From contig NZ_JAHHUL010000001.1 of the NCBI RefSeq assembly GCF_019008365.1, positions 186,001 through 250,000 on the forward strand: DNA of 64,000 bases. Direction: 5' to 3'. This DNA is from Phosphitispora fastidiosa (GTDB lineage: Bacteria > Bacillota > Thermincolia > Thermincolales > UBA2595). The notes below the pieces were generated by a model. The model did not search any database and was not told the DNA's origin. It saw nothing but the letters and a program-made list of their open reading frames with translations. The position numbers and the translations under genes were made by a program. This document shows, in pieces, positions 1-64,000 of this stretch (the stretch's first letter is position 1; every line of letters starts with the position of its first letter).

Positions 1-280
1 AAGCTCCTGAAGCAGTGTATATCTGTGCAATCTCCAGGTGGTCAAAGCTGCTGCGAATCAGCCCTTTTGACGGTGAGGCTTTTTTGATTTCCGCAATCAG
101 GGCCACCTCTCCATCCTTTCTCAATCCAGAGGCAAACTCTGCCTGCTGGCCATATTGTCCGGTCCCGTTTTGAATTAAAAGGCCGCACTTTACCTTAAGT
201 TCAGCAAAAGGGACAAGCCGCTTCATTTCGTCCAGTTCAAGTTTTTTTTGAGCAACTATTCTATCAAGAATCACTGTCAT
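1..280 (-). CDS. trpC: Indole-3-glycerol phosphate synthase, N-terminal part (cut by window edge)
   Basis: The first ~93 codons of TrpC, which converts carboxyphenylamino-deoxyribulose phosphate to indole-3-glycerol phosphate in tryptophan synthesis. The start is ATG at 280, behind an AAAGGTAGG ribosome site. It overlaps the trpD stop by 4 nt (ATGA), so the two are probably translationally coupled. The early TrpC motifs IAEIKKASPSKG and a following acidic/hydrophobic stretch are readable (about residues 60-75); the lysine of that motif belongs to the family's active site. The rest of the gene, and presumably trpF, trpB and trpA, lie beyond the left edge. This small gene is not a complete ORF in the window but is unambiguous. 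Confidence 0.93.
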   Translation of the reverse strand, partial: MTVILDRIVAQKKLELDEMKRLVPFAELKVKCGLLIQNGTGQYGQQAEFASGLRKDGEVALIAEIKKASPSKGLIRSSFDHLEIAQIYTASGA

Positions 281-1323
281 CCTACCTTTGCTGTAGTCAT
301 ATCCGTACCTGTAAATGAATTGCTGAATTCCTTCAGCTCATTAAGCTTTCTCAGGGCCGCCCCGGAGTCAATTATCATAGCAGCCTGTTGAATTCCTTCT
401 GCAATTGACGGCACAGCGCCTGCAGCCAACAGGGCTACAGCTGAATTGAGCAGCACAATATCCCTCTTGGGACCGGTTTCGCCGCTCAGAATCCTAAGAG
501 TGATGACAGCATTCTCCTCTGCTGTGCCACCCTTGAGATCCTCTATTGCAGCATAATTGATGCCATATTCTTTGGGATCGAGGTCATAGGTGACCACAGT
601 CCCATCTCTGACTTCACTCACCCTGCTCGGCCCAATAATAGATATTTCATCAAGCCCTCCAGCGCCGTGAACCACAAATGCCGTTCTGGTGCCAAGATTG
701 GCCAGAACACCAGCCATTACCTCGGTCAGGGCCGGGTCATAGACCCCAAGTATCTGTACCTGGGCTCCGGCCGGATTTGTCAGGGGCCCCAGGATATTGA
801 AAACTGTCCTGATCCCGATTTCCCTCCTGGGACCGATGGCATATTTCATCGCCCCGTGGAGTGCAGGGGCAAACAGGAAACCGATTCCGGCCCGGTCGAT
901 ACAATCCCCGGCCTGTTCCGGCGTCAGATTGATATTTATCCCCAGAGCTTCCAGCACATCAGCGCTCCCGCTCCGGCTGGAAACCGAGCGGTTGCCGTGC
1001 TTAGCCACCGGGATTCCGGCGCCTGCGATAACAAACGCCACCGTTGTGGAAATATTAAAGGTATGGGAACCGTCGCCACCGGTCCCACAGGTATCCACCA
1101 CAAACGGATGTCCTGTCCTCACAGGGGTGGCCTTGTTGCGCATCACCCGTGCAAACCCGGTAATCTCGGCAACAGTTTCCCCCTTAATCCTGAGAGCCGT
1201 AATCAATGCAGCTATCTGGGCATCTGTGGCCTTTCCGCTCATAACCTCTTCCATCAGCACAACAGCCTCTTCCTCACTCAGGTTCTGACCATCGACAATC
1301 CGGTCAATTGCATTCTTAATCAT
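277..1323 (-). CDS. trpD: Anthranilate phosphoribosyltransferase
   Basis: TrpD (348 aa, normal length) transfers phosphoribose from PRPP to anthranilate, the second step of tryptophan synthesis from chorismate. It shows the PRPP-binding GTGGDG motif (about residues 80-85) and the KHGNRSVSSRSGSADVLE block (about 108-125) that binds anthranilate and phosphate, with an N-terminal helical domain as in the nucleoside phosphorylase type III fold. It lies between trpG and trpC. Unlike trpE-trpG and trpD-trpC, which touch or overlap, trpD is separated from trpG by 248 nt, and that gap holds a large inverted repeat (1427-1589). Confidence 0.97.
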   Translation of the reverse strand: MIKNAIDRIVDGQNLSEEEAVVLMEEVMSGKATDAQIAALITALRIKGETVAEITGFARVMRNKATPVRTGHPFVVDTCGTGGDGSHTFNISTTVAFVIAGAGIPVAKHGNRSVSSRSGSADVLEALGININLTPEQAGDCIDRAGIGFLFAPALHGAMKYAIGPRREIGIRTVFNILGPLTNPAGAQVQILGVYDPALTEVMAGVLANLGTRTAFVVHGAGGLDEISIIGPSRVSEVRDGTVVTYDLDPKEYGINYAAIEDLKGGTAEENAVITLRILSGETGPKRDIVLLNSAVALLAAGAVPSIAEGIQQAAMIIDSGAALRKLNELKEFSNSFTGTDMTTAKVG

Positions 1324-1426
1324 CTCATCTCTCCTCCTCTAAGCTATACTCGACATAATTCCCTTATGTTGAAGATTCTGTGCCTTAGACCCTTATTTAT
1401 GCCTTGGACCTGTTTTATTTTTTATT

Positions 1427-1589
1427 ATGGGCTCTGGAAATGACCGTGGAATATGGTGAGGTATTGTATAAGATTTTCCTTGCCCTGCCTTGTTGCCGGA
1501 GAGTGGCAGCTTAGACTCATAGGCGGCAGGGCGGAAAATCGTTACAATAGCTCACCATATTCCATTCCCGGTCATTTCCCATAGCCCAT
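1427..1589. repeat. Structured inverted repeat, family A copy 1 (inside trp operon)
   Basis: Two arms of about 60 nt are near-perfect inverted repeats: the left arm (1427-1489) and the right arm (1532-1589) share GGAAATGACCG, TGGAATATGGTGAG, TATTGTA, GATTTTCC and GCCCTGCC in opposite orientation. About 40 nt lie between them, including CTCATAGGCGG. A second copy at 45052-45363 has the same arm plan and the same central CTCATAGGCGG, with matching changes in both arms. The right arm covers the last codons and stop of trpG. It has no ORF, so it could be a MITE-like element or a structured RNA; its placement between trpG and trpD could affect processing or termination of the trp mRNA. Confidence 0.8.
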
Positions 1590-2147
1590 ATTGAGAAAAT
1601 TCTTCAACAATGTCTTGCCATGCTCGGTAAGGATGGATTCGGGGTGGAACTGGACTCCCTCGACAATAAGCTCTTTGTGCCGCAGTCCCATAATCTCACC
1701 CTCTTCGGTCCAGGCGCTTATTTCAAAACATTCCGGAAGTGATTCCCGCTCCACAATCAGGGAATGATATCTGGTGGCAGTAAATGGTGAAGGCAGGCCG
1801 GCAAATACAGATTTCCCGTCATGATGAATAAGTGAGGTCTTTCCGTGCATCAGGTTTTCGGCCCTGATTACCCTGCCTCCGTATACCTGTCCGATTGACT
1901 GGTGCCCCAGGCAGACCCCGAGAATGGGAATCTTCCCGCCAAGCCGTTCAATTAACTCCAGGGATATTCCGGCTTCATTAGGGGTACAGGGCCCAGGTGA
2001 AATAACAATATGTCCCGGATTCAAATCCTCGATTTCGGCAACCGAGATTTTGTCATTGCGGTAAACCCTGATGTCCTCACCCAATTCACCCAGGTACTGC
2101 ACCAGATTAAAGGTAAAGGAATCATAATTGTCTATCATTAATATCAC
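1572..2147 (-). CDS. trpG: Anthranilate synthase glutamine amidotransferase subunit
   Basis: TrpG (191 aa) hydrolyses glutamine and passes ammonia to TrpE for anthranilate formation; the same subunit may serve aminodeoxychorismate synthase, since no separate pabA is seen. Class I amidotransferase motifs are visible: [12 protein letters not shown] at the N-terminus, [12 protein letters not shown], the nucleophile loop [10 protein letters not shown], and the His-Glu pair VQFHPES. I chose GTG at 2147 because it directly follows the trpE stop (TGA-A-GTG) and has GAGGAGG 9 nt upstream; an ATG lies three codons further in. The last codons and stop lie inside the arm of the family A repeat, so the C-terminal end may have been remodelled by it. 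Confidence 0.96.
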
Positions 2148-2148
2148 T

Positions 2149-3612
2149 TCAGCCAACCTCCTCAAGAGTTAGTGTCTCCAGCAGAGCCATGGCTTTATTT
2201 ATGGTTTCCTGATATTCCCTTTCCGGGTCGGAATCGGCAACAATTCCGGCCCCTGCCTGCACATAAGTCATTCCGTTGTGCACCAGGATGGTCCTGATGG
2301 TGATACAGGTATCCATGTTTCCTGTAAAACCAAAATACCCGATAGCCCCGGCATAAACTCCTCTGCGTACGGGTTCCAGTTCCTCAACTATCTCCATGGC
2401 CCGAATTTTGGGCGCTCCGGAAACAGTCCCGGCAGGGAAACAGGCTTTCAGGGCATCAAATACCGTCTTTCCGGGCAGCAGGCGTCCGCTGACAGTTGAC
2501 ACAATGTGCATCACGTGGGAATACCGTTGTACCTCCATAAAGCCATTTATATTAATACTACCATAATCGCAGACCTTCCCCAAGTCATTTCTGCCAAGGT
2601 CTACAAGCATGATGTGTTCAGCTTTTTCCTTCTCGTCTGCCAGCAGTTCGATCCCCAGTGTCTCATCTTCCGCTGCTGTCAAGCCCCTTGGTCTGGTACC
2701 GGCTATAGGACAGGTCTGTACTTGATCGTCTTCCACCCTGACCAGCATCTCCGGGGATGACCCGATGATAACCGTTTCCCCGAAGTTAAGATAATACATG
2801 TATGGCGCCGGGTTTATTGTCCGCAGAGCCCGGTAAATGTCAAAGGGGTCACTCCTGAGCGGTGTTTTCAGCCTCTGGGAAAGCACTACCTGAAAAACAT
2901 CACCGGCCCGGATATATTCTTTGGCCTTTTCAACATGGTTCATAAATTCCTGTTTGGACATATTGGAATCAATTTCACCGGAGCTGCATTTCTTTGCCTG
3001 ACATCTGCCGGTTTTTGCAGGTGCTTTGATGATATTCCGGACATCCCTGATTCTGTTAACGGCATCATTGTATGCAGCTTCAGGTGTTGCTCCCGGCTGG
3101 GTATTGCAGACTATTTTTATCTTGTGCCTGACGTGGTCAAATACCAGCACCAGGCGGGTAATCACAAAATTGCAATCAGGCAGGTCAAGGTCTTTAACCG
3201 TATCTTTGGGGAGATTTTCCAGGTGTCTGACCACATCGTAACCAAAGTAACCGACAGCTCCCCCGTAAAACCTGGGCAGCCCCTCAATTTTAGGCGCCTG
3301 GTAGCGGTCCATTATAAGCTTCAGGATATCCAGCGGGCCCCCGGTGAGCTTCGTCTGAGCGCCATTTTCCTCAACTATTCCGCAGCCATTTTCATACCGG
3401 TAAATCACCATAGGCTCCAGCCCTATAAATGAATACCTGGCGAGGTTTTCGCCACCCTCTACGCTTTCCAGCATATATGTATAATCCTCATGGCAGACCT
3501 TTTTAAAAATGGACACTGTTGTTTCCATATCAACAACCATTTCAGTATAAACGGGAATCAGGTTATATGTCTTACTTAGTTCCAGGTATTCATCACAGCA
3601 AGGATATATCAT
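2149..3612 (-). CDS. trpE: Anthranilate synthase component I
   Basis: TrpE (487 aa from the chosen start) makes anthranilate from chorismate and ammonia supplied by TrpG. The N-terminal domain carries an [16 protein letters not shown] stretch (feedback-site ESxx motif region). The C-terminal chorismate-binding domain shows [50 protein letters not shown] and [13 protein letters not shown]. The upstream in-frame GTG/ATG codons are unlikely because they lie in the terminator leader; ATG at 3612 follows AGGAGGAGAAAGGTGG. It is the first gene of the operon, preceded by an attenuator and an 11-triplet TRAP-type site. Confidence 0.97.
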
Positions 3613-3649
3613 TATTAACGGTCCCCACCTTTCTCCTCCTGAAAAACGC

Positions 3650-3678
3650 AAAAAACCGGTACTCAAATGAGTACCGGT
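3650..3678 (-). terminator. Attenuator terminator in trpE leader
   Basis: Read on the minus strand, a perfect 10-bp stem (ACCGGTACTC / GAGTACCGGT, 4-nt loop ATTT) is followed by six T. It sits only about 40 nt before the trpE start, so it must be conditionally bypassed. The 5' side and loop (ACTCATTT) can instead pair with AGATGAGT at the end of the upstream triplet array (3698-3706), giving a competing antiterminator. Confidence 0.9.
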
Positions 3679-3700
3679 ACATTAACTTTACCCAGCAAAA

Positions 3701-3753
3701 CTCATCTCAGCTCATCTCAGCTCATCTTTTCATTTCTCTGCTCTGCTAAACTA
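3701..3753 (-). promoter_or_regulatory. TRAP-binding site: 11 triplets at 5-nt spacing
   Basis: On the minus strand the leader reads UAG, UAG, GAG, GAG, AUG, AAG, then five GAG, each pair separated by exactly two nt (UU, CA, CA, AA, AA, AU, CU, AU, CU, AU). That is eleven triplets over 53 nt, nine of them (G/U)AG. TRAP (MtrB) is an 11-subunit ring that binds eleven such triplets when loaded with tryptophan. The last triplets also form the antiterminator with the downstream terminator loop, so TRAP binding would free the terminator and stop trp transcription. The mtrB gene itself is not in the window. Confidence 0.9.
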
Positions 3754-3812
3754 AACCTTCTGATAAAGCAACTATTCTAATAAGCAACTGTTCTAAAACT
3801 GCTATTGTATAC

Positions 3813-3842
3813 AATATATCACAGACAAATTTGTGGTGTCAA
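3813..3842 (-). promoter_or_regulatory. Sigma-A type promoter of the trp operon
   Basis: TTGACA (3842-3837) and TATATT (3818-3813) are separated by 18 nt on the minus strand, just after the aroH stop. The predicted transcript start near 3805 gives a leader of about 190 nt before trpE. Between promoter and triplet array lies a 16-17 nt direct repeat (about 3766-3797, AGTTGCTTTAT / AGTTGCTTATT), which carries further NAG triplets in pairs. Confidence 0.75.
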
Positions 3843-3847
3843 TGGTT

Positions 3848-4222
3848 TTATTTCTCCATCAGGTCAGACCTCAGTGCTGCGGCCTCACCCAGGTACTGGT
3901 GCTTTATCTCCGCCTGGGTCTTAGTTGTATTAACATGCATCAGAACCCTTATCAGCCTGGGCATTCTACCGGGTACATCGATTTCCCTGGCACACAGCAG
4001 CGGCACCAGTGTCCACCCCATTCTCCTGGCCGCAGTGGCCGGAAATTCGGCATTCAGGTCCGGAGTAGTGGTTAAAAAAACACTGGCAATATCCTCGGTG
4101 TTTATCCCATTTTCCTCAACAATTCTCCTGAGAAGCTCCTCGGTCCCTCTAAATATTTCTTCAGCCGTATTCTCCCCAACCGCAATCGCTCCCCTAATAC
4201 CGCGAACCAATTTCTCTCCCAT
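3848..4222 (-). CDS. aroH: Monofunctional chorismate mutase, AroH type
   Basis: AroH (124 aa; B. subtilis AroH is about 127) rearranges chorismate to prephenate, the branch toward phenylalanine and tyrosine. The family plan is clear: VRGIRGAIAVGENTAEEI at the N-terminus, TPDLNAEFPATAARRMGW in the middle, and a C-terminal VNT-x-HQYLGEAAALRSDL. The conserved Arg near residue 5 and the A-R-x-M/LGW block are active-site positions in this trimeric fold. ATG 4222 is preferred over 4231 because AAGGAGG lies 9 nt upstream of it. It directly precedes the trp promoter and follows a HutP-family gene by 37 nt, so a hutP-aroH transcript may read toward trp. Confidence 0.93.
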   Translation of the reverse strand: MGEKLVRGIRGAIAVGENTAEEIFRGTEELLRRIVEENGINTEDIASVFLTTTPDLNAEFPATAARRMGWTLVPLLCAREIDVPGRMPRLIRVLMHVNTTKTQAEIKHQYLGEAAALRSDLMEK

Positions 4223-4259
4223 AAATACCATCCTCCTTGATGCTTTGCTTTATTAATTA

Positions 4260-4679
4260 CTACGACACAGCGCGATGTCCCAATCCGATCGATACCTCGT
4301 CCAAATGCAGGAGCCCGATACCAAAAAACACGGCGACAGTTATGTGGTCATTCTGATGGGCAATCCCTATTTTCCCGCCGACATTCAACCCGATAGCCTT
4401 TGGCATGATTTGGCTCAAGGCCTCCCTGGTAGCCCCGGCTACTGCCCCTTCATCGGTATGGGTATCTTTGATAACTCCCTCTCTCTTGGCAGCCACCACT
4501 GCTCTCTCTACGATCTTCTTAACTGAGGTAATAAATTCCCCGCCGTAATCAACGGCAGCGGTCTTTATCCCTTCGGTAGCATATCTCTTCTGCAGGGCCT
4601 TCTCTTCCTCCCTGCTTTCTGTAAGGGCCATTTTTATAGCCACTCCTGCAGTTTTTCTGCTCCCGGTATGGTTTGACAC
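4260..4679 (-). CDS. HutP-family RNA-binding antiterminator
   Basis: A 139-aa protein that I recognise as HutP-family: VAIKMALTESREEEK at the N-terminus, an AVDYGGEFITSVKKIVERAVVAAKREGVI helix region, THTDEGAVAGATREAL, and a C-terminal ITVAVFFGIG...EVSIGLGHRAV. In B. subtilis, HutP is a hexamer that binds NAG-containing RNA with L-histidine and Mg2+; the His of the THTDEG segment and the final GLGHR His fit two of its metal-binding histidines. No histidine-degradation gene is present; it lies before aroH and the trp operon instead. The start is GTG 4679 with AGGGGG 8 nt upstream. The target and ligand are unknown. Confidence 0.8.
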   Translation of the reverse strand: MSNHTGSRKTAGVAIKMALTESREEEKALQKRYATEGIKTAAVDYGGEFITSVKKIVERAVVAAKREGVIKDTHTDEGAVAGATREALSQIMPKAIGLNVGGKIGIAHQNDHITVAVFFGIGLLHLDEVSIGLGHRAVS

Positions 4680-4693
4680 CTATAATTCCCCCT

Positions 4694-4723
4694 AATTAAA
4701 ATACTCCCCGGAAGGGGAGTATT
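4694..4723 (-). terminator. Hairpin with U-run in hutP-like leader (attenuator or terminator)
   Basis: A perfect stem AATACTCCCC/GGGGAGTATT with loop TTCC (minus strand) runs into TTTTAATT, ending about 15 nt before the HutP-family start. It lies downstream of a good promoter (4771-4799), so it can act as an attenuator for hutP-aroH; it could also serve as terminator of the DUF502 operon ending at 4804. Confidence 0.7.
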
Positions 4724-4770
4724 CTGGTTTCCCTTGATTCCCGAACTGCCTTGCTGCCTGTTTTATTACA

Positions 4771-4799
4771 ATTATAATACATGGTTTTTTAAAATGCAA
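4771..4799 (-). promoter_or_regulatory. Promoter of hutP-like gene and aroH
   Basis: TTGCAT (4799-4794) and a perfect TATAAT (4776-4771) are spaced 17 nt on the minus strand. The transcript would start near 4765 and carry, before the leader hairpin, a short cluster of NAG triplets (ACAGGCAGCAAGGCAG, about 4746-4761). Confidence 0.75.
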
Positions 4800-4803
4800 T
4801 CAA

Positions 4804-5355
4804 TCAGGCTTTTTTGCCGCCGGATACCCCTCCGGAAACAAGAAATGCCATCACATCGGCGCTGTCTGCATTTAGGGGCATAATCCGTTCTCTGGGCAAA
4901 ACCAGCAGGTTTCCGGCAAAGTTATATGACTGGGGCAGGTAAACGGCAGCATAATCATTGAGCCCCAGGTTATCCAGACTTTCCTTTGTGATGAAACCGA
5001 TCACCTTCACCGCGCCGTCTCCGGAAAGGCTGACTGCAACCGGTTTGTCAAAGCTCTTCTTGTCACCGACAAAAGCCCCGATTAGATCCTTGATGGAACC
5101 ATACAGCAGTTTAACCAGCGGCAGCCTGGTAAACAGCCTTTCAACCAGTTCAAAGAGCTTTTTAGTGAAGATGTTTGAGGCCAAAAAGCCGATCAGGGTT
5201 ATTATAGCAACAGTAACCAAAAAACCTAAACCGGGAATGGGAATCCTCAACAGTCCGTCAATTTTTTTGAACAGGACAAAAACTATGTACAGGGAAAGCG
5301 CCACCGGCATCAGGATAATCAAACCTTCAAAGAAGTATTTGGCAATGCGTTTCAT
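4804..5355 (-). CDS. DUF502 family membrane protein
   Basis: A 183-aa protein with two N-terminal membrane segments (about residues 10-28 and 42-62) followed by a soluble domain. The pattern FFEGLIILMPVALSLYIVF, then ...LIGFLASNIFTKKLFE, LFTRLPLVKLLYGSIKDLIGAF and the IGFITKESL / VYLPQSYNFAGNLLVLPRE blocks match DUF502 proteins, whose biochemical role is unknown. It is the last gene of a minus-strand run with a small membrane protein and a flavoprotein, 23 nt after the former. The start ATG 5355 has an AAAGGAGA site upstream. Confidence 0.85.
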   Translation of the reverse strand: MKRIAKYFFEGLIILMPVALSLYIVFVLFKKIDGLLRIPIPGLGFLVTVAIITLIGFLASNIFTKKLFELVERLFTRLPLVKLLYGSIKDLIGAFVGDKKSFDKPVAVSLSGDGAVKVIGFITKESLDNLGLNDYAAVYLPQSYNFAGNLLVLPRERIMPLNADSADVMAFLVSGGVSGGKKA

Positions 5356-5378
5356 TTCCGGTCAACTCCAGTCTCCTT

Positions 5379-5708
5379 TTAATTGGAACCCTGTTTCAGG
5401 GTCGAATAATTCATTACCCAGTATATAAACATTCCAATTACAGGCAGTGAGAATGCTGCTGCCCCCCACATCACCGGGGTTAGTCCCAACGCTGACCGTT
5501 TCAGGGTCCTGGCATCCTTGTAGACAATAATACTTAGCGCAACATGTGTCGCTGTCAAGATTAACAGCCATAAATAGAACAACACCACATAAAAACCTAA
5601 TCTGGTCAAAACGGTATTTACCCCCTTTTCTGCAACAGGCTTTGATGAGATATTCAACGCCTGAGGCGGTTTTCCTGCCCGCTGTAATCTAAAGGAAGGT
5701 CCCCTCAT
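5379..5708 (-). CDS. Small membrane protein, unknown function
   Basis: A 109-aa protein with a basic N-terminal segment of about 35 residues and then two or three hydrophobic segments (about 38-58, 78-98). The start ATG 5708 overlaps the stop of the upstream flavoprotein gene as ATGA, which supports it; no better internal start is visible, because the valine before NTVLTRLG is a GTA codon. I do not recognise the family. The short phospholipase-D-nuclease-like or YkyA-like membrane proteins of similar layout are possible but unproven. It is cotranscribed with DUF502. Confidence 0.65.
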   Translation of the reverse strand: MRGPSFRLQRAGKPPQALNISSKPVAEKGVNTVLTRLGFYVVLFYLWLLILTATHVALSIIVYKDARTLKRSALGLTPVMWGAAAFSLPVIGMFIYWVMNYSTLKQGSN

Positions 5709-6940
5709 CCTCCGGCAGCGTTAATGCCTGCCAGGAAACCCATACTGAAGGCTGCCTGCAGGTTGTAACCACCGGTATACCCGTCCACATCAACAACTTC
5801 CCCTGCCGGGAAAAGTCCTTTAATTAGTTTAGACTCCATAGTCTTGGGGTTTATCTCCTTAACCGAAATCCCTCCCGCGGTGACAATTGCCTCTGCAAGG
5901 GGCCGCAGACCCCTGATGTTCAATGTCAGCCCCTGTAAGAGTCTGACCAGTCCCAGTCTCTCTTCACGAGTTATCTGATGGACCGGCTTTTCCCCGGAAA
6001 TCCCCGACAATTTTATGATAACCGGAATCAATGACTTTGGCAGCAGTTCTCCCAGAGAATTTTTGTACTGCTTTCGTAAAAGTCCGCTAAAATCCCGCTG
6101 TATTCTGGAGTCAAGCTGTTCCGGTGACAGGGCGGGTTTAAGGTTTATGGTGAGCGCAGCCCGGCCCCCTTTTTCCAGTAAACCGGCAGCAATCCTGCTG
6201 AGAGTCAGGATAACAGGTCCGGAGACTCCGAAATGGGTAAACAGCATCTCTCCAAATTCTGCGGCAGCTTTACCTCCTTCATAAACAACAGTAGCCTCAA
6301 CGTTCTTCAAAGCAAGGCCCTGAAGCTCTTTAACCCATTCCTCTTCCGTTTCCAGAGGTATCAGCGATGGCTTAAGAGGTACTATAGTATGACCGAGCGC
6401 CGCAGCCATCCTGTAACCGTCCCCTGTGGAACCGGTGCCCGGATAGGAGGCGCCCCCCGCGGCCAGGATAACCGCATCACAACTCAGCAGGGAACCGTTC
6501 TTTAACTTGACTGCGGTTACCTGTTGATTCTCTGCCAAAATACCGGTGACACCTGCATTGTATCTGAATTCAACCCCTTTGGAGACACAGTAATTAACCA
6601 GGGTCTCCACTACATCCTGGGCCTTGTCAGAAACAGGGAATACCCTTCCACCCCGTTCCTCCTTTGTCGGCAAACCGTTTTCATTTAGAAAGGAAATCAA
6701 ATCCCAGTTGCCGAACTTGGAGAAAGCGCTGTAAAGGAACTGCCCATTGCCCGGAATGTTTTTGATCAATTCCCTGATTTCATCGGTATTGGTGATATTA
6801 CAACGGCCTTTTCCGGTTATCAGCAGTTTTCTGCCCGGCCGGTCGTTTTTTTCCAGGACAGTTACTTCTGCTCCGTTTGCAGCAGCCTGTCCTGCTGCCA
6901 TCAAACCGGCAGCTCCTGCCCCGATAACTATTACCTTCAT
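5705..6940 (-). CDS. NAD(P)/FAD-dependent oxidoreductase, HI0933/BaiN (YhiN) family
   Basis: A 411-aa flavoprotein. The N-terminal dinucleotide-binding motif GAGAAGLMAAGQAA binds FAD. The family's RPGRKLLITGKGRCNITN motif follows at about residues 40-57, then GGASYPGTGSTGDGYRMA (about 165-182) and a C-terminal TAGGISVKEINPKTMESK ... GLFPAGEVVDVDGYTGGYN. These are diagnostic for the HI0933-like family; some members are described as bile-acid-related or rRNA-modifying reductases, but the substrate here is not evident. It follows lrgB by 12 nt, and its stop overlaps the next gene. Confidence 0.9.
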   Translation of the reverse strand: MKVIVIGAGAAGLMAAGQAAANGAEVTVLEKNDRPGRKLLITGKGRCNITNTDEIRELIKNIPGNGQFLYSAFSKFGNWDLISFLNENGLPTKEERGGRVFPVSDKAQDVVETLVNYCVSKGVEFRYNAGVTGILAENQQVTAVKLKNGSLLSCDAVILAAGGASYPGTGSTGDGYRMAAALGHTIVPLKPSLIPLETEEEWVKELQGLALKNVEATVVYEGGKAAAEFGEMLFTHFGVSGPVILTLSRIAAGLLEKGGRAALTINLKPALSPEQLDSRIQRDFSGLLRKQYKNSLGELLPKSLIPVIIKLSGISGEKPVHQITREERLGLVRLLQGLTLNIRGLRPLAEAIVTAGGISVKEINPKTMESKLIKGLFPAGEVVDVDGYTGGYNLQAAFSMGFLAGINAAGG

Positions 6941-6952
6941 GATACACCATCC

Positions 6953-7648
6953 TTAGATTAACCATTTGACGATATATGGAGCCAGCAGAGCGGTTACCAG
7001 CCCGGTCAGCACTATGGCAGCGCCGCTCATGGAGCCTTCTGTTTCACCAATCTGGATGGCCCTGGAGGTTCCTCCGGCATGTGAGGCGGTACCTATTCCG
7101 ATACCAACAGCTATCTTGCTCTTAATTCCCGCCAGTTTCATAACCTCAGCCCCGATAACGCCGCCGAAAATCCCGGTTATGGCTACAGCCATCACTATTA
7201 TTTTATCGTTCCCGCCTAAAATACCGGTTATACCAATAGCGATAGGCATGGTGGTCGATTTAGCCGCAATTGAGAGGAGGGTTTCTTTGCCGGCCCCCAG
7301 CGCCTTAGCGATGAAAATCGTACTGACTATTGCAGTTATGCTGCCTGTAATGACTCCAACAGAAATGCCCTTCAAATTTGACTTGATGTTTGGCAGCTGC
7401 TTGTATAAAGGAACTCCTAAGGCCACCGTTGCCGGGCCCAGGAGAAAAGTTATCATATCCCCTCCCTGTGAATAGACGGCATAATCAATTTTGGCATAAT
7501 GCAATATATAGATGACAATTACTGTAGCCAGGATCAGGGGATTAAAAAGAAAAAAATGGAATCTCCTGTATAGTCTATTCACAAGCAGGTAAACAACAAG
7601 GGTAACTGTTATCTGGATTAACGGTTCCCTAAGAAGGCTGTTTAACAT
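6953..7648 (-). CDS. lrgB: LrgB/CidB-like membrane protein
   Basis: A 231-aa very hydrophobic protein with about 6-8 membrane segments. The LrgB pattern is clear: TFLLGPATVALGVPLYKQ, SIAAKSTTMPIAIGI, GIFGGVIGAEVMKLAGI and GIGTASHAGGTSRAIQIGETEGSMSG. With LrgA it forms a two-component membrane system studied as an antiholin-like or pyruvate-linked transporter; no lytR/lytS regulator is visible here. I chose ATG 7648 (GGGGGCGGAAGA upstream) over 7666; it starts inside the end of lrgA, so the two overlap. Confidence 0.92.
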   Translation of the reverse strand: MLNSLLREPLIQITVTLVVYLLVNRLYRRFHFFLFNPLILATVIVIYILHYAKIDYAVYSQGGDMITFLLGPATVALGVPLYKQLPNIKSNLKGISVGVITGSITAIVSTIFIAKALGAGKETLLSIAAKSTTMPIAIGITGILGGNDKIIVMAVAITGIFGGVIGAEVMKLAGIKSKIAVGIGIGTASHAGGTSRAIQIGETEGSMSGAAIVLTGLVTALLAPYIVKWLI

Positions 7649-8024
7649 TCTTCCGCCCCCTTTCACTGAATTCCACTGCTTTGGCGGTAACCACCATAAC
7701 CAGTACAGTGCTTGCCAGCAGGCTCACCATGATGGCCAGCCATTCCTGTTTTATTCTGGGAAGGATTGTGATCAGCCCGACATTCAGCGGAATGAATAGG
7801 GCCATCATGTTGTCCAGCAGCAGCCCTGCCGCTTCTTCGACCTGGTCGAGTTTTATTATCCTGAGGACAAGGGCCAGGAACAGCAGCAGCAATCCTACGA
7901 GGTTGCCCGGCAGGATAAGATCAAAATACCTGGACAGGAATGTCCCGGTACTCTGCATTAGAAGTAAAATTACAAACCCTTCAAACAGTTTTATTGTCCT
8001 TTTCTTTTTATGTACGGCAGCCAT
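7629..8024 (-). CDS. lrgA: LrgA/CidA-like membrane protein
   Basis: A 131-aa protein with four membrane segments in the holin-like LrgA layout: a basic N-terminus (KKKRT), then IKLFEGFVILLLMQSTGT, LPGNLVGLLLLFLAL, an AAGLLLDNMMALFIPLNVGLI segment and a last LAIMVSLLASTVLVMVV helix. It is the partner of LrgB directly downstream. AAAGGAGG lies about 12 nt before the ATG. The upstream region (8025-8145) runs into the heptamer-repeat locus, so the promoter may be affected by it. Confidence 0.92.
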   Translation of the reverse strand: MAAVHKKKRTIKLFEGFVILLLMQSTGTFLSRYFDLILPGNLVGLLLLFLALVLRIIKLDQVEEAAGLLLDNMMALFIPLNVGLITILPRIKQEWLAIMVSLLASTVLVMVVTAKAVEFSERGRKNVKQPS

Positions 8025-8080
8025 TATCCGGTTAGTCCTCCTTTTCCAATATCAGGATTGATCAGTTGGTATACAAAAGT

Positions 8081-8145
8081 AGTCAGGAGACAGGAGACAG
8101 TAGTCAGGAGACAGTAGTTAGTAGTCAGAATTCAGTAGTTAGAAA
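8081..8145. repeat. Heptamer-type repeat, left arm
   Basis: About 65 nt of short direct repeats of the form GTAGTCAG, GGAGACA and GTTAGTAGTCAGAATTCA. The units are the reverse complement of the CTCCTGA/CTCCTGT heptamers at 9033-9286, so the two tracts face each other across the IS remnant and the core at 8907-8998. Confidence 0.75.
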
Positions 8146-8296
8146 TTGACACTCCCCATGCCTAAAGGCAGGGGATTCTTGGGTGATTAAACCGAAGTCC
8201 ATTTCTGGTATCGGAGTATAGCCCCAAGCTTAGGGCTGTGCCATCAGCCCGTCCCCGGGCAGAGCGTATTAGCTCCCGGGGCTGGCAGACTATCGC
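8146..8296 (-). ncRNA. OmegaRNA (TnpB guide RNA) scaffold-like right end
   Basis: In TnpB systems the guide RNA is transcribed from the 3' end of tnpB through the transposon right end, and the guide is the flanking DNA. Here, directly after the tnpB stop, the minus strand holds nested hairpins (CCCCGGGAGC / GCTCTGCCCGGGG-type, AGCCC..AAGCTTGGGGCT) and a final CCCCTGCCTTTAGGCATGGGG hairpin, ending in GTGTCAAT at 8146. The scaffold shows no obvious damage although tnpB is broken. The following guide-position sequence is heptamer-type repeat (TTCTAACTACTGAATTC). Whether it is expressed is unknown. Confidence 0.65.
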
Positions 8297-8757
8297 TTAC
8301 GCTACACCGTCTACCACAGTTGCAGACATAATATTCATAGCCCCAACCCTATCCCGATGGGTTTTGTATCCGCAACCGCACTTATATTTAAGTAGTTTTG
8401 ATTATTCCAAATAGCTACGGGTTTTTTGAGAACAGGCACTTTAATTTGCTTTTGGTCTTCGGGCTTCAATTTGCCATTTGTAAGAACAGCTTTTTTATAC
8501 TTAGCAAAAACGCTTTTCGCATCTTGAATAGCCTGATTTTTAACTGCGCTGGGCAGGTTTGCGATTACATCTTTGCTTGTATATTTGAGATTCATATCCG
8601 CCTCAACGTAGTTAACAACGATTTGATTTACCAGACAAATATATGCTGCCGATGTTGTTTTAAGACGTTCAGCCTGTTCTTTGCCTGGCTCAAGTTTGAT
8701 TTTTACGGTGATTTGCAATTTTTTATGGTTTTTTTGTGTCACACACAATTGGTTCAC
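8297..8757 (-). pseudogene. tnpB: TnpB, internally deleted and frameshifted
   Basis: The open frame from 8757 gives a TnpB N-terminus (VKIKLEPGKEQAERLKTTSAAY, residues about 18-40, and a helical region to about 110), then runs into unrelated sequence. In another frame, directly after the break near 8390, the true C-terminus is readable: KYKCGCGYKTHRDRVGAMNI and a stop at 8297-8299. That is half of the zinc-finger cysteines and the last RuvC aspartate region. About 200 residues, including the first two RuvC acidic residues, are missing, so it cannot cut DNA. The start region has a GGGGAGGTGAACC ribosome site, so a fragment could still be made. Confidence 0.85.
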
Positions 8758-8906
8758 CTCCCCTCTATAGGAATATTATACCATATAGAACCTATGTTCG
8801 GGGAAAATATGTTCACCTTTTAAATAATATAGCAACTTTCGGGGCATTGAGCCCCTCGGTCGCTGTGCCTTATATCCCCATGGCTAAAGCCAGGGGCTTT
8901 ACGGCA

Positions 8907-8960
8907 CTTATGGTAACAGCTATACTTATGGTAACAGCTATACTTATGGTAACAGCTATA
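8907..8960. repeat. 18-bp tandem repeat, three copies
   Basis: CTTATGGTAACAGCTATA occurs three times without change (8907-8924, 8925-8942, 8943-8960). The last copy runs into a conserved core (8943-8998) that is also found at about 37947-38000, so the tandem units look like an expanded piece of that core. Confidence 0.9.
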
Positions 8961-8998
8961 AGGAAAATTATAGAGAGTTTCGGGAATAAAATCAATGG
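8943..8998. repeat. Core of heptamer-armed repeat, copy 1
   Basis: A ~50-bp stretch with GAAAATTATAGA, AGTTTC and ATAAAATCAATG in order. The same words in the same order and spacing lie at 37947-38000. In both places heptamer-type tracts in opposite orientation flank the core. Confidence 0.7.
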
Positions 8999-9032
8999 TG
9001 TATTTAACGCCGGAGTTATTTGCATCCTAACC

Positions 9033-9286
9033 ACTCTCCTGCCTCCCGTCTCCTGCCTCCTGACTCCACTCTCCTGCCTCCCGTCTCCCGTCTCCTGCCT
9101 CCCGTCTCCTGACTCCACTCTCCTGACTCCTGTCTCCTGACTCCTGACTCCTGCCTCCACTCTCCTGTCTCCTGTCTCCTGCCTCCTGTCTCCTGCCTCC
9201 TGTCTCCTGACTCCTGACTCCACTCTCCTGTCTCCCGTCTCCCGTCTCCTGACTCCTGCCTCCTGTCTCCTGACTCCCGTCTCCTT
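9033..9286. repeat. Heptamer tandem repeat (about 36 units)
   Basis: About 36 contiguous 7-nt units, nearly all CTCCTGA, CTCCTGC, CTCCTGT, CTCCCGT or CTCCACT, cover the whole tract without a gap. Seven is not a multiple of three, but three units make a 7-codon period, giving an Arg/Glu-rich open frame on the minus strand that I regard as meaningless. Units vary only at positions 4-7. The tract should be polymorphic in length between strains. Confidence 0.92.
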
Positions 9287-9302
9287 ATAAAAAGTGAAAT
9301 AA

Positions 9303-9331
9303 TTTACATACTTGGGAAGGAAAAATATGAA
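9303..9331 (+). promoter_or_regulatory. Promoter for AAA+/VWA module
   Basis: TTTACA (9303-9308) and TATGAA (9326-9331) spaced 17 nt on the plus strand, about 150 nt before the AAA+ gene. The leader between contains the repeated GTCC(A/G)GAG words and a hairpin. Confidence 0.55.
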
Positions 9332-9388
9332 TTCTGACGAATACAAAAATTAAAAGTAAATATATTTTAGCGTCCAGAGTATTTTTAA

Positions 9389-9444
9389 AGTCCGGAGACG
9401 TTTTTTGAGTCCAGAGGCCAGCTTATTGCTGGCCTTTTAATTTT
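9389..9444 (+). promoter_or_regulatory. Leader hairpin with conserved 5' flank, copy 1
   Basis: Stem GGCCAGC/GCTGGCC (9416-9434, loop TTATT) followed by TTTTAATTTT looks like an intrinsic terminator placed 44 nt before the AAA+ start. The preceding sequence AAGTCCGGAGACGT...AGTCCAGAGGCCAGC recurs almost unchanged at 12606-12650 before the second VWA gene. No gene lies upstream that would need terminating, so an attenuator is likely. Confidence 0.7.
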
Positions 9445-9478
9445 GGCGCCAGGCGTCTTCCGAGAGGAGGTTTATTTG

Positions 9479-10831
9479 GTGAAAAACTACCTGCAGTTAG
9501 CCCGTCACGAGGGCAACAGCGCCCTCTTTGACGTTGTCGAAATGACAGTCATTTCGTCCAAATGGGGGGTTCCCCTGCATCTTCATGCAGAAGGTCTCAG
9601 AGGGACCGGAAAAACAACTATTATGCGTGCAGCCAGGGATATCTTCCCACGGATAACCAGAATCAAGGGCTGCCTGTACAACTGTGATCCGCAAAGGCCT
9701 CACTGCCCAGCACACAGGGATCTTCACCCTGATGTCATTGCCCAGCTGGAAACCGAGGAAATTCCAATGCCATTTCTGGAAATTTCTCATTCCGCTAAGA
9801 TAGGAACTATTGTCGGAAGTATTGACCTAGCCGGAATCACTGACAGAACAAACCCAACCGCAGCTATTCTGCCAGGCATCATTCCACAGGCACACCGGGG
9901 TATCATTTTCATTGATGAAATTAACAGGCTCGCTGACACTTCTCCTGAACTCACTGATGTCCTGCTTGATGTTATGGGTACCAAACCCGGCCGTGTCCAG
10001 ATCGAGGAAACAGGACTTCCGGTTGTGGAGATTCCTGTTCAAGTCTCCGTCTGGGCTGCTTCCAACCCTGACGAGGAACCCGGTCCGCTTCAGGAAATCA
10101 GGCGTCAATTGGCCGACCGCTTTGATTTGGTAATTGATATGAAGCGGACCGATGACCCTGACGCAATTGCCAATATCCTTAAACAGGCCAGTCACGTCAG
10201 GATTCAGGAACCGGTTAACCCACTGGACATCCAGGCGCGGAATATCAGGGCCAGAAAAGAGCTTGAGGGTATTGCCAGAAAACATGCCGGACTTGACTTG
10301 CCTGACTTCCTTAGAAACTACATTGCCAGGCTTTATGTCAAGTATGATATCGAGAGCTTCCGGGCTATCGAAGCAATCCAGCATGCTGCCCTGTTAAACT
10401 GTGCCCTGAGACAGCGTGATACCGTACTGGTAAGTGATGTTATCACAGTGCTGCCCCTCGCCCTGCGCCACCGGGTTGACGTGGAAGTACTGACAAGAAT
10501 AATGAATTCCACTCCCGGACATTCTTCAACTCCCGTGAATACGGTTTCCGCAAGCGCGGGCCGGGATGATGAAACCCTGGCAGTAACCGATTCTCCCGAA
10601 CCTGTGCCGGTAAAAGAAAAACAATCTGCTGACGGTAAATCTCTGGTAAACAGGATGCTCAACACTCTCGGCTTAAAAAAGGACCACGATGAAATAAGCT
10701 TTGCTGCTGCAAACACTCAGTCGGACCTCCCGGAGGTTTCCGAAACTCCCGGTCATCCTCCGGACCTGAAACGGATAAGTGAAATCAATTTAAATGACCT
10801 CATTCGGACTGACAAAAACCTTAAGCCCTGA
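9479..10831 (+). CDS. ChlI/BchI-like (MoxR-class) AAA+ ATPase
   Basis: A 450-aa AAA+ ATPase. Walker A is GLRGTGKTT (about residues 39-47), Walker B IIFIDEIN (about 142-149), sensor-1 region WAASNPDE and an Arg-finger-like RRQLADRFD follow, then an all-helical lid with YDIESFRAIEAIQHAALL. Between Walker A and B sits a Cys/His cluster, GCLYNCDPQRPHCPAHRDLH (about 59-78), as in chelatase subunits I. The C-terminal ~100 residues are Pro/Ser-rich and probably disordered. GTG 9479 is chosen because AGAGGAGG lies 8 nt upstream. Two VWA genes follow; together they resemble an I/D chelatase pair or a MoxR-VWA chaperone, but no large CobN/BchH subunit is present. Confidence 0.85.
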   Translation: MKNYLQLARHEGNSALFDVVEMTVISSKWGVPLHLHAEGLRGTGKTTIMRAARDIFPRITRIKGCLYNCDPQRPHCPAHRDLHPDVIAQLETEEIPMPFLEISHSAKIGTIVGSIDLAGITDRTNPTAAILPGIIPQAHRGIIFIDEINRLADTSPELTDVLLDVMGTKPGRVQIEETGLPVVEIPVQVSVWAASNPDEEPGPLQEIRRQLADRFDLVIDMKRTDDPDAIANILKQASHVRIQEPVNPLDIQARNIRARKELEGIARKHAGLDLPDFLRNYIARLYVKYDIESFRAIEAIQHAALLNCALRQRDTVLVSDVITVLPLALRHRVDVEVLTRIMNSTPGHSSTPVNTVSASAGRDDETLAVTDSPEPVPVKEKQSADGKSLVNRMLNTLGLKKDHDEISFAAANTQSDLPEVSETPGHPPDLKRISEINLNDLIRTDKNLKP

Positions 10832-10863
10832 TATGTACGTTAAATTTTAAAGAAGGTGTCTTT

Positions 10864-12615
10864 ATGAAAAAAGAAGACCAACAAAATGTCTATCAGCGTT
10901 CCAGGGTGATTACCCTCGGGAAAGCGCTTGCTGACCATCTTGAATGCGGTAAAGGCATTATCCTTGGAAGCTGTGCAGTTGTCAGCCGGAACTTTCACTT
11001 TGAGCCCAGAGATTCTGAAGGAACAGTCATTATTTACACTGACCGGGATGCCGGGAAGATTTTCTTTAACATGGTCGAAAATGATCAGGTAATCCACATA
11101 GATGTTTATCATCAACCTGCAGAAATTAACGTTTTCGATCTTGCCAACCGCATTCTGGTGTCCACAGCCGAATACCTTGACCTTGTTGAAGGCAAGGAAG
11201 AAAGGCTCAGCATTGAACGAGAAGCCCTTACCCTTAATCTGGCTCAGAGGGTCCATCTTAGAACAGCCACCGGTGAAGGTACTGTCCTGAAACCCTTTAA
11301 AGCGCCGGGGCTCCCGGGTGGCGCTGTCATGAGTCATGTCCACATCCTTGCCCGGCTTCCCCAAAAGTATTTGGGACTGATATATTCAATTGTTGACCAA
11401 ACCGAAAAAGCAATCCTTTACCAGGACACTAAACTGAGACAGATATCAAATATTGTACATCATTCCACTACAAGGACAAATCCCGAAAATTTTCCCTTAG
11501 GGGTACCGGTTACCTTCAATAAAACCGGTACCCCACCCGAGGTAATGTTTCAAAATTACTTCCAAGCGCTTTATTCTGCTGCTGTCCAGGTTGGCAGCCT
11601 GGAAATACTGGCTAAGTTTTTAAGCTCCATCTCACCTGCCAAATTTCTGAACATGAGAGTTATGATGAAAACTCATCCATCTCTCGGTATTCTTTTGAAG
11701 GACATGGAAAAACTTAATCTGGTAATCGGAAAGCCGATGGGTTATTCCTTAACGGCCTGCGGCTATGAATTAAACCACTTCCTGCACCGGCACCAGAAAG
11801 AATTGGCTGCCCAAATCCGTAAAGCTATCAGGCAGATTCCTGCAAAGGCGGGAGCAACCCCCTTAGGACACCCTGCTCGCTGTCCGGTTAAAGAAAACAT
11901 TAATTACAACTACAAAAAATCAGTAAACCGGAATGAAACAAACAGCTCAAACCCCATTGCAGTTCCCGAAACTGTCATTAATGCGGCCAAACGAAGTTAT
12001 CTGGAAAACAGTAGCGCCTTATGTATCTGCAACCGTGATATCATGGTGTGTCCCAAAAGATCCCGGGCCCCTGTTGACATCTGCATTGTAGCTGACTGCA
12101 GCGGAAGCATGAAAGGTGACAAAATTTCCGCAGTCAGATGGGTAGCCGAACACCTGCTGCTAACCACCCGGGATAAAGTAGCTCTGGTGTCATTCCAGGA
12201 GCGGGATGCCGCTGTGAATATTGAATTTACCAGAAATTACTCATATATGCACTCCAGCCTCAATAACCTGGCACCACATGGCCTTACTCCACTGGCTAAA
12301 GGATTGGAAACAGGGCTGACACTTATCAGACAATCAAGACCCAAGAACCCCCTGTTGGTTTTAATTACAGACGGCAGGCCAAATACCCCTCTGGTCAGCC
12401 TGGACCCTGTTGCCGATGCCGTTAATATATGCCGGAGTTTTCCTAAACACAGGATAAGATTTACTGCTGTGGGAATCGACCCCTTGGGAGAATTCATCCC
12501 CACGCTGGCTGAGGCCGCAAAGGGAACTTACTACCTCGTGGAGGATATTGACCGCAGCAGTCTGATAAATATTATGCATGGTGAACGAAAGGTAATATCA
12601 AAAACAAAGTCCTGA
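10864..12615 (+). CDS. VWA-domain protein (ChlD-like), paralogue 1
   Basis: A 583-aa soluble protein. The C-terminal ~190 residues are a von Willebrand A domain with a complete MIDAS: DCSGSMKGDKIS (about 415-426), the Thr in GLTPLAKGLETGL, and LITDGRPNTP; this is the ChlD/BchD type. The N-terminal ~330 residues match only the next-but-one gene product (shared words GKGIILGSCAVVS, RDAGKIFFN, IHIDVYHQPAEIN, DLANRI, QRVHLRTATGEG, and LAAQIRKAIRQ), and I recognise no known domain there. It starts 32 nt after the ATPase gene, with AAAGAAGGTG upstream. The likely role is a MIDAS partner worked on by the AAA+ ATPase; the substrate is unknown. Confidence 0.85.
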   Translation: MKKEDQQNVYQRSRVITLGKALADHLECGKGIILGSCAVVSRNFHFEPRDSEGTVIIYTDRDAGKIFFNMVENDQVIHIDVYHQPAEINVFDLANRILVSTAEYLDLVEGKEERLSIEREALTLNLAQRVHLRTATGEGTVLKPFKAPGLPGGAVMSHVHILARLPQKYLGLIYSIVDQTEKAILYQDTKLRQISNIVHHSTTRTNPENFPLGVPVTFNKTGTPPEVMFQNYFQALYSAAVQVGSLEILAKFLSSISPAKFLNMRVMMKTHPSLGILLKDMEKLNLVIGKPMGYSLTACGYELNHFLHRHQKELAAQIRKAIRQIPAKAGATPLGHPARCPVKENINYNYKKSVNRNETNSSNPIAVPETVINAAKRSYLENSSALCICNRDIMVCPKRSRAPVDICIVADCSGSMKGDKISAVRWVAEHLLLTTRDKVALVSFQERDAAVNIEFTRNYSYMHSSLNNLAPHGLTPLAKGLETGLTLIRQSRPKNPLLVLITDGRPNTPLVSLDPVADAVNICRSFPKHRIRFTAVGIDPLGEFIPTLAEAAKGTYYLVEDIDRSSLINIMHGERKVISKTKS

Positions 12616-12661
12616 GACGTACAGTCCGGAGGCCAGCAACTGCGCTGGCCTTTTTGTTTTT
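12606..12661 (+). promoter_or_regulatory. Leader hairpin with conserved 5' flank, copy 2
   Basis: Stem GGCCAGC/GCTGGCC (12631-12650) followed by TTTTTGTTTTTTT, with AAGTCCTGAGACGT and AGTCCGGAGGCCAGC before it. Part of it overlaps the last codons of VWA paralogue 1. The hairpin ends 47 nt before the second VWA start, almost the same distance as copy 1 from the ATPase start. It can act as a terminator after VWA1 or as an attenuator of VWA2. Confidence 0.75.
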
Positions 12662-12697
12662 TAGCTAACATTGTTTGACGAAAGGTCGGTGACAGTC

Positions 12698-14467
12698 TTG
12701 TCAGCAAATCAGAGAGCATCTTATAATTATCAAAAACTGAAAATCGTCTCCCAAAACCTTGGCGGATATTTTGATATGAACCAGGGCGTCATTATGGGAA
12801 CAACCGCAGTTGTGAGTCAATTGGCCCATCATGAATCAGCTAAATCCTTGGGTGAAGTGGGTATTTCCAGGGATAGGGATGCCGGGCAGCACTACTTTAA
12901 TCTCGAAGAGCCGCGTAAAGTTGTTCATATTGACGTCCTCCATAACTCTGCCGAAATCAATCAGGTTGATGTAGCCAACCGCATCAGACAGATAATCCCC
13001 AATTACCTGAATACAGTTGACCGTAATCAGGACTTGAGCCCTGAAGAACAGGATCTGGCAGCGGCCAACATTTCCAGGGGAATTCATCTCCAGACTGCGC
13101 TGGGTTATGGGACAAGCATGGATCCTGACCAAAAGGCCGTAAAGGGCACTGACGACCGGTATTTGAATCACATTCACCTGCTGGCAAAACTGAAACCCCG
13201 TTATTACAGTTTAGCCTACTGCCTGATTGATGAGATTGAAAGGGCCATCATCTATCAGGGCGCCCAACTCCGCAAGGTAATAAAAATTATCCACTATGGC
13301 AGCGCTGACGAAGGAGCAGCCAGCGCCGCTTCAACCCTTTATCTACCCCCGGTTTCCAAAGGTTTGTCGGAAGCGCTGCGACACCAGAACATGCTTCAGG
13401 TGATGAACAGCCTGGCGATGCGGCTGGGAAGTATTGAAGCCGTAGTAGATTTCTTCAAGTATCTCTCCCCTATCAGAAACTTTAAGCTGGGGAGTTTCCA
13501 GAAAGACAAAAAAGAATTTGATAAGCTGGTGTCTCAGCTGGTCAAAAACGATATTGTTAAGCAGACACTTTTTGGATATACCCTTACCGATACAGGTAAT
13601 GAAATGCAGGATTTCTTAAAGAAAAACAAGAAAGAACTGGCTGCCCAAATACGGAAGTGCATCAGGCAGTTCAGGCATACTCAGCCAAAGTTTCAATCAT
13701 TCCGTTATTCACACCTGAAATCAAAAGAAAAACAGTTTCCCAACAGGCGTAAAGTGGTCACCCCAAATGACCCTGTATCCTGGAAGGGCGAAATTGCAGT
13801 ACCGGAAACAGTTGTGGAGGCAGCCAGGAGAAGTTTTCTCTCCAAAAGCTCTTCTATCAATATTACTGTCAAAGATATCAAGGTATATGCAAGAAAGTCC
13901 TATGCACCTGTAGATACCTGCCTCCTGGTTGACTGCAGCGGGAGTATGATGGGTGACCGCATCAGGGCGGTCAGCAATGTTGCCGAGTACCTGCTCTTAA
14001 ACAGCCGGGAAAAGGTATCCATGGTTACCTTTCAGGAAAGACAGGCCAAAGTTCTGGTGCCATTTACCCGCAGTTATAGTGAACTGCACCAGGGACTGTC
14101 AAAAATAATACCAGGTGGTTTGACCCCCCTGGCGCTTGGACTGAAGACCACTGTAGACATGTTTAAAAAAGAGCGGCCGCGCAATCCTCTACTCGTTCTG
14201 ATTACTGACGGGATTCCCAATTATCCCCTGTGGACAACAGACCCTATAGAGGATGCAATCAAGGCAGCAGCAATGATTGCTGAAGAAAATATCCATTTCA
14301 TCTGTATCGGGATAGACCCGAATCATGAGTTTCTTCCCCTTCTTGCCGAAGCCGGAAAGGGTAATTCTTATATAGTTGACGATAATGACAGAAATAATTT
14401 GATAGGAATCGTCAGCCAGGTGAAAAAAGAATTCCAGAGCGGTCATAAGCAGTTTTCGTTCACATAG
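12698..14467 (+). CDS. VWA-domain protein (ChlD-like), paralogue 2
   Basis: A ~589-aa paralogue of the product at 10864-12615, alike over its whole length. The VWA domain has an intact MIDAS: DCSGSMMGDRIRAV, GGLTPLALGLKT and LITDGIPNYP. The N-terminal region again has NQGVIMGTTAVVS, RDAGQHYFN, VHIDVLHNSAEIN and VANRI, and a Lys-rich LAAQIRKCIRQF linker before the VWA part. The start is uncertain: TTG 12698 gives an N-terminus matching the paralogue in length; GTG 12689 and TTG 12671 are alternatives. The two proteins may form a hetero-oligomer or work with the ATPase under different conditions. No signal peptide or membrane segment is seen. Confidence 0.83.
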   Translation: MSANQRASYNYQKLKIVSQNLGGYFDMNQGVIMGTTAVVSQLAHHESAKSLGEVGISRDRDAGQHYFNLEEPRKVVHIDVLHNSAEINQVDVANRIRQIIPNYLNTVDRNQDLSPEEQDLAAANISRGIHLQTALGYGTSMDPDQKAVKGTDDRYLNHIHLLAKLKPRYYSLAYCLIDEIERAIIYQGAQLRKVIKIIHYGSADEGAASAASTLYLPPVSKGLSEALRHQNMLQVMNSLAMRLGSIEAVVDFFKYLSPIRNFKLGSFQKDKKEFDKLVSQLVKNDIVKQTLFGYTLTDTGNEMQDFLKKNKKELAAQIRKCIRQFRHTQPKFQSFRYSHLKSKEKQFPNRRKVVTPNDPVSWKGEIAVPETVVEAARRSFLSKSSSINITVKDIKVYARKSYAPVDTCLLVDCSGSMMGDRIRAVSNVAEYLLLNSREKVSMVTFQERQAKVLVPFTRSYSELHQGLSKIIPGGLTPLALGLKTTVDMFKKERPRNPLLVLITDGIPNYPLWTTDPIEDAIKAAAMIAEENIHFICIGIDPNHEFLPLLAEAGKGNSYIVDDNDRNNLIGIVSQVKKEFQSGHKQFSFT

Positions 14468-14472
14468 TGGTA

Positions 14473-15324
14473 TCAGTTTTCAATCATAGTTTCCGCATCT
14501 ATCAGGGAATCTGCTATTTCTGCAATCGTTTCTTCTATTAATTCACTGGTCATGCCCAGCAGTTCTGTAGCAAAACCGTCAAAAGGATAAAGCAGCCCAT
14601 CCCCGCCAAGCCCTATCCCCATAGACATGCTGGCAGCATCAGCAACATGGACCAAAGAGGTCAGCTTAGGATTATGCTTCGCCAGCGCGGGAGTGTGATG
14701 ATTGGCGATTGCTTCAACCAGTTCAGAGGGCAGATTCCATTTTTCAGCTACCCGGGAACCCATCATGGCATGGTCAAATCCAAGTATCTGGCGTTCTGCT
14801 GCCATGAACGGTATGTTTTCTGTGTTCACCTTGGAAATCACATCTTCAAATTTTTGATTCATGTATGTATTGAGGATAATTTTCCCCATGTCATGCAGCA
14901 GTCCGGCCACAAATGCCTGGTCAGGAAGTTCATAACCGGTTTTTTTCGCCAGGGACCTGGCTATCAGGGCAGTTGACATGGAATGTTTCCACAATTCACC
15001 CCGCGGCAAAAAATACCCCTGGACCTCCCTGTCCATCACGTTGTACACCGAAGCCGCCATAACCAGGTTCCTGACGGTACTAAAGCCAAGTATAAGCAGG
15101 GCTTCAGTGATTCCGTATATACGCCGCGCATAACCGTAATAAACCGAGTTTGCCATCCGCAGCACCTTTGCTGTGAGTACTTGGTCCTGTGTAATAATCT
15201 CTGTTAGTTGGCTCAGAGTGGTATCCGGCCTGCTGGTCAGTTCCAGCACCCTGTATGTCACATGCGGTAAAGCCGGCAATTCCTCGACCCTTTGGACAAC
15301 ATCATTTAAAGACAACTCCCCCAC
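14473..15324 (-). CDS. HDOD domain protein
   Basis: A ~283-aa protein with a single HDOD domain covering almost its full length: VEELPALPHVTYRVLELTS, TQDQVLTAKVLRMANSVYYG, LLILGFSTVRNLVMA, HSMSTALIARSLAKKTG, then AGLLHDMGKIIL, where HD is retained, and a C-terminal IANHHTPA. HDOD proteins are regulators linked to c-di-GMP and stress signalling and mostly lack catalysis, but the HD pair here is intact. Start choice is open: GTG 15324 has AAAGGA upstream; TTG 15342 and TTG 15297 are also in frame. It converges on VWA2, with only a few nt between the stops. Confidence 0.88.
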   Translation of the reverse strand: MGELSLNDVVQRVEELPALPHVTYRVLELTSRPDTTLSQLTEIITQDQVLTAKVLRMANSVYYGYARRIYGITEALLILGFSTVRNLVMAASVYNVMDREVQGYFLPRGELWKHSMSTALIARSLAKKTGYELPDQAFVAGLLHDMGKIILNTYMNQKFEDVISKVNTENIPFMAAERQILGFDHAMMGSRVAEKWNLPSELVEAIANHHTPALAKHNPKLTSLVHVADAASMSMGIGLGGDGLLYPFDGFATELLGMTSELIEETIAEIADSLIDAETMIEN

Positions 15325-15396
15325 AAAAATCAGTCCTTTCAATAGCCGTCGCCTACTGCTGCCTGCTCTACGCTGCCGCCTGCCCGCAGCTGCTGC

Positions 15397-15861
15397 CTAT
15401 CTGGAACTGTATTTTCTCTCCATAAGCATCCGGTAGTTTCTTAGTTCCTCACTAACCTTAAATAATACACGTTCAATATCTACCTTGTTTAAGACAACAT
15501 GTTCCGGCTCAATTATCTCTATTTTTCGGAACTCCTCCCTGGCAATAAACCTGATTATATCTTCCAAGCTGTCAGCAGTTACAGTCAGGATAACCGGAGC
15601 GAATGCTATCTGTGCATTAATAAATTCGTCAAATACAATATATACATCACTGCTCATATCTACTTCTTCAATGGCAATACTCTGCATAGGTACATTTCGC
15701 AGCATTTGAACCTGTTGTTCCCTGACTTCCTCAGCTACTTCTTCGGTGCTTTTACCACCGAAAAAGAATTTACCTGGCTTTTGTACGCCTTTATAGTCAA
15801 GCCGAATCTTTACTCTGACAGCTGTATTGACTACTTCATCACCAATGCTTGTCCTGACCAT
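15397..15861 (-). CDS. Conserved hypothetical protein (unrecognised)
   Basis: A 154-aa soluble, acidic protein. The N-terminal part is beta-like (TAVRVKIRLDYKGVQKPG), then comes a charged helical stretch (STEEVAEEVREQQVQML) and a C-terminal helix rich in charged residues (VDIERVLFKVSEELRNYRMLMERKY). No Cys or metal motif is seen. A GGGGATC ribosome-like site precedes ATG 15861. It lies between a zinc-ribbon-like small gene and HDOD, all on the minus strand. I do not recognise the family. Confidence 0.7.
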   Translation of the reverse strand: MVRTSIGDEVVNTAVRVKIRLDYKGVQKPGKFFFGGKSTEEVAEEVREQQVQMLRNVPMQSIAIEEVDMSSDVYIVFDEFINAQIAFAPVILTVTADSLEDIIRFIAREEFRKIEIIEPEHVVLNKVDIERVLFKVSEELRNYRMLMERKYSSR

Positions 15862-15956
15862 TGTTGATCCCCTTTCAAACTCCGCAATTTCTGTACATTT
15901 TCGCCAACCTTGTTTAAAATCCTTCTAAGAACTTCTAAAAAGTACGCCACAGACCC

Positions 15957-16208
15957 TTAATTCCAGATTATTTCATTACTCCCACACTCATAACAAGTGT
16001 CAAAATATTCTTTTGGCATCTCCCATGCTTCCTGAACCAGGTCCAGATCATTTGCCAGAGAGTCCATTTCTGTGATGTATCCCTGTTTATCAAAATTGGC
16101 GATTAACCCTGAAATCGGTCCGTTTGCAGCCGGGGCAGCCGGCGGCACTCCTGAACTCCCAAAACTGAATGTATTGCCACACCGGGCGCATTTTGGCACA
16201 ACTACCAC
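15957..16208 (-). CDS. Small zinc-ribbon-like protein
   Basis: An 83-aa protein with two CxxC pairs: KCARCGNTF near the N-terminus and CYECGSNEI at the C-terminus, a likely four-cysteine zinc site. Between them is a low-complexity PPAAPAANGP stretch and an acidic helix. The start is GTG or ATG near 16208 with GGAGTGG upstream. Function unknown; it is the first gene of a probable unit with 15397-15861 and the HDOD gene. No close family is recognised. Confidence 0.65.
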   Translation of the reverse strand: MVVVPKCARCGNTFSFGSSGVPPAAPAANGPISGLIANFDKQGYITEMDSLANDLDLVQEAWEMPKEYFDTCYECGSNEIIWN

Positions 16209-16372
16209 TCCTTAAGCGTTTTCTAAATATCGTCAGGAAGTCCCCTTAGTATTCACCAATATCATTGAACAGTCTCTGTTTTTCTATGCATAAATCCTTC
16301 TATAAAATCAACATAATACTATCAATACTTTAAACGCATGATGCCAAAATTTTCTTTGAAGGGGTGGTTTTA

Positions 16373-16867
16373 TTGCGCCGTACTATTACCGGAGTCTTTA
16401 GATCTGTTACCCAGGCTGAACGGGCTATTGATGAAATTGAATTACAGGGATATGCCAATAACCAAATCTCCGTTGTCTTAAAGAAAACCTCCGAACATGG
16501 TGAAAACCATACCGGTGAAAGCTTGATTGATCCCACTGCCGGGTCCCTGCATGACTTCAACAGTGTTTTGGTCCAGGCAGATACAATTGACCTCCCGGAA
16601 GTGGGTACTGTTTCTGCCGGAGGACCACTGGCCGGCGCACTGGTTCAGGGTGACAAGTCTCTGGCAGAATCCCTGACTTATTACGGCGTTTCCGGTGAAT
16701 ATGCAGCCCAACTGGAGAACTTTGTTAGTGATGGCTTTTTCCTTACCGTAATCGAAACAAACAACAGTAAAGCAAGTGAAGTGTCCAATCTGCTTAACAA
16801 GTTCGGAGCCCATATGGTCCAGAAATGGAGTAAAACGATTGACAAACCCTTAAGACCATGGAATTAA
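16373..16867 (+). CDS. General stress protein 17M-like (YflT domain) protein
   Basis: A ~164-aa soluble protein. RRTITGVFRSVTQAERAIDEIELQGYANNQISVVLK at the N-terminus, here described by its parts, is the pattern of the YflT/heat-induced stress protein domain, which resembles a ferredoxin-like fold. The central region is Gly/Ala-rich (GTVSAGGPLAGALVQG) and the C-terminal half has YYGVSGEYAAQLENFV, typical of a second half in these proteins. TTG 16373 follows AAGGGGTGG by 5 nt; GTG 16364 is an alternative. The role is probably stress-related but unproven. It is a single gene followed by a large palindrome and a terminator. Confidence 0.75.
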   Translation: MRRTITGVFRSVTQAERAIDEIELQGYANNQISVVLKKTSEHGENHTGESLIDPTAGSLHDFNSVLVQADTIDLPEVGTVSAGGPLAGALVQGDKSLAESLTYYGVSGEYAAQLENFVSDGFFLTVIETNNSKASEVSNLLNKFGAHMVQKWSKTIDKPLRPWN

Positions 16868-16871
16868 AAGT

Positions 16872-17040
16872 ACAGGGGTGGATGTATTCCTCTGGCGGGC
16901 TACGTCTCCGCCGGCTTCCACTCCCGCTTCGCGGGTTTACCCCAAGGGTACCGCCATCTCTAAGCGCTAAAGCGCTAAGAGCTGCCATGGTGGGCCGGAC
17001 GGACGACAGACTCCGCCTGCCGGAACACATCCACCCCTGT
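16872..17040. repeat. Nested palindromic element, family B
   Basis: A 169-bp stretch bounded by inverted ends ACAGGGGTGGATGT(A/G)TTCC. Inside lie further hairpins: GGCGG..CCGCC, CCCGCTTCGCGGG, ACCCCAAGGGT and a long central stem built on AAGCGCT/AGCGCTAA with CCATCTCT and AGAGCTGCCATGG flanks. It has no ORF and stands between a stress gene and its terminator. It resembles a MITE or a transcribed structured RNA. Confidence 0.7.
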
Positions 17041-17071
17041 CTTATTAACATCCCAGGACTTAATATAATAC

Positions 17072-17106
17072 GCCCTCTACATAAACGAAGTAGAGGGCTC
17101 TCTTTT
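17072..17106 (+). terminator. Terminator after 16373-16867 and the palindrome
   Basis: Stem GCCCTCTAC/GTAGAGGGC with a 10-nt loop, followed by TCTCTTTTC on the plus strand. Confidence 0.85.
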
Positions 17107-17233
17107 CTATGAGCCTGCATTAATTAAAAAACTTAAAAATAATAAAGGTTTCCAATTGCATTATCCAGAAACCTGTTTATAATATACAGGTAGACTATTT
17201 TTATTTGTTTTTTTTGGGGGGGAGAACTCTATC

Positions 17234-17776
17234 ATGGAATGGCTGCTGCCTGCTGTCGGAGCATATCTGTTCATATTCTTTGCCCGTGTTATTGACATGA
17301 CCCTGGATGTTTTAAGAATGTTGATGCTTATGCGTGACCGCCGTATCCTGGCATCATTTATAGGCTTTTGTGAAGTCACCGTTTTTGTCCTGGCTCTGAA
17401 CCAGGTGCTGGCCGGTGGATTAGACGATATCGGTAAAGTAATTGCATATGCGGGCGGGTTCGCCACCGGTAATTACATCGGCAGCCTTATAGAAAACAGG
17501 CTTGCTATTGGGTTTGTTTCCCTTCAGGTCTTCCCTCAGCCCTGCCAATGTGAGCTCATTGCAGAAAGCCTCAGAAGCCGCGGTTTTGGGGTAACCCTGG
17601 TGGAGGGCGAAGGTCGTCACGGCAAACGGACCATTCTGTTTGCCGCTCTAAAGCGGAAGGATCTCAAACTCGCTGTTAGAATTCTTGACGAGGTATCACC
17701 TAATGTGTTTTTCACAGTCTCCGATGCCAAAAATATCCACGGCGGCACTTTCCCAATTAAGCGAAAGGGTTACTGA
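17234..17776 (+). CDS. UPF0316 (DUF5698-DUF2179) membrane protein
   Basis: A 180-aa protein. The N-terminal half has three membrane segments with the family's RVIDMTLDVLRMLMLMRDRR motif and a GFCEVTVFVLALNQVL segment. The C-terminal half is a DUF2179 domain (FGVTLVEGEGRHGKRTILFAALKRKD ..., described by parts), a regulatory domain also found in YitT proteins. The RBS is a run of GGGGGGGAGAAC before ATG 17234. It is a single gene with no operon partner; function unknown. Confidence 0.88.
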   Translation: MEWLLPAVGAYLFIFFARVIDMTLDVLRMLMLMRDRRILASFIGFCEVTVFVLALNQVLAGGLDDIGKVIAYAGGFATGNYIGSLIENRLAIGFVSLQVFPQPCQCELIAESLRSRGFGVTLVEGEGRHGKRTILFAALKRKDLKLAVRILDEVSPNVFFTVSDAKNIHGGTFPIKRKGY

Positions 17777-17793
17777 TTTTATCAGTAACCCTT
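17765..17793. terminator. Convergent hairpin between UPF0316 and cheX
   Basis: Perfect stem AAGGGTTACTGAT/ATCAGTAACCCTT with a TTT loop spanning the UPF0316 stop. The two genes converge here, so it probably terminates both; T-runs are weak. Confidence 0.7.
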
Positions 17794-17805
17794 AGCTGCG
17801 CTCTG

Positions 17806-18264
17806 TCACCCTTCAAGAGCAATACTTATTTCGATTAGCCCAATATCAGTTTTGAGAGGTATCTGGATTCTTTTCCGGTTTAGTGTGGAAATGCTGGCCT
17901 TCTGCCCATATATCAGCATCGGAGGGGTAATATCTGAGTTATGGCCTAGTTCCTCAAGCTTGGTCAGCGCCCTTCCGGCAATAATGTTAGCCATCTCGGC
18001 AATTCCGCTGATAACCATATGGCTGAAACCGGCAATTGTTTCCCCCAGCATTATCCCAACGAGTTCCATTGCGGTGTTAATCGTCATCCCGATCAGAAAC
18101 GTTCCTTTAACATCACCAATTATGTTTATAATTACAGTTATTTCCTGAGTAGTCCATTTGGAAGAAGCCAGGGACAGTTCCCCCCTTATTCCTGTCAAAC
18201 CCGTTTCCATTTCTAATATTTCTCTCGCTGAACTAAGGAATGGATTTATAATCTCTGCTTTCAA
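17806..18264 (-). CDS. cheX: CheX-like CheY-P phosphatase
   Basis: A 152-aa protein of the CheC/CheX class: MKAEIINPFLSSAREILEME, a central beta sheet, and the catalytic ISGIAEMANIIAGRA helix with the E-x2-N pair about 21 residues before ITPP, the motif of CheX/CheC phosphatases. Such proteins dephosphorylate CheY-type receivers. A second CheX with a CheY lies at 56179-57029; the two paralogues share MKAEIINPF / MKAEFINPF starts. It has no local chemotaxis partner and stands alone before nadE (30 nt apart), on the same strand. Confidence 0.88.
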   Translation of the reverse strand: MKAEIINPFLSSAREILEMETGLTGIRGELSLASSKWTTQEITVIINIIGDVKGTFLIGMTINTAMELVGIMLGETIAGFSHMVISGIAEMANIIAGRALTKLEELGHNSDITPPMLIYGQKASISTLNRKRIQIPLKTDIGLIEISIALEG

Positions 18265-18294
18265 AGAACTTTCCCCCTTCCGGTAACAACATGC

Positions 18295-19941
18295 CTAACT
18301 TTGGTACTTTGCTGCAATAGGCATCCTCCTGCCAATTCCAAATGCCTTTGTGGTTACTTTTAAGCCGGGTGCAGCCTGTTTTCTTTTATATTCGTTTCTG
18401 TTCACATTGCGAATTACCCAATACACCGTTTCGCTCTCATAGCCTTTTTTAATAATATCTTCGGCACCATAGCCTTCATCAACATAGTAATGCAGAATCC
18501 CGTCAAGGATATCATATGCCGGCAGGGTATCCTGGTCCAACTGGTCAGGCTTTAATTCAGCTGATGGCGGTTTGGTAATGGTCTCCTCCGGGATTAGTTC
18601 CCTTTCCCGGTTAATGTACCTTGCCAGTTCATAAACCATTGTCTTGGGAACATCTGAAATGGGACTCAGACCGCCGCTCATATCACCATAAAGGGTACAA
18701 TAACCTACTGACATTTCACTCTTATTACCTGTTGACAACAGCAGGTAGCCAAACTTATTGGAAAAGGCCATCACAATACTGCCGCGAATGCGGGCCTGGA
18801 TGTTCTCTTCAGCAATATCAGGTTCCTGATCGCGAAAATGCTCCTCAAAAGACCCCAGGTATGAAGAATAAATGCCGGAAATAGGAATCACCTTAAACTC
18901 AATGCCAAGGTTTTCAGCCAGCTTTCTGGAATCTTCCACACTGCCTGTGGAGGAATATGGTGACGGCATCGATATCCCTAACACATTTTCATTCCCCACT
19001 GCAGCTGCAGCCAGGCAGCAGACCACGGCAGAATCAATTCCCCCTGACAGCCCCAGGATTGCCTTTTGAAACCCGCATTTCCTCATATAATCCGCGATTC
19101 CGGTAACTAAAGCGTTATATATGGAGCCTGTCCTGTCCAGTGGTGTATAAAGTCCGGGACTTCCTGATATCCCGGTCTCCACAAACGCCAGTTCTTCTTC
19201 AAAAGCAGCCAGAACTTTAACAGGCACACCATTTTTATCAACACATATGCTTCTGCCGTCAAAAACCAGCTCATCATTGGCTCCCACCTGATTAACATAC
19301 AGGAACGGCACACCGTGTCTACGTGCATGGTTACTGATAATCCGGAAACGCAGCTCTTCTTTGCCCACCTGAAACGGCGAAGCCGAAATATTAATCAGCA
19401 GGGTAGCCCCCTTTTTGACAAGCTCCTCTACCGGGTCGTATCCGTAATTCCTGATACTCCACATATCCTGCACATTCCAGGCGTCCTCACATACCGAAAT
19501 CCCCAGTATCTCTCCCTTAAAGCTGACTGTTTCCACTTCAAACTCCGGTTCAAAATATCTGGCTTCATCAAATACATCATAGGTCGGGAGGAGCGATTTG
19601 TGATAACTGAACAGAGTCTCTCCATTGCAAATCAATAATGCCGAGTTATGCAGCGCCTTCCCTGTTTTTCTGCTGCTGCGCGTCGGAGCCCCCAGCAAAA
19701 TCCCCGTCTCCGGGTATTCCATTGATAATTTCTTTATCCTGACAACTGCCTGCTCAGTCCTTTCAATGAACCACTGTCTTTCCAAGAGGTCGCGGGGAGG
19801 ATAGCCAACCAGGTACAGCTCCGGAAACACAATCAGATCAGGTCGTTCCTTATCAAGGCTGCCGAGGGTTTCAGTCAATTTCCTGATGTTTCCCTCAATA
19901 TCACCTACAATTGGATTAACCTGTGCTATGACTACCTTCAT
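18295..19941 (-). CDS. nadE: Glutamine-dependent NAD+ synthetase
   Basis: A 548-aa two-domain enzyme that makes NAD+ from deamido-NAD+, ATP and glutamine. The N-terminal nitrilase-like domain has the catalytic Glu in IVFPELYLVGYPPRD (about 45), Lys in SYHKSLLPTYDVF and Cys in GISVCEDAW (about 151). The C-terminal synthetase domain has the PP-loop ILGLSGGIDSAVV (about 290-302), STGNKSEMSVGYCTLYGD and KPPSAELKPDQLDQD. Length is normal for the bacterial glutamine-dependent type. It may share a transcript with cheX downstream. Confidence 0.97.
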   Translation of the reverse strand: MKVVIAQVNPIVGDIEGNIRKLTETLGSLDKERPDLIVFPELYLVGYPPRDLLERQWFIERTEQAVVRIKKLSMEYPETGILLGAPTRSSRKTGKALHNSALLICNGETLFSYHKSLLPTYDVFDEARYFEPEFEVETVSFKGEILGISVCEDAWNVQDMWSIRNYGYDPVEELVKKGATLLINISASPFQVGKEELRFRIISNHARRHGVPFLYVNQVGANDELVFDGRSICVDKNGVPVKVLAAFEEELAFVETGISGSPGLYTPLDRTGSIYNALVTGIADYMRKCGFQKAILGLSGGIDSAVVCCLAAAAVGNENVLGISMPSPYSSTGSVEDSRKLAENLGIEFKVIPISGIYSSYLGSFEEHFRDQEPDIAEENIQARIRGSIVMAFSNKFGYLLLSTGNKSEMSVGYCTLYGDMSGGLSPISDVPKTMVYELARYINRERELIPEETITKPPSAELKPDQLDQDTLPAYDILDGILHYYVDEGYGAEDIIKKGYESETVYWVIRNVNRNEYKRKQAAPGLKVTTKAFGIGRRMPIAAKYQS

Positions 19942-20063
19942 TAGTCTGCCCCCCTGCCAAATTTGACCGCTATTTCCGATATTAATAGTAATTTCCTGTT
20001 CAATTATACCAAAAACCGGGACAAAATTGTATATTCTGACATTAAAATTGAAAAAAAAGTATA

Positions 20064-21167
20064 TTATTCTCCGGCAAAGAGGGTTGCCAGAAACTCCGGT
20101 TCAGCCACGCAGGTCCCGGTCTTCTTGTCCTGCCGCAGCTGCACCTCGATGTTTCTGCGGTTATTATAGGGCCCGTCTGTAAAAGAAACTGACACCGAAA
20201 GCCGGTAAACCAAGTCTTCTTTTTCCTTTATATTCAATACACTGACCCCGATTAATTTTTCAAGTTTGTTCTGCTTTACCCCTTCCGGAGATGTCAGCAT
20301 CAACCGGGCTGACTGCCAATCCCGCTGGTCTATGGCCGTGAACAGCAGGAGTATGGTTTCGTAGGGATTTGCCTCTTGCAGGACTTCATCCAGCCTGCCC
20401 GAGGCCTTGTAATACATCAGCCGGCAGGCCACCGTATCACCCTTATTGCGATCACCCGTCAAAGGGAGCCTAAGGTCAAAACACCCGCTTTCCCCGTTCT
20501 GCAGGTGAGGCATTCCCGTGAGGGCAGCTGCAAATTTAATCCCACCCGACTGAACCACCACAGCCCTCTTCTTCCAGCACCAGGTTCCGCCAAAAATTTC
20601 TCTGATGACTTTACTGTCATTTTCAGTTACCGGCTTTATGTCAGCGTGACTGTAACCGCCTTTCCTTACTGCATGAAAACTCTTTCCTGTATCCACATCA
20701 AATATTTTCACATTTTCACCCGGTGGTAAAAGCTGTTGTGCTTCTTCCCACTGCATTAATTGTCCATATGGGCTTCTCAACCGCAACTCCTCTGCTGCTT
20801 TATTTAATACCCCGCGCAGTTGACCAAATGGCTGCAGACACCTGCTGCCCTTAATATCATAAATGACCTCAGGTGAGGCAAAAAGGTATACCCTGGTCTC
20901 CTTTTTGCTGAAGAGTTTCATTACATAAATGTTTTCCGGCTCAGCGCCATTAATCTGAGATGCTTCTTTAACTCCTGCGGCAATTCCCCTGACAACCTCC
21001 TGATCAGTAATTTCCCATGATGACTTAAACTCCGGGGAACTGAACTGAACCCTGGTTACTTTAGTCCAGCGCAGATAGGAAACGCCAAGGATAACCGCCA
21101 AAGCAATAAATGCTATTTGCAAAAAGAGTATTCTGGTGTCAATATAATGCACCTTGGGCCTGCCCAT
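20064..21167 (-). CDS. Membrane-anchored extracytoplasmic protein, unrecognised
   Basis: A 367-aa protein with one N-terminal membrane helix (about residues 12-30) and a long outside part. The middle carries KIFDVDTGKSFHAVRKGGYSHADIKP and EIFGGTWCWKKRAVVVQ with TGMPH (described by parts), a pattern that I associate with a Firmicutes cell-wall domain of the form TGKSF-HAD-GGKWSW-GMPHG. The usual following H-F-C-I-H-F histidines are absent; here it reads CFDLRL, so any metal site is probably lost. The C-terminal ~100 residues look like a separate alpha+beta domain of the kind seen in spore or wall proteins. The role is unknown. Confidence 0.7.
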   Translation of the reverse strand: MGRPKVHYIDTRILFLQIAFIALAVILGVSYLRWTKVTRVQFSSPEFKSSWEITDQEVVRGIAAGVKEASQINGAEPENIYVMKLFSKKETRVYLFASPEVIYDIKGSRCLQPFGQLRGVLNKAAEELRLRSPYGQLMQWEEAQQLLPPGENVKIFDVDTGKSFHAVRKGGYSHADIKPVTENDSKVIREIFGGTWCWKKRAVVVQSGGIKFAAALTGMPHLQNGESGCFDLRLPLTGDRNKGDTVACRLMYYKASGRLDEVLQEANPYETILLLFTAIDQRDWQSARLMLTSPEGVKQNKLEKLIGVSVLNIKEKEDLVYRLSVSVSFTDGPYNNRRNIEVQLRQDKKTGTCVAEPEFLATLFAGE

Positions 21168-21264
21168 CTAAATACCCCCATACCTTTTAACCGGATACTT
21201 TTTAAAAATTAATTCCGGCTAAAACAAGTATATTTTTGTCGGCCCAAAGTATGCTTGCCAAATA

Positions 21265-21296
21265 AGACAGGTGGAGATGTATTTCTCCACCTGTCT
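21265..21296 (-). terminator. Terminator after rluB
   Basis: Stem AGACAGGTGGAG/CTCCACCTGTCT with loop ATGTATTT, overlapping the rluB stop; minus-strand 3' flank TTATTTGG. The loop word GATGTATT recurs in the family B palindrome and in the hairpin at 53020-53070. Confidence 0.75.
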
Positions 21297-22011
21297 ACTC
21301 GATCAGGTTTTTCAGTTTACTGATCTCCTCTTGATTGAGGTATCGGAATTTCCCCTTTTCCAGTCCCTCAAGCCTGAGAAAATCCACGGAAACCCGCTTT
21401 AGTTCCAGAACCGGATGCCCGATGGTTTCACACATCCTTCTTATTTGCCGGTTACGTCCTTCATAAATGGTAATTTCCAGAACACCGTTACTCCCTTTTT
21501 TATTGAGCAGCCGCACTTTTGCCGGTGCAGTCACCCCATCTGCCAAGCGCAGTCCCTTGCCGAACCGTTTCAGCTTGTCCTTGTCCGGAACACCTTTTAC
21601 CGTAGCTACATAGGTCTTGCCCAGTTCATGTTTGGGATGGGTCAGCCCATAGGTAATATCTCCATCATTAGTCAGAATAAGCAGTCCTTCAGTATCAAAG
21701 TCAAGCCTGCCAACAGGATAGACCCTCTGCTCCACACCTGTCAAAAGGTCGGTAACCTTAGGCCGCCCCTGTGGGTCTCTCACTGTGGTAACATATCCCT
21801 TAGGTTTATTCAGCAAAATATATACCTTTTCTTCAGGCTTCCCGATTAATTTACCCCTGACCTCAATCCTGTCACTTTCCGGATCTATTTTCACACCCAT
21901 TTCTGTCACTGTTTTCCCATTAACCTTAACCTTTCCCTGTGATATCAGTTCCTCACAAAACCTCCTGGAAGCGATACCTGCATGAGCAAGGTATTTCTGT
22001 AAACGTTCCAC
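21295..22011 (-). CDS. rluB: Ribosomal large subunit pseudouridine synthase B-like
   Basis: A ~238-aa RsuA/RluB-type pseudouridine synthase. An S4 RNA-binding domain covers about residues 1-60 (ERLQKYLAHAGIASRR). The catalytic domain has LLNKPKGYVTT, then VGRLDFDTEGLLILTNDG with the nucleophile Asp, and a KTYVATVKG and EGRNRQIRRM block. RluB modifies 23S rRNA (U2605 in E. coli). GTG 22011 is preferred: AGGTG lies 6 nt before it; GTG 22020 is the longer alternative. It lies downstream of spmA-spmB as in many Clostridia. Confidence 0.95.
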   Translation of the reverse strand: MERLQKYLAHAGIASRRFCEELISQGKVKVNGKTVTEMGVKIDPESDRIEVRGKLIGKPEEKVYILLNKPKGYVTTVRDPQGRPKVTDLLTGVEQRVYPVGRLDFDTEGLLILTNDGDITYGLTHPKHELGKTYVATVKGVPDKDKLKRFGKGLRLADGVTAPAKVRLLNKKGSNGVLEITIYEGRNRQIRRMCETIGHPVLELKRVSVDFLRLEGLEKGKFRYLNQEEISKLKNLIE

Positions 22012-22140
22012 AAAAAACACCTACTTTTTAAGTTAATACACTGCATCAGTTTACTTTATACCGTTTTTCAAGAATTATACAATGTTTCATTCATTATACT
22101 GTACAAACCCTGTTTATGAAAGTAAAGGTTGGGGCAGCGC

Positions 22141-22677
22141 CTACCTGAACACAATATTGCAAACTATCACCGAGGCTATAAATCCGGTAATATCTGCTGA
22201 CAGGCCGGAAAATACCGCATACCTGTACCTAATAACCCCAACTGACCCGAAATAGAGTGTCAATACAAAAAAAGTTGTATCAGTACTGCCCTGCAGTGTT
22301 GACGCCAGCCTCCCGATAAAACTGTCGGGGCCGTAAGTTTTGATGAGTTCTGCCGTAATCCCAAGCGCCCCGCCTCCTGAAAGCGGCCTCATGATTCCCA
22401 GGGGCAGCACTTCAGCAGGAATGCCCAGGGTTTCTGTTACCGGTGAAACTAATTTGACAAACAGGTCCATGGCTCCTGATGACCTGAATACGCTTATGGC
22501 CACAAACATGGCTACCAGAAAAGGAATTGTCTTCACCGCGGTTGCGAAGCCCTCCTGGGCGCCCTGGACAAATGCTTCATAAACATTTACCTTTCTTGTC
22601 AGAGCGAAAACAGTTATCACAAAAAGGACCACTGGAATCGCCCATTTTGCTGCTAGGGTAACCATATGTATAAACAT
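22141..22677 (-). CDS. spmB: Spore maturation protein B
   Basis: A 178-aa membrane protein with about five hydrophobic segments, of the nucleoside-recognition (gate) domain class: AIPVVLFVITVFAL, GAQEGFATAVKTIPFLVAM, LPLGIMRPLSGGGALGIT and GSTDTTFFVLTLYFGSVG. SpmA and SpmB act together in spore core dehydration in B. subtilis. It begins 6 nt after spmA, with TAGAAAAAG upstream. This pair is good evidence that the host forms endospores. Confidence 0.95.
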   Translation of the reverse strand: MFIHMVTLAAKWAIPVVLFVITVFALTRKVNVYEAFVQGAQEGFATAVKTIPFLVAMFVAISVFRSSGAMDLFVKLVSPVTETLGIPAEVLPLGIMRPLSGGGALGITAELIKTYGPDSFIGRLASTLQGSTDTTFFVLTLYFGSVGVIRYRYAVFSGLSADITGFIASVIVCNIVFR

Positions 22678-22683
22678 CTTTTT

Positions 22684-23280
22684 CTACCTCCATGTTCTGC
22701 GCCTGTATAAAGCTCTTAAAATCCTGTCAACAACAATAGCCACAAACATTGCACAGGATGTGGCAAAAATCGTTGTCCCGACTATCTCTGTCGGGTTTAG
22801 CGACCCGGCCTGAATCCTAATCCCGATAATAGTGGCCGGAATCAAGGTTATGCATGAGGTGTTCAAAGCCAGAAACGTACACATGGCTTCACTGGCGGAC
22901 TCAGGCTCAGACTTATTCAGCTTCTGCAGTTCCTTCATAGCTATCAAACCCATGGGAGTCGCCGCATTACCCAACCCAAGTACATTTGCACTGAGGTTCA
23001 TGATTATCGCTCCCATTGCCGGGTGGTCCCTGGGCACTGTCGGGAAAAGGAACCTGGTGACCGGTTCAACTATAGTGCCAAGGATTCTAACCATTCCGGC
23101 TTCTTCAGCTACCTTCATAATACCCAGCCAAAACGTCATAATAGCAATCAAACCCAGGGCAAAATCAACCGCCCACTGCGCCCCCTTCAAGGCTGCAGTG
23201 GTTACAGCTTCGATGTTTCCATTGACGGCAGCCACCATAATGCCGGTTAGCAGCATGGCGGCCCAGATTATATTGACCAT
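22684..23280 (-). CDS. spmA: Spore maturation protein A
   Basis: A 198-aa membrane protein with the gate-domain pattern: ALKGAQWAVDFALGLIAIMTFWLG, GTIVEPVTRFLFPTVPRDHPAMGAI and NLSANVLGLGNAATPMGLIAMKELQ (by parts), plus LALNTSCITLIPATII. It works with SpmB. The start is ATG 23280 with TGGAGGAACC upstream. It opens the spmA-spmB-rluB transcript. Confidence 0.95.
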   Translation of the reverse strand: MVNIIWAAMLLTGIMVAAVNGNIEAVTTAALKGAQWAVDFALGLIAIMTFWLGIMKVAEEAGMVRILGTIVEPVTRFLFPTVPRDHPAMGAIIMNLSANVLGLGNAATPMGLIAMKELQKLNKSEPESASEAMCTFLALNTSCITLIPATIIGIRIQAGSLNPTEIVGTTIFATSCAMFVAIVVDRILRALYRRRTWR

Positions 23281-23349
23281 GGTTCCTCCACAGCAGGGAA
23301 AATTTTGAGTCTGTACTTTGTCCCTATTATACTGATAATTATGTTTAGC

Positions 23350-23377
23350 AAAAAAAAAATAGAACCCCTACGGTTCT
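23350..23377 (-). terminator. Terminator after the flavoprotein at 23396
   Basis: Stem AGAACC/GGTTCT with loop GTAGG, followed by a run of ten T on the minus strand (ATTTTTTTTTT). Confidence 0.85.
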
Positions 23378-23395
23378 GCTCCTTTAAAACTCAAA

Positions 23396-24661
23396 CTATT
23401 GAAAATATCCGTTTAGCCCCAATTTCCTGACTTTTTCCCGGACTGCCTTCCGGTCAGTTGTGTAAAGGCCTTTTTTTATCATACGTTCAAAATACACGGA
23501 CCCAGAGAAGGTATATTTGCGCTGCAGGCCTTCTTCTGTTTTTATTTCCTTGTGCATAAAAGAGATGATATCTCCCAGAGCAAGTTCTGTGGGTAAAACC
23601 CGCATAGTCATGCCTTTTCCCAGCCTTGCGGCATTGTCTCCTGCCAGCATTCCGGTAATAATAGCTTCGGTATGCCCTACCAAAGGGCCTGTTTTTTCCC
23701 CGGCACAAAAGAGATTGTTTATGCCATTCACCCTGAGGTAGTCATCACAGGGAGCCATAGCCATAAACCTAACGGAATTGCCCTGTCCTCCCGAATATGG
23801 ATCTGCATATCTGGCTTCCCTAAAGCCCTCTAATTCTCTTAAACTTTCGATTGGGAAAAAAGGAGTCATCAGTTTGGCATGTCCTGTGTCCAAAATTATC
23901 AGGTTTGTCACATATTCTTCCATAGCATACTGTTGGCAGGCTTTTCTGCGCAGGGAATCTTTTTTGTGGTACTTTTCCGGAAGCGGAATAATGACAACAC
24001 CATTGTGGTCAAGTTCTTTGACCAGGCTCTTTCTGAGGGATTTTTTGTCAAGCTTGCAGGAACCGCTCATAGCTTCGAACTGTTGTGTACCTTCTCCTGC
24101 TTTAATTTCGTTAACTCCTGCCAAAGCTGTCAGGCTCACCCTGGAACCAAAAGAAGGGCAGCGAAGGATACACATGGCACAACCTGTACCGTGTTTAATA
24201 CAATTATTCATTGGTCCGGCTGTCCCGGTTGCATCAATAAAGACATCACCTGCAATTACTTCATCTGCTGAAGTGACTACATGTTCTATTCCCCGGTCAT
24301 GTACAGCTACACCTTTGATCAGGTTTCTGCATAATATTTTAACCCCCTGCTCTTCCAGGCATCTGCGGACTACCCGCTCAATTCGCTGTACATCATACAG
24401 CAGGGCATGCCTGTGACCAGGAAAATCTATGTCCCGGTGCCGGGTTACCGTTTCAATAACTTTAAAGATATCTCCTCCACCAAGGGCTATTGCTTCCTCT
24501 GCCGCTGTATAGCGCCCGTTGTTTCTCATGATTCCGCCAACCAGGCCTGTTCCAAGTAAAAGGTCGGTTTTTTCTACCAGGATTACTTCTGCTCCTGCCT
24601 TTGATGCAAAATAGGCAGAAGCACACCCGGCCCAGCCTCCTCCGACGACAACAACCTTCAC
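23396..24661 (-). CDS. FAD-dependent oxidoreductase (GidA/TrmFO-like fold)
   Basis: A 421-aa flavoprotein with the FAD-binding VVVGGGWAGCASAYFASKAGAEV motif (by parts) and VEKTD at the N-terminus, and a second FAD contact near the C-terminus (NLFCAGEKTGPLVGHTEAIITG). In the middle, GCAMCILRCPSFG holds three cysteines that could be redox-active or bind a cluster. The layout is like the short GidA/TrmFO-like relatives found in Clostridia, not true TrmFO. The substrate is unknown. It is transcribed alone. The upstream side faces the restriction island. Confidence 0.8.
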   Translation of the reverse strand: MKVVVVGGGWAGCASAYFASKAGAEVILVEKTDLLLGTGLVGGIMRNNGRYTAAEEAIALGGGDIFKVIETVTRHRDIDFPGHRHALLYDVQRIERVVRRCLEEQGVKILCRNLIKGVAVHDRGIEHVVTSADEVIAGDVFIDATGTAGPMNNCIKHGTGCAMCILRCPSFGSRVSLTALAGVNEIKAGEGTQQFEAMSGSCKLDKKSLRKSLVKELDHNGVVIIPLPEKYHKKDSLRRKACQQYAMEEYVTNLIILDTGHAKLMTPFFPIESLRELEGFREARYADPYSGGQGNSVRFMAMAPCDDYLRVNGINNLFCAGEKTGPLVGHTEAIITGMLAGDNAARLGKGMTMRVLPTELALGDIISFMHKEIKTEEGLQRKYTFSGSVYFERMIKKGLYTTDRKAVREKVRKLGLNGYFQ

Positions 24662-24763
24662 ATCTGAGTCCTCCTTCCTGCCGGTTGACTCAAAAGCAAA
24701 TTACTGTTCTCACCATTATATGCGGCAAGATTAAGATTTCGCTACTATTTACTAAAAACAGAA

Positions 24764-24784
24764 ATCCTCTCAACTTGAGAGGAT
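24764..24784. terminator. Hairpin at the edge of the restriction island
   Basis: Perfect stem ATCCTCTCAA/TTGAGAGGAT without a clear T-run. It sits in the 228-nt gap between the divergent flavoprotein and restriction genes; nothing else recognisable lies there apart from AT-rich promoter-like sequence. Confidence 0.5.
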
Positions 24785-24889
24785 ACAGTTTGTAACCAGT
24801 TTTTAAAGGAAAACAACCATATTACGTCGTACTTTATATACAATGTTAGAATTAAAAAATGCAATATGTTATCGAAAAGGGGTGATTAC

Positions 24890-25930
24890 TTGGCTAAATT
24901 GAAAAAAACTGTTGAAGAACTTGAAAGAACTGCTGTTTTATGGTGGCCCGACTATCTTTCGGACATGGAATCTTCAACAAGTGTTATCCCATTATTAATT
25001 AAAACTCAGGATAAATTTATTTCCATTTTGAATTTATCAACTGAAAAACCTGATAAGATTTTCGAGTTAATTGCCACTTCTAATTTTCCTGCCAATTTAT
25101 TTTTAAAACACCTTGTAGTCCTCGCTGATTTTGGCGGTGAAAAAATACAAAGGCTTAACCAGCAGTTCCATAATGTATTCCCAGCACCAAAATCATCATC
25201 ACGCAGGTACTTTGATTTCATTTGGAATGAAACTACTTACAGGTATACTTTTTCCTCGCTACCTTATAAAGGGTTACTCAACAACAAGAAATTACATATA
25301 GACGGTTCAACGCTAAGTAATAAACACGATTTAGATGATTTGAAATCTGATATGATTATGTTACTGTTGTTTGGGGCAAACGCCATCGACCCTGATGTTT
25401 CTAATGTTCTGAGTAAATGTGAAATTGGAAACCTAATTGGGAAAACTGATGAGCTAAATAATTTCATAAAACAAAGGTATATTTTTGTCAGCCGAATTAC
25501 AGGTGGTGCAGAGGCTAATACTCTTGGACAAATAGCACAAACATATATCGTCGATTATCTGAAAAAAAACTTGGGCAAAGGTTACGAAGTCACTAGCAAT
25601 GGACATATTGAAAAAATTACACATAATGAGTTTAGAACACTAACTTCATTCGATATAGTTGTTCTGAAGAACAAAAGAGCAGTAGCAATCGAAGTTAGTT
25701 TTCAAGTTACCACAAATAGTACAATTGAAAGGAAGGCAGGACAAGCTAAAGCACGACATGATATGCTTAGAGAATCGGGTAACTATATAGCTTATGTTAT
25801 AGACGGTGCTGGTAATATGCAACGCAGAAGTGCCATTTCAACGATTTGTGAAAACAGCGATTGTACTGTGGCATACAGCGACAATGAACTGAACATCTTA
25901 GTCGGTTTCATAAAGGAGAAATTGGGATGA
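24890..25930 (+). CDS. Type II restriction endonuclease (PD-(D/E)XK-like)
   Basis: A ~346-aa protein coupled to a C5 methyltransferase. The C-terminal third shows TLTSFDIVVLKNKRAVAIEVSF (by parts), a beta-hairpin with D and E spaced as in PD-(D/E)XK nucleases; the expected Lys is replaced in the E-V-S-F-Q segment, as in several variant families. The tail has IAYVIDGAGN and ENSDC. The N-terminal ~200 residues are unrecognised and probably handle recognition or dimer formation. TTG 24890 (AAAGGGGTGA upstream) is preferred over ATG 24866. The codon use is AT-rich, unlike its neighbours, a sign of transfer. The recognition sequence cannot be told. Confidence 0.8.
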   Translation: MAKLKKTVEELERTAVLWWPDYLSDMESSTSVIPLLIKTQDKFISILNLSTEKPDKIFELIATSNFPANLFLKHLVVLADFGGEKIQRLNQQFHNVFPAPKSSSRRYFDFIWNETTYRYTFSSLPYKGLLNNKKLHIDGSTLSNKHDLDDLKSDMIMLLLFGANAIDPDVSNVLSKCEIGNLIGKTDELNNFIKQRYIFVSRITGGAEANTLGQIAQTYIVDYLKKNLGKGYEVTSNGHIEKITHNEFRTLTSFDIVVLKNKRAVAIEVSFQVTTNSTIERKAGQAKARHDMLRESGNYIAYVIDGAGNMQRRSAISTICENSDCTVAYSDNELNILVGFIKEKLG

Positions 25931-27219
25931 TTAGCTTTATCGACTTATTTGCTGGGATAGGTGGTATTCGTTTAGGATTTGAAAACGCTTGTAACACATT
26001 CGGGATTGAAACCAAATGCGTTTTATCAAGTGAAATAGATACTAAGGCATGTGAAACATATGAGTTGAACTTTGGTGAGTATCCTTCAGGAGATATTTAC
26101 CAGATAAATGAGATTCCTCGTTTCGATTTCCTTTTAGCTGGTTTCCCATGCCAACCATTTTCTTACGCTGGAAAACAGCAAGGTTTTGGTGATACGAGAG
26201 GTACTTTATTTTTTGAAATAGAAAGAATTTTAAGTACTCACAAACCAACCGCATTTTTATTGGAAAACGTTCGTGGTTTGGTTACACATGATAAGGGAAG
26301 AACATTCAAGACTATACTTACAAACTTGGAGAATCTAGGCTACGGTGTAGACTACTTATTACTTAATAGCTGTAATTTTAAAATTCCTCAGAATCGGGTG
26401 AGATTGTACATTGTTGGTATCTTAGGTAAAAAACCACGATTGACATTGCAATCTGATTTAGGTTCGGCTGATTCACATATATTTAAGAGTAGCAATACAC
26501 AATTAGACTTGTTTAAAGAACATGAGTTTCAGTTAGTTAGAGATATATTGGAAACAACACCAGGTGAACAATATATGTGTTCCGATGATTTTGTAAGAAA
26601 ATTATCCAAAGTTGTAGGGACTAATTACGAATCACTTCACGGTTATCGTTTAATAGACTATAGAGGTGGCAGTTCAATTCACTCTTGGGAACTTGGTATT
26701 AAAGGAGATTGTACTTCAGAAGAAATTGAGTTTATGAATAGTTTAATTGCTAACCGTAGAAAGAAAAAATTCGGTACTCACCAAGATGGAAAGAAACTAA
26801 CTCTTGAACAAATCAAAACCTTTTTCGATAAGCCTCATTTGTTAGATACCATTCAATCACTTGTCGATAAAGGATACCTGCAAAAAGACGATGATAAGTA
26901 TAATCCTGTCTGTGGTAATATGTCATTCGAAGTCTTTAAATTCTTAGACCCTGATAGTATTTCAATTACTTTAACCTCTAGCGATGCTAACAGACTTGGT
27001 ATAGTACAGAATAATTTAGTTAGGCGAATTACTCCAAGGGAGTGTGCAAGGTTACAAGGCTTCCCTGACAGATATATTTGCCATCCAAACGATACTTATG
27101 CTTACAAGCAATTTGGAAATTCTGTAACAGTTCCTGTAGTAGAGGCTGTTTTAAAAGATTTATTAGACAATAATCAAGAGTCTTTAGGTTTTACACAATT
27201 AGACGAAGCTTGTGGATAA
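25927..27219 (+). CDS. DNA (cytosine-5) methyltransferase
   Basis: A 430-aa C5 methyltransferase with motifs in order: I FIDLFAGIGGIRLGFE (about 4-19), IV AGFPCQPFSYAG with the catalytic Cys (about 75), VI LLENVRGL, VIII QNRVRLYIVGI, IX RRITPRECARLQGFPD and X YKQFGNSVTVPVVEA. The variable target region between VIII and IX is about 190 residues. Its ATG overlaps the restriction gene stop (ATGA). It protects host DNA from the partner nuclease. The gene is AT-rich like its partner. Confidence 0.96.
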   Translation: MISFIDLFAGIGGIRLGFENACNTFGIETKCVLSSEIDTKACETYELNFGEYPSGDIYQINEIPRFDFLLAGFPCQPFSYAGKQQGFGDTRGTLFFEIERILSTHKPTAFLLENVRGLVTHDKGRTFKTILTNLENLGYGVDYLLLNSCNFKIPQNRVRLYIVGILGKKPRLTLQSDLGSADSHIFKSSNTQLDLFKEHEFQLVRDILETTPGEQYMCSDDFVRKLSKVVGTNYESLHGYRLIDYRGGSSIHSWELGIKGDCTSEEIEFMNSLIANRRKKKFGTHQDGKKLTLEQIKTFFDKPHLLDTIQSLVDKGYLQKDDDKYNPVCGNMSFEVFKFLDPDSISITLTSSDANRLGIVQNNLVRRITPRECARLQGFPDRYICHPNDTYAYKQFGNSVTVPVVEAVLKDLLDNNQESLGFTQLDEACG

Positions 27220-27236
27220 TTTTATGACTCATGGTT

Positions 27237-27267
27237 AAGACCTGCTAATGCAGGTCTTTGTTTTTTT
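27237..27267 (+). terminator. Terminator of the restriction-modification operon
   Basis: Stem AAGACCTGC/GCAGGTCTT, loop TAAT, followed by TGTTTTTTT on the plus strand. Confidence 0.92.
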
Positions 27268-27361
27268 AAAACACCAGTTAAAAGTTTCCAATATCCATTA
27301 ATTTTTTCGATATTTTTATATTAAGATAATCATTTCCACCGTAATTATCTTTCTTAGTTTA

Positions 27362-27805
27362 TTAACATTCGTCATGGTGTTCATGGTGTCGATGCTCTCT
27401 GCGGAACATACTCTGCAGCTGTGACACCATCTGTGGGGCAACATCAATTATCCGGTCAACCACGGCATTACCATCAACAGGCATCAACCGTATCTGTCCC
27501 TGTCCCACTACCAGAAAACCAACCGGCTGAACAGACACACCTGCTCCGCTGCCTCCGCCGAACGGCATTGCTGTACCGCTGCCCTGTTGACCACCGCCAC
27601 CGCCACCGCCGTTCTCCTGCTGCCCTGCGGCCCCTTCAAACTCACCGCCGCCCGCAGCAAATCCACAGGCTACTCTGGACACTGGTATGATTACACTGCC
27701 GTCAGGAGTTTCCACCGGATCGCCTACAATTGTATTCACATCAACCATTTCCTTAATACTTTCCATTGCTGTTTTCATTAGCCCTTCTATCGGATGATCG
27801 CTCAT
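27362..27805 (-). CDS. ytfJ: GerW/YtfJ-family sporulation protein
   Basis: A ~147-aa protein with the GerW pattern: HPIEGLMKTAMESIKEMVDVNTIVGDPVET (by parts), GSVIIPVSRVACGFAAGGGEF, a Gly/Gln-rich loop (ENGGGGGGGQQGSG), then GAGVSVQPVGFLVVGQGQIRLMPVD. GerW is a spore coat or germination-linked protein in Bacillus. The tail is His-rich (HRHHEHHDEC), which may bind metal. It lies downstream of a DUF2953 gene, 19 nt apart, as in many spore formers. Confidence 0.92.
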   Translation of the reverse strand: MSDHPIEGLMKTAMESIKEMVDVNTIVGDPVETPDGSVIIPVSRVACGFAAGGGEFEGAAGQQENGGGGGGGQQGSGTAMPFGGGSGAGVSVQPVGFLVVGQGQIRLMPVDGNAVVDRIIDVAPQMVSQLQSMFRREHRHHEHHDEC

Positions 27806-27827
27806 CAATATCTTCCTCCCTGTGGCA

Positions 27828-28475
27828 TTATGAAATAAATCTGTATTTTACAAATTTTAGTCCTGCAATAATAATATTGCCTATTCGCAAATCAAATATG
27901 CAATGAAATTCTAGTCTCAGACAGGTGTGCTGATAACATGGGATTATGGATATTATGGGAGGACTGTCAACTGTCCCGACATTCCTGCTGACAACACCGT
28001 ATATCAAACCCTTGGCAGCCCAGAGAAAGCCTGTGGCAATCCCGGTATTTGCCGGGTCTCCCAGGCCTATTTCAGTCTTCCAGCTCAAATGACGGAATCT
28101 GATTGACTTGAGGAGGCCTTTTAAGGCTTTCCGATAACGTTTCAGATACTTAAGTCCCAGTCTGATATAACTTGGCAGACGATGCAGCAGCTCTGACAAT
28201 GGGAATTTCAGAACCTTTGCCTTTTGTCCGACAGGAGGTGAGACACCTTCTGCATCTGTTTTCACCTTTACCAGTGGTTTAAAACGGTTAATATCAATTT
28301 CTGCTATCGGTATTTCTGCTTTATATCGAATAAGCCCCCTGAACAGTGATACTTCTGCCCTTAAATGGTCATTAGTCCCCTGGCGCACAAAATAAATTTC
28401 AAACCGCACTTGAATAAAAAGTGCAGCTGCCATTATAATCAGCATAACCCCCGCGAAAATGATAAAACCGGACAT
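27828..28475 (-). CDS. DUF2953 membrane-anchored protein
   Basis: A 215-aa protein with one N-terminal membrane helix (IIFAGVMLIIMAAALFIQV) and an outside part. The DUF2953 pattern is seen in the central FRGLIRYKAEIP, SIRFRHLSWKTEIGLGDPANTG and the C-terminal LRLEFHCIFDLRIGNIIIAGLKF segments. The family usually lies next to ytfJ in spore formers, as here, and is thought to be sporulation-related, but the function is unknown. ATG 28475 is preceded by AGGGTGATT. Confidence 0.85.
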   Translation of the reverse strand: MSGFIIFAGVMLIIMAAALFIQVRFEIYFVRQGTNDHLRAEVSLFRGLIRYKAEIPIAEIDINRFKPLVKVKTDAEGVSPPVGQKAKVLKFPLSELLHRLPSYIRLGLKYLKRYRKALKGLLKSIRFRHLSWKTEIGLGDPANTGIATGFLWAAKGLIYGVVSRNVGTVDSPPIISIIPCYQHTCLRLEFHCIFDLRIGNIIIAGLKFVKYRFIS

Positions 28476-28564
28476 AGATAATCACCCTGTTGGAAATATT
28501 TCTCTCTACAGGTTATATTTTATCTGATTTGCCCGGCTGCTATACTTACATTCTATATCTATAC

Positions 28565-29464
28565 CTATAATCTGTTATGAAGGTTCTTTCTGTATACCGA
28601 AGGCGACAGGCCCACTCTTTTTTTAAACAGTGCCGTAAAATGACTGAGGTTGTTAAAACCGCAAAGGTAACACACCTCTGTGACCGACTTGTTTTCCCTG
28701 ATTAATAACTCTCTGGCTCTGCCAACTTTAATATCAAGGAAATAGTCATAAGGAGTTTTCCCGGTATAAGCCTTAAAAACGCGGATAAAGTGAAAAGGAC
28801 TTAAATTGGCCACCTTAGATACCTGTTTCAGGGAAAAGTTTCCGGTAACATGCTTCTGCAGGTATTTTATGGCCCTGGTAATGTTTTCTTTCTCTAAGCG
28901 TTTTTTGGGATTAGTCTTAGCAGGTCTTTTTTTAACCTCAACTTCCCCCCTGGTGCCGTTAATGTTGCGGAGCAAACTGACTACAATCTGGTAATTGAGG
29001 CTTCTTAAAACATATTCACTTCCTGACCGGGGGTTTTCGTATTCTTCAAGAAACAGGTTTATCTGGTTTATGATGCTGCCATCCAGATTTACCGAGGCTG
29101 CTATAGGCTGAACCAAGTATTCCGGATAGACTGAAGAGCAGACATCTTTCAAAAAAACATCTTCTACCATGATCACTATCAAATTTGGCCTGCAGTTTTT
29201 CAATTTATCCTGATGACAGCTGGACACTTTTGTTATTCCGTCACACATTACATCCCTGACATCATTTGGGGACATATCTGATGGAAAACTAATCATCTCG
29301 GCCATTATCTCATGGTCAGCATCAGGCTGTATTCCTAAGCTCTCGCGGTTACCACTCTTTTTAAATGGCATCACTAAAACAATTCGTTCACTGTAACACA
29401 CCTGTATGCCTTCCAAAAGTTCTGCAGGTATTTGATTCATTACCCTTTTAACCCGGTTATACAT
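28565..29464 (-). CDS. AraC-family transcriptional regulator
   Basis: A ~299-aa regulator. The C-terminal ~100 residues form the double helix-turn-helix: ITRAIKYLQKHVTGNFSLKQVSKVANLSPFHFIRVFKAYTGKTP (by parts), then VTEVCYLCGFNNLSHFTALFKKRVGLSPSVYRK. The N-terminal ~190 residues contain several cysteines and no recognised sensor domain. Its target is not evident; no divergent operon flanks it. ATG 29464 (GAGGATGG upstream) is preferred over TTG 29503. It converges on nothing and is followed by the DUF2953-ytfJ pair on the same strand. Confidence 0.88.
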   Translation of the reverse strand: MYNRVKRVMNQIPAELLEGIQVCYSERIVLVMPFKKSGNRESLGIQPDADHEIMAEMISFPSDMSPNDVRDVMCDGITKVSSCHQDKLKNCRPNLIVIMVEDVFLKDVCSSVYPEYLVQPIAASVNLDGSIINQINLFLEEYENPRSGSEYVLRSLNYQIVVSLLRNINGTRGEVEVKKRPAKTNPKKRLEKENITRAIKYLQKHVTGNFSLKQVSKVANLSPFHFIRVFKAYTGKTPYDYFLDIKVGRARELLIRENKSVTEVCYLCGFNNLSHFTALFKKRVGLSPSVYRKNLHNRL

Positions 29465-29536
29465 GTGACCATCCTCACATTGCTGCACTTGATAAAGTCC
29501 CAAGCCGACAGATCTATCTAAAACGCCATGTTTGCC

Positions 29537-29569
29537 AAAAAGGGAGAGGCAGAATTAACTGTCTCTCCC
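29537..29569 (-). terminator. Terminator after 29590-30402
   Basis: Stem GGGAGAG(A/G)CAG with complementary CTG(C/T)CTCTCCC on the minus strand, followed by TTTTTGG. Confidence 0.85.
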
Positions 29570-29589
29570 CTAATTCGGCCTGAAATTGT

Positions 29590-30402
29590 CTAGTTTCGCT
29601 GACCCAAAATATAATTTTTCCACCATCCCTGATTCTCGTCTTCAGGGTCTACTTCAAATCCGGGATAGTTGTACTTCCAGTCACCTACAAAGGTTTTCCC
29701 GTCTTCCGACATAGTAAACACTATATCTCCCTGATTGCCGACATCGATAAACCATTTGCCGGTGAGCACATTTCCGGACACAGTACCGGTAATTCTACCA
29801 TATTCGTCGTTATCCTGGACAGTGGCTACATTATTTCCCGACTGATTAAAAATAAACATTCCGCTATCGCCGGCGTCCCATGTCCCTGTCCAACTCATTT
29901 GGTCAATTGCCCCACTGGTAAAGGTGATAGTTACTGTTTGTGTGGCGGCATCCCAGCCCACCTGAGCGCCCAGTTCCTCGGTTATAAACCGGACCGGCAT
30001 CATAGTCCTGCTGTTGATGATTGTCGGGGGAACGTCCAGTGTCTTCACAACCCAGTCAGCAGTGGCTGAAGTCATGTCCTTGACACTGGCCTGATTATAG
30101 TCGATAGTCATCAGAATAGTCTTTGTGGCTGTGGTAATGGTTACCTGACGAGTATCGCCATTCCACGCTATAGTGGCCCCCATATTTTCCACCAGAGCCC
30201 TGATAGGCAGCAGGGTCCGGCCATTTACAATCACGGGCTTGGTACCCCTTGCCGGATCAATTTCCTGTGTCAAGCCATTAACACTCATGTTGGGATCACC
30301 TATCCTGAGTACAACTGTCTTGGTCTCAGCATAGGCCGCAGCGCCAAAGACCAGGCACAGCACTGCTGTCAGCATCAGAATCAAAGCAACCTTTTTTTTC
30401 AC
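29590..30402 (-). CDS. Secreted protein with copper amine oxidase N-terminal-like (stalk) domain
   Basis: A 270-aa protein with a signal peptide (KKKVALILMLTAVLCLVFG AAAYA). Residues about 30-160 are two copies of the copper-amine-oxidase N-terminal stalk motif: GRTLLPIRALVENMGATIAWN and SRTMMPVRFITEELGAQVGWD (by parts). The C-terminal ~100 residues are a Trp/Gly-rich beta domain (SWTGTWDAGDSGMFIFNQ, GTVSGNVLTGKW, GDWKYNYPGF) resembling lipocalin-like or cell-surface domains. It is probably a wall-associated, non-catalytic protein, common in this group. It stands alone with its own terminator. Confidence 0.85.
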   Translation of the reverse strand: MKKKVALILMLTAVLCLVFGAAAYAETKTVVLRIGDPNMSVNGLTQEIDPARGTKPVIVNGRTLLPIRALVENMGATIAWNGDTRQVTITTATKTILMTIDYNQASVKDMTSATADWVVKTLDVPPTIINSRTMMPVRFITEELGAQVGWDAATQTVTITFTSGAIDQMSWTGTWDAGDSGMFIFNQSGNNVATVQDNDEYGRITGTVSGNVLTGKWFIDVGNQGDIVFTMSEDGKTFVGDWKYNYPGFEVDPEDENQGWWKNYILGQRN

Positions 30403-30523
30403 TAAAATTCCCTCCGTTCGTAATTTTGGTAGGTATATCCGCTTGCCTTAAATTATTTTAACATTTTTCGCCACAGGATTCTTTCGCAATATTGCTATGT
30501 ACTTTTGTATTATTGCTGTAATT

Positions 30524-30557
30524 AAAAAAACGCCAGGGTCTTAGCCCCGGCGCTTTT
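30524..30557. terminator. Bidirectional terminator between 29590 and 30572 genes
   Basis: Stem CGCC..GG/CC..GGCG with A/T-runs on both sides (AAAAAAA before, CTTTTT after). On the minus strand it follows the AIM24-like gene and runs into TTTTTTT. Confidence 0.88.
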
Positions 30558-30571
30558 TCATGCCGCTTTAA

Positions 30572-31330
30572 TCAGTCCTTGCCAAAAAACGATCCAATCA
30601 GGTTCCCCGCATTTATAGTTGAGCCACCTTCGTTACGGGCCCCTCCTGCTGCTGCCTTAATCCGGTCAGCCATCCTGGAAAAGGGTAGGGTCTGCAGGTA
30701 AACCAGTCCCGGTCCCGTAACCCGTGCCAGGAAGACACCTTCGCCGCCAAACAGGGCGTTCTTAAATCCACCGACAAACTGAATGTCATAATCTACCGAT
30801 GGCGAGAAGCCGACCAGACACCCGGTATCCACTCTAAGAGATTCTCCTGCAGCCAGGTTTCGTTCCACAATTGTGCCCCCAGAATGAATAAATGCCAATC
30901 CGTTCCCTGTCAGCTTTTGCAGGATAAAGCCCTCACCGCCGAACAGTCCGGCTCCAAGCTTCTTAGTAAAGGCCACCTCAATGTCAATTCCATTGGCGGC
31001 ACACAGGAAGCTGTCCTTCTGACAAAGGAAAGTCCCTCCCAGCTTATCCAGGTCAAGAGGAATAATCTTTCCGGGATACGGGGCTGCAAAACCGACATTT
31101 GCCTTTTTGGAGCCACTGTTCATAAATGTGGTGATGAAAAAGCTTTCACCTGTTACCATTCTCTTGAAACCGCTGAACAGCCCGCCTCCGGTACCTGTCT
31201 GCATGGCAATCCCGTCTTCCATATACATCATCATCCCGGCTTCGGCACGCACCCCCTCCTGAGGGTCAAGTTCAATTTCCACCATCTGCATGTCATCACC
31301 ATAAATCTTGTAATCGATTACATCAGCCAT
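30572..31330 (-). CDS. TIGR00266/AIM24 family protein
   Basis: A 252-aa soluble protein with the AIM24-like fold: VEIELDPQEGVRAEAGMMMYME, GLFSGFKRMVTGESFFITTFMN, PGKIIPLDLDKLGGTFLCQKDSF, and FGGEGFILQKLTGNGLAFIH (by parts). Members are conserved across bacteria, archaea and mitochondria; the biochemical role is unclear (mitochondrial biogenesis, membrane). The C-terminus is a short Gly/Ala-rich tail. It is transcribed alone, with its own terminator. The RBS is GGGAGGCAG ahead of ATG 31330. Confidence 0.9.
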   Translation of the reverse strand: MADVIDYKIYGDDMQMVEIELDPQEGVRAEAGMMMYMEDGIAMQTGTGGGLFSGFKRMVTGESFFITTFMNSGSKKANVGFAAPYPGKIIPLDLDKLGGTFLCQKDSFLCAANGIDIEVAFTKKLGAGLFGGEGFILQKLTGNGLAFIHSGGTIVERNLAAGESLRVDTGCLVGFSPSVDYDIQFVGGFKNALFGGEGVFLARVTGPGLVYLQTLPFSRMADRIKAAAGGARNEGGSTINAGNLIGSFFGKD

Positions 31331-31452
31331 TCATCTGCCTCCCATCATATTTTTATGTAAAGAGTAATCATTTTAACTTTACCACCATAGGTAATACTAT
31401 GCTATCCAATCATTGCGGTTTACTATAAAAATATTGCTCATTTTGCCGAGCC

Positions 31453-31848
31453 TTAATAATTCAGGCTGCACTTCTGGTGTGCCTTGAGGATGCATTTATC
31501 CATTACCACTTCAAGTCCGGAATTTCGCGCAGCTTCAGCCGCTCCTTCATTAAAAACACCTTCCTGCATCCAGATGACTCTGACATCACCCCTGTTTACC
31601 GCTTGTCTGACAAAGGGCATTACAGCTTCGGATTTGCGAAAAATGTCGACCACATCAACAACAATATCTGCCGGGATGGAATCTATATCAGGATAGGCCT
31701 TCTCTCCGAGGACACTGTCAACTGTGGGATTAACCGGAATAATCCGGTATCCGCAATCCTGCAGATACTTGGCTACACAGTAGCTGGACCTGTCGGGCTT
31801 ATTGGAAAGTCCGACAACAGCAATGGTCTCAATGGACTCAAAATCCAT
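31453..31848 (-). CDS. CoA-binding (YccU-like) protein
   Basis: A ~131-aa single-domain Rossmann protein with TIAVVGLSNKPDRSSYCVAKYLQ at the N-terminus, then YRIIPVNPT, GEKAYPDIDSIP and VIWMQEGVFNEGAAEAAR. This is the CoA_binding_2 family, of unsettled function. ATG 31848 follows a very strong AGGAAGGTGAAGAGG site; the start overlaps the scpB end by about 11 nt, so it is part of the scp operon. Confidence 0.9.
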   Translation of the reverse strand: MDFESIETIAVVGLSNKPDRSSYCVAKYLQDCGYRIIPVNPTVDSVLGEKAYPDIDSIPADIVVDVVDIFRKSEAVMPFVRQAVNRGDVRVIWMQEGVFNEGAAEAARNSGLEVVMDKCILKAHQKCSLNY

Positions 31849-32440
31849 CCTCTTCACCTTCCTCACCTGTTATTATTTCTTCACCGGAATTGTCTGCTTC
31901 ACCGCCGCCATGACGCCTGGTAAACTCGTCGGGGTCAGGCAATCCGGAAAGATCCTGTAAACCAAAATACCTGAGGAAACTCGGTGTTGTCCCAAACAAC
32001 ATCGGCCTCCCGGGGCCTTCCTTCCGGCCTACTTCTCTTACCAGATTCTTTTCTGCCAGTGTTCCAATGGCGCTATCGACCTTCACACCCCTGATAGCCT
32101 CAATTTCCGCCCTGGTTATGGGCTGCTTATAGGCAACTATGGCCAAGGTCTCCAGGGCTGCTTTTGAAAGTCCGTGTGTCCCCTGAGGCTTATAAAGTTT
32201 TTCAATATAACCTGCCATTTCCGGTCTGGTACACATCTGATACCCATTGGCAACGAGGTTTATGTTAATGCCCCGGCTGTCATTGGTATATTGGGACATG
32301 AGTTCATCTGCCAGGACTTTGATTTCATTCTCGGGCATCTCCAGTACCTGAGCCATATCCTTTAGAGTCAGCGGCTCTTTTGATACAAACAGCAGGCATT
32401 CAATTATGGCTTTCGTTTCCCGGGGGAACATCAGGCCCAT
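31838..32440 (-). CDS. scpB: Segregation and condensation protein B
   Basis: A ~200-aa ScpB with two winged-helix domains: IIECLLFVSKEPLTLKDMAQVL, then KAALETLAIVAYKQPITRAEIEAIRGV (by parts) and GRPMLFGTT. It works with ScpA and SMC in chromosome condensation. The C-terminal tail is acidic. ATG 32440 (AAAGGAGTGA upstream) is preferred over GTG 32452. It sits directly after scpA, 37 nt apart. Confidence 0.95.
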   Translation of the reverse strand: MGLMFPRETKAIIECLLFVSKEPLTLKDMAQVLEMPENEIKVLADELMSQYTNDSRGININLVANGYQMCTRPEMAGYIEKLYKPQGTHGLSKAALETLAIVAYKQPITRAEIEAIRGVKVDSAIGTLAEKNLVREVGRKEGPGRPMLFGTTPSFLRYFGLQDLSGLPDPDEFTRRHGGGEADNSGEEIITGEEGEEDGF

Positions 32441-32476
32441 AGTTTGATTCACTCCTTTAGGCTGCAGCGATATCCT

Positions 32477-33223
32477 CTAGGCTTCGGCAGTATCATTCTC
32501 TCTGCTGTAAATCATTATCTCCCCAAAGGCCCTGGACTGATATGCCCTTATCCGGCCAAGCTTAATCAACTCCAGAAGGGCCAGAAACGTTACAATCACC
32601 TCTACTCTGGTAACCCTGGGGTGGAACAGGTCCTTAAAAGCAATTCCCCGGTTGTGAAAAAACAGCCTGCGCATAATTTCCTTCATTTTGTCCCTTGTAG
32701 TTACTTCATCCCTTGGAATCTCGCCGGTCAGTTCCCGGTCAACTGTCCGCTCCAGCACTTCTTGCAGCGCTTCCAGGAGGGTGGACATGTTTATCCCTTC
32801 AAGAGGGTTTTCCTCCCGAAAGAGGTGATAAAACATTTCCTCTTCATTTGGCCGGGTATAAACCCTGTTCATTAAAGTCTCTTTTTCCTGAAAGAAGTCA
32901 GCCATTACCTTGAATTTTTTGTATTCCAGAAGCTTTTCCACCAGTTCATCCCTGGGGTCATATTCTTCCAGAGCCTCTTCATCCTCAACCGGCGGTTTGG
33001 GCAGCAGCATTCTGGCCTTGATTGCCAGGAGGCTTGCCGCCATTACCAGGAACTCGCTGGCAACTTCGAGATCCAGCATCTGTATAGCAGTAATGTATTC
33101 CAGGTATTGTGCGGTAATTTTCGCGATGGGGATATCATAGATGTCAACTTCGTTTTTTTCCAACAGGTGAAACAGGAGGTCAAACGGGCCCTCAAACACT
33201 TCCAGCTTGATCTGGTAGGCCAA
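32477..33223 (-). CDS. scpA: Segregation and condensation protein A
   Basis: A 248-aa ScpA (kleisin). The N-terminal SMC-binding region has FEGPFDLLFHLLEKNEVDIYDIPIAKITAQYLEYI (by parts), then ASEFLVMAASLLAIKARMLLP. The acidic linker and the C-terminal winged-helix VIVTFLALLELIKLGRIRAYQ follow. The TTG start at 33223 has GAGGGAAG upstream. It is the third partner of the SMC complex; scpA-scpB follow trpS on the same strand. Confidence 0.95.
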   Translation of the reverse strand: MAYQIKLEVFEGPFDLLFHLLEKNEVDIYDIPIAKITAQYLEYITAIQMLDLEVASEFLVMAASLLAIKARMLLPKPPVEDEEALEEYDPRDELVEKLLEYKKFKVMADFFQEKETLMNRVYTRPNEEEMFYHLFREENPLEGINMSTLLEALQEVLERTVDRELTGEIPRDEVTTRDKMKEIMRRLFFHNRGIAFKDLFHPRVTRVEVIVTFLALLELIKLGRIRAYQSRAFGEIMIYSRENDTAEA

Positions 33224-33251
33224 AAGACTTCCCTCCTCCGAATAATTTCAA

Positions 33252-34487
33252 CTAGTACCTGAGGTTCATGGCTTCCCTGACTTTTTTGATGGTATCCCGG
33301 GCTGTTACCCGAGCCCTCTGGCTGCCCTTTATAAGTATCAGGTTTACCAGGTCCAATTTGGCATCCAGGATATCCCGGACATCACTTTCGCTAAAAAGAC
33401 CTGCCATATAGTCATCAATAATTGACTGGCCAATCTCACTGAGATAATTTTTTTCCTTTCGTGTTCCGCTGAACTCCTTAAACCGACCGACAACCGTTTC
33501 CGGCTTCCTTTCCTTATCAGCAGCATCAGCCTGCCCGATACCCTGGCCGGCCAGATGCTCTTTTAAATTCATTATATACTGCCTAAGGTCATTATAGGTA
33601 CTGTTTTCATATTTGGCCCGGCGTTCCCGGAGGGGGGCCAGCATCTTTTCCACGATTTCCAAAAGATCCTTTTTACAGGACACACAACCGCGTTCCGCAC
33701 CCCGGCATGCTTTCTGCACATATTCCAACATGTCATTATTGTAGATTTCCTGGTATTTGTGTACAATACACACCTCCGGATGGCCCGGATCTTCTTTGCG
33801 TATCCGCTGCGGGTCAGTAACCATGGCATTGACCCGTTTCTTCACCTCATCTGTGGTCGCAGAAATGGCAATATTATTTCCATAGCTTTTGCTCATTTTC
33901 CTGCCGTCAACCCCGGGAACCATGGGAAACCTGCCAAGGAGCGCTTTAGGTTCGGGGAACAAGTCTGTCTTGTACAGGAAATTAAACCTGCGGGCAATCT
34001 CCCTGGTTAATTCAATATGAGGCAGCTGGTCTTCTCCCACAGGCACTGTATCAGCCAGATAAACCAGGATATCTGCCGCCTGGAGCAGCGGGTATCCCAG
34101 AAAACCATATGTGGTAATATCCTTGCCCTGTTTTTCAAATTGTGCCAGCTGGTCCTTGTAGGTCGGACACCTTTCCAGCCATGCCAGAGGGGCATTCATC
34201 GAAAAACACAGGTGCAGTTCCGCATGTTCCCTTACCGATGACTGCACAAAAACAGCGTTTTTCACCGGGTCAATACCCACACTCAGCCAATCCAACACCA
34301 TCTGTCTGGTATCATTAGGCAGTTCTGTGGTATCGTCAAACTTAGTGGTCAGGGAATGCAAATCAGCAATCATGAAATAACATTTATATTCATCCTGAAG
34401 CCTGACCCAGTTCTCCAGAACACTCAGGTGTCCTATATGCAGCCTTCCCGTCGGTCTCATCCCGCTCAATATCGTGCCTTTACTCAT
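33252..34487 (-). CDS. trpS: Tryptophanyl-tRNA synthetase with C-terminal-domain insertion
   Basis: A 411-aa TrpRS; the common bacterial form is about 330 aa. The class I motifs GRLHIGHL and KMSKSYGNN are present, as are PTYKDQ and GYPLLQAADILVYLADTVPVGEDQ (by parts). The extra length lies between ERRAKYEN and the usual last helix (ILIKGSQRARVTARDTIKKVREAMNL): about 80 residues, from STYNDLRQYIMN to DAKLDLVN, with a helical and charged character. It contains FSGTRKEKNYLSEIGQSII and DDYMAGLFSESDVRDIL. No T-box precedes it (only about 48 nt to the previous gene). The function of the insertion is unknown. Confidence 0.95.
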   Translation of the reverse strand: MSKGTILSGMRPTGRLHIGHLSVLENWVRLQDEYKCYFMIADLHSLTTKFDDTTELPNDTRQMVLDWLSVGIDPVKNAVFVQSSVREHAELHLCFSMNAPLAWLERCPTYKDQLAQFEKQGKDITTYGFLGYPLLQAADILVYLADTVPVGEDQLPHIELTREIARRFNFLYKTDLFPEPKALLGRFPMVPGVDGRKMSKSYGNNIAISATTDEVKKRVNAMVTDPQRIRKEDPGHPEVCIVHKYQEIYNNDMLEYVQKACRGAERGCVSCKKDLLEIVEKMLAPLRERRAKYENSTYNDLRQYIMNLKEHLAGQGIGQADAADKERKPETVVGRFKEFSGTRKEKNYLSEIGQSIIDDYMAGLFSESDVRDILDAKLDLVNLILIKGSQRARVTARDTIKKVREAMNLRY

Positions 34488-34535
34488 CTTATCTCCTCCT
34501 GTGACAACCTTTTTTAAAACCCTGAGATACTATTT

Positions 34536-35144
34536 TTAAAACCCTGCCAGTTTAAACAGCAAATCATAAACAAATCCTACTATTGGCATCAGGAAAGCAT
34601 CTATCACTCCAAAAACCATCATTAGAATCAGGATTACGAAACCGTATTTTTCCAGGTTGTATATTATATGACTATATTTGTGTGGCAGAATCCCGGCCAA
34701 AATTTTTGACCCGTCCAACGGCGGAACCGGAATAATATTGAAAACCGCCAGGATAATATTAATGTACACGATAAGATGAAGAATCCTCTGGATAACTTCA
34801 CCCTGAGGCATCATTATCCTCCATAAAAGTACCGTTACCACAGCTATCAGCAAATTTGTAGCCGGTCCGGCAAGGGACACCCAGAGCATGCCCCGCTGCC
34901 TGTCACCTTTGAAATGAAACGGGTTTACCGGCACCGGTTTAGCCCATCCAAAATGAAAAAACAGCAGAAATATGGTCCCCAGAGGGTCCAGGTGCTTTAA
35001 TGGGTTTATGGTAAGCCTGCCCAGGTTCCTGGCAGTGGGGTCTCCAAGTCTGGAGGCCACATAGGCATGGGCAAACTCATGCAGGGTAAGCCCCAGCAGC
35101 AGGGCCGGCAGGATATATATCATGGTCTGGATGTCAAAAAACAA
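34536..35144 (-). CDS. Site-2 protease family (M50) membrane protein
   Basis: A 202-aa polytopic membrane metalloprotease of the YwhC type. The zinc motif HEFAH (about residues 22-26) and the third ligand region NIIPVPPLDGSKIL (about 143-156) are present, with GRLTINPLKHLDPLGTIF between them as in the family. The start is TTG 35144 with AAAGGAG 9 nt upstream. Such proteins cleave membrane substrates; the target is unknown. It lies just downstream of the CCA gene, with a 15-bp tandem repeat between. Confidence 0.92.
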   Translation of the reverse strand: MFFDIQTMIYILPALLLGLTLHEFAHAYVASRLGDPTARNLGRLTINPLKHLDPLGTIFLLFFHFGWAKPVPVNPFHFKGDRQRGMLWVSLAGPATNLLIAVVTVLLWRIMMPQGEVIQRILHLIVYINIILAVFNIIPVPPLDGSKILAGILPHKYSHIIYNLEKYGFVILILMMVFGVIDAFLMPIVGFVYDLLFKLAGF

Positions 35145-35168
35145 AATAATTAACTCCTTTCAGAAACC

Positions 35169-35214
35169 GCATCACTGGATTTTGCATCACTGGATTTTGC
35201 ATTACTGGATCTTG
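35169..35214. repeat. 15-bp tandem repeat, three copies, at a gene end
   Basis: ATCACTGGATTTTGC is repeated about three times (third copy with two changes). It spans the last codons and stop of the DHH-CBS-tRNA nucleotidyltransferase gene and the gap to the protease gene, so it may shift the stop position between strains. Confidence 0.85.
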
Positions 35215-37847
35215 CTGACCCCCAGCCCGTCGAGAAATTCAGCAACAAATCTAATTTCGTCCTCCCTGGTGGCAACTGCGCCGTCAAGCCGGGCATCCCT
35301 AACGGCATCAAGGGCATCTTTAAAATAAGGCGCCGGCTGATATCCCAGCCTCTTTATATCTTCTCCGCTTATTAACAATTTATTGTGTCCGGCACGGGCC
35401 AGATAATTTTTCAGCCGTTCCGTGACAACCTCCTCCCCGGCAACTGCCAGGATAAAGGCAAATCCCTCGCCCGATAGTTCCCGTACTGCTGAGGCGATTT
35501 CACTCATCTTCATCGGTTTCCTGCCGGAAAGCCGTTTCACAACCTCAGGGCAGAGGCACAGCAGTTCACTCATTTTCCGCTGTTCTTCCCTGCTCATCCT
35601 GAGTTTTTCATCAATCAGGGAAATCCGGCATCCGGTTTCCCTTACCAGTACCCCCAGGTACAGGACCCATGTATTCAACTTCAGGCCGCCACCTGTAGAG
35701 CTGACAAATTCCATGGCAAAGGGCAGCTTTTTCAGGATACTCAGAGACTCCTGGTCAGTGTTGGCAGCGGGAAGAATAAAAGGCCATATATTCAGTTCAC
35801 TCATCCTGAGAATAGCGCCCGTCGGTGAAGCTTCACCAAGAATATGTTTCAGTTCTTCCCTGACCCTGTCTGCCGACAGCTTTGCCAGCATTTTGGCCTT
35901 AATAGCCCTTTTTATCAAGGAAAGGGTCTGGGTTTCAATCCTGAACCCATATCTCTGCTCAAAACGGACTGCCCTCAGTATTCTGGTAGGATCCTCTACA
36001 AAACTAAGATTATACAGAACCCTGATAATTCCTTCTTCAAGGTCACGCCTGCCGCCAAAATAATCCACCAGTTTGCCGAAATTCCTGGCGCTGAGAGTTA
36101 AAGCCATGGCGTTAATGGTAAAGTCACGCCGGTAGAGGTCCTGTTTCAATGATGATACCTCTACTTTTGGCAGCGCCGCCGGGTATTCGTAATATTCAGT
36201 CCGCGCGGTGGCCACATCGACCCGGAAATTATTATGAAGGATCACCATAGCTGTACCGAACTTGTTATGGACCCTGACTCTCCCACAGAGGAACTCTGCC
36301 AGAGAACGGGCAAAACCAGGTCCGTCCCCTTCAACCACCAAATCAATATCCAGGTTTTCCACTCCCAGGATAAGGTCTCTGACGAACCCGCCGACCGCAA
36401 ACACACGGTACCCGCTGCGGTCTGCCAGGTAGCTGATCTGTCCCAGCAGGTCCCTGATGGGGCCAGAAAGATTGGCTGCCATAAGAAGCTTCAGGTTATC
36501 GGAACCGTTGCCGGTTGACACCTGGGTGATATTATATATCCGCTCATACTTTTCGGGGTAGTGTTCACCGTGAAGGGACCTTAAGACATCTGTCCGGGAT
36601 ACTATTCCTTCAATACGGCCATTGTTGACTACAGGAAGCCTTCCTATGTTATGGTCAATCATCAGGTGCTGGATTTCAGGAAGGGTGGTTTTTCCGGAAA
36701 TTGTGATTACCCTCCGTGACATAAAGCCTTTTACCGGAGCATGGCCAAGTCCGTGGTGTTTGGCCTTATCAATATCACGCCGGGAAATAATCCCGGCCAT
36801 TTTCTGCCCGTCAACCACAGGAAGTCCTGTATGACCGTACCGCAGCAATATCTTGCCTGCTTCTTCAATAGTTGTGTCAAGTGTAACAGTTTTCACAGGA
36901 GCAGACATAATATTCTCTGCTGCTACTTCCGGTCTCACATGCTCCTGCAGCAGGGTTTTTATTTTATTGATAATAGTCTCAACATTTCCGTCCCTGACAG
37001 TTGCCGATGCCGCCATGGCATGCCCGCCGCCGTTAAAACCGGCCAGTATTCTGGACACATCTACCACCCGGTCGTGACTCCGGCCCACAATATGGACCCG
37101 GTCATCCATAAGGACGGCTGCTATAGCCACATCCGCATTTGAGACATCAACCATCTTGTGCACCAATAAGGCCAGTCCCCCGACATATTCCCCAATTTCT
37201 CCACTGGTGATAAGGATTTTCACCCCGTTTATATCATATGACTCTGAAGCTACAATGAGTTTGTTTAAAAGGTTTTTTTGCTGCTCAGACAGTGGTCTGT
37301 CAATAAACTCGGAAACCACCGGCAGCTTGGCCCCATGTGACAGCAAATAAGCAACAGCCTCCGCGTCCCTGGAGGTGGTACTGGTAAAGGTCAGGCAGTC
37401 CGTATCCTCATAAATTCCCAGAGCAAAAACCGTGGCCTCAAAAGAGTTTATTTCAAGGCCCTGTTTTTTCATTATTTCAACCAATAAAGTAGTGGCTGCA
37501 CCAACTTCCTCAATTACTTCCAGGGAACCTTTCAGGTCATCAGCCGAAGCCGGGTGGTGGTCATATATGTATACTTCGATTTCAGGATTCTTGAGAACCT
37601 CACGCACTTCTCCAATCCGGGAAATGCCTTTGGTATCTACCAGAATAAGCCTGGTCACTTCTTTAAGAGCAATATCCCGGGCCAGCCGGAAATTAAAAGT
37701 ATCCTTATGCAGGGACATGAATTCTCTCACATTACGGTGTAGTTTCCCACTGTAAACCAGTTCGGCATCAGGAAACAGTTTTTTGGCTGCTATCATTGAA
37801 GCCAGTCCATCAAAATCCGTATTATTGTGGCTGACTATTATCTCCAT
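35202..37847 (-). CDS. DHH-CBS-poly(A) polymerase fusion (tRNA nucleotidyltransferase)
   Basis: An 881-aa fusion. The N-terminal ~300 residues are a DHH/DHHA1 phosphoesterase (SHNNTDFDGLASM, VDTKG, YDHHPAS, GGGHAMAAS). Then two CBS domains (about 310-435) with ENIMSAPVKTV and MSRRVITISGKT, and a class II nucleotidyltransferase (FAVGGFVRDLILGVENLDID, RRDFTINAMALTL) with RNA-binding helices. Such fusions are known in Clostridia and delta-proteobacteria as CC- or A-adding tRNA enzymes; the DHH domain may be a nanoRNase. It completes the CCA end of tRNAs. The gene end lies in a tandem repeat. Confidence 0.93.
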   Translation of the reverse strand: MEIIVSHNNTDFDGLASMIAAKKLFPDAELVYSGKLHRNVREFMSLHKDTFNFRLARDIALKEVTRLILVDTKGISRIGEVREVLKNPEIEVYIYDHHPASADDLKGSLEVIEEVGAATTLLVEIMKKQGLEINSFEATVFALGIYEDTDCLTFTSTTSRDAEAVAYLLSHGAKLPVVSEFIDRPLSEQQKNLLNKLIVASESYDINGVKILITSGEIGEYVGGLALLVHKMVDVSNADVAIAAVLMDDRVHIVGRSHDRVVDVSRILAGFNGGGHAMAASATVRDGNVETIINKIKTLLQEHVRPEVAAENIMSAPVKTVTLDTTIEEAGKILLRYGHTGLPVVDGQKMAGIISRRDIDKAKHHGLGHAPVKGFMSRRVITISGKTTLPEIQHLMIDHNIGRLPVVNNGRIEGIVSRTDVLRSLHGEHYPEKYERIYNITQVSTGNGSDNLKLLMAANLSGPIRDLLGQISYLADRSGYRVFAVGGFVRDLILGVENLDIDLVVEGDGPGFARSLAEFLCGRVRVHNKFGTAMVILHNNFRVDVATARTEYYEYPAALPKVEVSSLKQDLYRRDFTINAMALTLSARNFGKLVDYFGGRRDLEEGIIRVLYNLSFVEDPTRILRAVRFEQRYGFRIETQTLSLIKRAIKAKMLAKLSADRVREELKHILGEASPTGAILRMSELNIWPFILPAANTDQESLSILKKLPFAMEFVSSTGGGLKLNTWVLYLGVLVRETGCRISLIDEKLRMSREEQRKMSELLCLCPEVVKRLSGRKPMKMSEIASAVRELSGEGFAFILAVAGEEVVTERLKNYLARAGHNKLLISGEDIKRLGYQPAPYFKDALDAVRDARLDGAVATREDEIRFVAEFLDGLGVSKIQ

Positions 37848-37912
37848 ACTTGTCCTCCTTGTGCCGTTACCGGAACTTTATATCATACCACAGCAAACCT
37901 GCAAACGAAAGT

Positions 37913-38035
37913 CGGAATTCAGAAATCAGAATTCAGAATGCTCTTCTGCAATAGCGGCTACAATGAAAATTATAGATAAGTTTCAGGATAAAATCAATGT
38001 TATTCTGACTCCTGTCGCCTGAATTCTGACTCCTT
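37913..38035. repeat. Heptamer-armed repeat, copy 2
   Basis: Between the CCA-type gene and lysA: AGAATTCAG-rich left arm (37913-37938), a core (37947-38000) with GAAAATTATAGA, AGTTTC and ATAAAATCAATG, and a right arm (38002-38035) with CTGACTCCTGT and CTGAATTCTGACTCC. The arms are opposite in orientation, as at 8081-9286, but much shorter. The rest of the 250-nt gap has a GC-rich hairpin (38067-38092). Confidence 0.7.
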
Positions 38036-38066
38036 ATCCTTACATAGCCGGAGCACCCCAACAGCA

Positions 38067-38092
38067 GCGGGGTGGGTACAAGCCCCACCCCG
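38067..38092. terminator. GC-rich hairpin after lysA
   Basis: Stem GCGGGGTGGG/CCCACCCCGC with a 6-nt loop, 6 nt past the lysA stop. T-run is present only on the plus strand (AATTTTA), so its role as lysA terminator is unsure. Confidence 0.6.
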
Positions 38093-38097
38093 CAATT

Positions 38098-39453
38098 TTA
38101 ACCTGATATTTTTAATTCTGCCTTTGTTTTGGGCAGTCCTTTTTTCATTCTTTCCGGCAGGACATCATTTCTCACGATATCATCAAAGGTTTCCCTTTTC
38201 ACTACAAGGTCGGCCCGGCCGTCCCTGACAAAAACCACCGCAGGCTTGCCCAGCCTGTTGTAGTTGCTGGACATGGAATAGTTATATGCCCCGGTGCTGG
38301 AAACCGCCAGAATATCGCCCGGTTGGACTTCAGGCACATGCAGGTCCCAAATCAGCATATCACCTGACTCACAGCATTTTCCGGCTATCGATACCTCTTC
38401 CATCTTCCGGCTGTCAGCCTTATTGGCCAGTATCGCCTCATAACGCGCCTGGTAGAGCGCCGGTCTGGGATTATCTGTCATTCCCCCGTCAACAGCAACA
38501 TATTTCCTGACACCGGGAATATCCTTGACAGTCCCCACAGTGTAAAGGGTAACTCCTGCAGTTCCCACAATGGATCGGCCCGGTTCAATAATGACCTTGG
38601 GCATCGGATACTGGTTTTCCTCACACTGCTGTCTGATTGTCTCCATCACCATGGCAGCATAAGTCTTAATACTTGCCGGTTTATCTCCTGAAGCATAATA
38701 TATCCCGAAACCGCCTCCCAGGTTAAGCTCAGCAAACCTGTGCCCTGTTTCCCGGTAAACTTTTATCAGGAATTCCATCATAACTTCAGCCGTATGCTGG
38801 TATGATTCCAGTTCAAATATCTGAGAACCTATATGGCAGTGCAGCCCAATCAGGTTGATGTGATTACACTCCAGGGCCTTTTTAATCCCTTCAAGGGCCT
38901 GACCATTGCTGACAACAAGGCCAAATTTGGAGTCAATCTGTCCCGTCTGAATGTATTCATGTGTATGTGCCTCTATCCCCGGGGTCACCCTGATAAGCAC
39001 ATCGGTCCTGGTATGCATCCTGTCTGATAACTCGTTGATTTTATCCAGTTCCTGCATATTGTCGGCAACAATTCTTCCAATACCTGCCTCCAGAGCCATG
39101 CGCAGTTCTTCAGTTGACTTGTTGTTGCCGTGAAAATAAATTAATTCCGGAGGGAAACCGGCTTTAAGAGCAGTATACAATTCCCCTCCTGACACCACAT
39201 CAAGCCCTAATCCCTCAGATTCAATGAGCCTGCACATTGCCAGGGTAAGAAAAGCCTTACTGGCATAAATGACCAGAGAGTCCGGATACGTTCCGGTAAA
39301 GGCCTCATAATACTGCCTGCAGTTGTCCCGCAAATGGTTTTCATCCATGACATACAAAGGTGTGCCAAATTCCCTGGCAAGTTCAACAGTATCACATCCG
39401 CCAACCTCCAGGTGTCCCTTATCATTAATCCGCATAGTCCCGTGCAATTTCAC
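38098..39453 (-). CDS. lysA: Diaminopimelate decarboxylase
   Basis: A ~451-aa PLP enzyme that makes lysine from meso-diaminopimelate. The N-terminal GTPLYVMDENHLRDNCRQY, the Lys of VIYASKAFL (PLP Schiff base), the HCHIGSQIFE strand, GGGFGIYY, IEPGRSIVG and KCCESGDML are all as in the family. A GTG start at 39453 (GGGGAGGT 10 nt upstream) is preferred; ATG 39435 is the conservative alternative. It is transcribed alone or with the small gene upstream. No lysine riboswitch is recognised before it. Confidence 0.95.
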   Translation of the reverse strand: MKLHGTMRINDKGHLEVGGCDTVELAREFGTPLYVMDENHLRDNCRQYYEAFTGTYPDSLVIYASKAFLTLAMCRLIESEGLGLDVVSGGELYTALKAGFPPELIYFHGNNKSTEELRMALEAGIGRIVADNMQELDKINELSDRMHTRTDVLIRVTPGIEAHTHEYIQTGQIDSKFGLVVSNGQALEGIKKALECNHINLIGLHCHIGSQIFELESYQHTAEVMMEFLIKVYRETGHRFAELNLGGGFGIYYASGDKPASIKTYAAMVMETIRQQCEENQYPMPKVIIEPGRSIVGTAGVTLYTVGTVKDIPGVRKYVAVDGGMTDNPRPALYQARYEAILANKADSRKMEEVSIAGKCCESGDMLIWDLHVPEVQPGDILAVSSTGAYNYSMSSNYNRLGKPAVVFVRDGRADLVVKRETFDDIVRNDVLPERMKKGLPKTKAELKISG

Positions 39454-39570
39454 TGTCCAGATTACCTCCCCAACATTTGGCTTCAGTTCGATAAACAATT
39501 TCCCGACAACAAAAGAAAATTTTCATTAAATTTTAACACATATTGTACCCACAGTCAATTGAACCAGGGC

Positions 39571-39601
39571 AAAAGAAAAGGAGCGCCTATTTGAGACGCT
39601 C
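39571..39601 (-). terminator. Terminator after the small 65-aa gene
   Basis: Stem GAGCGTC / G-GCGCTC with loop TCAAATA on the minus strand, followed by CTTTTCTTTT. The gene's stop codon lies inside the hairpin. Confidence 0.75.
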
Positions 39602-39784
39602 ACTGTTACTGCTGTTCTTTCTTGATGTCAGTTCAAGGATTACCGCAAAATCCCGGGTGTCCCCTGTACTGATGTTTAGCGCGTTCATTGGCGGAGTGCG
39701 GTCTACAGCACTTTTGCTCTCGCGGTCCTTAGTTAAAACCAGAGGTTTAAAATAAGCCGAATTAACCAGAGATGAAATGTGCAC
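39587..39784 (-). CDS. Small 65-aa protein, unrecognised
   Basis: A GTG start at 39784 sits 6 nt after an excellent AAGGAGG site, and the stop falls in a terminator hairpin, so this is a real small gene. The protein begins MHISSLVNSAYFKPLVL, is Ser/Thr/Arg-rich and ends in TSRKNSSNSERLK. There is no membrane segment or cysteine. The Lys/Asp-rich middle (TKDRESKSAVDRTPP) looks disordered. I do not recognise the family; small proteins starting this way occur near flagellar and sporulation genes, but that is not seen here. Confidence 0.65.
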   Translation of the reverse strand: MHISSLVNSAYFKPLVLTKDRESKSAVDRTPPMNALNISTGDTRDFAVILELTSRKNSSNSERLK

Positions 39785-39863
39785 CTAAACTCCTCCTTGC
39801 CACGTTATCCCGTATCCCTTTTTAAGTATTTATCGGAACAATACTACCAAAACTTTAGCTTTT

Positions 39864-40907
39864 TTACTCTAAATTATATTTTTTTTTGAAATATTCAGAA
39901 ACTCTTCTGAGCACATCAAAGGCTTTGGTAACCGTTGCCGTTCCGTCCAGATTGACCAGACAGCACCTTGCCGGCGCTAACCAGGCCTGCCGAACGACAG
40001 TTTCTATGGAGATGCCGCGGCTGTCCAGATAGTTCCACAACCCCTCTAAATGGCTTATCAGGGTATCTGCAGATTCCTGAACATACTCCTCAGTCAGGGT
40101 GGGCACTATGCCCCAGGAGATGATTCCTCCCTTTTCGAGAAATGCCTTAATCTGATCGACATACCTGACGAAAATATTACCATTACTGAAGATATCAACT
40201 GAGAGTATATCGAGGTCAAGTGTCTCCAGAAGGAAAGACCAGTCAGGGTTGCCACAGAGGTGAATCCCCTTAGGCCCCTCAATCAGACTGAGGAAATCCC
40301 GGTAATCCTTCCCTGCTTTTTCGGCGGGATATCCCGTGAAAGAGCCGAATATAAAACTCAACCCGGGTTCATCTATCCATACAAAACTATTTGGATTAAC
40401 CTCTGATATCTCCCGATACTGGACATTGATTTTCCGTGACATAAACTCATACAGAAAGAACCTTATTTCATCATTATAGATGATTGGTTTCCTGTTTTCA
40501 TCAGTAATCTTAAGGCCAAAGCTTATGGGTCCGATGGACTGTCCCCTGATCAGGGGGTATTTTTTTATCCCGGGATTTTCCAGAAAGTTTCGGTAAACAG
40601 CCGAATACCTTCCCTGAATCCGAAAATAGTCGTCATTGTCAAAGTTCTCCACATAGCTGTCAAGTTCCCGGTAAAACTCAGCCGTGTCAAAAAGGATGCG
40701 CTGTTCACCCTCATCTATCCTGATGCCTGGGAAGTTATCAGTTATCTGTACATACATGTCTTCATAAAAACCGGCATGCGGCAGCTGCGGCCAAAATGGG
40801 ATATCAACACCGAGAGCCAGTTTCATGGCCTCCTCCACCTGATCATGGGGCAGAATCCCCATAGCGGTTGTCATACAATTACCCGGCAGCTTATATATTT
40901 TTTCCAT
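39864..40907 (-). CDS. UroD/MetE-like fold protein, unrecognised
   Basis: A ~347-aa protein that I place in the uroporphyrinogen decarboxylase / cobalamin-independent methionine synthase fold: KLPGNCMTTAMGILPH at the N-terminus, PFWPQLPHAGFYEDMY, ISFGLKITDENRKPI, SFVWIDEPGLSF, GIHLCGNPDWSFLLE and GGIISWGIVPTLTEE. IDEPGLS and the HLCGN Cys match the zinc-site region of MetE-like proteins. Two cysteines follow near the C-terminus (PARCCLVNL). ATG 40907 (GGAAGGAGG upstream) is chosen. It may be a methyltransferase of a corrinoid pathway, but no corrinoid protein is near. Confidence 0.7.
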   Translation of the reverse strand: MEKIYKLPGNCMTTAMGILPHDQVEEAMKLALGVDIPFWPQLPHAGFYEDMYVQITDNFPGIRIDEGEQRILFDTAEFYRELDSYVENFDNDDYFRIQGRYSAVYRNFLENPGIKKYPLIRGQSIGPISFGLKITDENRKPIIYNDEIRFFLYEFMSRKINVQYREISEVNPNSFVWIDEPGLSFIFGSFTGYPAEKAGKDYRDFLSLIEGPKGIHLCGNPDWSFLLETLDLDILSVDIFSNGNIFVRYVDQIKAFLEKGGIISWGIVPTLTEEYVQESADTLISHLEGLWNYLDSRGISIETVVRQAWLAPARCCLVNLDGTATVTKAFDVLRRVSEYFKKKYNLE

Positions 40908-41096
40908 TTTCAAGTATCCTCCTTCCCTTTTTATGGTAATTTTGTTATTATATAATTGTCTGTTCTTTGAATATATTTTAACGTTAATTAAGTGCAATTT
41001 CTGTGATATGTGTCATAAACTGGTATGATATTGAGATACTAATACGGTCAGCTATCAGAAATATAGTCGGTAATCAGTGCAAAGTGAGGCATAACT

Positions 41097-42341
41097 ATGA
41101 AGTCATATAATCAAAATATCCTGAAATCATCAGGAAAAGTATATCAGGGGTCATCTGCGCCACGCTGGAGCGCCAGAGAGTTAGCGCTGCTTGGTTTGAT
41201 ACTCCTGCTAGCCCTTGGCCTGAGGTTCTATTTTTTATTAGGAATAGAGCAGCCCGGACCATTCAGCGACGGGCAAAACTATAACCTCATGGTAAGGCAG
41301 CTCCTTGACAAAAAAATCTACGGTTATCATTCAGAATCTCCCAATACGTATGTTACCCCTGGATTCCCCATGTTTCTGGCCCTGGTTTACATAGTTCACG
41401 GCTATTCCCCGGACAGTCCGGTTACCGCAGTCCGCATCTACCAGGCCTTAATGATGACAGCCGCAGCAGGCCTTGTTCACCTGCTAGCCCGCCGCATATG
41501 CAGCAAGCCCGGCGCAATGACTGCTGCTCTGGTGGCAGCAGTATACCCGCCGCTAATCTGGAGTACCAGCGCTTTTTTGACTGAATCACTTTTTACTTTT
41601 TTATTCTTGGCATATATATATACAATAATCCTGGCCCTGGATCAGGACTCTATGGCTGCCACCGGAATCAGCGGTATCTTTTTCGGCGCCGCGGTGCTGA
41701 CAAAGCCCCAGTTGGCGCCGTTTTTCTTCGTTCCCTTTGTTCTGGCCCGGTTTCAGCAAAAGACAAGGAACACCTTAAAAATGTTCCTTGTCTTCAGTGT
41801 GTTCTTTATTCTGTTAATGACACCATGGTGGATAAGAAATTACCTTACTTTTCATCAGTTGATTCTTACCGCGACCCAGACCGGCAACCCGCTCCTGGCG
41901 GGTACAGACCCCTATTACCGGCTGGGTGTTGAAAAACTCTTTGCAGGTGTCAATCCCGAAGACCAGACCACACATGCCCTGAACCGGATTGTCAGCGGTT
42001 TTAAAAATGAAACCTTATTATACCTGAAATGGTTTACAATCGAGAAATTCAGTATCATGTTCCGGGAACCCTGGCTGCGATTTACAGGTAATTTTTTGCT
42101 TGGTCTGAAAATAATCCACCTGCCTGTAGTGATCCTCGGCTGGGTGGGACTTTTGGCAGGGTTACGGAAACCTCCGCTAAAGGTTCTTGCCGCTGCCGTC
42201 ATCATGCTTACTCTGATTCAGCTTGTCTTTCTGCCGCTGCCCAGATATGTATTTCCATTAATGCCTTTATTGATAATAAGCTCAGTACACCTCATTGAAC
42301 AAATTTGGGAGACAGTGCGTTTTATCCAGGTCAATTATTGA
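41097..42341 (+). CDS. GT39/ArnT-type membrane glycosyltransferase
   Basis: A 414-aa polytopic membrane protein with about ten hydrophobic segments. The first outside loop has FSDGQNYNLMVRQLLDKKIYG and NTYVTPGFPMFLALVY (by parts), which fit the acidic catalytic loop of PMT/ArnT-type transferases that use a polyprenyl-phosphate sugar. A conserved AAVYPPLIWSTSAFLTESLFTF and FFGAAVLTKPQLAPFF are typical PMT_2 segments. Its acceptor is unknown. It is divergent from the UroD-like gene and overlaps the ABC ATPase end by about 11 nt on the opposite strand. Confidence 0.85.
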   Translation: MKSYNQNILKSSGKVYQGSSAPRWSARELALLGLILLLALGLRFYFLLGIEQPGPFSDGQNYNLMVRQLLDKKIYGYHSESPNTYVTPGFPMFLALVYIVHGYSPDSPVTAVRIYQALMMTAAAGLVHLLARRICSKPGAMTAALVAAVYPPLIWSTSAFLTESLFTFLFLAYIYTIILALDQDSMAATGISGIFFGAAVLTKPQLAPFFFVPFVLARFQQKTRNTLKMFLVFSVFFILLMTPWWIRNYLTFHQLILTATQTGNPLLAGTDPYYRLGVEKLFAGVNPEDQTTHALNRIVSGFKNETLLYLKWFTIEKFSIMFREPWLRFTGNFLLGLKIIHLPVVILGWVGLLAGLRKPPLKVLAAAVIMLTLIQLVFLPLPRYVFPLMPLLIISSVHLIEQIWETVRFIQVNY

Positions 42342-43116
42342 CCAACAAATTATTCAACTCATTCCACTTTTCGCTGAAACCCGCACTTCCAACCGTCCGA
42401 GGCCTTGGCAGTTCATTTGTGATAACTTTTTTAATCGTACCGGGACGGCTGCTCATTACTGCAATCCTGCTGCCCAGGATCACTGCCTCCTCAACATTGT
42501 GTGTAATAAAAACAATTGTCGGGTGAAATTTTTCCCATATTTTAATCAGTTCATTCTGGAGCGACATCCTTGTCAGGGAATCAACACTGGCAAAAGGCTC
42601 GTCCATCAAAAGGACTTTCGGATGTACTGTAAGGGCTCGCGCGATGGCAGCTCGCTGCTTCATCCCCCCGGATAGCTGATGTGGATAATAATTTTCAAAT
42701 TCATTCAAGCCGACAAGAGCCAGATTTTGTTTCACGGTGTCCCTGATTTCCTTTTCCGAGGCCTTCTTATTAACTTTTAAGGGAAACGCGACATTTTCCT
42801 TTACCGTTTTCCATGGCAGCAGTTGGTCAAAATCCTGAAAGACAACTATCCGGTCAGGGCCGGGGCCCCGGACAGGAGTTTCTCCCAGTACTATTTCTCC
42901 GCTGTCCGGTTTTTCCAGCCCGGCAACACAGCGTAAAAGCGTTGTTTTACCACAGCCGGAGGGTCCCAGGATACATACAAAGTCACCTTCATCTATTTCC
43001 ATACTGACTTTTTCCAAAGCAGCCAGGTTTTGAATGCCGCCGGTAAACGTTTTACTGACATCTGAAATTCTTAGTTTCCCGGGTTCCTCCCGTCCTATCA
43101 GGCTATCATTCCCCAT
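42331..43116 (-). CDS. ABC transporter ATP-binding protein (SsuB/TauB/NrtD-like)
   Basis: A 261-aa ABC ATPase: Walker A GPSGCGKTT (about residues 53-61), Q-loop VFQDFDQLLPW, signature LSGGMKQRAAIARAL, Walker B VLLMDEPFASVD and switch His in VFITHNVEEA. The layout is of the nitrate/sulfonate/taurine family. It is the last gene of an importer with the permease and binding protein upstream, overlapping the permease by 19 nt. The substrate is not evident. Confidence 0.95.
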   Translation of the reverse strand: MGNDSLIGREEPGKLRISDVSKTFTGGIQNLAALEKVSMEIDEGDFVCILGPSGCGKTTLLRCVAGLEKPDSGEIVLGETPVRGPGPDRIVVFQDFDQLLPWKTVKENVAFPLKVNKKASEKEIRDTVKQNLALVGLNEFENYYPHQLSGGMKQRAAIARALTVHPKVLLMDEPFASVDSLTRMSLQNELIKIWEKFHPTIVFITHNVEEAVILGSRIAVMSSRPGTIKKVITNELPRPRTVGSAGFSEKWNELNNLLVNN

Positions 43117-43874
43117 TTTTTTACCGTTTTCCTTTCTATTAATCCAAATAAGATATCTTCAATAAGTATCCCAATAACCATAATCACAATCAGTGCTGCA
43201 AAAACACCGGAAACGTTGATAAAATACCTCTGTTGGTAAATGTACCAGCCCAGGCCGCCCTGGGTTCCAGAGGTTCCAAAAATCATCTCTGCAGCTATCA
43301 GGGCCCGCCAGGACCGCGCCCACCCAATCTTAAGTCCTGCCAGCAGGTAGGGAAATGCCGCCGGCAGCATAATTGATATGGCCAGTCTCGGGCCTGACAG
43401 TCCGATATTTTGTCCTACTTCCCTGTAAATGGCAGGTATAGCTTTGAAACCGGCCATGATGTTGAGAATCATAGGCCATAATATGGCGTGTACTATTATA
43501 AATATAATAGGTTCCTGGCCTGTGCCAAACCACAGTATTGCCAGAGGCAGCAACGCTATTCCGGGCAGGGGGTGCATAATGGTAACTGCCGTATCGACAA
43601 AACTTGCTATTGTCTGTGATGACATAGCCAGAATTGACAAAACCAGAGCCAGAACCAGACCAATAAACAATCCCAAGACGATCAGGTAAAGAGAATATCC
43701 CATTAACCCGAATAATTCGCCACTGGCAGTAACCTCTGCAAGAGCCTTGAAAATATCCACCAATGAAGGAAATAACCGTTCAGCTTTGGGAAAAATTCCG
43801 GACCTGACAGTACCTTCCCATAGCACGGACAAGCCAATGATAAATATTAACCTATTGATAAATTTCTTTTTCAT
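43098..43874 (-). CDS. ABC transporter permease (SsuC/TauC-like)
   Basis: A 258-aa permease with about six membrane segments. The EAA-type loop is present as VGQNIGLSGPRLAISIMLPAAFPYLLAGLKIGWARSWRALIAAEMI (by parts), typical of the SsuC family. Its start overlaps the binding-protein stop (ATGA). Confidence 0.95.
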   Translation of the reverse strand: MKKKFINRLIFIIGLSVLWEGTVRSGIFPKAERLFPSLVDIFKALAEVTASGELFGLMGYSLYLIVLGLFIGLVLALVLSILAMSSQTIASFVDTAVTIMHPLPGIALLPLAILWFGTGQEPIIFIIVHAILWPMILNIMAGFKAIPAIYREVGQNIGLSGPRLAISIMLPAAFPYLLAGLKIGWARSWRALIAAEMIFGTSGTQGGLGWYIYQQRYFINVSGVFAALIVIMVIGILIEDILFGLIERKTVKKWGMIA

Positions 43875-44944
43875 TTGGTTGTCTTCCTGTACTGTGCTTC
43901 CTCCACAGGCGACTTACCGCCTGCCTTGTTGCCAATGGCGGCGCCTACATTTTCCCATGCAATTTCACTGTAATCTGTAGGCATTTTGGAGATATATCCC
44001 GACATTTTCATAAATTCGGCAAATCCCATCAAGCCATAAGGAGTAGAAGTAAAATTTGTTCCCGGCCATGTCAGGTATTCATATGTCTTTTCTTCAGACA
44101 TTTTAAATTCAGGGGCCAGCATCTTAGCCGCTTCCCGTGGGTTTTGATTCACATAGTAGATAGCCTCATTGACTGCTGCCACAAAGGCTGCATAGGCAGC
44201 AGGATATTTGTCATGAAACTCTTTGGTAACAACCCCGACAAGGAAGGTATGTTCCCCGCCAAAGGCTTCCTCAGCATCGATAACCTGCTTGATATTAGCT
44301 GAAGTAAGTTCTTCAAAAATATATGGTGGTGAAGTAAAATGTGCCGTAATGCCCCTTTCACTGATAAGTGCATTCGTCCCGTCAGGGTGAGCCATAGAAA
44401 CCAGGTTGTGGTCAAGCGCCTTGGGGTCTTCCAGTTCCTTTTCGGCAGCCATTGCCAGCAGGATATGCTGCACACTGCCCGGGATGGGGACAGCGATTTT
44501 GTCATGCTCTTTAAAATCTCTTAGAGACTTGATATCATCCCTATATGTCTGCAGCCCCTGTGGCGAACTGGCCAGAGCTGTGGCAATTTTCCAGTCTACT
44601 CCCTTATCCCAGGCTATCAGGTAGGGTGGAATACCCATAAAACCGGCATCAAGTTCACCTGCAATAAGTGATTCTCTGATTAGACCCCCTGTTCCCATTT
44701 GTATCCATTCCACCTGTATGCCGGGCAGATATTTTTCAATCAGCTTCTTTTCTTTCATTATCTGCAGCGGCGCATAGCCCAATCCGAACTGCAGTGACAC
44801 CCTAATCTTTGCAGGAGCAATCTTTACTTCCGTTGTTTCATCGCTAGCTTTTTCGCGGGTGCACCCGGCGCCTGCTGATATAAGCAGTGCTACCAGTAAT
44901 AACGTCAGGGCCTTACCTGCCACAGAATTAATTCTTTTTTTCAC
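43871..44944 (-). CDS. ABC substrate-binding lipoprotein (SsuA/NMT1-like)
   Basis: A 357-aa lipoprotein: signal KALTLLLVALLISAGAGC with the lipobox Cys at about 28, then an NMT1/THI5-like periplasmic-binding fold (KIRVSLQFGLGYAPLQIMKEKKLIEKYLPG, by parts; GELDAGFMGIPPYLIAWDKGVDWK; VPIPGSVQHILL). It binds a small ligand outside the cell and passes it to the permease. Ligand choice within nitrate, sulfonate or thiamine-precursor cannot be made. It opens the operon, with the family A repeat copy 2 about 110 nt upstream. Confidence 0.93.
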   Translation of the reverse strand: MKKRINSVAGKALTLLLVALLISAGAGCTREKASDETTEVKIAPAKIRVSLQFGLGYAPLQIMKEKKLIEKYLPGIQVEWIQMGTGGLIRESLIAGELDAGFMGIPPYLIAWDKGVDWKIATALASSPQGLQTYRDDIKSLRDFKEHDKIAVPIPGSVQHILLAMAAEKELEDPKALDHNLVSMAHPDGTNALISERGITAHFTSPPYIFEELTSANIKQVIDAEEAFGGEHTFLVGVVTKEFHDKYPAAYAAFVAAVNEAIYYVNQNPREAAKMLAPEFKMSEEKTYEYLTWPGTNFTSTPYGLMGFAEFMKMSGYISKMPTDYSEIAWENVGAAIGNKAGGKSPVEEAQYRKTTK

Positions 44945-45051
44945 ATATTTCCCTCCTTTTATACTTAATCATGCAAATAACATTTCCTTTAATTCAAAGC
45001 TTTACATTATGTTTAAAGCTTTAAACCTGGACTTTGTTTTCCCACGGGTAG

Positions 45052-45363
45052 GTCCGGGAAATGACCCGTGAAATCTAGTGAGATGTTGTATGAGATTTTC
45101 CTTGTACTGACGCCGTTATGAGCCTTGCTGCACAGCGCCGGCAGCAAGGCAGGGAGTCCCCGCCTGTCCGAAGATGGCGAAGACCGCCGGGAAGTTTTGG
45201 CCCGCCAAAACGAGAGGCGGCCATCTTATTAGAATAGCCCAATGAGCCATCGAGTTCGGGGACACTGCCTTGATGCCGCGGGATGTCAGCTCAAGCTCAT
45301 AGGCGGTAGTACGGAAAATCGATACAATAGCTCACCAGATTTCACACGGGTCATTTCCGAGAC
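45052..45363. repeat. Structured inverted repeat, family A copy 2
   Basis: A ~312-nt copy with the same arms as 1427-1589: GGAAATGACCCG, TGAAATCT-GTGAG, TTGTAT, GATTTTCC and GTACT in the left arm (45052-45116) and inverted in the right arm (45305-45363). Both arms differ from copy 1 at the same paired places. The longer centre adds nested stems: GCCTTGCTGC/GCAGCAAGGC, GTTTTGGC/GCCAAAAC, AAGATGGC/GCCATCTT and GTCCCCG/CGGGGAC. The same CTCATAGGCGG precedes the right arm. It ends 4 nt before the stop of the SMR gene at 45368. Confidence 0.82.
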
Positions 45364-45367
45364 CTGA

Positions 45368-45712
45368 CTATAATGGGAAAACCAACAGTCCAAGGAAAAT
45401 CAGCGCCATTCCCATATAGTGATATTTGTTGAGCTTTTCAGCAAAAAATGCCTTCCCGCCAAGGCTGACCAGAACATAATTCAATCCCGTAAAGGCAAAG
45501 ACAGCTGAAAGCTCCAGCTCTTTTAAGGCCAGATAATAGAAAACCGGTGTGACGATTAGTATAACCCCTGCCAAAATTATGTATCTATTAAAAATCATTA
45601 TCAAACTGGTTGGTCCTGACCACGTGAAGTTCATATCCAAAGCGCCTCTTTTCGCCAGCAATTGTCCTGCCACTGTGAATAATACCATAAAAAAGACATA
45701 TAAATAACCCAT
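45368..45712 (-). CDS. SMR/EamA-type small membrane protein (ArnF-like), 2
   Basis: A ~114-aa protein with four membrane segments: YLYVFFMVLFTVAGQLLAKRGAL, IILAGVILIVTPVFYYLALKELELS, AVFAFTGLNYVLVSLGGKAFF and YHYMGMALIFLGLLVFPL. This is the four-helix layout of ArnE/ArnF-like and SMR proteins, which work as pairs. ATG 45712 shares one base with the preceding stop (TAATG) and has AAAGGAGC upstream. It probably forms a heterodimer with the product of 45712-46119 to flip a lipid-linked sugar. Confidence 0.82.
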   Translation of the reverse strand: MGYLYVFFMVLFTVAGQLLAKRGALDMNFTWSGPTSLIMIFNRYIILAGVILIVTPVFYYLALKELELSAVFAFTGLNYVLVSLGGKAFFAEKLNKYHYMGMALIFLGLLVFPL

Positions 45713-46119
45713 TATTTTTCTGCTCCTTTTTGCATCCCCACGGAAATTGCAGAAACTCCTAGTATAATAAGTACGCATCCAGTTAACTTACAAAAAGTTA
45801 ACTGCTCCTGAAAAATAAAATATGAGGCCAACAAGATAAATACAAATGACAGACTCAAAACAGGATAGGCAAAGGATAAGGGTAGACGCCGCAAAACAGC
45901 TATCCAGATTATTGACCTGGACAACAGAGCGATATACCCGCTGATTACAAAAATATTAAGAAAATCACCATAAGCGGAACCTATTTTAAACATTATCTGA
46001 CCGAAGACCATCAGCACAAGTGGAATCAGGACAAGCCAGCAATTTGACCTTATTGGCATATTGCTGCTGCCATGCGGCTTCATCTGCATATTGTCACTCC
46101 TATATGGCTTCGTCTGCAT
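45712..46119 (-). CDS. SMR/EamA-type small membrane protein (ArnE-like), 1
   Basis: A ~135-aa protein with four membrane segments (CWLVLIPLVLMVFGQIMFKIG, FLNIFVISGYIALLSRSIIWI, LPLSFAYPVLSLSFVFILLASYFIF, LTGCVLIILGVSAISVG) after an extended N-terminal tail. The tail is made of a 10-residue repeat (MQTKPYRSDN, MQMKPHGSSN, MPIRSN) encoded by a 30-bp tandem repeat. Each repeat of the DNA carries its own (G)GGAG-like site and an ATG at 46119, 46089 and 46059. The first is taken here; the true start cannot be told. It overlaps the next gene by one base. Confidence 0.8.
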   Translation of the reverse strand: MQTKPYRSDNMQMKPHGSSNMPIRSNCWLVLIPLVLMVFGQIMFKIGSAYGDFLNIFVISGYIALLSRSIIWIAVLRRLPLSFAYPVLSLSFVFILLASYFIFQEQLTFCKLTGCVLIILGVSAISVGMQKGAEK

Positions 46120-46131
46120 ATTGTTACTCCC
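46040..46131. repeat. 30-bp tandem repeat, three copies, with duplicated start sites
   Basis: Spaced exactly 30 bp, three units each carry an ATG (46119, 46089, 46059) and upstream GGGAGTAACAAT, GGAGTGACAAT or GCAGCAGCAAT. The repeat spans the stop of the ATP-grasp gene and the start of the SMR gene. Confidence 0.85.
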
Positions 46132-47350
46132 ATATTCCATGCATAAGGATATCGGTATTGTTTTCATCAAGTATTGCCATCTGTGAATCAAACCTGTCCA
46201 GCATGTTGTTATATTCCAATTGCGAGTCGGTGTAAAAAGCAAAACAGCCAACCCTTGAGGTCGCATTTTTTACGGTGCCGATAACGTCTCCTGAATTCAC
46301 AAACAGCCTGCCACATCCGGCAAATTCCTCCGGGACTATTATCCTGGTTATCACTCCGGGCCTGGCCAGCATGAAGAATATTGAGCCCATGGCAGCTTTC
46401 CGCGCAGCCAGTTCAGGTTCAAAGGTGTTCCTGCCCTCGGCAACAAGGGTGAAATACAGGTCCAGGATATCAATTCCGGTTACCCTGGGGATGATTTCCG
46501 ACTCAAATCCCCCGCCAATTCTATAGCCAAACTCGATAATTTTTATCCCTGCACTGCCGGCCACAGCCTGAACATATAAAGGACCTTCTCTGATTTTAAA
46601 TGTGTCTGCAAGTTTATTTATTATCCGGTCAATCTCCTGGTCATAACCGGCGGCGCCCCTGGCCGGGAAACGTTGCTGCTTGCATATTCCCAGGGCTACA
46701 GAATCATCGAAATGAAGACGGTCGGTAATCATCAGGGGGTATGCCCTCCCCCCCTTTACCCAGCAGTTGACTGTTATTTCAGCGCCTTTGTAATACTCTT
46801 CTAAGATTACTTTCCCGGTACGGCTATATCCCATGGATTCCTCAAAATACCTGTCGATGGTATCAGTGTCTTCCCTCCCGTTGAGCAGAAACACCCCGCG
46901 CTGCCCCTGGCTGTCAACCGGTTTTAATACTACCGGATATTTAAGTCCCACACTGCTGTGATCACCCTTTTCTCTGAGCACCCGGAAGTTCGGGCTGGGG
47001 ATACCTGAACCGGTCATTATTTTCTTCATATACTGCTTGTTGGTCACACTCAGTCCCTGGTCTGCGGTTATAGGATGAGGCAGTCCCAGTTTTTCCGAAA
47101 CAAAGGCTGCCGTATATACCGGCTGGTCTGTGCCTAAAGTCATGACACAATTTATCCCCATTTCCTCCGCATATTTCAGGTTTTCTTCAAGAGAAAAAGT
47201 GCTTGCCCGGAAGAAATTATCTGCCAGAACCCGCCCGGGAGGATTTTTATAGTAATCTGAGAGATGTACCTCATATCCCTTATCTCTGGCCATTTTCAGC
47301 AGCGGGACCTGGAGCAGCCCCCCACCCAGAACCAATACTTTTCCCTTCAA
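46124..47350 (-). CDS. ATP-grasp ligase (CarB/PurK-like)
   Basis: A 408-aa ATP-grasp enzyme. The N-terminal Rossmann-like part has VLVLGGGLLQVPLLKMARDKGYEVHLSD (by parts); the ATP-binding lid has YPVVLKPVDSQGQRGVFLL and VILEEYYKGAEITVNCWVKGG; the metal-binding end has KIIEFGYRIGGGFESEIIPRVTGIDIL. ATP-grasp ligases activate a carboxylate as acyl-phosphate and form an amide or ester. In this operon it may acylate an amino sugar made by the aminotransferase. Its TTG start overlaps the GT2 stop (TTGA). Confidence 0.85.
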   Translation of the reverse strand: MKGKVLVLGGGLLQVPLLKMARDKGYEVHLSDYYKNPPGRVLADNFFRASTFSLEENLKYAEEMGINCVMTLGTDQPVYTAAFVSEKLGLPHPITADQGLSVTNKQYMKKIMTGSGIPSPNFRVLREKGDHSSVGLKYPVVLKPVDSQGQRGVFLLNGREDTDTIDRYFEESMGYSRTGKVILEEYYKGAEITVNCWVKGGRAYPLMITDRLHFDDSVALGICKQQRFPARGAAGYDQEIDRIINKLADTFKIREGPLYVQAVAGSAGIKIIEFGYRIGGGFESEIIPRVTGIDILDLYFTLVAEGRNTFEPELAARKAAMGSIFFMLARPGVITRIIVPEEFAGCGRLFVNSGDVIGTVKNATSRVGCFAFYTDSQLEYNNMLDRFDSQMAILDENNTDILMHGIWE

Positions 47351-48099
47351 TCACTTTTCCTCCGTTCCAGGCTTCCAGCCTGTGCTTCCACAACATATGA
47401 AAGCCGCTTATTAACAAGCAGTCTCCGTAATACAGGATTTGCATTTATAAACAGCCTGGCAGCCAGTCCGACCATTTTGCCAAAGCTGTAACCACTGTTT
47501 CCATACTGTCTTTTCCTATGCTCCACTTCTGTATTGACAACATTCTGGGTAACCCCGAATATAAGAGCCGGGATAAATATATAAGACATTCCTGTACGGA
47601 GCATTTTTTCAGCAATTTCCTTTTTCATCAGCCTGAAAGACGACAGGTGTAACCCCTTGGGTTTTTTTGCAAACAGCTCATTTAGCTGCCTCATTAAATC
47701 ACTGGCCTTTCTGCGGCGCCAGTCATGTTTTTTATTGACTAATCTGGCGATTACAACATCAGCCCCGGATTCGTCCATCTCCCGGATAAGCTTCGGGATA
47801 TCCTCCGGAGAATGCTGAAGGTCATCATCCATTGTAATAATAAAATCGCCCACCACATAGTACAGGCCGCAAATAGTAGCATTGTGCTGCCCATAATTTG
47901 CAGCCAGCTTTATAGCTGCAATCCTGCTGTCAGCGGCAGCCAGTCCCCTGATGATGTCCCAGGAATTATCCTCACTGTGGTCATCAACAAAAATCACTTC
48001 GAAACTGCTGTCAATCCGGTCAAAGAGATCTGAAATTCCTTCAGCCAGCGCCGTAACTGTTTCTGCGCCATTATAAACAGGAATTACCACTGAGTACAT
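47347..48099 (-). CDS. Family 2 glycosyltransferase (ArnC/DPM1-like)
   Basis: A ~250-aa GT2 protein: YSVVIPVYNGAETVTALAEG at the N-terminus, FVDDHSEDNSWDII, GQHNATICGLYYVVGDFIITMDDDLQHSPEDIPKLIRE (by parts) with the DDDLQ metal site, and FRLMKKEIAEKML. The closest pattern is of DPM1/ArnC-like enzymes that load a sugar on polyprenyl phosphate. There is no C-terminal membrane pair, unlike ArnC, but the last ~30 residues are basic. The start is ATG 48099, with GGGGGGC upstream. Confidence 0.88.
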   Translation of the reverse strand: MYSVVIPVYNGAETVTALAEGISDLFDRIDSSFEVIFVDDHSEDNSWDIIRGLAAADSRIAAIKLAANYGQHNATICGLYYVVGDFIITMDDDLQHSPEDIPKLIREMDESGADVVIARLVNKKHDWRRRKASDLMRQLNELFAKKPKGLHLSSFRLMKKEIAEKMLRTGMSYIFIPALIFGVTQNVVNTEVEHRKRQYGNSGYSFGKMVGLAARLFINANPVLRRLLVNKRLSYVVEAQAGSLERRKSD

Positions 48100-48127
48100 G
48101 ATGCCCCCCATAATAATCCGTCTCCTG

Positions 48128-49954
48128 TTATTTCCCCGGAGGTGTCAGGATCTCAAAAAAACTGTTTTCCCATGCCCTCCGGTAGTTTTGGGCTGCAATA
48201 AATTCATTCATAAGCTTCCGCGAACCCTCAAGGTAATAACCATCCCTGAGGGTCTTGCTGTGGGGCCAGTCGAACTTCTCAGTACTTCCCCTGGCCCGGA
48301 CAATCACCGGAAGTTCCGGTCTTTCCGCCAGGGCCCTGTCCAGCATTTTTTGAAATTTCCCCGGACTATAGAGCATCGGCCAGGAACCGTACAGATAAGG
48401 CCTGGTTCCAGTTAAAAAATACACCAGGGGTATCTGTTCATAGGCCAGGAGATAATCCCCTTCTTTTACATATTCGGGCATGATTTCCAGCAGTTCGGTG
48501 ACGACCTGAGCCCTTTCCCGTGTTGTCAGGACACCCTGAAGCTTTTGATGGCCGACCGGATAAGCCATGCTTAGCCTGTAAGAAGAATCCCGGTAGGTAT
48601 ACCGGTAACCCGCAGCCAGCGTCAGGACAAGCAGTAACACAAAACCCAGTTTAATGGTATAGCTGTAATGCTCTGTTGACAGACCCCACCTGTAATTAAA
48701 CTCCGCAATACCCTGAACAGCCAGGGGTATTGCCAAGTACATTCCATATACTGAGGTAACATAACCATCTGCTGAACCGGCCGGGACAATCAGGAGAATG
48801 ATTAATGCCGCCAGCGCTGCTGAACTGCCGGCCCTGCCCGAAATGACGCCATCTGCAGTCATGCCGCTCAGTTTGCGGAAGCGCACCAGGTTTAGTGCCA
48901 AACCCAGGAATAAAAGTGCAGATACAACTCCCACCATGCCATACCAATTGCGGTAGAAGTCTTCATAAACAACCAGCGGCAGCAATCCGGCAAGTGTAAT
49001 AACTCCATAGTGTACATATTTACTGCTCAATGTACTGTTCGATGTACTGTTCAGCTTATTGTTCAATTTTATGTTCAGTTTATCAACCAATTTGAGCACA
49101 GCCGACAGAATGCCAAAATACCCCGCCAGCGCTGCCGCCTTCAAAAAACTTATTTTATAAATATCCAGCAGCGCTGCGGTTAACCTGCCGGTGCCGTGAT
49201 GTCCCTCATTTTCACCAAGCATGACAAGAGTTTCTCCAAATGAAGCCAGGTAACTGTCCAGATGTCCCAGAAACAACATTGCAGTCAGAACTGCCAAAAC
49301 AGCAGCACCATATCCTGCCAGAAACAGGGAAATCCGTCTTCCCGGTTGGGAAATACCCGCCCTGTCCTGGTAACCGTGAAATAATATGCATACACCCAGC
49401 ATTAATCCCAAAATATTGGGCAGCCTGATAAACATATTGAGCCCCAGGACTGCCCCTGATATGAACAGGTAATGCTGTTTGCCGTTGTTTAAGCCTGTAA
49501 GCAGATAATATGCAGACCATACATAAAAGAATGCTGTAAGAGTGTTATAATTCAGCATAAAACCTGACCTGCCGATAAAGACCATGGCAAAAAACAGTCC
49601 GGGAAAAAGGTATTCTTTTTTCACCTGGAATCTCAGAGCCCGGTATGTCATAAAAATTGCTGCATAAGCCAGGATAGCGCCGGCCATCCTGTATCCGGCG
49701 ACCCCCAGAGAGTCTCCAAAAAAGTGGACCCACAGGCCGCCCAGGATGTTTGTCAGCCAGATGCGGCTGCTTGTTTCGATACTTCGCGGGTCATCAAATA
49801 CCCAAAGGTAATTCGTCAGGGAAAAACCGGTATCGGTAAAGTCCAGACCCTGCCAGATGTACAAAAGCGGGTAAACTGCAGTCAGCAGAATTATTAAGTG
49901 GTACAGTTTGGTACGCTTTTCCTTCACAAACTTCACAACCTTCACAGCCTTCAC
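48128..49954 (-). CDS. PMT/ArnT-like polytopic membrane transferase
   Basis: A 608-aa protein with about 11-13 membrane segments. A long outside loop near the N-terminus (GLDFTDTGFSLTNYLWVFDDP) carries paired acids, as in GT39/GT83-type transferases, and a C-terminal soluble part of ~130 residues has LLAYEQIPLVYFLTGTRPYLYGSW. The GTG start overlaps the aminotransferase stop (GTGA) and is followed by a 9-nt direct repeat (GTGAAGGTT-like) encoding KAVKVVKFVK. Two short repeats (NIKLNNKLNSTSNSTLSS) lie mid-protein. It would transfer the flipped sugar to an outside acceptor. Confidence 0.75.
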   Translation of the reverse strand: MKAVKVVKFVKEKRTKLYHLIILLTAVYPLLYIWQGLDFTDTGFSLTNYLWVFDDPRSIETSSRIWLTNILGGLWVHFFGDSLGVAGYRMAGAILAYAAIFMTYRALRFQVKKEYLFPGLFFAMVFIGRSGFMLNYNTLTAFFYVWSAYYLLTGLNNGKQHYLFISGAVLGLNMFIRLPNILGLMLGVCILFHGYQDRAGISQPGRRISLFLAGYGAAVLAVLTAMLFLGHLDSYLASFGETLVMLGENEGHHGTGRLTAALLDIYKISFLKAAALAGYFGILSAVLKLVDKLNIKLNNKLNSTSNSTLSSKYVHYGVITLAGLLPLVVYEDFYRNWYGMVGVVSALLFLGLALNLVRFRKLSGMTADGVISGRAGSSAALAALIILLIVPAGSADGYVTSVYGMYLAIPLAVQGIAEFNYRWGLSTEHYSYTIKLGFVLLLVLTLAAGYRYTYRDSSYRLSMAYPVGHQKLQGVLTTRERAQVVTELLEIMPEYVKEGDYLLAYEQIPLVYFLTGTRPYLYGSWPMLYSPGKFQKMLDRALAERPELPVIVRARGSTEKFDWPHSKTLRDGYYLEGSRKLMNEFIAAQNYRRAWENSFFEILTPPGK

Positions 49955-51081
49955 CGGTAATACCGCTTCAGCAGCCCTGCTGTATACTCAATATCATCAG
50001 CAGCCAGCCCATAATACAGCGGCAGCCGCAACAAGCGCTCACTCTCAGTGGTTGTATACCTGTCTTCACCGTGGAAACATCCATACCTGGCCCCTGCAAT
50101 TGAACTATGCAGAGGGATATAATGGAACACGCTCCTGACTCCGTTATCACTGAGATACCTGATAATTTTGCTGCGTTCCGCTTTATCTTTAAGCTTAATA
50201 TAAAAAATACTGCCATTATGTTCACAGCCTTGCGGGATCACGGGAAGCTCCAGATACCCGCTGCCGGCAAGAAGCTTGAGGAGTTCATAGTAATACTTCC
50301 AGCTTTTCAGCCGGTCATCTTTTATTTCATCTGCCATTTCCAGCTGTGCATATAAGAAGGCTGTATTCAATTCACTTGGCAGATAAGATGAGCCTACATC
50401 TGTCCAGGTATATTTATCAACCTCACCCCGTATAAATTCAGAGCGGTTGGTGCCTTTTTCCCTTACTATTTCCGCTCTTTTGACAAAGCTGTCATCATTG
50501 ACAACTAAGGCCCCGCCTTCCCCGCAGGTATAGTTCTTTGTTTCATGAAAACTGAAGCACCCCAAATTCCCAATAGTACCCAGAGGCATGCCCCGGTAAC
50601 CGCTCATTACCCCCTGGGCAGCATCTTCAATGACTGTTAGGCCATATCTCCCGGCAGCCTCCATAACTGCCTCCATCTCACAGGCTACACCGGCATAATG
50701 GACCGGTACAATCGCTTTGGTTTTTTCTGTAACTGCACCTGGAATCAGTTTTTCATCAATATTCATTGTGTCAGGACGAATATCGACAAAAACAATTCTG
50801 GCTCCTCTGAGGACAAATGCATTAGCTGTGGAAACAAAAGTAAATGACGGCATAATTACCTCGTCACCCTGTTTGATACCGGCCAGAATAGCCCCCATTT
50901 CAAGAGCATGGGTTCCTGAAGTGGTCATCAGGGCGCTAAAACAGCCCAGTTTTTCCTCAAACCAGTGGCGGCACTTTTCAGTAAATTCACCATCACCTGA
51001 TAGACTTCTGTTTACGATAACACGTGAGATATAATCAATTTCTTTTCCTGTAACCGGTGGCACATTAAATGGTATCTTCAT
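49951..51081 (-). CDS. DegT/DnrJ/EryC1-family sugar aminotransferase (WecE/RffA-like)
   Basis: A 376-aa PLP aminotransferase. IPFNVPPVTGKEIDYI opens the protein; TTSGTHALEMGAIL, MPSFTFVSTANAFVLRGA, VIEDAAQGVMSGYRG and CFSFHETKNYTCGEGGAL (PLP Lys in the HETKN segment) follow. The last, with GEVDKYTWTDVGSSYLPSEL, is characteristic of the WecE/RffA type, which makes dTDP-4-amino-4,6-dideoxy-sugars. It heads a six-gene operon. The start is ATG 51081 with GGGGAACC upstream. No dTDP-sugar dehydratase is in the window. Confidence 0.93.
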   Translation of the reverse strand: MKIPFNVPPVTGKEIDYISRVIVNRSLSGDGEFTEKCRHWFEEKLGCFSALMTTSGTHALEMGAILAGIKQGDEVIMPSFTFVSTANAFVLRGARIVFVDIRPDTMNIDEKLIPGAVTEKTKAIVPVHYAGVACEMEAVMEAAGRYGLTVIEDAAQGVMSGYRGMPLGTIGNLGCFSFHETKNYTCGEGGALVVNDDSFVKRAEIVREKGTNRSEFIRGEVDKYTWTDVGSSYLPSELNTAFLYAQLEMADEIKDDRLKSWKYYYELLKLLAGSGYLELPVIPQGCEHNGSIFYIKLKDKAERSKIIRYLSDNGVRSVFHYIPLHSSIAGARYGCFHGEDRYTTTESERLLRLPLYYGLAADDIEYTAGLLKRYYR

Positions 51082-51208
51082 TTTATTTGGTTCCCCTTAT
51101 ATCATGGTTATCTTGTTTTCCTATTGTTAGCTTCTAAAGCCCATTCCAATCGTATTATTTCGATAGAAAATGACAAAATCCTTGTAATTTTTTTTAAAAA
51201 CCCGAACT

Positions 51209-51252
51209 AATAAAGGCCTTGAAGCTTATTCAGGGCTTCAAAGCCTTTATTT
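51209..51252 (-). terminator. Terminator after the NrfH-like gene
   Basis: Stem AATAAAGGC.TTGAAGC with GCTTCAA.GCCTTTATT, separated by about 9 nt; it sits between the cytochrome stop and the aminotransferase promoter region. Confidence 0.85.
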
Positions 51253-51281
51253 AAAATTAATTAACATTGCCCCAAAGGGGT

Positions 51282-51785
51282 TTAGCCGGGTTGCTTCTCA
51301 GGTAAGTGACACTGCTTACAGGCCTCATTCTCAAAACCCTCAAAGTAATTTTTGGTATGCCCCGCTGATTTGTGGCAGGTGAGGCAGTCAAATTTAAACT
51401 GCTCATGCTGTTTATGAAAATTGACCACCCTTTCACCATACTCATCCTGCTGAGACATATCATGACATTTAATACATCTGCTTTCCGGCACTTCTGTCTC
51501 AACCTCATCCATATTAACATCCTGGGTGAAATGGATATATACTTCCCTGAGCCCGTTGGCCTTAACCTTGGCCTTGGCAATGATTCCTTCATCCGTATGG
51601 CATTCATAACAGTGTAACGACTGGTGGACACCGGTATCCCACCCGGCGAAAGCCGTATTCATTTCGTGACAGCTATTACAGAATCCTGTCTTTGATGTAT
51701 ATTCAAGAGCTCCAAAGCTAACTACAGCCAAGATCAGTACTCCTAAGATAATAATAAACATCTTCAGCTTCTTTCCGTCCGCCAT
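51282..51785 (-). CDS. NapC/NirT-type multihaem cytochrome c (NrfH-like)
   Basis: A 167-aa membrane-anchored cytochrome with one N-terminal helix (FIIILGVLILAVVSFGALEY) and five haem-binding motifs in order: CNSCH, CYECH, CIKCH, CLTCH and CKQCH. Such NapC/NirT/NrfH proteins oxidise menaquinol and pass electrons to a partner outside the membrane. The partner is probably the cytochrome encoded just upstream (51818-52669), not NrfA, which is absent. Confidence 0.92.
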   Translation of the reverse strand: MADGKKLKMFIIILGVLILAVVSFGALEYTSKTGFCNSCHEMNTAFAGWDTGVHQSLHCYECHTDEGIIAKAKVKANGLREVYIHFTQDVNMDEVETEVPESRCIKCHDMSQQDEYGERVVNFHKQHEQFKFDCLTCHKSAGHTKNYFEGFENEACKQCHLPEKQPG

Positions 51786-51817
51786 GCTGCTTATTTCCCT
51801 CCCTCATTCAGTGTCTG

Positions 51818-52669
51818 TTAATCTTTCTTGGTATGGTCATCGTGGCAATCGATGCAGTTCATTTTACCCTGTTCGTTGTCCAGCAGACTCTTTTCTCCCT
51901 GATGGCAGGCCATGCAGTGGGAGTATTCGTTAGAGACTTTGAATGCGGGAACAAACTTTTGCTCCATTGCTGCATTGAGAAGTTCGGCAGTACGTGCCGC
52001 AGTGTCACCGCTGAGCTTGGCACAGCGTTCTTTTTTCGCTTTTTCATTAATCCTGGCATCGGCCGCATTTGCCCATGTACTCACAGAAACATGGCAAAGC
52101 GGGGAATTTGCTACTGTTGTAATCTGATTCTTAATTTCACAGTATCCTTCGTGTTTATTGGAAGGGAACGGGAACTCAGTGTACCATCCCATCAACTCAT
52201 TACCAAGGTCAGCATGGTTCTCTGCTGCCAGGTTTAGAATCAGCAGGGCGCCATTTAAGGCGCCGCAGAGAGTTCCCCAGCTATAAGCGCCGCCGGCCCC
52301 ATACATAAACATCTCTTTAGGCAGAGTATTCCAAGGCCCGCCAACAGTCTCCTGCAGTGTTTCCAAAAGGGCGTTTCCGGCAGCATACATACAGCCGCCT
52401 TTTTTATAGTTCTCATACCCTCTTTTTCTGACCAATTCCACATCAAGTTTCTTATAAGTCCACGGCACAGCAGCAGTTTCACCTTTGGCAGTACCGGAAG
52501 TCTTTACTGCACCGGCATCAGTTGGCGCAGTTGTGCCACATCCCACTATACCGGTAGCCAGCATACCTGTTGCCAGCGCCCCGGCACCCAGCAGAAATTT
52601 TCTCCTTGTAAGGCTCTTGGCCTGTTTCTCCAGACCCTCTTTGTCTGTGTTAATCTTTTCTTCCAACAT
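51818..52669 (-). CDS. Split-Soret-like cytochrome, Tat-exported
   Basis: A ~283-aa exported protein. The N-terminus has a Tat-type signal, TRRKFLLGAGALATGMLATGIVGC, quoted by parts: a twin-Arg, a hydrophobic core and a lipobox-like VGC. The middle has the C-G-C-A-x-x-G-type region (GTLCGALNGALLIL) of the C_GCAxxG_C_C family, with further Cys at GGCMYA, EGYCEI and PLCHVS. The end has two haem motifs, CMACH and CIDCH. Split-Soret cytochromes of sulfate reducers have this plan. ATG 52669 (GAGGGAGG upstream) is chosen. It forms a probable pair with the NrfH-like gene 32 nt downstream. Confidence 0.82.
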   Translation of the reverse strand: MLEEKINTDKEGLEKQAKSLTRRKFLLGAGALATGMLATGIVGCGTTAPTDAGAVKTSGTAKGETAAVPWTYKKLDVELVRKRGYENYKKGGCMYAAGNALLETLQETVGGPWNTLPKEMFMYGAGGAYSWGTLCGALNGALLILNLAAENHADLGNELMGWYTEFPFPSNKHEGYCEIKNQITTVANSPLCHVSVSTWANAADARINEKAKKERCAKLSGDTAARTAELLNAAMEQKFVPAFKVSNEYSHCMACHQGEKSLLDNEQGKMNCIDCHDDHTKKD

Positions 52670-52732
52670 CAAAACAACCTCCCTCTGTTCTCTAGTAGTT
52701 ATACTTCCTTCCCAATCACAATCTCCCGCCAT

Positions 52733-53012
52733 TCAAAAAAAACAGACCACCTCTTTCTATTTTTTACAATTCGTTTTATTAAACATAGGTATATTTGTTA
52801 TTTAATTACATGTTGTGTTTCTTATATACTAAGTTCTATATCTCATTGTCGCAGATTTACTCTATGTGCCTTTCTTAACATTCTATCATAAATTCAAAAT
52901 TCCTGCTACAGCAGGTAATGTTTTTTCATTTTACGTATATACTTAGTTTGTTGAATTTTTCTAATTTTTTTATTTTTAAAACAATTCAGCCCGAGTTTAT
53001 TTTTTTTGGAAT
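52733..53012. other. AT-rich intergenic region without a recognised gene
   Basis: About 280 nt of very AT-rich sequence between the cytochrome operon and the SLH gene. No ORF with a ribosome site, tRNA or conserved hairpin is seen apart from the terminator that follows. It presumably holds the cytochrome promoter, but no clear -35/-10 pair stands out. Confidence 0.6.
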
Positions 53013-53076
53013 AAAAAAAGAGGTAGATGTATGCCGGGCGACATCGTCTGTCTCCTGGACCATCTACCTCTAAAAC
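53013..53076 (-). terminator. Long-stem terminator after the SLH gene
   Basis: Stem GAGGTAGATG/CATCTACCTC around a ~40-nt loop (53020-53070), with a minus-strand tail of TTTTTTTAT. The loop word GATGTATGCC resembles the ends of the family B palindrome (GATGTATTCC). Confidence 0.8.
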
Positions 53077-53084
53077 TTTTTTTG

Positions 53085-53729
53085 CTAACCCTCTGCTACC
53101 CTGATGAGAATGGCTGTTATCTCAGCCCTGGTAATATTCCTGGCTGGTTTAAAAGTCCCGTCGGGATAACCGTTGATAATACCCTGCTGAACACAAAGAT
53201 TTATGCTTTGGGTAAACCTGGCGCTGCTGATATCGGAGAACCCCGAATCCGTGATTTTTATGCCGGAAAAATCGGTATGCTGTTTGATGATGGCATGAAT
53301 AATAGCCACAACCTCTTCTCTGGTAATTTTCTTTTCCGGTAAGAAACCTGCACTAAATATATTCTGTGCATCCTGACCACTCATATGGCTTAGCATATCC
53401 TTTGCCGCCCCGTATGCCCAGTGCCCCTTATTCATATCAGCGAGTATCCTGGAGTTGTCATACATATTTCCTTCAGGGTAAAGGTCTCCTGCCATCCTGC
53501 TCATAATGGCAGCGAATTCTGCTCTGGTGATGTTGTTTTCGGGCTTAAAGGTTCCGTCAGGATAACCATTAATATATCCTAATTGTTTTAATTTGTTTAT
53601 TTCTTCATAAGCCCAGTGTGAAGACGCCAGGTCTTTGAACTGCCCCGCCCATGAGGCAAAGAGGAAGGTAGAGCTTAGGGCGGTTGTCACAGCAAGGATT
53701 AATATAAGCAGGGAGGCCTTCTTAATCAT
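53085..53729 (-). CDS. S-layer homology (SLH) domain protein
   Basis: A 214-aa secreted protein: signal peptide (IKKASLLILILAVTTALSSTFLFA), then three SLH domains that bind pyruvylated cell-wall polymer. Clear motifs are FKDLASSHWAYEEINKLKQLGYINGYPDGTFKPENNITRAEF (by parts), NKGHWAYGAAKDML and a third ending GYPDGTFKPARNITRAE. It has no other domain. It follows the YcdB-type SLH gene by about 125 nt. Confidence 0.93.
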   Translation of the reverse strand: MIKKASLLILILAVTTALSSTFLFASWAGQFKDLASSHWAYEEINKLKQLGYINGYPDGTFKPENNITRAEFAAIMSRMAGDLYPEGNMYDNSRILADMNKGHWAYGAAKDMLSHMSGQDAQNIFSAGFLPEKKITREEVVAIIHAIIKQHTDFSGIKITDSGFSDISSARFTQSINLCVQQGIINGYPDGTFKPARNITRAEITAILIRVAEG

Positions 53730-53855
53730 GGTAAATTCTCCTCATTAGGGTCGATTTTGATGAACATAACTATTTTTGATATATTTATCCTATTTGACTA
53801 TGGATGCAGTTTTACCTCCCCAAAGAGGCATGAAATATATGGTAAATCAATTGCC

Positions 53856-56048
53856 TTATCTTGCATTAAGGAAATTATGTATAGTCACTGCCGCCTGCCC
53901 TCTGGTAAGCTGTCCCGTTGGGTTGAAGTACCCGTTGTTTCCCTGGACAATGTTCAGACCATAAGCTACGGCCACATAACCGAACAGTTTTCTGTCGATC
54001 TTGGCAGCATCTTTAAAGGGCAGAGTAAAAATTCCTTTGTCAATTTCGGCAACCCTTGAGTAGTTTAGGGACCTGATAATAAACTTAACCGCATCCTGTC
54101 TTGTCATAAACGAATCAGGAGCCTGCTCACCTTCACGGACTACGCCCCTGCTGATAAGATTAGCGTAGAGTTCATTGTCTTTTTCCTTATCCGTTTTGTT
54201 CGGGTAATATGAATTGATAGTTTTCTCCAGTAAATAGAGGAACTCCCTCTGTGTTATCTTATTATCAGGCTCAAATTTTTCCCCTGGCAGCGATATGCCA
54301 AAGGTAGCCAGTTCCATAATCTTATTTTCTGCATAGTGTCCGCTGATATCTGTATATTGGTTTACATTATTTAAACTATAAGGTTCAGCATTGTAGTCAA
54401 GAATTACCCCGCTGTAAGGGTCAATATTTGCCGGAACGCCAGTTTTTAGGGCATAAACAAGTTTTACATTGTCTTCAAGTCCTTCATAAGGAGGAGGCAT
54501 TATTTTAGCTGCGGCATCCTCTTTCCGGTACGGCGTATACTGCAGCTGCAGTCCCACCTTTTCCAGCAGGGAGGTATTGGCATCAGCAAGGGTGAGTATT
54601 CCGTCAGTTTTGGGAAGCTCTCCCTTGTACCAGTTAAATGAGTAGCTGATGACACTTCCCGTCACCGTATCAACAGCAACATTAAAACCGTTATCAGGGA
54701 AGTATGCGCCATTGGTCTTGCGTTCAAAGGTAAAATAGTACTGCCTTGGTTTTTCACCCTCTATTGTCAGTGGTCTGACCGGCTGATTCCAGGTAACATA
54801 CTCGGTTTCAATATACCTTTGCGGCTGCAGGGCTTTAATATAATCAGTGGCAATCTTTAATGACTGTGCTTCATTATACCTGGGCTGCTTACTCACTTCC
54901 GAATACTCGGATTTATAGAAGTTAACCAGTTCCCCCGTTTTGGCATCAATACTCACACTGTAATTTTCACCGGGTACGAAATAACTGTCCCTGGTCACAC
55001 TGTCCTTGGCGGACTGCTCCTTGGTAAAGTAAATATTCCATAAGTAATCCTGGTTATTTATCCAGTTTTTATACAGGTTTATATTAGTTACCTTAAGGTC
55101 ATTTCCAATATTGAGCGCTTTCCTTGCGGTCTCCTCTGCTTTGTCTTCATTCATAATGCCGGCAGCATTCTCAATCGCTTCACGTTCTTTGGGTGTCAGG
55201 GAAACTCCCTCATTTCCTCCGCCATAGCTGTGCATGCCGGAATCTGCCATTTTCCTTTCACCGGCGCCGCCTTCATTATAAATTCCGTAATAGGGGTCGG
55301 CAACAAATACTTCGCCTGTAGCGGCATCAATCGAATGATTATAATATACATTGGTATAAACCAGATAAGGATTGTACTTATCAGGTTCCCATTTGATTTT
55401 GTACTGCAATTTGAGCCCCAGTTCCTGAACATAAATCTTTTGTGCCTCTTCAAGAGTTATAATACCAGTGACATCCGGGAAATCAAGTTCATAATTCCAT
55501 GAACAATTGTAGCTTTCCACTTTACCGGTTACATTGTTCACCGATACATGGACATTGTTCATGTAATAGGGAACTCCCTTTTCGATCCTGTTGTACCTGA
55601 AATAATATGACGATTCATTTACATTCAAACGCTGGTCTTCTTGTTGATACTGGAGGTTTTCAAATGGTATTGCATTAATTTTCTTAATGAAGTCTTCCGC
55701 TTTTGTTCGGGCGTCTTCCTTATTTATTGCCGGAAGCTTCGGTCTGTAATCTACCGGAGCAGGACTATAGGAATAATATCCGGTAATCTTGCCCAAGGTA
55801 TCAATTGACACATTTTTACTGCCCAGCCGATTACTTTCGTCATTCCACATCAGTTCAAAAATAGTCCTTTCACCCTGTTTATGCATGTTGTAGCTGAAAT
55901 TGTCATATTCATCAGAGATTTCAAAAACGGTTTTAGCAGTTTCGATGGCTTTTTCCAGATCCCGGTCATACTGGGCAAAACTATAAGCCGGGAAAAGGAA
56001 GGTGGTGACAAAAACGATCACCAGTAACAACGCAAGAGCCCTCTTCAT
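53856..56048 (-). CDS. YcdB/YcdC-repeat and SLH-domain protein
   Basis: A 730-aa secreted protein: signal peptide (about 1-25), then two tandem PepSY-like YcdB/YcdC regions, each with a KAEDFIKKI / ATDYIKALQP helix and strands like GKITGYYSYS, TGKVESYNCSWNYE and TGSVISYSFNWYKGELP. The C-terminal ~190 residues contain SLH domains (DISGHYAENKIMELATFGI, FKDAAKIDRKLFGYVAVAYGLNIVQ, described by parts). It probably sits in the S-layer. The role of the PepSY-like part may be peptidase inhibition, unproven. Confidence 0.88.
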   Translation of the reverse strand: MKRALALLLVIVFVTTFLFPAYSFAQYDRDLEKAIETAKTVFEISDEYDNFSYNMHKQGERTIFELMWNDESNRLGSKNVSIDTLGKITGYYSYSPAPVDYRPKLPAINKEDARTKAEDFIKKINAIPFENLQYQQEDQRLNVNESSYYFRYNRIEKGVPYYMNNVHVSVNNVTGKVESYNCSWNYELDFPDVTGIITLEEAQKIYVQELGLKLQYKIKWEPDKYNPYLVYTNVYYNHSIDAATGEVFVADPYYGIYNEGGAGERKMADSGMHSYGGGNEGVSLTPKEREAIENAAGIMNEDKAEETARKALNIGNDLKVTNINLYKNWINNQDYLWNIYFTKEQSAKDSVTRDSYFVPGENYSVSIDAKTGELVNFYKSEYSEVSKQPRYNEAQSLKIATDYIKALQPQRYIETEYVTWNQPVRPLTIEGEKPRQYYFTFERKTNGAYFPDNGFNVAVDTVTGSVISYSFNWYKGELPKTDGILTLADANTSLLEKVGLQLQYTPYRKEDAAAKIMPPPYEGLEDNVKLVYALKTGVPANIDPYSGVILDYNAEPYSLNNVNQYTDISGHYAENKIMELATFGISLPGEKFEPDNKITQREFLYLLEKTINSYYPNKTDKEKDNELYANLISRGVVREGEQAPDSFMTRQDAVKFIIRSLNYSRVAEIDKGIFTLPFKDAAKIDRKLFGYVAVAYGLNIVQGNNGYFNPTGQLTRGQAAVTIHNFLNAR

Positions 56049-56140
56049 TTTTACTCCCCCTCAAAATTATTTGAAATTCTTTTCATTATTTATGACGGCA
56101 GCAGATGAAAAATGTTCCATTTTCCAAGAGTGTTTTTCAA

Positions 56141-56167
56141 AAAAAAACAAGCTGTCCCATGACAGCT
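56141..56167 (-). terminator. Terminator after cheX2-cheY
   Basis: Stem AGCTGTC/GACAGCT, loop ATGG, minus strand, followed by TTGTTTTTTTTT. Confidence 0.9.
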
Positions 56168-56178
56168 GTTATGTAAAA

Positions 56179-56652
56179 CTATTTTTTGTTCTCGCGCAAA
56201 GCCACACTAATTTCCATGTCTCCAACATCTGTCTTCAGCGGAACCTGCAGACGCTGTATATTTATTGTCGAAATCATTACCCCCCGGCCGGTAATTACGG
56301 TAGGTGGGGCCAAAGTACAGGGATACCCGGCCTTTTCAAGTTCTGTACTGGCAATACCGGTAACCACATTTCCCATTTCTGCAATTGCTGATTCTACCAT
56401 AGCGTCAATTACCGGGACAGGCTCACCCAGCACCCCGGAAACAAAGTTTTTCACAGCCCTTTCCGAAAGGCCGAACATTACAATCCCCTGGACAGCTCCG
56501 GTTACACCAATGAGCACGGTCATATCCAGGGCGGTATAAGAGGACTTTTGCATGGTCAGACTGCCTATCTGGATGCCTATCGGTTTCCCCAGTTCCTGGC
56601 TTAAAACCTGTTTTGTTGCTATGATAAAGGGGTTAATAAATTCTGCCTTCAA
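56179..56652 (-). CDS. cheX: CheX-like CheY-P phosphatase, paralogue 2
   Basis: A 157-aa CheX-class protein: MKAEFINPFIIATKQVLSQELG, QIGSLTMQKSSYTALDMTVLIG, and the catalytic ESAIAEMGNVVTGIA helix with E-x2-N before LAPPT. It is about as long as the copy at 17806-18264 and similar throughout. It starts 20 nt after a cheY, so the pair probably acts as a kinase-independent or remote-kinase phosphatase-receiver unit. Confidence 0.92.
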   Translation of the reverse strand: MKAEFINPFIIATKQVLSQELGKPIGIQIGSLTMQKSSYTALDMTVLIGVTGAVQGIVMFGLSERAVKNFVSGVLGEPVPVIDAMVESAIAEMGNVVTGIASTELEKAGYPCTLAPPTVITGRGVMISTINIQRLQVPLKTDVGDMEISVALRENKK

Positions 56653-56672
56653 ATCGTCTCCTCCTCCTCAGT

Positions 56673-57029
56673 TTAGCCTACAAAACGTTTAATAGATGAT
56701 ATTATTTTATCAGGCTGATAGGGTTTAACAATAAAATCCTTAGCTCCTGCCTTAATAGCAGCCATAACGGTATTCTGCTGCCCCAGTGCACTGCACATTA
56801 CAATCTTTGCCCCGGGATCATACCTGGTGATTTCTGCTAAAGCAGCCAGCCCATCCATAACGGGCATGGTAATGTCCATTAATACCATGTCAGGCTTAAT
56901 CTGAGCATATTTTTCCACAGCTACCTGACCATTTTCTGCTTCTTCAACATTGTAACCGTTTTCTTTTAGCAGTTTAGCTACTCGCATTCTCATAAATGCG
57001 GCGTCATCAACAACAAGAACCGTCGCCAT
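56673..57029 (-). CDS. cheY: CheY-like response regulator receiver
   Basis: A 118-aa single receiver domain: VLVVDDAAFMRMRVAKLL with the acid pair, MVLMDITMPVMDGLAAL with the phospho-Asp (about 53), CSALG with the switch Ser and FIVKPYQPDKI with the Lys. It has no output domain. ATG 57029 (AAGGAGGA upstream) is preferred over 57053. Its CheX phosphatase is the next gene. Confidence 0.94.
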   Translation of the reverse strand: MATVLVVDDAAFMRMRVAKLLKENGYNVEEAENGQVAVEKYAQIKPDMVLMDITMPVMDGLAALAEITRYDPGAKIVMCSALGQQNTVMAAIKAGAKDFIVKPYQPDKIISSIKRFVG

Positions 57030-57171
57030 TTGAGAGTCCTCCTTTTCTGTCACTCACCCTAAGTAAAATTCTAACCTAATTTTTAGCAACTGTCTACATA
57101 AGTTGTTACACAACAACAAATTTTGGCATGTTTTTTTCAACATAATTATACTTGGCTGGGTAACTTCACCC

Positions 57172-57201
57172 AACTAAAAAGGACTCTGCTCCTTTTTAGT
57201 T
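57172..57201. terminator. Hairpin between cheY and the EamA gene
   Basis: Perfect stem AACTAAAAAGGA/TCCTTTTTAGTT with loop CTCTGC; A/T-runs are inside the stem. It probably ends the EamA transcript. Confidence 0.75.
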
Positions 57202-57215
57202 CGACACAAAGTCCG

Positions 57216-58193
57216 TTAAATCCTCTCTTTCGCGCTTATCATTTCCGGCTTCTGATCTCTGTTAACCGCAATTGTTCCCATTGTTACCAGCAGCAGGCCG
57301 CCAAGCACTATCAAATCAAAACTTTCACCCGGTATAAAAACTGATGACAAAAGCACCCCTGATACCGGAATCATGAATTGGTAAATGCCAATTTCCCCTG
57401 CTTTGTTGTATTTCAGCAGTGAGTACCACAGGGAAAATGACACTGCAGAAAGAAATGCTAAGTACGCCAATAAGACCCAAGCTGTTGTGGTAAATGAAAG
57501 GGATTGGGGCTTTAGCCCTGTCAGCCCAAACATAATCATTAAGACTGAACCAAACAGCATCTGCCATCCGGTAACCAATAAAGGATGCAAACTTCCGGAC
57601 AGCCTCTTGCCCAAGATAAGTCCCACTGCACTGAGAAAACCCGCCATGATTAGGGCGCCATCCCCCTGCCAGGTAAAAACAAGGTTAAAGTGCTTATCCG
57701 AATTAACCAGGATTATTCCCGCTAAGCCTGCTGCCATGCCGAAGACCTTGTTCCGGTTAAGCTTATCATTCTGATAATAATAATGAGCCAGTAAGACAAC
57801 AAAAAATACTCCGCTGGAAGCAAGCACAGACCCCTTCATCCCTGAGGTGTGAGCGAGTCCATAATAAAAAAAGGAATACTGTAGTCCTGTCTGCACTAGG
57901 CCAAGGATCAGCAGTTCAGCAATCAAATGCCGCTTTACTTTTATCGGCTGCCTTTGGAGTAAAATCACAATAAATAACAAAACGGCAGCCAGGAAAAACC
58001 TCATGCCGGCCAGGACAATTTGGGCAGAGAAGTCCTCCGGAAGCATACCAAGTTCGTCATAGCTGATTTTAAGTACGGGAAAGGCGCTTCCCCAGAGTAC
58101 TGAACAAAATACGGCAATTGCCAGAACTCCATATTTGTTGGTAAGCAATTTAGCGGGTTGGTAATTAAAAATCTTATGTTTTAGAGTTTTCAT
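57216..58193 (-). CDS. EamA/DMT-family transporter
   Basis: A 325-aa protein with ten membrane segments in two EamA repeats: AVFCSVLWGSAFPVLKISYDEL at the start of the first and AGFLSAVGLILGKRLSG at the start of the second. AHTSGMKGSVLASSGVFFVVLLAHY and ...SLWYSLLKYNKAGEIGIYQFMIPVSGVLLS (by parts) are typical. Substrate unknown. It follows the small membrane protein at 58194 directly (stop and start adjacent). Confidence 0.92.
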   Translation of the reverse strand: MKTLKHKIFNYQPAKLLTNKYGVLAIAVFCSVLWGSAFPVLKISYDELGMLPEDFSAQIVLAGMRFFLAAVLLFIVILLQRQPIKVKRHLIAELLILGLVQTGLQYSFFYYGLAHTSGMKGSVLASSGVFFVVLLAHYYYQNDKLNRNKVFGMAAGLAGIILVNSDKHFNLVFTWQGDGALIMAGFLSAVGLILGKRLSGSLHPLLVTGWQMLFGSVLMIMFGLTGLKPQSLSFTTTAWVLLAYLAFLSAVSFSLWYSLLKYNKAGEIGIYQFMIPVSGVLLSSVFIPGESFDLIVLGGLLLVTMGTIAVNRDQKPEMISAKERI

Positions 58194-58475
58194 CTATTTA
58201 AATATGATGCTGCATACCTGTGCAGAACCGCTGGCAACAATGGAATTAATTATCATTAGAATCCCGAAGGCCGGGAGACTCAGCACAAGAATCATTTTTT
58301 TCCTGTCCGGATTATCATAAATCAAGGTCCGGATAATTGCCGTTATCACTCCCAGGGTAACAAGAAAAACCGCTAGAAGACCTACAAATATATCCACGAA
58401 AACGGAATGTAACAACAGAACCAACAAATTAAGAACAACAAAATTTATGACCAGTATTTTGGAATAGACATTCAT
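58194..58475 (-). CDS. Small membrane protein, unrecognised
   Basis: A ~93-aa protein with three hydrophobic segments: VINFVVLNLLVLLLHSVF, VGLLAVFLVTLGVITAIIRTL and ILVLSLPAFGILMIINSIVA. ATG 58475 has GGGGAGGT 6 nt upstream. It lies between the DUF362 ferredoxin and the EamA gene, apparently in one operon. Family not recognised. Confidence 0.7.
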   Translation of the reverse strand: MNVYSKILVINFVVLNLLVLLLHSVFVDIFVGLLAVFLVTLGVITAIIRTLIYDNPDRKKMILVLSLPAFGILMIINSIVASGSAQVCSIIFK

Positions 58476-58479
58476 CCGG

Positions 58480-59607
58480 TTACCTCCCCGTATCACTATC
58501 TTGAGTCACAGAATTCGACAAATCTGTGGATATACCTTCTGCCAAATTTATAATCTCATATTGAGTTTTTCCCAGACCAATTTTTTCGGCATGGCTTATC
58601 TGGTTGTTATAGTCGTTATCAGGCCATAATTCCCTGAGAATATCTTTCCCTGCTTCTTGTTTCAGGATATCAGCTGCAGCCCGATCGACTGCAACAGGGT
58701 CATAAGAAGCAAGAATGCCAATATCCCGGGTAATCCTATCCTGAGCTTCATTCAAACAGTCACATTCCCTGGTTATATGTGTCAAAAAGGTGATATAACA
58801 GACTTTACCCTGCTTATTTTTAACCGCCCCTAAGGCATATTCCGCCATTTTTTCCTGAAGCATTCTGCTGGTGCCCCTGAACGAATGATTAATAGCCTCA
58901 TGCCTGCAGGTTGCAATACACTCAGCACATCCATAGCATTTTTCCTTATCTATCCTGGCAACCCCATCATAAAGCCCGATGGCGTCTTTTGGACACCACT
59001 CCATACAGCTCATGCATCCTCTGCACTTATCAGCCGCCACCTCAGGTTTTACATCAGCATGCTGTACTTGTTTTCCGCTGCGGGGAGCAGCCCCCATAGC
59101 CACATTTTTTATAGCCGCTCCCATACCGCTGAGAATATGTCCGGTTACATGGCTCAACACGACCATCGATTCACTATGGAGAATGTCATTAGCTATTTTT
59201 ACCGATTTTAGATGGATACCTTCAACAGCTATCTCCGAAAAGTTCTTCGACAGCAAACCATCGGCAATAATCACAGGAACACCCAGGTTTTCTATACTAA
59301 ACCCATGCCTGTAAGCCTGCATCAGATGGTCAACGGAGTTCTGCCTCTGTCCCTTGTAAAGCGTATTTGTATCTGTGAGGAATGGCTTGGCTCCTGTAGC
59401 AGCTATCCTTTCCAACAGCGGCCTAATCCAAGCAGGTCTAATATGTCCGATATTGTTTTCCTCACCAAAATGGATTTTAACGGCAGTATATTCCCCCTCT
59501 TCAAACATATCCGGAAATCCCGCCGTTTCATAAAGCAAGAGTACTTTTTCGGCTACCGCGGCATCAGCCGCCATGTCTTCCAGCCTGCAAAACCAAACCT
59601 TACTCAT
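58480..59607 (-). CDS. DUF362 protein with two 4Fe-4S clusters
   Basis: A 375-aa protein. The N-terminal DUF362 region (KVWFCRLEDMAAD, EYTAVKIHFGEENNIGHIRPAW, LTDTNTLYKGQRQNS, and MGAAIKNVAMGAAPRSGK) is followed by a ferredoxin domain: CRGCMSCMEWCP and CYGCAECIATCRH, then a second DUF362 part with CDCLNEAQDRITRDIGILASYDPVAVDRAA. It is probably a cytoplasmic electron-transfer or cluster protein; reaction unknown. The start is ATG 59607. Confidence 0.93.
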   Translation of the reverse strand: MSKVWFCRLEDMAADAAVAEKVLLLYETAGFPDMFEEGEYTAVKIHFGEENNIGHIRPAWIRPLLERIAATGAKPFLTDTNTLYKGQRQNSVDHLMQAYRHGFSIENLGVPVIIADGLLSKNFSEIAVEGIHLKSVKIANDILHSESMVVLSHVTGHILSGMGAAIKNVAMGAAPRSGKQVQHADVKPEVAADKCRGCMSCMEWCPKDAIGLYDGVARIDKEKCYGCAECIATCRHEAINHSFRGTSRMLQEKMAEYALGAVKNKQGKVCYITFLTHITRECDCLNEAQDRITRDIGILASYDPVAVDRAAADILKQEAGKDILRELWPDNDYNNQISHAEKIGLGKTQYEIINLAEGISTDLSNSVTQDSDTGR

Positions 59608-59683
59608 TAATCACACCTCCGACCTTTCCATCACCTAACTCCGTGCTTATTGATAACCAATTTGCTATAAACTAATTCGGGAA

Positions 59684-59717
59684 CAAAAAAATATCTCCTT
59701 CCGGAGAAATTTTTTTA
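59684..59717. terminator. Bidirectional terminator
   Basis: Stem TCTCC/GGAGA with a short TTCC loop and A/T-runs on both flanks (AAAAAAATA, AATTTTTTT). It ends the 77-aa gene on the minus strand. Confidence 0.85.
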
Positions 59718-59735
59718 TGCCTGTCAGGCATCTCT

Positions 59736-59969
59736 CTATTGGAGCAGATGTCTTTTGGCAATAATGTTATAAGCTGTCCCGTCCGATACCTTGGGAAGGT
59801 AGTCAAACCCGTGATTCAGGAGTTCTTCTACAAGCCTGTCTGTACTTTGGGCATCCATGGTATCCACTATAATTGTGAGCTCCGCATCAGGCCCCAGCCT
59901 GGAAATGGTATCTTTAAGCTTATGCACCCCATCCTCATTGCCTATTCTTAAATCTAGAGTTATGTTCAT
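59736..59969 (-). CDS. Small 77-aa protein, unrecognised
   Basis: A 77-aa soluble protein with an alternating beta-alpha-beta pattern: NITLDLRIGNEDGVHKLKDTISRLGPDAELTIIVD (by parts), then STDRLVEELLNHGFDYLPKVS. It may be a ferredoxin-like or TusA-like fold, but the TusA Cys-Pro motif is absent. ATG 59969 has GGAGGTTTAAG upstream. It is a single gene. Confidence 0.7.
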   Translation of the reverse strand: MNITLDLRIGNEDGVHKLKDTISRLGPDAELTIIVDTMDAQSTDRLVEELLNHGFDYLPKVSDGTAYNIIAKRHLLQ

Positions 59970-60029
59970 CTTAAACCTCCGGTTTTTTAGCAGGTAGTAT
60001 ACCCTCTTACCAGAAAATTTATCCGGTGG

Positions 60030-60632
60030 CTAACGTCTTTTTCGTTTTCTGATAACAAGAAATAGGGCTGCAAATAGTCCGATAACTGCAAAAACAATGA
60101 TATTGAACTCATGAAGGTGTTTCTGCAGCACATCCCACTTATCGGTAAAAATATACCCCAGGTACACCAAGGCAAGGTTCCATGGCAGCGAACCCAAAAA
60201 TGAATAAAAGGAAAACTTGAAAAAATCCATTTTGGCTATTCCGGCCGGCAGAGAAATAAATGTCCTGACTGCCGGAAGCATTCTGGACAGGAAAACTGTG
60301 ATTTCCCCGCGCCTGGCAAACCAATAATCGGCTTGGTTAAGATGCTTTTTGGACAAAAAAATGTACCTGCCATATCTGTCTATAAAAGCCCTGCCGCCAT
60401 ATCTGCCCACAGCGTATGCCAGCCAGCTTCCCGACAGGTTCGCTACAGATGCCACCAATGCAGCCTGCATTATACCGAGCTTTCCCTTGGCAGCCAGGTG
60501 ACCGGCATATGGCATGACAATTTCACTGGGAATTGGAATACAGGCGCTTTCAAGGGTCATCATAACATATATCGCTAACAGTCTATATTGCTCAAGATCA
60601 TTTTTTAGTATCTGCTCCAGCCACGAAAACAT
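60030..60632 (-). CDS. DedA family membrane protein
   Basis: A 200-aa protein with about five membrane segments and the SNARE-associated/DedA motifs: ESACIPIPSEIVMPYAGHLA, VASVANLSGSWLAYAVGRYGGR and FLSRMLPAVRTFISLPAGIAKMDFFKFSFYSFLGSLPWNLALVYLGY (by parts). The conserved Glu and the R-x-x-P-x-x-R region are present. DedA proteins are thought to be polyprenyl-phosphate or phospholipid transporters. ATG 60632 is preceded by GGAGGTAAAAAATG. Confidence 0.93.
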   Translation of the reverse strand: MFSWLEQILKNDLEQYRLLAIYVMMTLESACIPIPSEIVMPYAGHLAAKGKLGIMQAALVASVANLSGSWLAYAVGRYGGRAFIDRYGRYIFLSKKHLNQADYWFARRGEITVFLSRMLPAVRTFISLPAGIAKMDFFKFSFYSFLGSLPWNLALVYLGYIFTDKWDVLQKHLHEFNIIVFAVIGLFAALFLVIRKRKRR

Positions 60633-60705
60633 TTTTTACCTCCGCCCTTATAATATATACAGCTTTTATTGCATTTTTATTCGGGCCTTATTAGCATATT
60701 CATGT

Positions 60706-61554
60706 TTATTGGCCACTTTCGTGTTCATTAGCCACTTTAGTGCTGGGAAACACCAATGAAGCTATGACACTAAGGAGAATTATACTGAATATAATTACAA
60801 CTGACATCACCAGGGGTATCTCTATATGGAAAAAAAGTATGCTCAGTTTAATCCCGGTGAAGGTTAGGATTACAGCTACGCCGTACTTGACAAAGCGAAA
60901 TGCATTATGGACTCTTTCCAGAACAAAATAAAGATTCCTCAGTCCCAGTATGGCAAAAATATTTGATGCATACACAATAAAAGGGTCTGTTGTTATTGAA
61001 AATATCGCCGGTATTGAATCGATGGCAAATAAAACGTCTGACCCTTCAATAAGGACCAGAATTGCAAACAGGGGTGTTGCATGAAGAACACCGTTTATTT
61101 TGACAAAAAACTTTTCTCCGTCTAATTCCCGGGAAATGGGCATGATTTTACCCAAAATTCTAAGCAAAACGCTGTCGGAACGACATTCTTCAGCCTCTTT
61201 GGACAAAAACATTTTTATGCCGCTCAGAATCAGAATTACCCCAAAAATGTACAATACCCAGTGAAACCGGTTTACAATGGAAACCCCCAGAGCAATAAAA
61301 ATCAGTCTAAGGACAACCGCCCCGATTATGCCCCAGTTGAGCACCCTTCTTTGATAAGTCGGCGCAATGCAGTAGCTTGAAAAAATGAGCAAAAACAGGA
61401 AGAGGTTGTCTAAACTAAGACTAAGCTCAATAATATACCCACCCAGAAATTCAAGCGCCTTTTGTTTGCCTAAGAAAAAGTAAACTCCAACGTTAAAGGA
61501 AAGCGCCAGGGCCATCCAAAACCCGACCCACCTAATAGCTTTTTTGATTGACAT
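60706..61554 (-). CDS. TerC/Alx-family membrane protein
   Basis: A ~282-aa protein with about nine membrane segments. ALEFLGGYIIELSLSLDNLFLFLLIF carries the family's acidic Glu-Leu-Ser-x-Asp-Asn motif, and VLIEGSDVLFAIDSIPAIFSIT carries the second acidic set. TerC/Alx proteins are linked to manganese export or tellurite resistance. A yybP-ykoY (Mn2+) riboswitch precedes it. ATG 61554 has AGAGGGGG 8 nt upstream; the longer frame from 61644 overlaps the riboswitch terminator and is unlikely. The last codons lie in an 18-19 bp direct repeat (about 60700-60738). Confidence 0.92.
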   Translation of the reverse strand: MSIKKAIRWVGFWMALALSFNVGVYFFLGKQKALEFLGGYIIELSLSLDNLFLFLLIFSSYCIAPTYQRRVLNWGIIGAVVLRLIFIALGVSIVNRFHWVLYIFGVILILSGIKMFLSKEAEECRSDSVLLRILGKIMPISRELDGEKFFVKINGVLHATPLFAILVLIEGSDVLFAIDSIPAIFSITTDPFIVYASNIFAILGLRNLYFVLERVHNAFRFVKYGVAVILTFTGIKLSILFFHIEIPLVMSVVIIFSIILLSVIASLVFPSTKVANEHESGQ

Positions 61555-61624
61555 TTTGCCTGCCCCCTCTACAGCAATCATACCCCCGAGATGCAAAAAC
61601 AAACCGCAAATAGTATGCAAAATT

Positions 61625-61756
61625 AAAAAACTCCACATCCACACATTTACGGCGGATGCAGAGTCTCACTAGACCTTTGGCCGGCAAAGCCGGGCTTACG
61701 CCGTACTGACGACTTTGCTTCCCGTGGTGAAACGGGCAGTTACTCCCTCTGTCCAA
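61625..61756 (-). promoter_or_regulatory. yybP-ykoY manganese riboswitch with terminator
   Basis: Read on the minus strand (61756 to 61664): GAGGGAGTAACTGCCCG, a CGGG hairpin, AGCAAAGTCGTCAGTACGG, CCCGGCTTTGCCGG, and GGTCTAGTGAGACTCTGC, in the order of the yybP-ykoY aptamer. The 3' part, CTCTGCATCC, pairs with GGATGTGGAG (10 bp, with G-T pairs) and runs into TTTTTTAATTTT at 61625. The terminator 5' arm is thus inside the aptamer P1, so Mn2+ binding should block termination. The target is the TerC gene. Confidence 0.88.
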
Positions 61757-61764
61757 CTAATATT

Positions 61765-61793
61765 TTATTCTATTAGGGACAAAGATTCAACAT
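61765..61793 (-). promoter_or_regulatory. Promoter of riboswitch-terC
   Basis: TTGAAT and TAAAAT spaced 17 nt on the minus strand, just upstream of the riboswitch. Confidence 0.7.
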
Positions 61794-61816
61794 ATATTTG
61801 TATAAACCTGTTAATT

Positions 61817-64000
61817 TCAGGCTGAAATCTTTTTGGCAAAGCCCTTTAACAACAGGGAATTAAGTACCACCGAAACAGAAGAAAATGCCATGGCCAGGCC
61901 AGCCCACTCAGGTGGCAGCAGTTTTCCCGTTAGTGGATAGAGAACTCCGGCAGCCACCGGAATACCAATCATATTATAAATCAGGGCCCAAAACAGATTC
62001 TGCTTTATTTTGACCAAGGTTTTGCGCCCCAGCCTGACAGCACGTTCTACATCCATAATATCGTTTTTGACCAGAACCACGTCACCGGTTTCCTTGGCCA
62101 CATCTGTCCCTGAGCCAATGGCAATACCTATATCAGCCTGGGCCAGAGCAGGAGCGTCATTGATGCCATCACCCACCATGGCAACCTTGAGTCCCATCTC
62201 CTGATAGCGCTTGATATTTTCAATTTTATCCTGGGGCAGAACTTCTGCAACAACTTCATCGATACCAGCCTGTGCGCCGACAACTGAAGCCACCTTTTTA
62301 TTGTCACCGGTAATCATAAAAGTCTTCAGACCCAGGTTATGAAGCCTTTTTACGGCCTCAGCCGCGTTTTCCTTGAGCACATCCGAAAGAGCGATAAGTC
62401 CCGCAATCCTGCCATCATAAGCCAAAAACATGGTTGTCTTCCCTGACTCTGCCAGTCTGCTAAAATCCCTGTCGGCAGCTTCTGTGTCAATATTGTGTTT
62501 CCGCATCAGTTTCAGATTGCCTATGAGCAGCTTTTTGCCCTCAAGGGTACAGATAATTCCATAACCGCTTTCTTCAGTGTAATCTTTAACCTCACTTATC
62601 TCTACATCATCCCGGTTAGCTTTAGCAACTACAGCCTGGGCCAAAGGATGAATTGAAGGCGCCTCACCGGCTGCTGCAATTTTCAATACTTGAGCTTCGC
62701 TATATGGTGGATAAGCTGCAATATCAGTTACTTCAGGGGCGCCCTTGGTAAGTGTCCCTGTTTTATCAAACCCAATAGCCTGCAAACCTGCAATACCTTC
62801 AAGCACAGCCGCAGATTTAAATAATATCCCCCTATTTAAGCCGACTCCACTGCCAACCATTATGGCTGTAGGAGTCGCCAATCCCAGGGCACACGGACAG
62901 GCAATTACGAGCACGGCTATAGTTGCCGTAAATGAGAAAACAAAATCGGCCTGCAGCAGAAAATACCACGTAACAAAGGTAACAACTCCAAGAGACACAA
63001 CTGTAGGCACAAAATAATTTGAGATGGTATCTGCAAGGCGCTGAATGGGCGGTTTGACACCCTGAGCGTCCTCCACCATCTTAATAATCCCTGCCAAAAC
63101 AGTATCCTTCCCGGTTTTTTCTATTTTAACTCTGATACTTCCTGACCTGTTAATTGTAGCCCCGATAACCTGGTCTCCCGGCCCCTTCTCTACCGGAATG
63201 GACTCTCCGGTGAGCATTGATTCATCTATACTTGCCTTGCCCTCGGTAATTTCGCCGTCAAGAGGGATCTTTTCCCCCGGTTTTACGATAACTGTATCTC
63301 CTGGCTGCACCTCAGATGCCGCAATTTCCCGTTCCACTCCGTCAACAAGAATACGCGCCCGGTCGGCCTGCAGTTCCAGAAGCTTTTTCAGGGCCTGTCC
63401 GGCCCTTCCCTTCGCCCTTGCCTCAAGAAACTTCCCAAAACGGATAAACATAATCAGCAGCATTGAGGTATCAAAAAAAGTAGGTCCATGAAAAAACACC
63501 TCCGGAAAGGTTGTCAGGACACTGTACCCGTAGGCCGAAGTTATCCCAATGGCCACCAGAACATCCATATTTGCAGACCTGTTCTTTAGGGAGTGGAAGG
63601 CACCCCGGTAAAAGGTCCAGCCAGCCGTAAACTGCACAACTGTGGCCATAACCAGGAGGGTGTACATTACTGTCGGCGTCATCTCTACAAGATACATCAG
63701 AGGCATCACCGGAAGCGCCAGGACTGCAGTGAATATCAGCCAGTTTCGCTCTCTCACTGTTGTCCGGTCATCTTCGCCGGCTCCATCTTTTTCTAGCGGA
63801 GTATAACCCGCATCCTTGACCCGGTCATATATTGAGTTAATATTTATCAGCTCAGGGTCATAGGCAACGGTTACCGACTCAGTGGCAAAGTTGACCGCAG
63901 CGTTGCTGACACCCGGAGCATTCCTGAGGGCCTTTTCTATGGAAAGGGCACAGTTAGCACAAGTCATGCCGCTTACTTTGAATTGCGTCTTGCCTTCATT
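61817..64000 (-). CDS. copA: Copper-translocating P1B-type ATPase (cut by window edge)
   Basis: The frame is open from the right edge, so the N-terminus lies outside. The visible ~727 residues include a heavy-metal domain (MTCANC, about 12-17 of the visible part), TGES in [12 protein letters not shown], the transmembrane CPC in [20 protein letters not shown] with the phospho-Asp, the SIHPLAQ HP motif and the hinge [14 protein letters not shown]. The TM8 ion-binding Asn/Tyr and Met/Ser region is at [14 protein letters not shown] and [15 protein letters not shown]. This is the Cu+ exporter class. It converges with the terC region's promoter side on the same strand. Confidence 0.95.

Follow-up and report, generated by a model that had tools for sequence, protein, structure and literature searches.

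The leader of the trp operon on the minus strand of the window (the whole 64,000-nt stretch of DNA analysed here) is, in every sense that is open to computation, an attenuator of the type bound by the trp RNA-binding attenuation protein, TRAP: binding site, terminator, alternative helix, the gene for the protein (mtrB) and their conservation in relatives were all found by computation. On this sequence evidence, we hold with very high confidence that positions 3753 to 3650 would act as a TRAP-controlled transcription attenuator in front of trpE.

Direct reading of the minus strand from 3753 to 3701 gives the predicted TRAP-binding site as TAG-tt-TAG-ca-GAG-ca-GAG-aa-ATG-aa-AAG-at-GAG-ct-GAG-at-GAG-ct-GAG-at-GAG, that is, eleven triplets at an exact 5-nt period with all spacers of 2 nt, comprising in the RNA two UAG, seven GAG, one AUG and one AAG, with (G/U)AG at nine of the eleven positions. 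A leader of the TRAP attenuator type is expected to have about 9–11 (G/U)AG triplets with spacers of 2–3 nt, and the array falls within these limits. Count, spacing and composition are thus as the sequence-only reading had described them. A dynamic-programming scan for eleven (G/U)AG-type triplets gave the array a score of 16.8, whereas none of 30 versions of the 64-kb window simulated with a second-order Markov model exceeded 5.1; the scoring scheme was fixed after the trpE site had been seen and before the dctP and iorA comparisons reported below. The second-best natural score in the window was 8.7, located in a GA-rich tandem repeat, with no other natural score above 8.5, and among the 350-nt regions upstream of the 63 long open reading frames of the window trpE reached 16.8, trpD 5.5 and the third 1.2. 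The proposal that the off-consensus AUG and AAG mark two half-sites is not supported, because only within the genus are the middle triplets weak: the closest relative shares this weakness, other genera of the family have ordinary GAG or UAG there, and a conserved split of the array was rejected on this ground. The additional paired NAG triplets that had been pointed out at 3797–3766 do exist, within an imperfect direct repeat (AGAACAGTTGCTTATT / AGAATAGTTGCTTTAT). Since they have no counterpart before trpE in the closest relative (G002), they are probably not a conserved part of the element and were rejected as a component of the site.

Upstream of the array, a sigma-70-like promoter for the operon (TTGACA, 18 nt, TATATT; minus strand, 3842–3813) matches 11 of the 12 consensus positions and carries TG ahead of the –10 element, and the same promoter precedes trpE in the closest relative. 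Downstream lies a predicted intrinsic terminator (ACCGGTACTCATTTGAGTACCGGT followed by a T run; 3678–3650), whose 10-bp stem spans 3678–3655, is followed by T5 and has a stability of about –17 kcal/mol. The predicted antiterminator is composed of a 5' arm (AGAUGAGU...GCUGG; 3707–3692), which overlaps the last two triplets and emerged from folding of partial transcripts, and a 3' arm (CCGGUACUCAUUU; 3677–3665), which doubles as 5' arm and loop of the terminator; both arms are also seen in the leaders of relatives. The pairing of the array end with the terminator stem, already proposed from the letters, was recovered by folding: AGATGAGT can pair with ACTCATTT, and GCTGG:CCGGT lengthens this helix to 13 bp (–12.4 kcal/mol), an arrangement which relatives' leaders share. 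The array thus overlaps an antiterminator that, by folding prediction and by comparison with related leaders, is mutually exclusive with the intrinsic terminator.

Partial transcripts ending at 3664–3660 contain the antiterminator in their predicted fold, and the terminator wins once its 3' arm is transcribed. With the array (3753–3701) held unpaired, mimicking bound TRAP, the predicted fold contains the terminator. Folded without constraints, the full leader likewise has the terminator and not the antiterminator in its minimum-energy structure, and the attenuator model therefore depends on co-transcriptional folding. Shuffle support for the antiterminator in the trpE leader alone is modest (0.01), because its 8-bp core overlaps the low-complexity GAG repeats; combined over leaders it amounts to 3e-8, a value obtained from leaders that are related and hence not independent. 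Across genes and genomes, all but one of at least 38 leaders carry a terminator-like hairpin within 130 nt of the array, usually at a distance of 7–41 nt, and in most trpE and dctP leaders the 5' arm of the terminator contains (A/G)CUC, the complement of GAG(U/C).

The mtrB gene, which the sequence-only reading had named as the homologue to look for, is present in the genome at C21:46520-46717 as an 80-codon open frame, matching PF02081 (TrpBP) with an E-value of 1.8e-40 and 138.9 bits against a curated cut-off of 21.3. In alignment, the protein is closely similar to solved MtrB chains and keeps the EKLDKGEV...SAMKIRGKA core, within which K37, K56 and R58 (B. subtilis numbering) are presumably the residues contacting RNA and tryptophan. 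Among 61 related genomes, mtrB was found in 37 and an array of seven triplets, one mismatch being allowed, in 30, arrays being present in 29 of the 37 genomes with mtrB compared to one of the 24 lacking it (Fisher p 5e-9; the genomes are related and the trials not independent, but the contrast is large). Most relatives with mtrB show the same plan of triplets, antiterminator and terminator before trpE, which bears out the TRAP reading of this leader. A gene for anti-TRAP (rtpA) did not exceed the cut-off anywhere in the genome, the best hit reaching 23.1 bits against 32 and lying inside a 374-aa frame; there is therefore no indication of the additional tRNA-based input known from B. subtilis.

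We propose a model in which scarce tryptophan would leave TRAP inactive, so that AGAUGAGU...GCUGG at the end of the array could pair with CCGGUACUCAUUU; the antiterminator would form and the polymerase would continue into trpEGDCFBA and the downstream aro/tyr genes. With plentiful tryptophan, the Trp-loaded ring of eleven subunits would wrap the triplets and prevent the antiterminator, upon which the 3678–3655 hairpin would form and transcription would stop before trpE. In transcripts that escape, a second TRAP-type site over the ribosome-binding site of trpD would block translation of this gene. TRAP occupancy, the dependence on tryptophan and the effect on trpD are what we infer from the elements described.

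Control of trp operons by T-box elements or leader peptides is common in bacteria, and T-boxes are known before trpE-like genes (PMC2494555), which would make the GAG repeats incidental to a response to uncharged tRNA-Trp or to a Trp-rich leader peptide. We consider this highly improbable here: in the whole 64-kb window neither the T-box nor any other Rfam family attains its gathering score, the trpE leader has no open reading frame with tandem Trp codons, in line with the absence of a Trp-rich peptide from the sequence-only reading, and the genome carries mtrB, with which the repeats co-occur among relatives. T-box, leader peptide or another Rfam element were rejected as the control of trpE, none having been found. 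No more credible is a chance or repeat-derived purine-rich run before a constitutive terminator. GA-rich tandem repeats do occur in the genome, and the one at 9035–9285 is the source of the score of 8.7 in the same scan, but the trpE array lies far above the simulated maximum, its exact register ends on the pairing partner of the terminator, and such arrays are kept before trpE, dctP and salvage-type iorA while absent before paralogues. The repeat at 9285–9035 of the minus strand has periods of 14/21/35 and mimics TRAP triplets, making it a source of false positives, and the hit at 9057–9120 within it was rejected as a TRAP site; an 18-bp tandem repeat lies at 8906–8960. TRAP could also act mainly on translation, as an added mechanism like that of B. 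subtilis, where it hides the trpE Shine–Dalgarno sequence within a downstream hairpin (PMC11255114). Bases before the trpE start do pair when the array is held unpaired, but no dedicated TRAP-dependent Shine–Dalgarno hairpin stands out, and with an obvious and conserved terminator in place we regard translation as a very unlikely main mode and transcription attenuation as the preferred reading.

The controlled operon has the order trpE-G-D-C-F-B-A, followed by aroF-like, tyrA-like and aroA-like genes, as assigned from sequence. trpE (anthranilate synthase component I; minus strand, 3612–2149) most likely starts at the ATG at 3612–3610, which corrects the earlier reading, and a search with this frame returned full-length relatives. 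It is overlapped by trpG (glutamine amidotransferase; 2165–1572), and trpD (anthranilate phosphoribosyltransferase; 1323–277) is the expected target of the second site. This site, GAG UA UAG CU UAG AG GAG GA GAG AU GAG (1351–1324), is a perfect six-triplet match that includes the trpD Shine–Dalgarno sequence and reaches the trpD ATG. Because a Shine–Dalgarno sequence is itself GAG-like, the other gene starts of the operon were taken for comparison; the six-triplet score is 11.4 at the trpD start and at most 2.5 at the others. Several relatives have similar sites near the trpD start, for example TAGaa TAGct GAGat CAGct GAGat TAGct GAGag GAG. Like the TRAP attenuators elsewhere in the genome, the trpD site had been overlooked in the sequence-only reading. 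Between trpG and trpD (1590–1425) lies a multi-copy palindromic element of MITE/REP-like character, with 112 matching pieces in the genome and a predicted hairpin of –85.8 kcal/mol (fold z-score –10). It is found again at about 45057–45358 of the window and outside the window at L110 5945-6250, between dctM and an opine-dehydrogenase-like gene.

In addition to the trpE leader, we found three TRAP-type sites: at the trpD ribosome-binding site, before dctPQM and before iorAB-paaK-trpB2. Five perfect (G/U)AG triplets at a 5-nt period occur in only three places of the 4.09-Mb genome, namely trpE, trpD and C14:97921-97943, a count which refers to fixed-spacing pattern searches, by which sites with uneven spacers are missed. 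A reversed-pattern control says little about GAG-only runs, which match it as well, and simulations, paralogues and the mtrB contingency were used instead. The array on C14 is followed by CCAGCACTCATTTGAGTGCTGGTTTTT and then by genes for a DctP-type binding protein, DctQ and DctM. The leader of iorA, which lies farther along C14 and was read from the sequence since its uneven spacers let it slip through the pattern search, carries TAGaa GAGat GAGt GAGca GAGtt GAG...GAGct GAG and a terminator before iorA, iorB, a paaK-like gene and trpB2. At the start of trpB2 itself only a brief run of GAG is present in this genome, too weak to be claimed as a site; in four relatives (L096, L104, L106, L109) TRAP-type arrays overlap the start of this gene for a TrpB-like PLP enzyme.

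Both leader sites are found again, with terminators, upstream of the orthologous genes in distant anaerobes. When 350-nt upstream regions were scored, each of the nine orthologues sharing about 68% identity or more had the dctP site (scores 9.9–19.2), whereas the 17 more distant homologues all lacked it (at most 2.8; p 2e-5); in a tenth orthologue, from Desulfovirgula, the array stands before paaK, which itself precedes dctP. Ten salvage-type iorA orthologues score 5.4–13.9 compared to –4.2 to 2.1 for 17 paralogues (p 1e-5), among which is the array-less paralogue of the same genome; a relative with an iorA of 56% identity (G058) has no array within reach. A single array leads dctPQM-iorA-iorB-paaK in Desulfofundulus, and Formimonas and K_7_2 have arrays with terminators before a separate paaK; where paaK lies downstream of iorAB it has no array of its own, arrays being found only where it starts a unit. 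TRAP-type sites further precede TrpP-type transporter genes (PF17099) in other relatives and a trpG-pabB-like unit in Desulfovirgula. One relative (L098, G051 C31) has an array with a terminator before genes for a TrpX-like ABC substrate-binding protein and permease, a transporter elsewhere under T-box control. Under TRAP control one would expect such a regulon of tryptophan genes. By analogy with the trpE leader, repression by TRAP is very likely for dctPQM and likely, with somewhat less assurance, for iorAB-paaK-trpB2.

Tripartite TRAP transporters and the RNA-binding protein TRAP have nothing but the acronym in common. The DctP type of the C14 protein is confirmed by NCBIfam TRAP_S1 (127.5 bits, cut-off 50), with DctQ and DctM encoded beside it (dctM 289 bits against 268). 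IorA and IorB pass their equivalog cut-offs (IOR_alpha 813.7 against 650.9, IOR_beta 208.3 against 205.8), and the paaK product, which misses the PaaK equivalog cut-off (438 bits against 646), is by its sequence a PaaK-like aryl-acid CoA ligase. Among solved structures, DctP, whose predicted model has a mean pLDDT of 80.8, is closest to 4n6d (46% identity) and 4nap (43%, Z 37), followed by binders of aromatic acids; we take the ligands in 4pgn, 4pgp and 4nap to be indolepyruvate, indole-3-acetate and D-Trp. The protein in 4nap is Dde_0634, which comes from a different phylum and is reported to bind indole-3-acetate (PMC9973260, PMC9543091). Upstream of the dctP leader lie 2-hydroxyacyl-CoA dehydratase-like and activator-like genes (C14, L110 1-2853), and downstream of dctM an opine-dehydrogenase-like and a 3-hydroxybutyryl-CoA-dehydrogenase-like gene (C14, L110 6328-8402), a pair conserved in Formimonas and K_7_2.

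Judged from homology and gene neighbourhood, our favoured interpretation, held with fair though limited confidence, is that dctPQM and iorAB-paaK-trpB2 import indole-3-acetate and salvage it into tryptophan. DctPQM would take in indole-3-acetate, the PaaK-like ligase would convert it to indoleacetyl-CoA, IorAB would carboxylate this reductively to indolepyruvate, and transamination would yield tryptophan, with TrpB2 perhaps taking up indole; Trp-loaded TRAP would switch off all salvage genes through attenuators of one design. Such repression by tryptophan fits an anabolic role of these genes. We lean, slightly less firmly again, towards extending this to a TRAP regulon of biosynthesis and indole-3-acetate salvage, via attenuators of the same design, in Thermincola-like and other anaerobic Firmicutes.

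The TRAP-controlled dctPQM, iorAB and paaK genes might instead be catabolic, serving the breakdown of tryptophan or aryl acids, since the fermentation of aromatic amino acids also employs indolepyruvate oxidoreductases and aryl-CoA ligases. A second IorA-like gene of this genome lacks a TRAP site, and the dctP orthologue in Bacillales has a catabolic look, standing beside monooxygenase-like, SDR, amidase and dipeptidase-family genes. Attenuation, however, would turn the genes off at high tryptophan, opposite to what breakdown needs, and trpB2 lies in the same cluster as iorAB-paaK, so that we judge catabolism unlikely, while giving it more weight than any of the alternatives for the trpE leader. 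The Bacillales dctPQM orthologues lack a TRAP site and lie beside oxidative genes, and these neighbourhoods suggest that their substrate, too, is aromatic. In Bacillales and Paenibacillus, the site-less dctP (L119, L121, L123, L125-L128, L134) occurs with a monooxygenase-like relative of acyl-CoA dehydrogenases, an SDR, an amidase, a relative of M19 dipeptidases and an unassigned protein of ~120 aa that matches no Pfam family. Together these genes may form an iac-like cluster for the breakdown of aromatic acids.

By sequence and folding, the leader resembles that of the B. subtilis trp operon, with eleven (G/U)AG-type triplets and overlapping antiterminator and terminator before trpE, and the genome likewise encodes an MtrB with a closely similar core. 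In contrast to B. subtilis, the lineage is anaerobic and lies outside Bacillus, trpG is part of the operon, an internal site covers the trpD start and no anti-TRAP gene was found. For a neighbouring locus, the named close relatives are MAGs filed under Thermincola ferriacetica, with protein identities of 95 and 89%, which assigns the window to a Thermincola-like bacterium (Thermincolaceae, Bacillota). TRAP of B. subtilis blocks the starts of trpG, trpP and ycbK (PMC11255114). The predicted site on the trpD ribosome-binding site is placed in the same manner, and the TrpP-type transporter genes with TRAP-type sites in relatives are a parallel to trpP. The targets trpD, dctPQM, iorAB, paaK and trpB2 are, however, absent from those named for B. 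subtilis in that work, and most of the new targets carry transcription attenuators instead of blocked start sites. In the literature searched, which included few subscription papers, we found no report of TRAP control of dctPQM/iorAB/paaK salvage genes and no paper that treats tryptophan and the trp RNA-binding attenuation protein together with TRAP transporters. Gutierrez-Preciado (2005) and Merino (2008) reportedly surveyed trp regulation comparatively, and TRAP leaders in such anaerobes may have been noticed before.

The trpE leader carries a textbook RNA switch into a distant anaerobic lineage, without anti-TRAP as far as our search shows. TRAP sites can be read as a genome-wide label for tryptophan-related genes, which goes beyond homology alone in predicting the substrate of an orphan transporter, an indole acid and probably indole-3-acetate, and in predicting an anabolic direction for a particular set of IorAB and aryl-CoA ligase. 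If this holds true, the plant hormone indole-3-acetate would be re-used as a source of tryptophan under feedback control by an RNA-binding ring, which is apparently new.
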